Virus record (IMG/VR): IMGVR_UViG_3300035232_000575
Span: 1 to 21,650 of that record
Length of the DNA stretch: 21,650 nucleotides
Strand: one strand, 5' to 3'
Source: a virus
This document shows, in pieces, positions 1 through 21,650 of the stretch (its first letter is position 1; every line of letters begins with the position of its first letter). A program made the translations under genes and the position numbers. The notes below the pieces were generated by a model. The model was not told where the DNA came from. It did not search any database and saw only the letters and a program-made list of their open reading frames with translations.

Positions 1-1
1 A

Positions 2-193
2 GAAGAAGTAGCAGAAGTAAAATCAGAAGTTAAACGTAGAGTTAAGAGAGTTAAAGAAGAACTTAAAGACGTTAAAGAAGCTGGTAAAAACTTAGCTAAA
101 CAATCTAAAGATGTTGTAGAAGCTGCTAAAGGTGGAAACCGAAAAGGTAGAAAACCTGCAAACAAAAAAAGAAAACCAGCTACTAAAAAGTAA
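2..193 (+). CDS. C-terminal end of a Lys/Glu-rich coiled-coil protein (5' partial)
   Basis: An open frame enters from the left edge and stops at TAA 191-193, leaving 63 residues. The first ~40 visible residues alternate Lys/Arg, Glu and Val/Ala in a heptad-like way (repeated VKxE and VKRxVK) and should form a coiled coil or amphipathic helix. The last ~20 residues are strongly basic (GRK, KKRK, ATKK), as in tails that bind nucleic acid or acidic surfaces. The stop lies 8 nt before the next ATG, so it is probably co-transcribed with the membrane-protein gene and terminase. T4 has the small terminase gene just upstream of gene 17, but a membrane-protein gene intervenes here and the N-terminus is missing, so I do not assign a function. 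The reading frame is clear; identity is unknown. Confidence 0.6.
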   Translation, partial: EEVAEVKSEVKRRVKRVKEELKDVKEAGKNLAKQSKDVVEAAKGGNRKGRKPANKKRKPATKK

Positions 194-201
194 GGTAGTA
201 G

Positions 202-801
202 ATGGAAAAGTATTTCGGAAATTTTAAGAATCTGATAATCTTAGTATTAATTATAGTAATAATTTTTCTAAGACAGTGTAGTGGTACAGGTGGAGTGAGT
301 GATACTCCATCCGAGCCTACTATTATCACAAAGGTAGAAACGAAATACGACACCATTACTAAAGAAGTTACAAAATACGTTCCTAAAATAGTTACCAGAA
401 TCAAAACTGAGATTGATACCATTAGGTTAACTCAGAAAATTGATACTCTATCTATTTTAGAGGATTACTTCGCAAAATATGTTTATGAAGATTTTCAACA
501 ACTAGATTCTTTAAACTTAACAATTAAAGATACAATCTCTCAAAACAAAATTTTATCAAGAAAAATATTCTACGATTTAATCTATCCTACAACAACTGTA
601 ACGGAAACAAAGTACATTAACCAAAGAGAATTCTATGTAGGATTCGGGTTAAATGGAACATCAAAACAATTTAATTATATTGGTGGTTCGATATTGTACA
701 GAACAAAGAAGAAACAGGCGTTTGGATTAGGAATCGGATTGAATGACCAATTTCAACCAATCTTATCTACTCAGTTTCTTTGGAAATTGGGAAAGAAATG
801 A
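202..801 (+). CDS. Single-pass membrane protein with coiled-coil stalk and beta-rich C-terminus, function unknown
   Basis: This is a 199-residue protein starting at ATG 202. Residues 11-23 are almost entirely Ile/Leu/Val/Phe and form one membrane segment close to the N-terminus. It is followed by RQC (Cys26), which does not match a lipoprotein box. Residues ~45-130 are rich in Asp-Thr-Ile and Lys-Val/Thr repeats and should be an extended stalk. Residues ~145-197 alternate Gly, aromatic and hydrophobic residues (FYVGFGL, GGSILY, AFGLGIGL), as in antiparallel beta hairpins of outer-membrane-like proteins. The layout of an inner-membrane anchor, periplasmic stalk and envelope-facing end would suit a spanin-like lysis protein or another envelope protein, but no diagnostic motif supports that. 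Its TGA overlaps the terminase ATG (ATGA, 798-801), which indicates translational coupling. Asp-Thr-Ile-rich stalks of this kind are familiar from Bacteroidota phages (weak host hint). Confidence 0.75.
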   Translation: MEKYFGNFKNLIILVLIIVIIFLRQCSGTGGVSDTPSEPTIITKVETKYDTITKEVTKYVPKIVTRIKTEIDTIRLTQKIDTLSILEDYFAKYVYEDFQQLDSLNLTIKDTISQNKILSRKIFYDLIYPTTTVTETKYINQREFYVGFGLNGTSKQFNYIGGSILYRTKKKQAFGLGIGLNDQFQPILSTQFLWKLGKK

Positions 802-2369
802 GTAAGAACATAAAAGAACTTATTAGGGAAGAGTACGTTAAGTGTGCTAAAGACCCAGTTTACTTTTTCAAAAAGTACTGTTATATACAACATCCAAAAA
901 GAGGTAAAATTCTTTTTGATTTGTATCCTTTTCAAGAAGATGTTATGGGTGAGTTTAATGACCATCGATACAATGTAATCCTCAAATCACGTCAGTTAGG
1001 TATCTCAACATTATCCGCAGGTTATTCTTTATGGATGATGTTATTTCACGAAGATAAAAACATATTGGTAATTGCAACCAAACAAGAGGTAGCTAAAAAC
1101 TTAGTTACTAAAGTTAGGTATATGCATGAGAACTTACCGAGTTGGTTAAGAGGTGATACCGAAGAAGATAACAAACTATCCTTACGATTACGAAATGGTT
1201 CAACAATCAAAGCAACATCAGCTAGTGGTGATGCTGGTCGTTCTGAAGCATTATCAATGTTGATTATAGATGAGGGTGCATTCATTAAAGGTATTGATGA
1301 GATATGGGCATCAGCTCAATCTACATTATCAACTGGTGGAAAGGCAATCGTACTATCAACTCCAAATGGTGTTGGTAACTTCTTTCATAAAACTTGGTTA
1401 AAGGGTGAGGCTAATGATGGTTGGAATCCAATCAAATTACATTGGACTGTACATCCTGAAAGAAATGAAAAGTGGAGAGCAGAACAAACTCAACTATTAG
1501 GTGAGAAGATGGCAGCACAGGAATGTGATTGTGATTTTATCAGTTCTGGTTATACAGTAGTAGATGGACAACTTCTAAAATGGTATGAAGAAACTCATGT
1601 ACAAGAACCTGTTGAGAAAAGAGGGTTCGATGGAAATTATTGGTTATGGTCACAACCAAACTATACAAGAGATTATATAGTAGTGGCCGATGTTGCGAGA
1701 GGTGATGGTGCAGATTACTCAGCATTTCACGTTATTGATGTAGAGAGTGTAGAGCAAGTTGCTGAGTACAAAGGTAAGATAGGAACTAAGGAGTATGGTA
1801 ATATGTTAGTGAATGTTGCCACCGAATGGAATGATGCACTCTTAGTTATTGAAAACGCTAACATTGGTTGGGCATCTATTCAAGAGGCAATAGATAGAAA
1901 TTATTCAAATCTATATTATTCATACAAAGAATTTGGATATACAGATGGTGATATACATTTACAAAAAGGTTACGATTTAAAAGATAAATCACAAATGGTA
2001 CCTGGATTCTCAATGACAAGTAGAACACGTCCATTGGTTATCTCAAAATTAGATACTTATATGAGAGAAAGAGTTCCTATTATTCGGTCTAAACGATTAA
2101 TTGATGAACTTTTTACATTTATATGGAACGGTAGTAGGGCCGAAGCTCAACAAGGTTATAATGATGATTTAACAATATCATTTTCAACATCATTGTGGGT
2201 ACGAGATACGGCGTTGAAATTAAGACAACAAGGTATTGAATTAAATAAAAGAGCATTACAACTTACATCAAAAAATAGTGGAGTATTTAAAACAACCCCA
2301 CAGGTCGCCAAACAATCCTGGTCAATGAAAACAGGTAGAGGTGATGAAGATATAAGTTGGTTACTCTAA
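798..2369 (+). CDS. gp17: Terminase large subunit (T4 gp17-like), DNA-packaging ATPase and nuclease
   Basis: This motor cuts concatemeric phage DNA and pumps it through the portal into the prohead. I start it at ATG 798, which has GGGAAAG just upstream and overlaps the previous stop as ATGA; the frame also allows a TTG at 780. The product is 523 residues. Visible ATPase motifs are the adenine motif YPFQ (43-46), the Walker A SRQLGIST (64-71, the T4 gp17 type), the Walker B LIIDE with catalytic Glu159, and the coupling motif LSTPNG (186-191). The C-terminal RNase H-like nuclease has its acidic residues at Asp298 (VVADVARGDGADY), Glu352 (LVIENAN) and Asp456/457 (YNDDL). All key residues are present and the length is slightly below that of T4 gp17. 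The portal gene follows 65 nt downstream. Confidence 0.97.
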   Translation: MSKNIKELIREEYVKCAKDPVYFFKKYCYIQHPKRGKILFDLYPFQEDVMGEFNDHRYNVILKSRQLGISTLSAGYSLWMMLFHEDKNILVIATKQEVAKNLVTKVRYMHENLPSWLRGDTEEDNKLSLRLRNGSTIKATSASGDAGRSEALSMLIIDEGAFIKGIDEIWASAQSTLSTGGKAIVLSTPNGVGNFFHKTWLKGEANDGWNPIKLHWTVHPERNEKWRAEQTQLLGEKMAAQECDCDFISSGYTVVDGQLLKWYEETHVQEPVEKRGFDGNYWLWSQPNYTRDYIVVADVARGDGADYSAFHVIDVESVEQVAEYKGKIGTKEYGNMLVNVATEWNDALLVIENANIGWASIQEAIDRNYSNLYYSYKEFGYTDGDIHLQKGYDLKDKSQMVPGFSMTSRTRPLVISKLDTYMRERVPIIRSKRLIDELFTFIWNGSRAEAQQGYNDDLTISFSTSLWVRDTALKLRQQGIELNKRALQLTSKNSGVFKTTPQVAKQSWSMKTGRGDEDISWLL

Positions 2370-2396
2370 AATTTGGATATTAAAAATATTTTTTGT

Positions 2397-2405
2397 ATAT
2401 TTATA
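2397..2405 (+). promoter_or_regulatory. Candidate late promoter box ATATTTATA before the portal gene
   Basis: ATATTTATA lies 30 nt before the portal ATG and is preceded by a T-tract. It is one of seven near-identical boxes at gene-cluster boundaries in this window. The core TATTTATA is the reverse complement of the T4 late promoter TATAAATA, so either the rightward consensus has diverged or the box has another role, such as RNA processing. Confidence 0.4.
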
Positions 2406-2434
2406 GATTATAAGTAGATAATAAAGAAAAAATT

Positions 2435-4318
2435 ATGGCAGATACTTCGTTATTCGGTAGATTAAAGAGATTATTCTCAACTCAGGTAGTTGTTAGGAGA
2501 GTCGGTAAAGATAAATTAAAGGTAGTAGATTCTTCTAGATTACAAGGTGATGGTAATCGTAGAGGTTCAGCTTACTATGATAGGTATGGAAGATTGCATG
2601 GTTCTAACTCAAGAAAGAATTGGCAAACATACAATGAAAGGTTTAATTACCATTCAAACAAATTAGAACTATATACAGATTATGAAGCAATGGATAAAGA
2701 TTCCATTATATCATCTATCTTAGATATATACTCAGATGAATGTACACTTAAAAATGATATGGGTGATGTACTTCGTATCAAATCAACAGATGAGAAGATA
2801 AAGAAAACATTACACAACTTATTCTATGATGTATTAAACATTGAGTTCAACCTTTGGTCTTGGGTAAGGGGTATGAACAAATATGGTGATTATTATGTTT
2901 ACTTAGATATTGATGATGAGTTAGGTGTTGTAAATGCACAACCACTATCTGTATATGAAACTAGAAGAGAAGAAGGGTATGATTTAGATAATCCTTACTC
3001 AGTAAGATTCGAAGTGGAAGAACAAAACACAAACGCTATTTCACAAAGAAACAATACTAAGTTTTTAGAATCATTTCAGGTAGGTCATTTTAGATTACTA
3101 ACAGATACTAACTTCCTTCCTTATGGTCGTTCACTATTAGAAGGTGCAAGAAAGACTTGGAAACAATTAACTCTTATGGAAGATGCTATGATGATTCATA
3201 GAATTATGAGAGCACCTGAAAAAAGAGTATTTAAAATTGATATTGGAAATATTCCACCTGCAGAGGTTGATTCTTATATGGCAAACATCATAGACCAGAT
3301 GAAGAAAATACCATATGTAAATGAAACTACTGGTGATTACAATCTTAAATTCAATATGCAGAATATGTTAGAAGATTACTATCTACCTGTGAGAGGTGGT
3401 GCTAGTGGTACTGAGATTGATACATTAAGTGGAATGGAATTTGGTGGTATTGATGATATTGAGTATCTAAAGAATAGAATGTTAGCGGCACTTAAAGTTC
3501 CAAAAGCATTTATTGGATACGAAGAAGGTGTTGAAGGTAAAGCAACTCTTGCACAAGAAGATATTAGATTTGCTCGTTCTGTAGAAAGAATCCAAAAGAT
3601 TGTACTTTCAGAATTAACTAAGATTGCAGTAGTACACTTGTATTCACAAGGATATACAGATGAAGAATTAGTAAACTTCGAATTAGAACTTACTAACCCA
3701 TCTATTATATATGAACAAGAAAAAGCAAACCTTTGGTCGGAAAAAGTATCTTTAGTTTCTGATATGAAAGATTTAAAAATGTTATCACAAGAATGGATGT
3801 ATAAAAATATATTCAATATGAGTGATGATGAGTGGAAAAAAGAACAGTATAAGGTTCTTAATGATATTAAATTAGGATTTAGACATGACCAACTTGCCGA
3901 AGAAGGTAATGACCCAATTAAAACTGGTGAATCGTTTGGTACTCCACATGATTTAGCAACATTACAACAAAGTGGTGAAGAAGGTGGTGATGATAGCGGA
4001 GCAAATGCTGGATTCCCAACCGTTGAAGACACAGGTGGAGCACCAGAGGGTGGATTTGAAGGAGCAGGTAGACCTAAAGAAAGTGGTAATTATCAAACGG
4101 ATGAGAATCCATTTGGTAGAGACCCAATTGGTAGAAAGGCCTTATCACAGAAAGAATCATATACGGCTCGTAATAAAAAAGAAGTTGATACATTCTTAGG
4201 TAATATGAAAACTAAAATAAAAAGTAGAAATATTATAGTAGAATCGTTAAAAGAAGACGGTACAAATGAAACTTCTTCATTATTAGATGAGAAAAATATA
4301 CTGAATTCTAATAATTAG
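2435..4318 (+). CDS. gp20: Portal vertex protein (T4 gp20-like)
   Basis: The portal is the dodecameric ring at the unique head vertex; it nucleates prohead assembly and is the channel for the terminase motor and the tail. The 627-residue product has the T4-like portal layout. A basic N-terminus is followed by an alpha/beta core with the conserved stretch YTDYEAMDKDSIISSILDIY near residue 80, then the SVYETRREEGYDL region near 180. The long helical segment with RIMRAPEKRVFKIDIG lies near 255-270, followed by LKVPKAFIGYEEGVEGKATL near 355-375. The final ~120 residues are a low-complexity Gly/Glu/Asp tail, a probable disordered extension. It starts at ATG 2435 behind an A-rich leader with no Shine-Dalgarno, unlike most genes here. 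It follows terminase directly; T4 genes 18 and 19 are not between them. Confidence 0.95.
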   Translation: MADTSLFGRLKRLFSTQVVVRRVGKDKLKVVDSSRLQGDGNRRGSAYYDRYGRLHGSNSRKNWQTYNERFNYHSNKLELYTDYEAMDKDSIISSILDIYSDECTLKNDMGDVLRIKSTDEKIKKTLHNLFYDVLNIEFNLWSWVRGMNKYGDYYVYLDIDDELGVVNAQPLSVYETRREEGYDLDNPYSVRFEVEEQNTNAISQRNNTKFLESFQVGHFRLLTDTNFLPYGRSLLEGARKTWKQLTLMEDAMMIHRIMRAPEKRVFKIDIGNIPPAEVDSYMANIIDQMKKIPYVNETTGDYNLKFNMQNMLEDYYLPVRGGASGTEIDTLSGMEFGGIDDIEYLKNRMLAALKVPKAFIGYEEGVEGKATLAQEDIRFARSVERIQKIVLSELTKIAVVHLYSQGYTDEELVNFELELTNPSIIYEQEKANLWSEKVSLVSDMKDLKMLSQEWMYKNIFNMSDDEWKKEQYKVLNDIKLGFRHDQLAEEGNDPIKTGESFGTPHDLATLQQSGEEGGDDSGANAGFPTVEDTGGAPEGGFEGAGRPKESGNYQTDENPFGRDPIGRKALSQKESYTARNKKEVDTFLGNMKTKIKSRNIIVESLKEDGTNETSSLLDEKNILNSNN

Positions 4319-4319
4319 G

Positions 4320-4327
4320 ATATTTAT
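4320..4327 (+). promoter_or_regulatory. Candidate late promoter box ATATTTAT after the portal gene
   Basis: ATATTTAT begins two bases after the portal stop codon and lies 42 nt before the next ATG (4370). The eight-base core matches the other boxes at gene-cluster boundaries, although the following base is T instead of A. The 51-nt gap holds no other clear signal except the Shine-Dalgarno-like AGAGGTG just before ATG 4370. Confidence 0.35.
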
Positions 4328-4369
4328 TAACAAATATATAGGTTACTCTACCATAATTAGAGGTGAATA

Positions 4370-5218
4370 ATGAAGAAATTAAAACACAGTAAATACAAAA
4401 ATACAGGAATTCTGTTCGAACTATTGGTTAGACAGATAGCTACTGATACTTTAAACAACAGAGATTCTGTAGCTACTAAAATCATTAAAGAACATTTCAG
4501 TAACAATACAGAGTTAGCTAAAGAACTTAGATTATATAAGTCATTTATTGAAGAAAATTTCACGTCTGAATATAAGGCCTCTGAATTTGTAAACATTATC
4601 CTAAATCAGAGAACAAAATTAAACGAATCTTCATTAAGTAGACAAAAATACAATTTGATTAAAGCAATCAAAAAGAATTTTGTAATAGAAGATTTCTTTA
4701 AGTATAGAGTTAATAACTATAAAGAGAATGCATCTATATATAAGTTATTCGAACACACTACATCGGATAATCCTAAAGAATATGTAGAATGTAAATCCAC
4801 ACTAATGGAATCTTTAACAGGTAAATCACAAAATACTGATAAAGTTGTATCTACTATTAACGAAGAGTATTCTAAACAGCCAAAAGAAGTAAGATTACTT
4901 GCTTGGAAAATGTTGGTTGAGAATTTTAACAACAAATACACTACATTAACTGATAAACAACAAGATATTCTTAGAGAATACATAAACTCAGTTGATAATT
5001 CTGAAAAATTAAAGAAATTTGTAGTAAGAGAATGTAACTCATTATCAAAAAATATTAATTTAATTAAAGTTACTGATAAAGTTACTAAAATTAAAGTAAA
5101 CGAAGTATTAAAACTAATCACCAAAGTAAAAACATCTAAAGTAATTACCGAATCTCAAATTTTATCATTACTGAGATATACAGAACTACATAATGAATTG
5201 AAAAGGGTATTCAAATGA
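4370..5218 (+). CDS. Head-module protein of unknown function between portal and prohead protease
   Basis: This is a 282-residue, Lys- and Asn-rich, predominantly helical protein. It starts at ATG 4370, well placed behind AGAGGTG. The N-terminus (KHSKYKNTGILFELLVRQIA, residues 5-24) resembles a family I associate with marine T4-like phages next to the portal, but I know no tested function. No catalytic motif, membrane segment or signal peptide is visible. Sites of the form hydrophobic-x-Glu-Ser occur (KLNESS near 85, LMESL near 147), compatible with cleavage by the prohead protease, but they are not at the N-terminus. Its position corresponds to T4 genes 67/68, whose products are prohead core proteins. 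A core or assembly role is inferred from position only. The stop overlaps the next start as ATGA (5215-5218). Confidence 0.8.
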   Translation: MKKLKHSKYKNTGILFELLVRQIATDTLNNRDSVATKIIKEHFSNNTELAKELRLYKSFIEENFTSEYKASEFVNIILNQRTKLNESSLSRQKYNLIKAIKKNFVIEDFFKYRVNNYKENASIYKLFEHTTSDNPKEYVECKSTLMESLTGKSQNTDKVVSTINEEYSKQPKEVRLLAWKMLVENFNNKYTTLTDKQQDILREYINSVDNSEKLKKFVVRECNSLSKNINLIKVTDKVTKIKVNEVLKLITKVKTSKVITESQILSLLRYTELHNELKRVFK

Positions 5219-5703
5219 AAAGTTTTATAAAAGAAATAGAAGAAAAGTTTGAAGAAATCGAAGAAGCAAACGTAACTGGTAATTTAGATGGTGGTGAAGG
5301 ACCGATTAAAACTCCTAATGCATTTTCAAAGAGTAAAGATGAGGATGATTTGGATGATGACCATATTGAAGTATTAGGGTATAAGAAATCAAAAGAAAAA
5401 AAGATGAACACTGCTAAATTAGAATCATTAGAACGTAAGTTAGAGAATAAAATCAACGAAATATCTTATAAAGATTTCAAAAGAGATGAAAATCTAAAAC
5501 AACATCAGAAGATTAATCATTCGATTAAAGAAATCAATAGTATGATGTTTAAGTTAGAAAGAATCGTTAATCAAAACGCTAAATTGAAAACTGAAGCTGG
5601 TGTTCATAATGGACAATATTGGAAATCAACTCAAAAAAGATTCGGTAAGATTTCAGAACGTATGTTAAAAGTAGCTAGAAACTTAAAAGAGTTATCATCG
5701 TGA
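5215..5703 (+). CDS. Putative prohead core protein, coiled-coil (T4 gene 67/68 position)
   Basis: This is a 162-residue charged protein translationally coupled to the previous gene (ATGA overlap). The first ~20 residues are Glu-rich and contain IxE sites (FIKE at 4-7 and IEE before Ala18), a plausible propeptide for the gp21-type protease. A Gly/Pro segment follows (LDGGEGPIKTPNAF, ~24-37), then an acidic patch (DEDDLDDD, ~42-49), and from ~65 to the C-terminus a Lys/Glu-rich region likely to be a coiled coil. T4 gp67 and gp68 are small, charged, protease-cleaved core proteins in the same interval. The assignment rests on position, charge and cleavage-like sites, not on recognised sequence similarity. 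Confidence 0.75.
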   Translation: MKSFIKEIEEKFEEIEEANVTGNLDGGEGPIKTPNAFSKSKDEDDLDDDHIEVLGYKKSKEKKMNTAKLESLERKLENKINEISYKDFKRDENLKQHQKINHSIKEINSMMFKLERIVNQNAKLKTEAGVHNGQYWKSTQKRFGKISERMLKVARNLKELSS

Positions 5704-5834
5704 GTTCAGACAAAAAAATATTAAAAGAAGAACTTTCAAATAAGGATTTGGAAAACATTCGTCTACTTATAAGATATGAAGTAGCACAAATCATGTTTGA
5801 TTTATATAGAAAACGTAAAGTTTGGGGAGCATAA
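5700..5834 (+). CDS. Small 44-residue protein, GTG start, coupled between core protein and protease genes
   Basis: This short frame starts at GTG 5700 inside the upstream stop (GTGA, 5700-5703) and ends with TAA 5832-5834, which shares its last base with the protease ATG (TAATG). It encodes 44 residues, mostly charged and helical: an N-terminal KKILKEEL, then a region with LENIRLLIRYEVAQIMFDLY and a basic end (RKRKVWGA). Seamless overlaps on both sides and filling of an otherwise empty 130-nt interval are the main evidence that it is real. A short core-associated or regulatory role can be inferred only from position. The ILKE at residues 7-10 resembles the N-terminal hydrophobic-x-Glu sites in neighbouring head proteins. 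Confidence 0.6.
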   Translation: MSSDKKILKEELSNKDLENIRLLIRYEVAQIMFDLYRKRKVWGA

Positions 5835-6451
5835 TGGGCAGATTACTTATAGATACAATTCCTTTTACTATGACTAAGAGTCAAATCAATGAATCATTGG
5901 AAGATAACAATGGTAGATTGATTGTTAATGGTGTACTCCAACGTGCTGAAGCTGAAAACCAAAATGGTAGAGTTTATCCACGTTCAATCTTAGAAAGAGA
6001 AGTGGAAAAATACAAAGGTAGAGAAATTAAAGAAAATAGAGCGTTTGGTGAGTTAGACCATCCTGAATCTTCTGTAGTTGAACTAAAAAACACTTCACAT
6101 ATCATCAGAGAAGTATATTGGAAGGGTGATGATGTAATGGGTAAGGTAGAAGTACTTAAAACTCCAGCAGGGAACATCCTTAAAGAACTTTTAGAGGCAG
6201 GTTGTACTGTTGGTATCTCTTCAAGAGGTATGGGTTCTGTAAAAGAGGCTACTAATGGTAAATCTGTTACTGTAGAAGATGATTTTGATTTAATTTGTTG
6301 GGATTTTGTTTCAAACCCATCAACACATGGTGCATTTATGAGACCTGTAAACGAATCAGTAGTTGGAAAGAGTAAAACCCCATCATATAAGAAAATTAAT
6401 ACTTTAGTTAGAGATATCATCTGTGAAATTGATGGTATTTGTGCTATTTAG
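5834..6451 (+). CDS. gp21: Prohead maturation protease (T4 gp21-like)
   Basis: This serine protease sits in the prohead core and cleaves scaffold, internal and capsid proteins after assembly, then itself. ATG 5834 is preceded by GGGGAG and is preferred to an in-frame TTG at 5822; the product is 205 residues, the usual size. Family landmarks are NGRVYPRSILEREVEKY (44-60), His76 in GELDHPES, Ser129/Ser130 in GISSRGMG, and a downstream acidic region with WDFVSNPS (Asp157). His and Ser fit the catalytic residues of the T4 gp21 family; the third residue cannot be fixed by eye. INE-Ser at residues 18-21 is a likely self-processing site near the N-terminus and VNE-Ser lies near the C-terminus. It is followed 10 nt later by the repeated 925-residue protein, its probable substrate. 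Confidence 0.93.
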   Translation: MGRLLIDTIPFTMTKSQINESLEDNNGRLIVNGVLQRAEAENQNGRVYPRSILEREVEKYKGREIKENRAFGELDHPESSVVELKNTSHIIREVYWKGDDVMGKVEVLKTPAGNILKELLEAGCTVGISSRGMGSVKEATNGKSVTVEDDFDLICWDFVSNPSTHGAFMRPVNESVVGKSKTPSYKKINTLVRDIICEIDGICAI

Positions 6452-6461
6452 GAGATAATAA

Positions 6462-8942
6462 ATGAAATTAACTGATATATTAAACGAAAGTGTTTACGTT
6501 AAGAACAAAGAAACAGGTAATGTTTATCAAGTAAAAAATGCAAACCCAGCAAAACACGAACCACCATCTAAAGGTGAAGTTAAAAAAGCTAAAGAAGATT
6601 CAAAGGAAGAACCTAGTAGTAAGAAACCATCAATGGATGATATTAAAGATAATTTAAAAAATATGTCGGCCGATGAATTCGTTAAGTATGGTGAAGAAAA
6701 TATATTACCACATCTAAAAAACAAATCAGACATAAAAGATTATGAGGCGGCAATAGAAGCTTTAAAAGGTGGAAGATTAAAAAGAATGATGGCCAAATCT
6801 GATATCAAAAATATTACAGGTGATGATAGAAAAGGAAGAGGTTTTAATGAATCAATGAAGGTGAATGAAGCTAAGTACGATATCGGAATGGCTCGTAAAG
6901 GAAACGGATTAACTGTTTACAATAAAGCAGAAGAAGAAAATGGTGATTATAAAAATGTAGCTCACATTGATTCAAAAGGTAAAGTAAAATATTACGATAA
7001 AAAAGTTCCATCTAAGATTAAGAAACAAATCGAAGCTGAGGCTAAGAAGATGATGGAAATAAAAATTGAGGGAACTATGAAATTAACAGACCTATTAAAC
7101 GAAGATGTTTATGTTAAAAACAAAAAGACTGGGAACACTTATAAAGTAAAAAATGCAAACCCATCAAAACACGAACCACCATCCAAAGATGATATAGCAA
7201 AAGCTAAATCAGATGCAAATGATGAACCAAACAGAGAACCTAAAAAGAATGGGCCTAAAATTGAATTATCCAAAGATTTCGATAGTTTATATTATGCTGA
7301 TGATATTGAAAGTGATGTTCAAAACCTTGAAGGTAAAATATCTGATGAAGATTATAAAAAAATTATGAGCCAGGTAGAGGATTTAAGTATGGTACAGCAG
7401 GATGCTGAAGAAGCTGACAATTATGATTCTCCAGAAGAAGCAGAAGAAGATGGGTTAGATGTAAGACCAAAAGAAGAAATCGAAAAGATGGCAAGTGATA
7501 TAAAAGACATGATTAGACAAGCCAATGGTACTCCAAAAGAAGAACCTAAAAGTGAACCAAAAAAAGATGAACCTAAAAGTGAACCAAAGCGAGTACCTTT
7601 AGATAAAAATGATAGCTATTATATCAAAACTGCAGTAGAAAAGAAAATGGGCCCGGCCGCTTTCAAAGCACTTAGTTATGGAGATATGCAAAAAGCTTAT
7701 AATGATGAAATGGAATCTAGGGGTTGGGAAAAAGGTGATGATGGAGAGTGGACTAAACCTGCAAACGAATCATCTAAAAGAAAAATAAAAGAATCAAAGG
7801 GAAACACAATGAAATTAAAAGACTTACTATCCGAAGATGTTTATGTTAAAAATAAAAAGACGGGAAATACATATGCTGTAAAAACTGCTGACCCATCAAA
7901 ACATGAACCACCATCTAAAGGTGAAGTAGAAAAAGCTAAATCAGATGCAAATGATGAACCAAACAGAGAACCTTCAAAGGAAGAACCTAAAAAGGATGAA
8001 CCTAAAAAGGATGAACCTAAAGGTGAAAAACCAAACCTGACTCATTTAGATTATGACCAGGCGGAAGAAGATTTAGAAGAATTGAGGTATGCTGGAGAGT
8101 TATCAGATAATCCACGTTTACTTTACAATATTGGTGATATGGTTAAACTTTTACAATCAGGTCATGCTACTGAAGAGGATATACAACGAGTAGATGCTAT
8201 GAGAGATACAATAGACGATATGAACATGAGTAATCCTGATGCCGGTCTAGAAAAGGTAGATACTGCTTTAGCAGCTGCAATAAAATCTACCAAAAATGAA
8301 AACGTTTCTATGAAATTAAAAGACTTATTAAAAGAATCATTTAAAAGTGGTAAAGTTTATTCAAACCCATTTCACACTTCATTTGTAAAAGAAGATTTTT
8401 CAAAAGATAAAAACGAAATGACAAATGAAGAAAAGATGGCTTTCTTAGAAGCGGTTAAATCATACAGAAAATTTGGTGAATCAATCTACAGAAAAGACGG
8501 ATTAGCTGAAGTATATGAATCAATCAGAAGTGTAGTAGAAAATGCTAGTAAACATATGGTTAAAGAAACTGAAGGTTCATTTGATGGAATTACAGTTGGA
8601 AGACACGTAAAGAGAATGAATGAATCATTTAAAGTATTTGAAAAAACTTTAAGAGATGTTGTTACATTAGAACAAAGACTAACCTCATCATATGATGATA
8701 TCGGTGAAACATTACAGAAGTATTATGAAATTGCTGATTTATCAACCGAAGGAAATGAGTTCGGAGCCGCTAGGGCAAAAGCAATCGCAAATGGTGATAG
8801 TGAATTTGAAGTAGATGGTAAAAAGTATCCTGTAAAGGGTGTTGATAAGGATGATAAGGAAAATGCGAAAGAATTTACTAATGAATCTAAATCAATGAAA
8901 CTTACTTCTATGTTAAATGAATCATTCGGATATGGTGAACTA
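6462..8942 (+). repeat. Five in-frame repeats of an N-terminal targeting/protease-site module
   Basis: Repeat starts are the ATG codons at 6462, 7077, 7809, 8310 and 8895. All are in the same frame and each encodes MKL plus a hydrophobic-x-Glu ending. Copies 1-3 stay similar for ~150 nt (to about 6600, 7225 and 7970); copies 4 and 5 share only the first ~10 codons, followed by Ser-Phe. Copies 2 and 3 retain purine-rich ribosome-site-like stretches before their ATG (GAGGGA at 7068-7073 and AAAGGGA ending at 7802). This fits an origin by duplication and fusion of separate genes. Confidence 0.8.
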
Positions 8943-9239
8943 CCATCATCTAAATTAATGAAGATGAAAGTATCAGCAAAAGAGATGATGAATTCAGTTA
9001 AGAATAAAAAAGTAAACGAATCCGAAGTAGTAGAAGAAGAAAAAATCAATGAGGGTTTTTCAACTTGGGAAATGAGATTTTCAGATATGAATCTTGGTGG
9101 TGTTAAACTATCTAAGAAAAATGTATATAAAGTAAAAGCAAGAAATACAGTTGAAGCTATTAAGAAAGCAGCTAAAATGGCTGGTGTTGAAAAGAATTGG
9201 ATTGCAACTGAAACTCATTCACTAAAGAAAATAGGATAA
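6462..9239 (+). CDS. Modular internal-head-protein-like polyprotein with five MKLxxxLxE units
   Basis: This is a 925-residue Lys/Glu/Asp-rich protein starting at ATG 6462 behind AGGAG. Five segments begin with the same nine-residue pattern Met-Lys-Leu-(Thr/Lys)-x-x-Leu-x-Glu, at residues 1, 206, 450, 617 and 812. In the first three this continues as VYVKNKxTGNxY and then HEPPSK, so ~50 residues are repeated; the tails differ. Unit 1 ends with a YDIGMARKGNGLTVYN domain. Unit 2 has acidic and Pro-Lys-Glu linkers. Unit 4 is helical. Unit 5 ends with a KARNTVEAIKKAAKMAGV domain. T4 internal proteins carry a ten-residue capsid-targeting sequence (MKTYQEFIAE) cut after Glu by gp21, and the repeated nonapeptide resembles it in length, spacing and final hydrophobic-x-Glu. 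Cleavage after each Glu would give fragments of about 205, 244, 167, 195 and 105 residues. Head-cargo function is inferred. Confidence 0.85.
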   Translation: MKLTDILNESVYVKNKETGNVYQVKNANPAKHEPPSKGEVKKAKEDSKEEPSSKKPSMDDIKDNLKNMSADEFVKYGEENILPHLKNKSDIKDYEAAIEALKGGRLKRMMAKSDIKNITGDDRKGRGFNESMKVNEAKYDIGMARKGNGLTVYNKAEEENGDYKNVAHIDSKGKVKYYDKKVPSKIKKQIEAEAKKMMEIKIEGTMKLTDLLNEDVYVKNKKTGNTYKVKNANPSKHEPPSKDDIAKAKSDANDEPNREPKKNGPKIELSKDFDSLYYADDIESDVQNLEGKISDEDYKKIMSQVEDLSMVQQDAEEADNYDSPEEAEEDGLDVRPKEEIEKMASDIKDMIRQANGTPKEEPKSEPKKDEPKSEPKRVPLDKNDSYYIKTAVEKKMGPAAFKALSYGDMQKAYNDEMESRGWEKGDDGEWTKPANESSKRKIKESKGNTMKLKDLLSEDVYVKNKKTGNTYAVKTADPSKHEPPSKGEVEKAKSDANDEPNREPSKEEPKKDEPKKDEPKGEKPNLTHLDYDQAEEDLEELRYAGELSDNPRLLYNIGDMVKLLQSGHATEEDIQRVDAMRDTIDDMNMSNPDAGLEKVDTALAAAIKSTKNENVSMKLKDLLKESFKSGKVYSNPFHTSFVKEDFSKDKNEMTNEEKMAFLEAVKSYRKFGESIYRKDGLAEVYESIRSVVENASKHMVKETEGSFDGITVGRHVKRMNESFKVFEKTLRDVVTLEQRLTSSYDDIGETLQKYYEIADLSTEGNEFGAARAKAIANGDSEFEVDGKKYPVKGVDKDDKENAKEFTNESKSMKLTSMLNESFGYGELPSSKLMKMKVSAKEMMNSVKNKKVNESEVVEEEKINEGFSTWEMRFSDMNLGGVKLSKKNVYKVKARNTVEAIKKAAKMAGVEKNWIATETHSLKKIG

Positions 9240-9244
9240 CCACA

Positions 9245-9658
9245 ATGGATTACTCAGATATATTACAAGACATTTCAGTTGATTTATCTTATATGGTAAA
9301 GAAACATCTAAAGAATATTAAAAAATTAAATTCCAAACAACAAAGACAATTTGGAAAACTATTTTCAGATATGAAAGATGGTATTGATGATTTATCTGAA
9401 GGAGTAACTGAATCAGTAAACGAATCAAAGTACAACTACAAACAAGATGCTATGAACGCTTATATGAACGGTAAGATTTCTGCAAAAGAGTTGGATAGAA
9501 TATCAAAAGAAGATTTTAAATCATCAGTTGCAACCAAAAAAGAATTACAAAACTTTCTTGATAGTGGGTATATGAAAACCTTAATGGCTAATACCTATGG
9601 ATTAAAAGTACCAGCTATGGAAAAGAAAGTAAAAGAACTAATGAAATACGCAAGTTAA
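9245..9658 (+). CDS. Small helical head-module protein, possible internal protein
   Basis: This is a 137-residue protein starting at ATG 9245, five bases after the polyprotein stop, with AGGAT upstream. The N-terminal ~50 residues are amphipathic helix (DILQDISVDLSYMVKKHLKN). The centre has LSEG and VNESKYNYK, Glu-Ser/Glu-Gly sites of the kind that recur in the polyprotein; after VNES the sequence turns into a Lys-rich helical domain (residues ~63-137). This could be read as a short propeptide plus a mature domain released by the gp21-type protease. No enzymatic motif is visible. It is the last gene before the strong terminator at 9691-9730, so it closes the operon running from the portal region. 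Function is unknown. Confidence 0.75.
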   Translation: MDYSDILQDISVDLSYMVKKHLKNIKKLNSKQQRQFGKLFSDMKDGIDDLSEGVTESVNESKYNYKQDAMNAYMNGKISAKELDRISKEDFKSSVATKKELQNFLDSGYMKTLMANTYGLKVPAMEKKVKELMKYAS

Positions 9659-9682
9659 TTTAAGTTTACTAAAATATTTTTG

Positions 9683-9691
9683 ATATTTATA
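9683..9691 (+). promoter_or_regulatory. ATATTTATA box abutting a terminator
   Basis: This copy of the recurrent box shares its last base with the first base of the terminator stem. A promoter here would start transcription inside the hairpin, which argues for a different role at this site (RNA processing, or a leftward promoter with perfect TATAAATA on the minus strand) or for a transcript that escapes the hairpin because it lacks the 5' arm. Confidence 0.3.
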
Positions 9692-9730
9692 TACACCTAA
9701 CCACAATAATGTGATAGGTGTATTTTTTTT
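9691..9730 (+). terminator. Intrinsic terminator after the core/internal protein operon
   Basis: The stem pairs ATACACCTA (9691-9699) with TAGGTGTAT (9715-9723), continues after a small internal loop with CACA/TGTG (9702-9705 with 9710-9713), has an ATAA loop, and is followed directly by eight T (9723-9730). It separates the protease/internal-protein operon from the bS21 gene. Confidence 0.88.
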
Positions 9731-9742
9731 ATATAATATTAC

Positions 9743-10000
9743 ATGCAAGAAAAACCAAAGAATTACAAACGAATTAGAAAAGAAGATATGGAAATACCAG
9801 GTAACTCATTAGCAGTTAAAGTTGTGAATGGTAACATTGAGTTAGCTCTCAAAACATTTAAAAGAAAAATTAAAGATAGTGGTAAGATGGATGAAGTGAA
9901 AGCTCGTAAAGAATACCTCAAACCATCAGTCATTAAAAGAAAACAAAAAGCAGATGCGATTAGAGCCGAATGGCGACGAAATCAATTCGAAAATTATTAG
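9743..10000 (+). CDS. rpsU: Phage-encoded small-subunit ribosomal protein bS21
   Basis: bS21 binds the 30S platform near the 3' end of 16S rRNA, beside the anti-Shine-Dalgarno, and promotes initiation. The frame gives 85 residues from ATG 9743. An internal ATG at 9788 gives 70 residues, the normal bS21 length, so the first 15 basic residues may be an extension or untranslated. Family features in order are a short beta strand (LAVKVVNGN), NIELALKTFKRKIKDSG (the ALKxFKRK helix), a second helix with EVKARKEYLKPS, and a basic tail (IKRKQK to RRNQFENY). The upstream start has no Shine-Dalgarno, and a TATAAT at 9732-9737 ends just before it, which would make a leaderless transcript possible. It sits alone between a terminator and the scaffold/capsid operon. 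bS21 genes are known from other marine and large phages. Confidence 0.9.
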   Translation: MQEKPKNYKRIRKEDMEIPGNSLAVKVVNGNIELALKTFKRKIKDSGKMDEVKARKEYLKPSVIKRKQKADAIRAEWRRNQFENY

Positions 10001-10001
10001 T

Positions 10002-10075
10002 AAACACTTTTTTAGTGTTTCCAATAATACTACATACTTATTGTAGAGAAAATATACCACTCCCCAATGTGTGGT
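10002..10075 (+). other. Cluster of three short hairpins in the leader between bS21 and the scaffold gene
   Basis: Directly after the bS21 stop come AAACACT/AGTGTTT with a T5 loop (10002-10020), CTACA/TGTAG (10030-10046) and ACCAC/GTGGT around a C-rich loop (10056-10075). None is followed by a proper T-run, so they are weak as terminators. They could protect the bS21 mRNA 3' end or form part of a regulatory leader. The stems are only 5-7 bp. Confidence 0.3.
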
Positions 10076-10084
10076 TAAATTTAT

Positions 10085-10092
10085 TATAAATA
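10085..10092 (+). promoter_or_regulatory. T4-type late promoter box TATAAATA before the scaffold/capsid operon
   Basis: An exact TATAAATA, the T4 late promoter consensus, lies 61 nt upstream of the scaffold ATG in an AT-rich gap following bS21. It is in the correct orientation to drive the scaffold and major capsid genes, the most heavily expressed late genes. It is the only box in this orientation that I found at a gene boundary in the window. Confidence 0.5.
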
Positions 10093-10152
10093 ATAATATC
10101 TATTAAGATTCCGAATAATCTTATTTCCAAAAAACAATTTAGGAGAACAATT

Positions 10153-11208
10153 ATGGCAAATAGAAAAGATTTGTTATCTGAAGCTATTGCTGATGCTAAG
10201 GCCGTTAAAGAAACTGCTCTTGCAAATGCAAAACTCGCTTTGGAAGAAGCCTTTACTCCTCAACTTCAATCAATGATTTCTGCGAAATTATCTGAAGAAT
10301 CTGAAGAAGATGAAGAAGATAATATCAATGATGATTATCATAACGATAAAGAAAATGAAGATTTAGATTCAACTGATTTAGGTTCTGGCGACAACGCTGA
10401 ACCATCTGATGATTCTAACGATTCATCTGATATCGAAAATGATGATGACTTGTACGAAGATGAAGAAGAAGGTGAAGAAGAAACAGAAACAGAACCAAAC
10501 GTAGCTGAAGAAGAAGGTGAAGAAATGTCTGACCCAACTGATGACACTATGGAAGGTGAAGAAGATGACGATGAGTTAGATTTAGCAAAAGTTATTGGTG
10601 AATTAGAAGCTGAAATGGATGGTATGGATGGTGCTGAACCAGACGAACCAACTGATGAAACTTACGAATCAGAAGAAGACGGTATGTCTGATGATGGTGA
10701 AGAAGAAGCTGAAGCTGAAGAAGATGATTCCGATGACCCAGAATTTGACTTAGATGAAGTAATCGCTACATTAAAAGAAATGGAAGACGATGAAAAAAAA
10801 TCTAAAGAGAAAGAGTTAGAAGAAGAAGAAGATTCTAAAAAAGATGATTCTGTAAGAGAAGAATTAGAAGAAGCTTATGCTACTATTGAAAGTTTAAGAG
10901 GAACTATCAATGAAGTGAATTTGCTAAACGCTAAACTACTTTACACTAACAAACTATTCAGAACATTTGATTTAAACGAAGGACAGAAAGTAAAAGTACT
11001 TGAAAACTTCGATAGAACATCATCTGTAAGAGAAGTGAAATTAGTATTCTCTACTATCGCTGAAAACTTAAATGTTTCTAAAAAGAAAAGAACTGTTGTA
11101 AAAGAAGGAATGGCTTCAAAACCAACAAAAAGTTCTGCACCGAAGAAAATAATTTCTGAGGGTAATGACATGGCCGCTAGATGGAAAAAACTAGCAGGTT
11201 TAAAATAA
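10153..11208 (+). CDS. gp22: Prohead core scaffold protein (T4 gp22-like)
   Basis: The scaffold forms the internal core around which the capsid shell assembles and is then degraded by the prohead protease. The 351-residue product starts at ATG 10153 behind TAGGAGAA. The N-terminus contains DLLSE-Ala (6-11), a likely protease site, followed by an Ala/Lys helix. Residues ~48-230 are extremely acidic (runs of Glu/Asp). The C-terminal third has the conserved T4-like scaffold segment LLNAKLLYTNKLFRTFDLNE followed by FDRTSSVREVKLVF (roughly 258-300), then another candidate site IISE-Gly near the end and a basic RWKKLAGLK tail. Position directly before the capsid gene agrees with T4 gene order. Confidence 0.9.
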   Translation: MANRKDLLSEAIADAKAVKETALANAKLALEEAFTPQLQSMISAKLSEESEEDEEDNINDDYHNDKENEDLDSTDLGSGDNAEPSDDSNDSSDIENDDDLYEDEEEGEEETETEPNVAEEEGEEMSDPTDDTMEGEEDDDELDLAKVIGELEAEMDGMDGAEPDEPTDETYESEEDGMSDDGEEEAEAEEDDSDDPEFDLDEVIATLKEMEDDEKKSKEKELEEEEDSKKDDSVREELEEAYATIESLRGTINEVNLLNAKLLYTNKLFRTFDLNEGQKVKVLENFDRTSSVREVKLVFSTIAENLNVSKKKRTVVKEGMASKPTKSSAPKKIISEGNDMAARWKKLAGLK

Positions 11209-11234
11209 TTAATTAAGATTAATAGGAGAAAAAA

Positions 11235-12869
11235 ATGGATTTAAAAAACATCCTTAATGAAGGTTCTTCTCACCAAGCAAGATTGTCAGAAACGACAAGA
11301 GCTCTTGCATCAAAGTGGGAAAAAACCGGTCTTTTAGAAGGTATTGACAACGACGTTGAAAAAGCTGGCGTTGCATCTCTTTTAGAAAACCAAGCAAGAC
11401 AATTAGTAAAAGAAGCTTCTTCTACTGGTACTTCTGCAAATTCAGAAGAGTGGGCTGGTGTAGCTCTACCATTAGTAAGAAGAATTTTTAGTGAAATCGT
11501 AGCAAAAGACTTTGTGTCAGTTCAACCAATGAACTTACCATCTGGTCTTGTATTCTATCTAGATTTCAAATATGGTACTAACCAAGTAGGTTTCGCAACT
11601 GGGTCTGGTAAAGATTCACAAGCTGATTCTGTATTCGGTATTACTGAAACATCAGGTGACCCATCAGGTGGTTTATATGGTGCTGGTAGATTTGGATACT
11701 CAATCAATGATAAAACATCTGCGGTACAAACATTAGGTACTGTTGGAGCAAACAAATTCGTAACTTCATCTGTAGCAATTTCAGATGTAAATTATGATAC
11801 TCAGTTTACTTCATCTAACGGTGCTGCTATCGCTAGTGGACTTATCTATAAAGTTGCTGTACCTAAAGCATCTATCGCAGGATACGATGAAAAAGGTATC
11901 AGAGGATTTAGAGTAGAGAGTGCTGATATTGATGACCAATATCCACAGTTTACTGTAGAGAGTGGTGATGATATAGTATTTATCGCTAAAGGTGCTTTAG
12001 ATGCTTCTACACTTGTAGTTAAGTATCACGCACAACCAACTGATGTATCAAGAGGTGATTTCGAAGCATCTGGAACTTCCCTAAGTGGAAACCCAGAAGT
12101 AGATATCGATATTCCTGAATTGAATGTTGAAATGAAGAGTTTACCAATTGTTGCTAAGACTAGAAAGTTAAAAGCACAATGGACTCCAGAATTCGCACAA
12201 GATTTAAACGCATATCACTCAATTGATGCTGAAGCTGAATTAACTTCAATGTTATCTGAGTATATCTCACAAGAAATTGATTTTGAGATTTTAGATATGT
12301 TAATTTCTGATGCTAAATCAACTGGATACTGGTCATCACAAGTAGGTAGAGAGTGGAACGGTTCTGCATTCGCTAACTATTCTACAACAGGTGCTCAAGC
12401 TTCTGCATTCAACCAACAAGCATGGTTCCAGACTTTAGGAACTGTGATTGCAGGTGTATCTAACAAAATTCACCAGAAAACTTTAAGAGGTGGTGCTAAT
12501 TTCTTAGTAGTATCTCCAGATGTTGCAACTATAATCGAATCTATCCCAGGATACGCTTCTTCAGCGGATAACGGTGATGCTCAATTCGCATTTGGTGTAA
12601 CTAAAGTTGGTGCTTTGAACAGTAGATTCCAAGTTTATAAGAATCCTTATATGAAAGAGAACGTAATCCTAATGGGATACAGAGGAACACAATTCCTTGA
12701 AACAGGAGCAGTATATGCACCTTACATTCCATTAATTATGACTCCACTAGTATATGACCCGAAAAACTTCACTCCAAGAAAAGGTGTAATGACACGTTAC
12801 GCTAAGAAAATGTTAAGAGGTGAGTTCTACGGTAAGATTTATGTAGATGGTTTACACAAAATTCAGTAA
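11235..12869 (+). CDS. gp23: Major capsid protein (T4 gp23-like)
   Basis: This HK97-fold protein builds the head shell. The 544-residue product starts at ATG 11235 behind TAGGAGAA, 26 nt after the scaffold stop. The propeptide ends by comparison with T4 at LVKE60-Ala61 (T4 cuts FLTE65-Ala66), and an extra ILNE-Gly lies at 6-10. Conserved stretches are VQPMNLPSGLVFYLDFKYG (~95-113), the segment KTRKLKAQWTPEFAQDLNAY followed by DAEAELTSML (~310-345), and a C-terminal region with PYIPLIMTPLVYDP and TRYAKKMLRGEFYGKIYVDGL. Between ~130 and ~290 lies a variable Gly/Ser/Asp-rich insertion domain. The very strong ribosome site and the terminator right after it fit the most abundant virion protein. 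T4 gene 24 (vertex protein) is not adjacent. Confidence 0.97.
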   Translation: MDLKNILNEGSSHQARLSETTRALASKWEKTGLLEGIDNDVEKAGVASLLENQARQLVKEASSTGTSANSEEWAGVALPLVRRIFSEIVAKDFVSVQPMNLPSGLVFYLDFKYGTNQVGFATGSGKDSQADSVFGITETSGDPSGGLYGAGRFGYSINDKTSAVQTLGTVGANKFVTSSVAISDVNYDTQFTSSNGAAIASGLIYKVAVPKASIAGYDEKGIRGFRVESADIDDQYPQFTVESGDDIVFIAKGALDASTLVVKYHAQPTDVSRGDFEASGTSLSGNPEVDIDIPELNVEMKSLPIVAKTRKLKAQWTPEFAQDLNAYHSIDAEAELTSMLSEYISQEIDFEILDMLISDAKSTGYWSSQVGREWNGSAFANYSTTGAQASAFNQQAWFQTLGTVIAGVSNKIHQKTLRGGANFLVVSPDVATIIESIPGYASSADNGDAQFAFGVTKVGALNSRFQVYKNPYMKENVILMGYRGTQFLETGAVYAPYIPLIMTPLVYDPKNFTPRKGVMTRYAKKMLRGEFYGKIYVDGLHKIQ

Positions 12870-12897
12870 TTAATTACTAAATTTTAAACATTAAATT

Positions 12898-12924
12898 AAG
12901 GGGGAAGAAATTCCCCCTTTTTTT
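12898..12924 (+). terminator. Intrinsic terminator after the major capsid gene
   Basis: A perfect 9-bp stem AAGGGGGAA (12898-12906) pairs with TTCCCCCTT (12911-12919) across a GAAA tetraloop of the GNRA type, and runs into seven T (12918-12924). In this AT-rich genome the G5/C5 stem stands out. It closes the scaffold/capsid operon before phoH. Confidence 0.95.
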
Positions 12925-12936
12925 ATGCGTATTCCC

Positions 12937-12945
12937 ATATTTATA
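12937..12945 (+). promoter_or_regulatory. Candidate late promoter box ATATTTATA before phoH
   Basis: ATATTTATA lies 13 nt after the capsid terminator and 27 nt before the phoH ATG. Because the terminator should stop upstream transcription, a promoter is needed here, and this box is the best candidate in the 47-nt gap. Confidence 0.45.
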
Positions 12946-12971
12946 TTAAAGAAATTACGAAAGGGTATCGG

Positions 12972-13631
12972 ATGGCAGAAAACATAAAAAAAACTCCACC
13001 AAAAGGTAGTGTTAGATTTTCAATCTCATTATCAGATGAGCAGAAGTTGGCAAAATCAGAAATATTAAATCACCCATATAACTTTATTATAGGTAAAGCG
13101 GGTAGTGGGAAAACTTTATTAGCAGTTCAAATATCATTAGATATGTTTTTTAAAAGAAAAGTAAACAAAATTGTTATAACAAGGCCAACAGTATCAAATG
13201 AGGATAATGGATTTCTTCCTGGCTCATTAGAAGAGAAGATGGAACCTTGGTTAGTTCCAATTCGTTCTAATATGAGAAAAGTTTATAATAAACCAGCCAT
13301 ATTACAGAAGATGGAAAGTGATGAAAATATTGAATTAGTATCTTTATCACATTTTAGAGGAAGAACTTTTGATAATTCAATAGTTATAGTAGATGAGTTT
13401 CAAAACTTAACAAAACAACAGTTACTAATGGTTTTAGGTAGATTGGGAAAAGGCTCTACAATGATATTATGTGGAGATAAGCAACAAATAGACTTAAAAC
13501 ACAGGAATGATTCAGCTATACATGAAGTTCCTAAGTTAAAAAATTCAGATTTTGTATATGATGTTGAATTAAAAGATAATCATAGACACGAATCTTTAGA
13601 TGAAATTTTAAAATTACTGATTGATTACTAA
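12972..13631 (+). CDS. phoH: PhoH-family P-loop ATPase
   Basis: PhoH-like proteins are cytoplasmic ATPases related to the helicase superfamily 1 core. They are linked to RNA metabolism and, in some bacteria, to the phosphate-starvation regulon; many marine phages carry one, with no settled role. The 219-residue product starts at ATG 12972 behind AAAGGG. It shows the Walker A GKAGSGKT (41-48), ITRPTV (69-74) with the typical GFLPGSLEEKMEPW (80-93), LSHFRGRTF (125-133), the Walker B IVIVDEFQN (137-145), and a motif III-like CGDKQQID (167-174), ending with DNHRHESLDEI. All ATPase residues are intact, so it should be active. It stands as a single gene between the capsid terminator and the fibre block. 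Confidence 0.94.
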   Translation: MAENIKKTPPKGSVRFSISLSDEQKLAKSEILNHPYNFIIGKAGSGKTLLAVQISLDMFFKRKVNKIVITRPTVSNEDNGFLPGSLEEKMEPWLVPIRSNMRKVYNKPAILQKMESDENIELVSLSHFRGRTFDNSIVIVDEFQNLTKQQLLMVLGRLGKGSTMILCGDKQQIDLKHRNDSAIHEVPKLKNSDFVYDVELKDNHRHESLDEILKLLIDY

Positions 13632-13639
13632 TTAATCAT

Positions 13640-13647
13640 ATATTTAT
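13640..13647 (+). promoter_or_regulatory. Candidate late promoter box ATATTTAT before the fibre block
   Basis: ATATTTAT lies 30 nt before the GTG start at 13678 and 8 nt after the phoH stop. Position and sequence match the boxes before the portal and phoH genes. A strong AGAGGAG ribosome site follows at about 13665-13671. Confidence 0.42.
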
Positions 13648-13677
13648 TGAAGAAGATTAAAAAAAGAGGAGAATTCG

Positions 13678-16600
13678 GTGCCAGATTATACAGGAACATT
13701 TACTGGAAGTTTTAGTGGTAGTTTTATAGGTGATGGTGGTAGTTTAACAAATGTAAACTATAATACTCTCGCAAATAAACCTTCTACAATTCAACCATTT
13801 CAAGGAAATTCTATATTAGCGAATAATGCATTTAGAAGCAATTTTAATACAAACGTAAAGACAAGATTAGATGCTGAGAATGTAATAAGTTCATCAGCTC
13901 AATTAACTACCGAATTTGATTCTAGATACGGTAATGAGTTAAATGATAATTTAGTTAGTGGTTCATCACAAGTTTCTTATGCGGGGCTATCAAACGTACC
14001 AAGTGGTATTGTAAGTAGTTCATCACAAGTAACCATAACCGAATCACAAATTAGTGACTTACAATCTTACTTAACTTCACTTCCAAGTGGAACAATATCA
14101 TCTTCAGCTCAGGTTACAATTACAGAATCTCAGATTTCTGATTTACAATCATATTTAACATCTGAAACAGATTCTCAAACTCTTTCTTTGAGTGGAAATA
14201 CTCTTACTATATCAAATGGTAATTCAGTATCACTACCATCATCGGAACTTCCTGACGGGGTTGTATCATCATCTGCTCAAATAACAATAACCGAATCACA
14301 AATTAGTGATTTACAATCATATTTAACATCTGAAACAGATTCTCAAACATTATCAATAAGTGGAAATCAGTTAACAATAAGTGGTGGTAATGTTGTTACT
14401 ATACCAACTGGTTCTGATTTACCTGATGGTTTGGTTAGTGGAAGTGTATTAAGAACTTTAGATGGAACAGGTGTTATAAGTGGTTCTGTATTAAGAACTT
14501 TAGATGGGACTGGAGTTCTAAGTGGTTCTAAAACTGAAATTCCCGCAGGAACTATAAGTTCATCAGCACAAATTACAGCATTGGGTTATTCAACTACTGA
14601 TAGTGATGACCAAACACTTACATTTAATTCTGTAAGTAAAACCCTATCTATTTCATCTGGAAACTCGGTAGATTTATCAACACTCGCTGGTGGTGGTGGT
14701 GGTGCTGGTGGTTCATCTATATGGACTACTGGTTCTTCATACTATAAGGTATCAGCTGATTTACAAGTAACAGGTTCGTTTGGTATAAGTGGTATTCCAA
14801 ATGTATCCGCATCTGTAGCACAAGCGATTGCAGGTAATGTTCTTCCAAATGGAACTATTAGTGGTTCATCTCAAATTACAATTAATGAATCACAAATTAG
14901 TGACTTACAATCTTACTTAACTTCACTTCCAAGTGGAACTGTTTCAGGTTCATCACAAGTAACGATTACAGAATCACAAATTTCTGATTTACAATCATAT
15001 TTAACTTCACTTCCAAGTGGAACTGTTAGTGGTTCATCTCAAATAACCATAACAGAATCTCAGATTAGTAATTTACAATCTTACTTAACATCTGTACCTG
15101 CTGGAACTATAAGTTCCTCAGCACAAATTACGGCATTGGGTTATTCAACTTCTGATTCTGATTCACAAGAATTATCTATTAGTGGAAATGACCTTAGTAT
15201 AAGTTCTGGTAATACAATTACATTACCAACTACATCACTTCCAAGTGGAACTGTTTCAGGTTCATCTCAGATAACCATAACAGAATCTCAGATTAGTGAT
15301 TTAGGAACATATCTAACTTCAGTACCTTCTGGAACTGTTAGTGGTTCAACTCAAATCACATCAGTAGTAACTGATTCATACATTTCGGCATCAGCCGCAA
15401 GTAGTGGGTTTGGTGCTGGTGGTGGTGTATCTGATTTTACACAACTAACAAATGTACCAACTGGATTAGTAAGTAGTTCAAACCAAATTACATCTGTAGC
15501 AACTGCATCATTTGTAGGTGGTAATGTATCATCATTTGATGGTAATAGAATTATATCTAACACAGATTTACCATCAAACATATATAATGTTAACTTTGGA
15601 ACGAGTGGTTCTGTATCAAACTTTATAGAAAAAATATTTTTCCCTAATACATCACCAACAATTAGTACAACGGGATTCACACTAGGTGAATTTGTAGTAA
15701 GTGGTTCTTCTGTTGGAACTGTTAGTGGAACAGATGCAGAAGGACAATCGTTTACATATAGAACAGCAAGTTCATATACTTCTGATTTCTTTAGAATATC
15801 ATCGGCAGGTGCTATAACATTAAATACTAAATCAACATCTTCAATGAATACTGATAATACACCAGGTAGTGGTTCACATCCTTTCTTAGTAGAGGCAGTA
15901 GATACATTTAGTGGTGTTGGTTCTAAAACAATATACATTAGGGTAACTCCTAACACTGCTCCAAAATGGAGACAAACATCAACAGGTGGTTCAGTAGTAA
16001 CATCATTTACACAATCACTAAATGAAAACTCAACTGCGGCAAATAACAAAGTTAGAGTATATTTTACTGATGATGAAAGTGATACTATAACAATAGGTAG
16101 TGGTTCAGTTCCAACTGGATTTACAATTACTAAAGGAAGTACATATGTTCAGTTAAACCAAACAACAGCTTCATTAGATTATGAAACTACACCAAAATAT
16201 GAGTTAGTTTTAACTGCAAGTGATGAGCACTATGTAAGTGGCGATGATACCGATTCAATATCGTACTTACCATTTCAAATAGCAGTAACAGATAATACTG
16301 GTCCATCTGTAAATGACCAAACATTAAGTTCAATAAATGAAAATTCATCCGATGGAACAACTGTTGGTTCAATAACCGCAACAGACCCAGAAAGTGATAC
16401 TATAATCTTCTCTAATTTTACATTACAAAATGCTAATTTAGATGGTGGTTCTGATATCAAAGGAACTTTAGGTGGTAATTCGTTGTACGACCCACATTCA
16501 GACCCATTCCAATGTAGTTCGGCTGGTGTTGTAACAAGAAAGAACGGAGTTTACTTAAATTCTGATGTTGCTAATCGATACATATATCAGGTAACCGTAA

Positions 16601-18516
16601 CAGATGCGTTTAATAATACTACTGATACTGCAAACATAACAATTGGTATAGATGATGATGTTCAGAGTTCTATTAGTAAAAATTGGACTAATTTATATAT
16701 TATAGAATCTGCATTAACAAATAGTAGTATTTATTTAGATAGTGCGGGTAGAAGTGGAACTGTAGGTATGTTATCTTCGGCCGTTGCTCAAAGATGGGAA
16801 GTATCATCTACGAATGATTTAATAAAGATTGATTACGCTGGTTCTGATACAGGTTCATATGGGCCATTATACTTAAAATCAAACCTTAGTGGTTCTGGTG
16901 TGACTACTGGTCAAACAATCAACCTCGCAATTACTGCATCGGAACATGGATTTGAAACAACTAAACAATTTGTAGATTATACTATTACTGTTGCTACTAA
17001 TAATTCTCCGAATGGAACTTATACCGATACATCAGCTAACCTAAATACAAATTTAGGACGTTCTGGTAGTTTAATAACAACATTGGCGTGGAGTGATACT
17101 GAAGGTGATACAATAAATCACTCATCATTCGTATTCACAGATGCAAGTGGACAATTAAATTCGATTCAGAGTGGAGATAGTTATTTAATACAGGCAAAAA
17201 ATAATTTAAGTGCTTCTAATTATACAATTTCAGGAGCTATTAAGGATGAACATGGGTTTAGTACATCAACTGAATCAAAAACTATTACAATTGCTCAATC
17301 TAATACAGGAACTTTAGGTGGAGATACTACTTCATATATAATCGAATCAGGATTGAATAATGAATCAATTAGAGATGCAAGTGGATTTGGTGCAGGTAAC
17401 CAATCACAAATGAGTGTATCTTATTCACCAAACTATGGTTCACAGGCAGTACAAGGTTCATCTTGGACTTCATCAAACCCTGCGATATCAATTAATACAA
17501 GTGGACAATTATCATTAGCAGCTCATGTAAGTGGTTCACCTTCATCAAGTGGTGATACCTTTGTATCTACAATTGGATTTGAAGACCAATATGGTAACGC
17601 TGGAAGTGGAACTGTAACTGTGAATGTATTTGCTAATCAAGCACCAACTGCTACATTTACAAATCAAACAACAAAACTTAACACAGATAGTGCGTTAAAT
17701 AATGTAACTTTAGTTAGTATGAGTATTTCAGATACGGAATCGGATACACCATACTCAGTTACACTTAGTGGAACTAATGCTAGTAGTTTACAATTAAGAT
17801 ATGGAAATGTAAATTCATCATCTATTGAAATACAATCAAACACCAGTTTATCCGCAGGTACTTACACATACAATGCAACTGTAACTGATAATTTTGGTAA
17901 ATCTCAATCATATAATGGTAGAACTTTCACAATTGCACAATCTGCAGATTATGGTAAAGTTTATGTTTATCGTTCAAACTTTGGTTCTTCCGCTGGACTT
18001 GGTTCTAACTACAACGGAGTAATGGGAATTAGTACAGTAGATAGTGGAACACCACCAGAAGTAACAGCATTTACAGCAAACAGTACATCACCTATGAGAT
18101 TAATAAGTTCCTCATTAGGAGATGCATCATTAAGTATGTCTGGAGGAGCTACCGCAACTAGAGTGGCAATATTAAGTGGTAGTAAATTAGATACAATACT
18201 AAACGATGCCGGGCCATTTACAATGGGTAGTACGGCCGAACAATATATAGTAATTACACCATCTGGTTCAGATATGTATGGAGTACCAACATCTGTAAGA
18301 GATTCATTTGGTGGTTCAACTGCAGGAGAGTTTGTAATGAGTGTAAACGCCGATGGTGGTGGGTATGGAATTGAAGCAACTGATATACATCAATTAGATA
18401 TAGAAGGTTCTTTAAATGGATATGATAAATATGTAGTAATAGGTAGAACGGGACATAATGCCGCTGGTTCGGTATATATAAGATTTACTGAAAGTTCTGG
18501 TTCAATACCAAGTTAA
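13678..18516 (+). CDS. Large modular tail-fibre or adhesin-like structural protein with cadherin-like domains
   Basis: This is a 1612-residue Ser/Thr/Gly/Asn-rich protein starting at GTG 13678 with AGAGGAG upstream. The N-terminal YTGTFTGSFSGSFIGDG resembles phage fibre and virion-attachment starts. Residues ~90-620 contain seven copies of TxxESQISDLQSYLTS separated by SGTVSGSSQ-type linkers and short beta segments. From ~650 to ~1420 there are about seven cadherin- or immunoglobulin-like beta domains, recognisable by NEN/IIES starts, acidic DxESD loops, LDYETTPKYEL and terminal ITVTD/ITIAQS strands. The Asp/Glu pattern suggests Ca2+ binding in some of them. Residues ~1422-1612 form a distinct C-terminal domain that could be the receptor-binding or trimerising tip. 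No enzymatic motif is recognised. It shares modules with the next gene and is probably a long tail fibre or related virion surface protein. Confidence 0.8.
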   Translation: MPDYTGTFTGSFSGSFIGDGGSLTNVNYNTLANKPSTIQPFQGNSILANNAFRSNFNTNVKTRLDAENVISSSAQLTTEFDSRYGNELNDNLVSGSSQVSYAGLSNVPSGIVSSSSQVTITESQISDLQSYLTSLPSGTISSSAQVTITESQISDLQSYLTSETDSQTLSLSGNTLTISNGNSVSLPSSELPDGVVSSSAQITITESQISDLQSYLTSETDSQTLSISGNQLTISGGNVVTIPTGSDLPDGLVSGSVLRTLDGTGVISGSVLRTLDGTGVLSGSKTEIPAGTISSSAQITALGYSTTDSDDQTLTFNSVSKTLSISSGNSVDLSTLAGGGGGAGGSSIWTTGSSYYKVSADLQVTGSFGISGIPNVSASVAQAIAGNVLPNGTISGSSQITINESQISDLQSYLTSLPSGTVSGSSQVTITESQISDLQSYLTSLPSGTVSGSSQITITESQISNLQSYLTSVPAGTISSSAQITALGYSTSDSDSQELSISGNDLSISSGNTITLPTTSLPSGTVSGSSQITITESQISDLGTYLTSVPSGTVSGSTQITSVVTDSYISASAASSGFGAGGGVSDFTQLTNVPTGLVSSSNQITSVATASFVGGNVSSFDGNRIISNTDLPSNIYNVNFGTSGSVSNFIEKIFFPNTSPTISTTGFTLGEFVVSGSSVGTVSGTDAEGQSFTYRTASSYTSDFFRISSAGAITLNTKSTSSMNTDNTPGSGSHPFLVEAVDTFSGVGSKTIYIRVTPNTAPKWRQTSTGGSVVTSFTQSLNENSTAANNKVRVYFTDDESDTITIGSGSVPTGFTITKGSTYVQLNQTTASLDYETTPKYELVLTASDEHYVSGDDTDSISYLPFQIAVTDNTGPSVNDQTLSSINENSSDGTTVGSITATDPESDTIIFSNFTLQNANLDGGSDIKGTLGGNSLYDPHSDPFQCSSAGVVTRKNGVYLNSDVANRYIYQVTVTDAFNNTTDTANITIGIDDDVQSSISKNWTNLYIIESALTNSSIYLDSAGRSGTVGMLSSAVAQRWEVSSTNDLIKIDYAGSDTGSYGPLYLKSNLSGSGVTTGQTINLAITASEHGFETTKQFVDYTITVATNNSPNGTYTDTSANLNTNLGRSGSLITTLAWSDTEGDTINHSSFVFTDASGQLNSIQSGDSYLIQAKNNLSASNYTISGAIKDEHGFSTSTESKTITIAQSNTGTLGGDTTSYIIESGLNNESIRDASGFGAGNQSQMSVSYSPNYGSQAVQGSSWTSSNPAISINTSGQLSLAAHVSGSPSSSGDTFVSTIGFEDQYGNAGSGTVTVNVFANQAPTATFTNQTTKLNTDSALNNVTLVSMSISDTESDTPYSVTLSGTNASSLQLRYGNVNSSSIEIQSNTSLSAGTYTYNATVTDNFGKSQSYNGRTFTIAQSADYGKVYVYRSNFGSSAGLGSNYNGVMGISTVDSGTPPEVTAFTANSTSPMRLISSSLGDASLSMSGGATATRVAILSGSKLDTILNDAGPFTMGSTAEQYIVITPSGSDMYGVPTSVRDSFGGSTAGEFVMSVNADGGGYGIEATDIHQLDIEGSLNGYDKYVVIGRTGHNAAGSVYIRFTESSGSIPS
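14031..15326 (+). repeat. Imperfect in-frame repeats in the fibre gene
   Basis: Seven copies of a ~48-nt core encoding ESQISDLQSYLTS occur here, often with an adjoining SGTVSGSSQ linker. Some copies are nearly identical in DNA: the stretch from 14041 to about 14093 recurs from about 14886, and the block with ETDSQ at 14138-14178 recurs at about 14308-14348. An eighth copy lies in the next gene near 19010-19045. Such repeats favour slippage and recombination. Confidence 0.85.
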
Positions 18517-18546
18517 TAATAAATGAAAAAAAGGAAGATATAGAGT

Positions 18547-19485
18547 ATGCCAAGTTTTAGTTCACAATTACAATTATCAAGTACTGCCAAAACAAGTAAT
18601 ATTGTACTGGCCGAAATAGATAGAGTTAAAGGAGCTTTTAAAGTTTACGCTACTGCAAATGCAATGAACACAACATCAATTAATTATTTTACAGATAAAC
18701 AAATTGTATATGTTCAAGATAGTGCTTCTTTATACCAAGCTACAATAACAGCCGCAGATTATGTAAGTACATTTGAAGATACTATAGCTTTTTCATCATT
18801 TTCATTTGGTGGTGGTGGTGGTTCAGTTCCAAGTGGAACTGTAAGTTCATCAGCACAGATAACTTCAGTAATAAATGATTCATACATATCAGCATCAGCC
18901 GCATCAAGTGGGTTTGGTAGTGGTGGTGGTGGTGGAACATCTGATTTTACACAACTTACTAATGTTCCAAGTGGATTAGTAAGTGGTTCATCACAAGTAA
19001 CGGTTACAGAATCACAAATTAGTGATTTACAATCTTATTTAACTTCAGTACCTGCTGGAACTGTTAGTGGTTCGGCACAATCTGTAACTCACATTACATC
19101 AGCTGATTTAGATATGGGTGGTAATAAAGTTTTATTTGGTAATGTTTATTCTCAATTATCTGATTTACCATCAGCATCAACATATCATGGAATGTTCGCT
19201 CACGTTCATGCGACTGGTTTGGGATATTTCGCACATAGTGGTAATTGGATTCCATTGATTAGTAATTCTTCACAAATAGTTAGTGGGTTAGATGGACAAG
19301 ATATAACAGTTGGAAAATTAACAGCAAACGAAGTGGTAACTAATATAGTATCTCAATCTATAGCATTTGCAACAGGTTCTACTATATTTGGTGATGAAAT
19401 AACAGATATACATCAAATGACAGGTTCATTAGTAATATCTGGTTCTATCTCATTTACAGGTGAATTAGATGGTGGAACATTTTAA
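18547..19485 (+). CDS. Fibre-associated structural protein sharing modules with the large fibre
   Basis: This is a 312-residue protein starting at ATG 18547, 30 nt after the large fibre stop, with AAAGGAAG upstream. Residues ~1-90 form a separate N-terminal domain (SSQLQLSS, then IVLAEIDRVKGAFKVYATA). Residues ~95-180 are nearly the same as part of the large fibre: SYISASAASSGFG, a Gly run, SDFTQLTNVPSGLVSGSSQ and one ESQISDLQSYLTS copy. The C-terminal third has DLPSASTYHGMFAHVHATGLGYFAHSGNW, a beta segment seen in marine phage virion proteins, and ends with GDEITDIHQMTGSLVISGSI. The final motif is common near the ends of fibre or baseplate-attached proteins in such phages. It is likely a virion surface protein; its exact place in the tail is unknown. 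Confidence 0.78.
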   Translation: MPSFSSQLQLSSTAKTSNIVLAEIDRVKGAFKVYATANAMNTTSINYFTDKQIVYVQDSASLYQATITAADYVSTFEDTIAFSSFSFGGGGGSVPSGTVSSSAQITSVINDSYISASAASSGFGSGGGGGTSDFTQLTNVPSGLVSGSSQVTVTESQISDLQSYLTSVPAGTVSGSAQSVTHITSADLDMGGNKVLFGNVYSQLSDLPSASTYHGMFAHVHATGLGYFAHSGNWIPLISNSSQIVSGLDGQDITVGKLTANEVVTNIVSQSIAFATGSTIFGDEITDIHQMTGSLVISGSISFTGELDGGTF

Positions 19486-19518
19486 AAAAGATAATTATTA
19501 AATTAGAGGAATAATAAC

Positions 19519-19911
19519 GTGGCTCAGAAAATAAGATTAAAACGAAGTAGTACTCAATCGAGTGTACCAGATGCAGGTAGTTTATCATTAGGTGAATTGG
19601 CAGTAAATACATATGATGGTAAGTTATTCTTTAAAAAAGATGTAGATGGTTCTACCTCTATAGAATCTATAGTAACTACTAATTCAGAAATCACAGGTTC
19701 AGTAAACTTAGTGGGTGCTATGACATCATCACTATCTCTAATTTCAAACCAATCTCCATCTGCAGATGTATTAACAGTCAGAGTAGGTGGGGTAGATAAG
19801 ATAAATATAAATAATCAAGGAACATTGATAATAAAACCATCAGCTACATTACCATCAGGAGTCGATGGTTCTTTGGCAGTAAGTGGAAGTAATTTTTTCA
19901 TATATTTATAG
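19519..19911 (+). CDS. Small fibre/baseplate structural protein with tropism-determinant-like N-terminus
   Basis: This is a 130-residue protein starting at GTG 19519 behind AGAGGAAT. The N-terminal ~40 residues (KIRLKRSSTQSSVPDAGSLS, then LGELAVNTYDGKLFFKK) match the short beta domain that opens many phage fibre and tropism-determinant proteins, where it docks the fibre to the virion. The remaining ~90 residues are Ser/Thr/Val-rich beta strands (ITGSVNLVGAMTSSLSLISN, then VLTVRVGGVDKININNQGTL). The short length suggests a docking or collar protein, or a truncated fibre whose tip is supplied by another gene. The last codons (Ile-Tyr-Leu-stop) coincide with an ATATTTATA box. Confidence 0.75.
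   Translation: MAQKIRLKRSSTQSSVPDAGSLSLGELAVNTYDGKLFFKKDVDGSTSIESIVTTNSEITGSVNLVGAMTSSLSLISNQSPSADVLTVRVGGVDKININNQGTLIIKPSATLPSGVDGSLAVSGSNFFIYL
19902..19910 (+). promoter_or_regulatory. ATATTTATA box overlapping the end of the 130-residue gene
   Basis: The box occupies the last codons and the first two stop-codon bases of the upstream gene and is preceded by a T-tract, as before the portal gene. A second copy follows 29 nt later, so this pair precedes the last fibre gene. Confidence 0.35.
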
Positions 19912-19930
19912 TGTAATACTTTTAAAAATA

Positions 19931-19939
19931 ATATTTATA
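19931..19939 (+). promoter_or_regulatory. Second ATATTTATA box before the last fibre gene
   Basis: ATATTTATA lies 95 nt before ATG 20035, in a gap that also contains a 10-bp tandem repeat and a small hairpin. It is the seventh copy of the recurrent box in the window. Confidence 0.38.
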
Positions 19940-19960
19940 AAAAGAATAAGATAACATAGT

Positions 19961-19980
19961 TATATTAACATATATTAACA
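19961..19980 (+). repeat. Tandem 10-bp repeat TATATTAACA x2
   Basis: Two exact adjacent copies of TATATTAACA lie in the leader of the last fibre gene. They are followed immediately by ATG 19981, a possible ten-codon frame, and the hairpin TGAGTA/TACTCA (19982-19998). This could be a protein-binding site or chance in AT-rich DNA. Confidence 0.5.
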
Positions 19981-20034
19981 ATGAGTAAAAACTACTCAAC
20001 ATTCAAATTTTAACAAAAATAAAGAGGAAAAAAA

Positions 20035-21650
20035 ATGGCAGAATGGAAAAAAGTAATTGTATCTGGTTCATCACCTGAATTCAGTGCAATTTCAGTAGAC
20101 GGAACAGTCACAGCAAATGCGTTTGCGGGTGATGGTTCTGGAATAACGGGTATTAGTGGGGTTTCAGATAATAACTTCACTACCGCTTTAAAGAATAAAT
20201 TAGATGGAATTGCAACAAGTGCAAACAACTTTAGTTTAGGTAATGCAACAGATTCAACACTAGGTGGTGTAATTGTAGGTACTGGTTTATCGGTATCTGA
20301 CGGAACGGTATCTGTATCACAAACAACCGCTAATGATTTCACAACAGCTCTAAAAAATAAATTAGATGGTGTAGAGGCAAGTGCAGATGTAACAGATACA
20401 ACAAATGTAACTTCAGCAGGTGCATTAATGGATACAGAAGTAACTGATTTAGCTGGTATTAAGGCTGTAACAATCTCAACACTACAAGTTAAACCATCAG
20501 AAGGTGCTTTCGCTAATGGTGATAAAACTAAATTAGATGGTATTGCGGCAGGTGCAGAGGTTAACCCATCTGTTGGAGATGGTGGATTAACACAAAAGAA
20601 TTTCACAACAACTCTAAAAACTAAATTAGATGGCATCGCTGCTTCAGCAAATAACTTCTCATTTGGAAATGGAATTGATGGTGGTGAAGCTATAGGAGTT
20701 TCAAGCGGTGGAACACAAGATTTCATAGGTGGAACTAACGTAACTCTTACACAAGCAGTAGGTGGTGCAATTACAATCGCATCCGCAAATACAGAATATT
20801 CTGTTGGTGATGGTGGTTTATCTCAGAATAACTTTACAAACGCCGACCATAGTAAATTAAATGGTATTGAATCTTCTGCAACTGCAGACCAAAGTGATGC
20901 AGAAATTAGAGCGGCAGTAGAAGCGGCAACTGATTCAAATGTATTTACAGATGCTGACCATACTAAATTAAATGGTATTGCGACAGGTGCAGAAGTTAAC
21001 CCATCTGTTGGAGATGGTGGTTTAACTCAGAAAAACTTTACTACAACTCTAAAATCTAAATTAGATGGTATCGCTGCTTCAGCAAATAACTTCTCAATCG
21101 GCGTAGATATTGATGGTGGTGAAGCTATAGGAGTTTCAAGTGGTGGAACGGTTAGTTTGATAGGTGGAACTAATGTATCTCTTTCACAAGCAGTAGGTGG
21201 TGCAGTTACAATTACATCAGCACATGGATTATCAGTTGGTGATGGTGGATTAACTCAAAATAACTTTACAAATGCTGACCATAGTAAATTAAATGGTATT
21301 GAATCTTCTGCAACTGCAGACCAAACAGCTACTGAGATTATTGGGTTATTAGACTCTGATTTAGGTGGTAACTTTACAATTGGTAATCAATCATCAGATA
21401 CTGCTACCTTTACTGGTGGTGTAACTGTAAGTGGTAACTTAACTGTAAGTGGTACAACTACTACTGTTGATACAGCAAACTTAAATGTAACAGACCAATT
21501 CATTAACTTAAACGATGGTGGTTCTGCTGCCGATGGTGGTTTAGTTGTTGAAGGTGCTGGTGCAGCTTTTGGTTGGGATAATTCAGCTGGTAGATGGGCA
21601 TTTGATTACTCAGGAGCAACTGAAGGACAAACATCAATAACATCTGATTC
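20035..21650 (+). CDS. Tail-fibre-like structural protein with KLDGI repeats (3' partial)
   Basis: This frame opens at ATG 20035 behind AGAGGAAAA and is still open at the window edge (538 complete codons). The start (MAEWKKVIVSGSSPEFSAIS) and the GDGSGITGI segment are usual for marine T4-like fibre proteins. The body contains many copies of (K/N)FTxxLKxKLDGIAxxA or ADHxKLNGIxxxA, a heptad-like fibre-shaft motif. A block of about 145 residues is duplicated (from ~20561 and from ~20996). Near the right edge come TVSGNLTVSGTTTTVDTANL and FINLNDGGSAADGGLVVEG, followed by GWDNSAGRWAFD, a beta domain often near the C-terminal part of such fibres. No chaperone or enzymatic domain is visible in the part present. 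It is probably a second long fibre or a distal subunit partnering the 1612-residue protein. Confidence 0.85.
   Translation, partial: MAEWKKVIVSGSSPEFSAISVDGTVTANAFAGDGSGITGISGVSDNNFTTALKNKLDGIATSANNFSLGNATDSTLGGVIVGTGLSVSDGTVSVSQTTANDFTTALKNKLDGVEASADVTDTTNVTSAGALMDTEVTDLAGIKAVTISTLQVKPSEGAFANGDKTKLDGIAAGAEVNPSVGDGGLTQKNFTTTLKTKLDGIAASANNFSFGNGIDGGEAIGVSSGGTQDFIGGTNVTLTQAVGGAITIASANTEYSVGDGGLSQNNFTNADHSKLNGIESSATADQSDAEIRAAVEAATDSNVFTDADHTKLNGIATGAEVNPSVGDGGLTQKNFTTTLKSKLDGIAASANNFSIGVDIDGGEAIGVSSGGTVSLIGGTNVSLSQAVGGAVTITSAHGLSVGDGGLTQNNFTNADHSKLNGIESSATADQTATEIIGLLDSDLGGNFTIGNQSSDTATFTGGVTVSGNLTVSGTTTTVDTANLNVTDQFINLNDGGSAADGGLVVEGAGAAFGWDNSAGRWAFDYSGATEGQTSITSD
20561..21322 (+). repeat. Two-copy ~435-nt in-frame repeat in the last fibre gene
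   Basis: TTAACCCATCTGTTGGAGAT occurs at 20561 and again at 20996 (period 435 nt, 145 codons). The similarity continues through KLDGIAASANNFS, DGGEAIGVSSGG and the ADHSKLNGIESSATADQ segment, ending near 20890 and 21322. The end points are 432 nt apart, so one codon has been lost or gained. The two copies differ mainly at silent positions and in short patches, which fits an older duplication. Confidence 0.85.

Follow-up and report, generated by a model that had tools for sequence, protein, structure and literature searches.

What does the reading frame behind the prohead protease gene of this virus encode? In the window, a 21,650-base virus record from IMG/VR analysed here at its full length, a single open frame at positions 6462-9239 translates into 925 aa. 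A preliminary description had read it as several internal-protein genes fused by loss of stop codons into one precursor, each unit being cargo and the whole being cut into about five mature products. We conclude that the frame is probably the prohead polyprotein of a T4-like phage, which would be targeted by its leaders, cut by the adjacent protease and freed as separate modules.

The 925-residue frame and the head genes around it

Translation and shuffling bear out the five restarts with MKL(T/K)xxLxE that the preliminary description had reported, namely MKLTDILNE at residue 1, MKLTDLLNE at 206, MKLKDLLSE at 450, MKLKDLLKE at 617 and MKLTSMLNE at 812; composition-matched shuffles of the protein contain the motif 0.0006 times on average, and none of 5,000 shuffles contains it more than once. 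The ~50 residues said to be common to units 1-3 amount to 48 aa, in which units 1 and 3 are 73% and 81% identical to unit 2. The ribosome-site-like purine stretches are likewise present in the DNA just 5' of the internal ATGs of units 2 and 3 (ATTGAGGGAACT-ATG and AAAGGGAAACACA-ATG), and units 4 and 5 of the window gene have no purine or SD-like stretch before their internal ATGs. In leaders 2 and 3 the final Glu is followed by Asp instead of Ser. The frame is no artefact of assembly, for many independent contigs carry long fused homologues, and it is translated and constrained, as judged from NG86 dN/dS values mostly of about 0.1-0.3 for the KYDIG cassette, the leader with its tag, the unit-2 cargo, unit 4 and unit 5. 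A single value is higher, 0.45 for unit 5 against L005, where the two C-terminal cassettes differ.

The gene does lie directly behind a gp21-like protease gene, as had been stated, and downstream of it in the block come a 137-aa gene, S21, the acidic scaffold-like ORF and the gene for a gp23-type capsid protein (Table 1). We took ATG 5834 as the protease start, the gene-calling tool having listed TTG 5822. The protease of the window carries NE↓S (the arrow marks the predicted cut) close to both ends, with Glu codons at 5891-5893 and 6353-6355; among relatives, those of the window's subgroup have an NE↓S-type motif near the N-terminus, and in the whole group the catalytic domain closes with NE↓S or NE↓G. 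T4 gp21 is itself processed at its C-terminus and has a motif match near its N-terminus (PMC9026906). The capsid proteins of nearly all relatives start with MDLKNILNE↓G or M(D/N)TNSLLNE↓S and keep LV(K/S)E↓A at about residue 60. This is near the point at which T4 gp23 sheds its 65-aa propeptide. Because a similar leader opens the phage's own capsid protein and NE↓S flanks its protease domain, the leaders can be called capsid-targeting-like and the sites gp21-type, which supports the earlier assignment at the level of sequence motifs. The ORF at 10153-11208 has no family match in Pfam or PHROG, its scaffold-like label being drawn from position and composition.

Table 1. Features of the polyprotein locus in window coordinates; arrows mark predicted cuts
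Feature	Position	Strand	Evidence or remark
Prohead protease, gp21 / Peptidase S77 family	5834..6451	+	Pfam PF03420 E=5e-35; PHROG_207 head maturation protease
Predicted polyprotein gene, 925 aa	6462..9239	+	Fused homologues of 600-1001 aa in many independent contigs
Leader 1 MKLTDILNE↓S, aa 1-9	6462..6488	+	Strong ribosome site aggagataataaATG 5' of start
Cassette 1: VYVKNK tag (aa 10-47) and variable cargo, end FNE130↓S	6489..6851	+	
Cassette 2, KYDIGMARKGNG module (KYDIG), aa 137-205, after VNE136↓A	6870..7076	+	Segment cluster of 22, 14 different left neighbours; folded core
Relic ribosome-site-like GAGGGAACT 5' of leader 2	7068..7076	+	Now read as EGT
Leader 2 MKLTDLLNE↓D, aa 206-214	7077..7103	+	P1' Asp, doubtful site
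Unit 2 VYVKNK tag, aa 215-260	7104..7241	+	Also precedes other variable C-termini in L135-L143
Unit 2 cargo, aa 266-436, end ANE436↓S	7257..7769	+	Wholly replaced in L001/L002 (DNA alignment); two folded stretches
Relic ribosome-site-like AAGGGAAA 5' of leader 3	7797..7804	+	Now translated (SKGNT)
Leader 3 MKLKDLLSE↓D, aa 450-458	7809..7835	+	P1' Asp, doubtful site
Unit 3 VYVKNK tag and cargo, aa 459-613	7836..8300	+	
Leader 4 MKLKDLLKE↓S, aa 617-625	8310..8336	+	
Unit 4 core, aa 626-808	8337..8885	+	In every relative; solo gene in one clade and in Microcystis phage Mel-JY01
Leader 5 MKLTSMLNE↓S, aa 812-820	8895..8921	+	
Unit 5 cassette part a, aa 821-853, end VNE853↓S	8922..9020	+	
Unit 5 cassette part b, aa 865-925 (FSTWEMRF), after INE864↓G	9054..9236	+	STEEKRIV cassette instead in others
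Second cassette-bearing gene, 137 aa	9245..9658	+	Constant N-terminus, VNE↓S at Glu codon 9422-9424, exchangeable C-terminus
Acidic protein at gp22 scaffold place, LNAKLLYTNKLF core, leader ending DLLSE↓A	10153..11208	+	Position and composition
Major capsid protein, gp23 family	11235..12869	+	PHROG_138 E=5e-73; leader MDLKNILNE↓G, propeptide end LVKE60↓A

Cleavage-type motifs and the modules between them

In the proteins of this gene block, NE[SAG] occurs 126 times in non-redundant contexts against 14.4 expected (8.8x), the enrichment being about 13.5x with Ser at P1', 6.6x with Gly and 5.4x with Ala. The residue preceding the Asn is V, L, I or M in 111 of 144 cases. Control motifs in the same block are depleted (ND[SAG] 0.43x, NQ 0.34x, NK 0.53x), and NE[SAG] itself stands at 0.75x in 64,225 contexts from the remaining ORFs of two relatives. 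In the 95.9-kb relative G007, the polyprotein, the adjoining cassette gene and the protease stand out clearly for NE[SAG]. The looser pattern hxE[SAG] was dropped as a marker on its own, since a repetitive tail protein (ORF1612) is likewise enriched through its ITES repeats, NE[SAG] being the specific form. Cleavage by T4 gp21 follows L/I-X-E, and the capsid-targeting sequence of IPIII comprises its first 10 aa (PMC9026906); gp245 of SPN3US cuts after A-X-E and prefers Ser at P1' (PMC10052503). By its sequence, [V/L/I]-N-E↓[S/A/G] is a T4 gp21-type cleavage motif.

Cleavage after Glu214 and Glu458, as expected in the preliminary description, is doubtful because P1' is Asp at both places and NE-D is only 2-fold above expectation, compared with 5-13 fold for A, G and S. 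In T4, an IPIII leader that carries Asp at position 10, which is not the position concerned here, is targeted and not processed (PMC9026906); by analogy, targeting by leaders 2 and 3 might work despite their poor cleavage sites. The MNES721 site, which is part of a conserved helical segment of unit 4, may perhaps be left uncut.

The AlphaFold model of the polyprotein has low global confidence (mean pLDDT 55) with folded islands that comprise the three tags (aa 10-47, 215-252 and 459-497), the KYDIG module (138-199, mean pLDDT of the core 72-82) and, more weakly, the unit-3 cargo; the unit-2 cargo model is folded at about 270-355 and 377-435 with pLDDT 80-92. Each of the seven sites within aa 1-608 is in or beside a low-confidence stretch of the model (P = 2e-4); the test was confined to this part, as units 4-5 were modelled with low confidence, and the L030 model (mean pLDDT 45) was left out. 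Sequence searches of the polyprotein and 39 relatives against Pfam, PHROG, NCBIfam and PDB gave no function, weak matches being taken as chance. Foldseek with the polyprotein model found no PDB match below E = 1.6 and a single short match to an uncharacterised protein of Tenacibaculum phage pT24 (76 columns, prob 1.00, E = 0.007), a phage that tblastn at E <= 10 did not recover. Two readings of motifs by eye, an ADP-ribosyltransferase in L020 and an HNH nuclease in the C-termini behind the tag of L138 and L139, were confirmed by none of the searches.

Gene organisation and cassette exchange among relatives

The whole-protein search gave 19 loci and the unit-4 profile search 223 relatives, of which 80 were kept. 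The nearest isolates by capsid-protein identity are Microcystis phage Mel-JY01 (60%), Flavobacterium phage immuto (55%) and Rhodothermus phage RM378 (37%). The loci that were read out share the gene order of the window, with protease, one or more unit-4 ORFs, a 'MDYSDILQDIS' gene, S21, scaffold-like and capsid genes and occasional extra genes. The ORF that bears unit 4 ranges from 154 to 1001 aa, and relatives do encode units separately, a point that the preliminary description had proposed to check. The L016/L085 clade has unit 4 as a gene by itself, which is 190 aa long, begins with MKLKDLLNES and is followed by a separate MIKLKKLINES gene that corresponds to unit 5; in Mel-JY01, unit 4 is a 154-aa gene right behind the protease; L072 encodes separately two cassettes found elsewhere as internal modules, both behind a MIKLKDIL-type leader of their own. 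Unit 4 is found in every relative and the remaining units come and go, so the earlier assumption that all units are equal cargo is not supported. Shared by the whole group, unit 4 may be a prohead core protein rather than cargo. It has no relative in the bacterial and archaeal genome collection and so points to no host.

The same modules occur among relatives in a different order, in different genes, or alone behind their own leader. We cut 133 distinct block ORFs from IMG/VR contigs at NE-type sites and leaders and clustered the segments into 106 families, many of which border several different neighbours and several of which occur in more than one gene type. KYDIG segments border 14 different neighbours on the left and 8 on the right, and 12 different segments follow the constant opening segment of the 137-aa gene. 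L030, L041 and others carry the SAIGG cassette at the N-terminus of their polyprotein; L016/L085 have it inside the gene of the 137-aa type, and L072 has it as a solo gene. Two cassettes each are held by units 1 (10-130 and 137-205) and 5 (821-853 and 865-925), and there are more sites than five, with cuts predicted after Glu9, 130, 136, 436, 444, 625, 808, 820, 853 and 864, which makes an estimate of about five mature products too coarse. The tag EDVYVKNKKTGNTYxVK of units 1-3 was also seen in front of hypervariable C-termini in other contigs (L135-L143).

Breakpoints were mapped with strict alignments among 39 block proteins and compared with 1,000 circular shifts. Of all 596 breakpoints, 38% lie within 3 aa of NE[SAG] or hxE[SAG] (chance 14%, maximum of the shifts 21%), a share that rises to 53% for breakpoints backed by at least six pairs (chance 14%, maximum 28%); right-hand breaks peak on the Glu itself, with 40 at offset 0 and 21 at +1. 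L001, the closest relative of the window, is nearly identical to it in the DNA on either side of unit 2 but has an unrelated unit-2 cargo. This is a single recent cargo swap, bordered by the end of the shared tag (AACAGAGAACC) and by AAC-GAA, which encodes the NE of NE↓S. Judged from these comparisons, cassette exchange at protease-site motifs and leader repeats is the main evolutionary process in the block. The fusion of separate genes by stop-codon loss is therefore not supported as the whole story. Part of that earlier proposal stands: five leaders of relatives have lost the internal Met (ATC, ATT or ATA) and kept the rest of the motif, which together with the translated relic ribosome sites may reflect separate genes joined into one frame, the leader being retained as a peptide and not as a start.

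Proposed processing and comparison with known head proteins

What we infer beyond the motif, its specificity and position, the cassette exchange and the coding constraint, namely packaging, cleavage and injection, would run as follows. Unit 4, as a conserved core protein, would be strung together with exchangeable small modules, and the precursor would bind the prohead core through its MKLxxLLNE leaders, acting as capsid-targeting or core-binding sequences. At head maturation the adjacent gp21-family protease would cut the [V/L/I]NE↓[S/A/G] linkers and free the modules inside the head as separate mature proteins or peptides. With cassettes exchanged at cleavage motifs and leader repeats, any piece flanked by a site on each side would come free intact, regardless of what it adjoins. 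Of the modules, at least those that fold and swap fast probably travel in the head as internal proteins and enter the host with the DNA, in the manner of T4 IPI-III or Alt. Cleavage products do not have to remain as cargo, since nearly all mapped cuts in SPN3US merely remove N-terminal propeptides (PMC10052503) and the fragments of T4 gp22 and gp67 mostly leave the head (PMC9026906). The further step, to a natural plug-in cargo array in which one leader-packed precursor is cut by the head protease into several different host-injected proteins, is one that we put forward tentatively, holding it slightly less probable than its opposite.

The product could instead be a prohead core protein only, like T4 gp22, gp67 and gp68, whose chopped fragments exit to make room for DNA and whose modules would be filler without a later role. 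This would suit the location of the gene between gp21 and gp23 homologues, the constant and mostly helical unit 4, and the fate of the T4 core proteins, which are also encoded beside gp21, receive several gp21 cuts each and fall into many pieces that mostly leave (PMC9026906). We consider it unlikely, as filler needs no folded, exchangeable modules that stand alone with their own leader elsewhere and are under purifying selection. The T4 proteins serve as scaffolding, whereas the modules of the window are distinct, folded and interchangeable, and the place of gp22, an acidic core protein just before the capsid gene, is occupied not by the polyprotein but by the separate scaffold-like ORF.

Two further readings dispense with cleavage or with the long precursor. 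If NE[SAG] and the leaders were repeated DNA serving as recombination joints, the product would be one large, uncut multidomain internal protein; the leader and tag repeats are indeed near-identical in DNA, and the Asn codon AAC is over-used in the motif (64% vs 41%, P = 2e-8). Yet 27 different 9-mers encode the motif, its P1' and P3 preferences match gp21 specificity, Asp is avoided at P1, the sites are located in linkers, and the motif is also fixed at single-copy places where a cut is expected (the protease ends and the capsid leader), which makes this reading very improbable. Least probable of all is the expression of downstream units from the internal ATGs, with the long frame incidental: the SD-like stretches that suggest it are confined to units 2 and 3 and absent from units 4 and 5, the internal Met is replaced by Ile in relatives that keep the rest of the motif, and many contigs maintain frames of 600-1001 aa without stops.

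Under the polyprotein reading, the closest parallel is with the T4 internal proteins, which are the standard case of head-packed injected proteins, each a single gene with one leader. IPI, IPII, IPIII and Alt have in common with the window gene a short N-terminal leader ending in hydrophobic-x-Glu, a gp21-family protease, diverse mature parts and a head-gene setting. The leader of ~10 aa typical of such targeted proteins is found here also on the capsid protein and on the unit-4 and cassette solo genes, and the phage encodes both the gp21-family motif and, in the adjoining gene, the Peptidase_S77 enzyme. They differ in that each T4 protein has a separate gene, whereas the window has several leaders and modules in one frame, with internal cleavage-like sites and swaps at them; this fusion extends to many relatives, and one clade has separate genes. 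Pfam, PHROG, NCBIfam and PDB sequence searches detected no homology to IPI, IPII, IPIII or Alt. The T4 internal proteins are a highly diverse set of defence proteins of which the targeting sequence alone is conserved (PMC3012670). It is the folded, fast-exchanged modules behind a common leader that resemble them, the tag of units 1-3 in front of hypervariable C-termini elsewhere being another hint, and on this ground the polyprotein would belong with the T4 internal-protein and targeting-sequence system as a variant, not as a member of an IP family.

Other systems share single aspects of the arrangement. Polyvalent proteins of phages and conjugative elements combine several unrelated domains per chain, are thought to enter the host with the DNA and have been likened to polyproteins by their authors (Iyer et al. 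2017, PMC5512222). The polyprotein and its relatives have the multiple domains and shuffled architecture in one chain; they differ from polyvalent proteins, which bear recognised effector domains and embedded peptidases (PMC5512222), in showing no known domain or embedded peptidase and in their proposed release by the phage head protease in the prohead. The phiKZ-like giant phages SPN3US and 201phi2-1 have large sets of head proteins that are cut after Glu by a gp21-related protease and ejected, but in SPN3US one N-terminal propeptide is removed per gene and no multi-cargo precursor is described (PMC10052503). The crAss001 proteins gp45 and gp46 are also capsid-stored cargo ejected into the host, but have separate genes, and the paper mentions neither a polyprotein nor a protease (PMC10172136). 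In agreement with the preliminary description, we found no T4-type internal protein described as a multi-unit precursor in the open-access journal literature.

A group of T4-like marine phages would thus obtain several cargoes from one gene, a mode of loading that we did not find described. If the plug-in array is true, the protease site doubles as the swap joint, and the injected set can be renewed module by module with the packaging machinery unchanged. If confirmed, the arrangement would explain the quick diversification of injected proteins in such phages, would provide in the leader and the VNE↓S borders a sequence rule for finding unknown injected proteins in metagenomes, and would offer a model from nature for packing several proteins at a fixed ratio into one phage head.

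Control and codon use of the putative cleavage motif

The tail-fibre region of the window encodes a 1612-aa protein with many ITESQISDLQSYLTS repeats, in which hxE[SAG], the looser form of the putative gp21-type cleavage motif NE[SAG], is enriched from repetition alone; this protein is a useful negative control for the motif. In the polyprotein ORFs of the window and of loci L022-L101 in relatives, the Asn codon AAC accounts for 64% of the Asn residues in NE[SAG], versus 41% at other Asn positions of the same ORFs (P = 2e-8). Recombination between sites may have left this excess.

Tag-bearing proteins and additional genes

The VYVKNKKTGNTY tag of polyprotein units 1-3 is also present in other phage-like contigs, flanked by a common N-terminus and hypervariable C-termini. 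By eye, the C-termini in L138 and L139 appear HNH nuclease-like, and the L140 and L143 proteins carry a ParB-like DGHHRW motif; family searches confirmed neither likeness. In Microcystis phage Mel-JY01 (L020), a gene within the same head-gene block has a product with an N-terminus similar to this tag and, on visual inspection, a resemblance to Alt/VIP2-type ADP-ribosyltransferases, an identity not confirmed by Pfam, NCBIfam and PDB searches.

In L095 and L090 an extra gene separates the 137-aa-type gene from S21; it is probably DNA methyltransferase-like, judging by eye from DPFAGGSVRG and TCPPYHDL. Away from its head block, the 172,940 bp relative G001 (L114-L122) carries a gene cluster that contains NE[SAG] sites and a single MIKLKQLLNES leader; the genes of this cluster are candidates for further internal proteins.

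Coordinates of the features discussed
Feature	Source	Position
Repeat protein	Window	13678-18516
Tag-bearing loci	L135, L136, L138, L139, L142	about 2570-4800 in each
Tag-bearing loci	L140, L143	about 2983-4030
Putative ADP-ribosyltransferase-like gene	L020	8645-9811
Inserted gene	L095	7727-9049
Inserted gene	L090	6616-7935
Gene cluster	G001	24742-31031
Leader	G001	27418-27714
Scaffold-place protein	L104	7731-8972

Modules in other proteins

The small module CWKNYQMVGMKKKNGKDVPNCVP, found in L030 and L041, is widespread in cyanophages and Methylophilales phages according to phage-record matches, and in Melnitz it lies inside a protein starting with MKKFSEIIEA. The scaffold-place protein of Flavobacterium phage immuto (L104) contains a ~70-aa module (GFEQWLDSVSAQMDKF...) in tandem repeat between E|G sites, as if the exchangeable cassettes could sit in the scaffold too.
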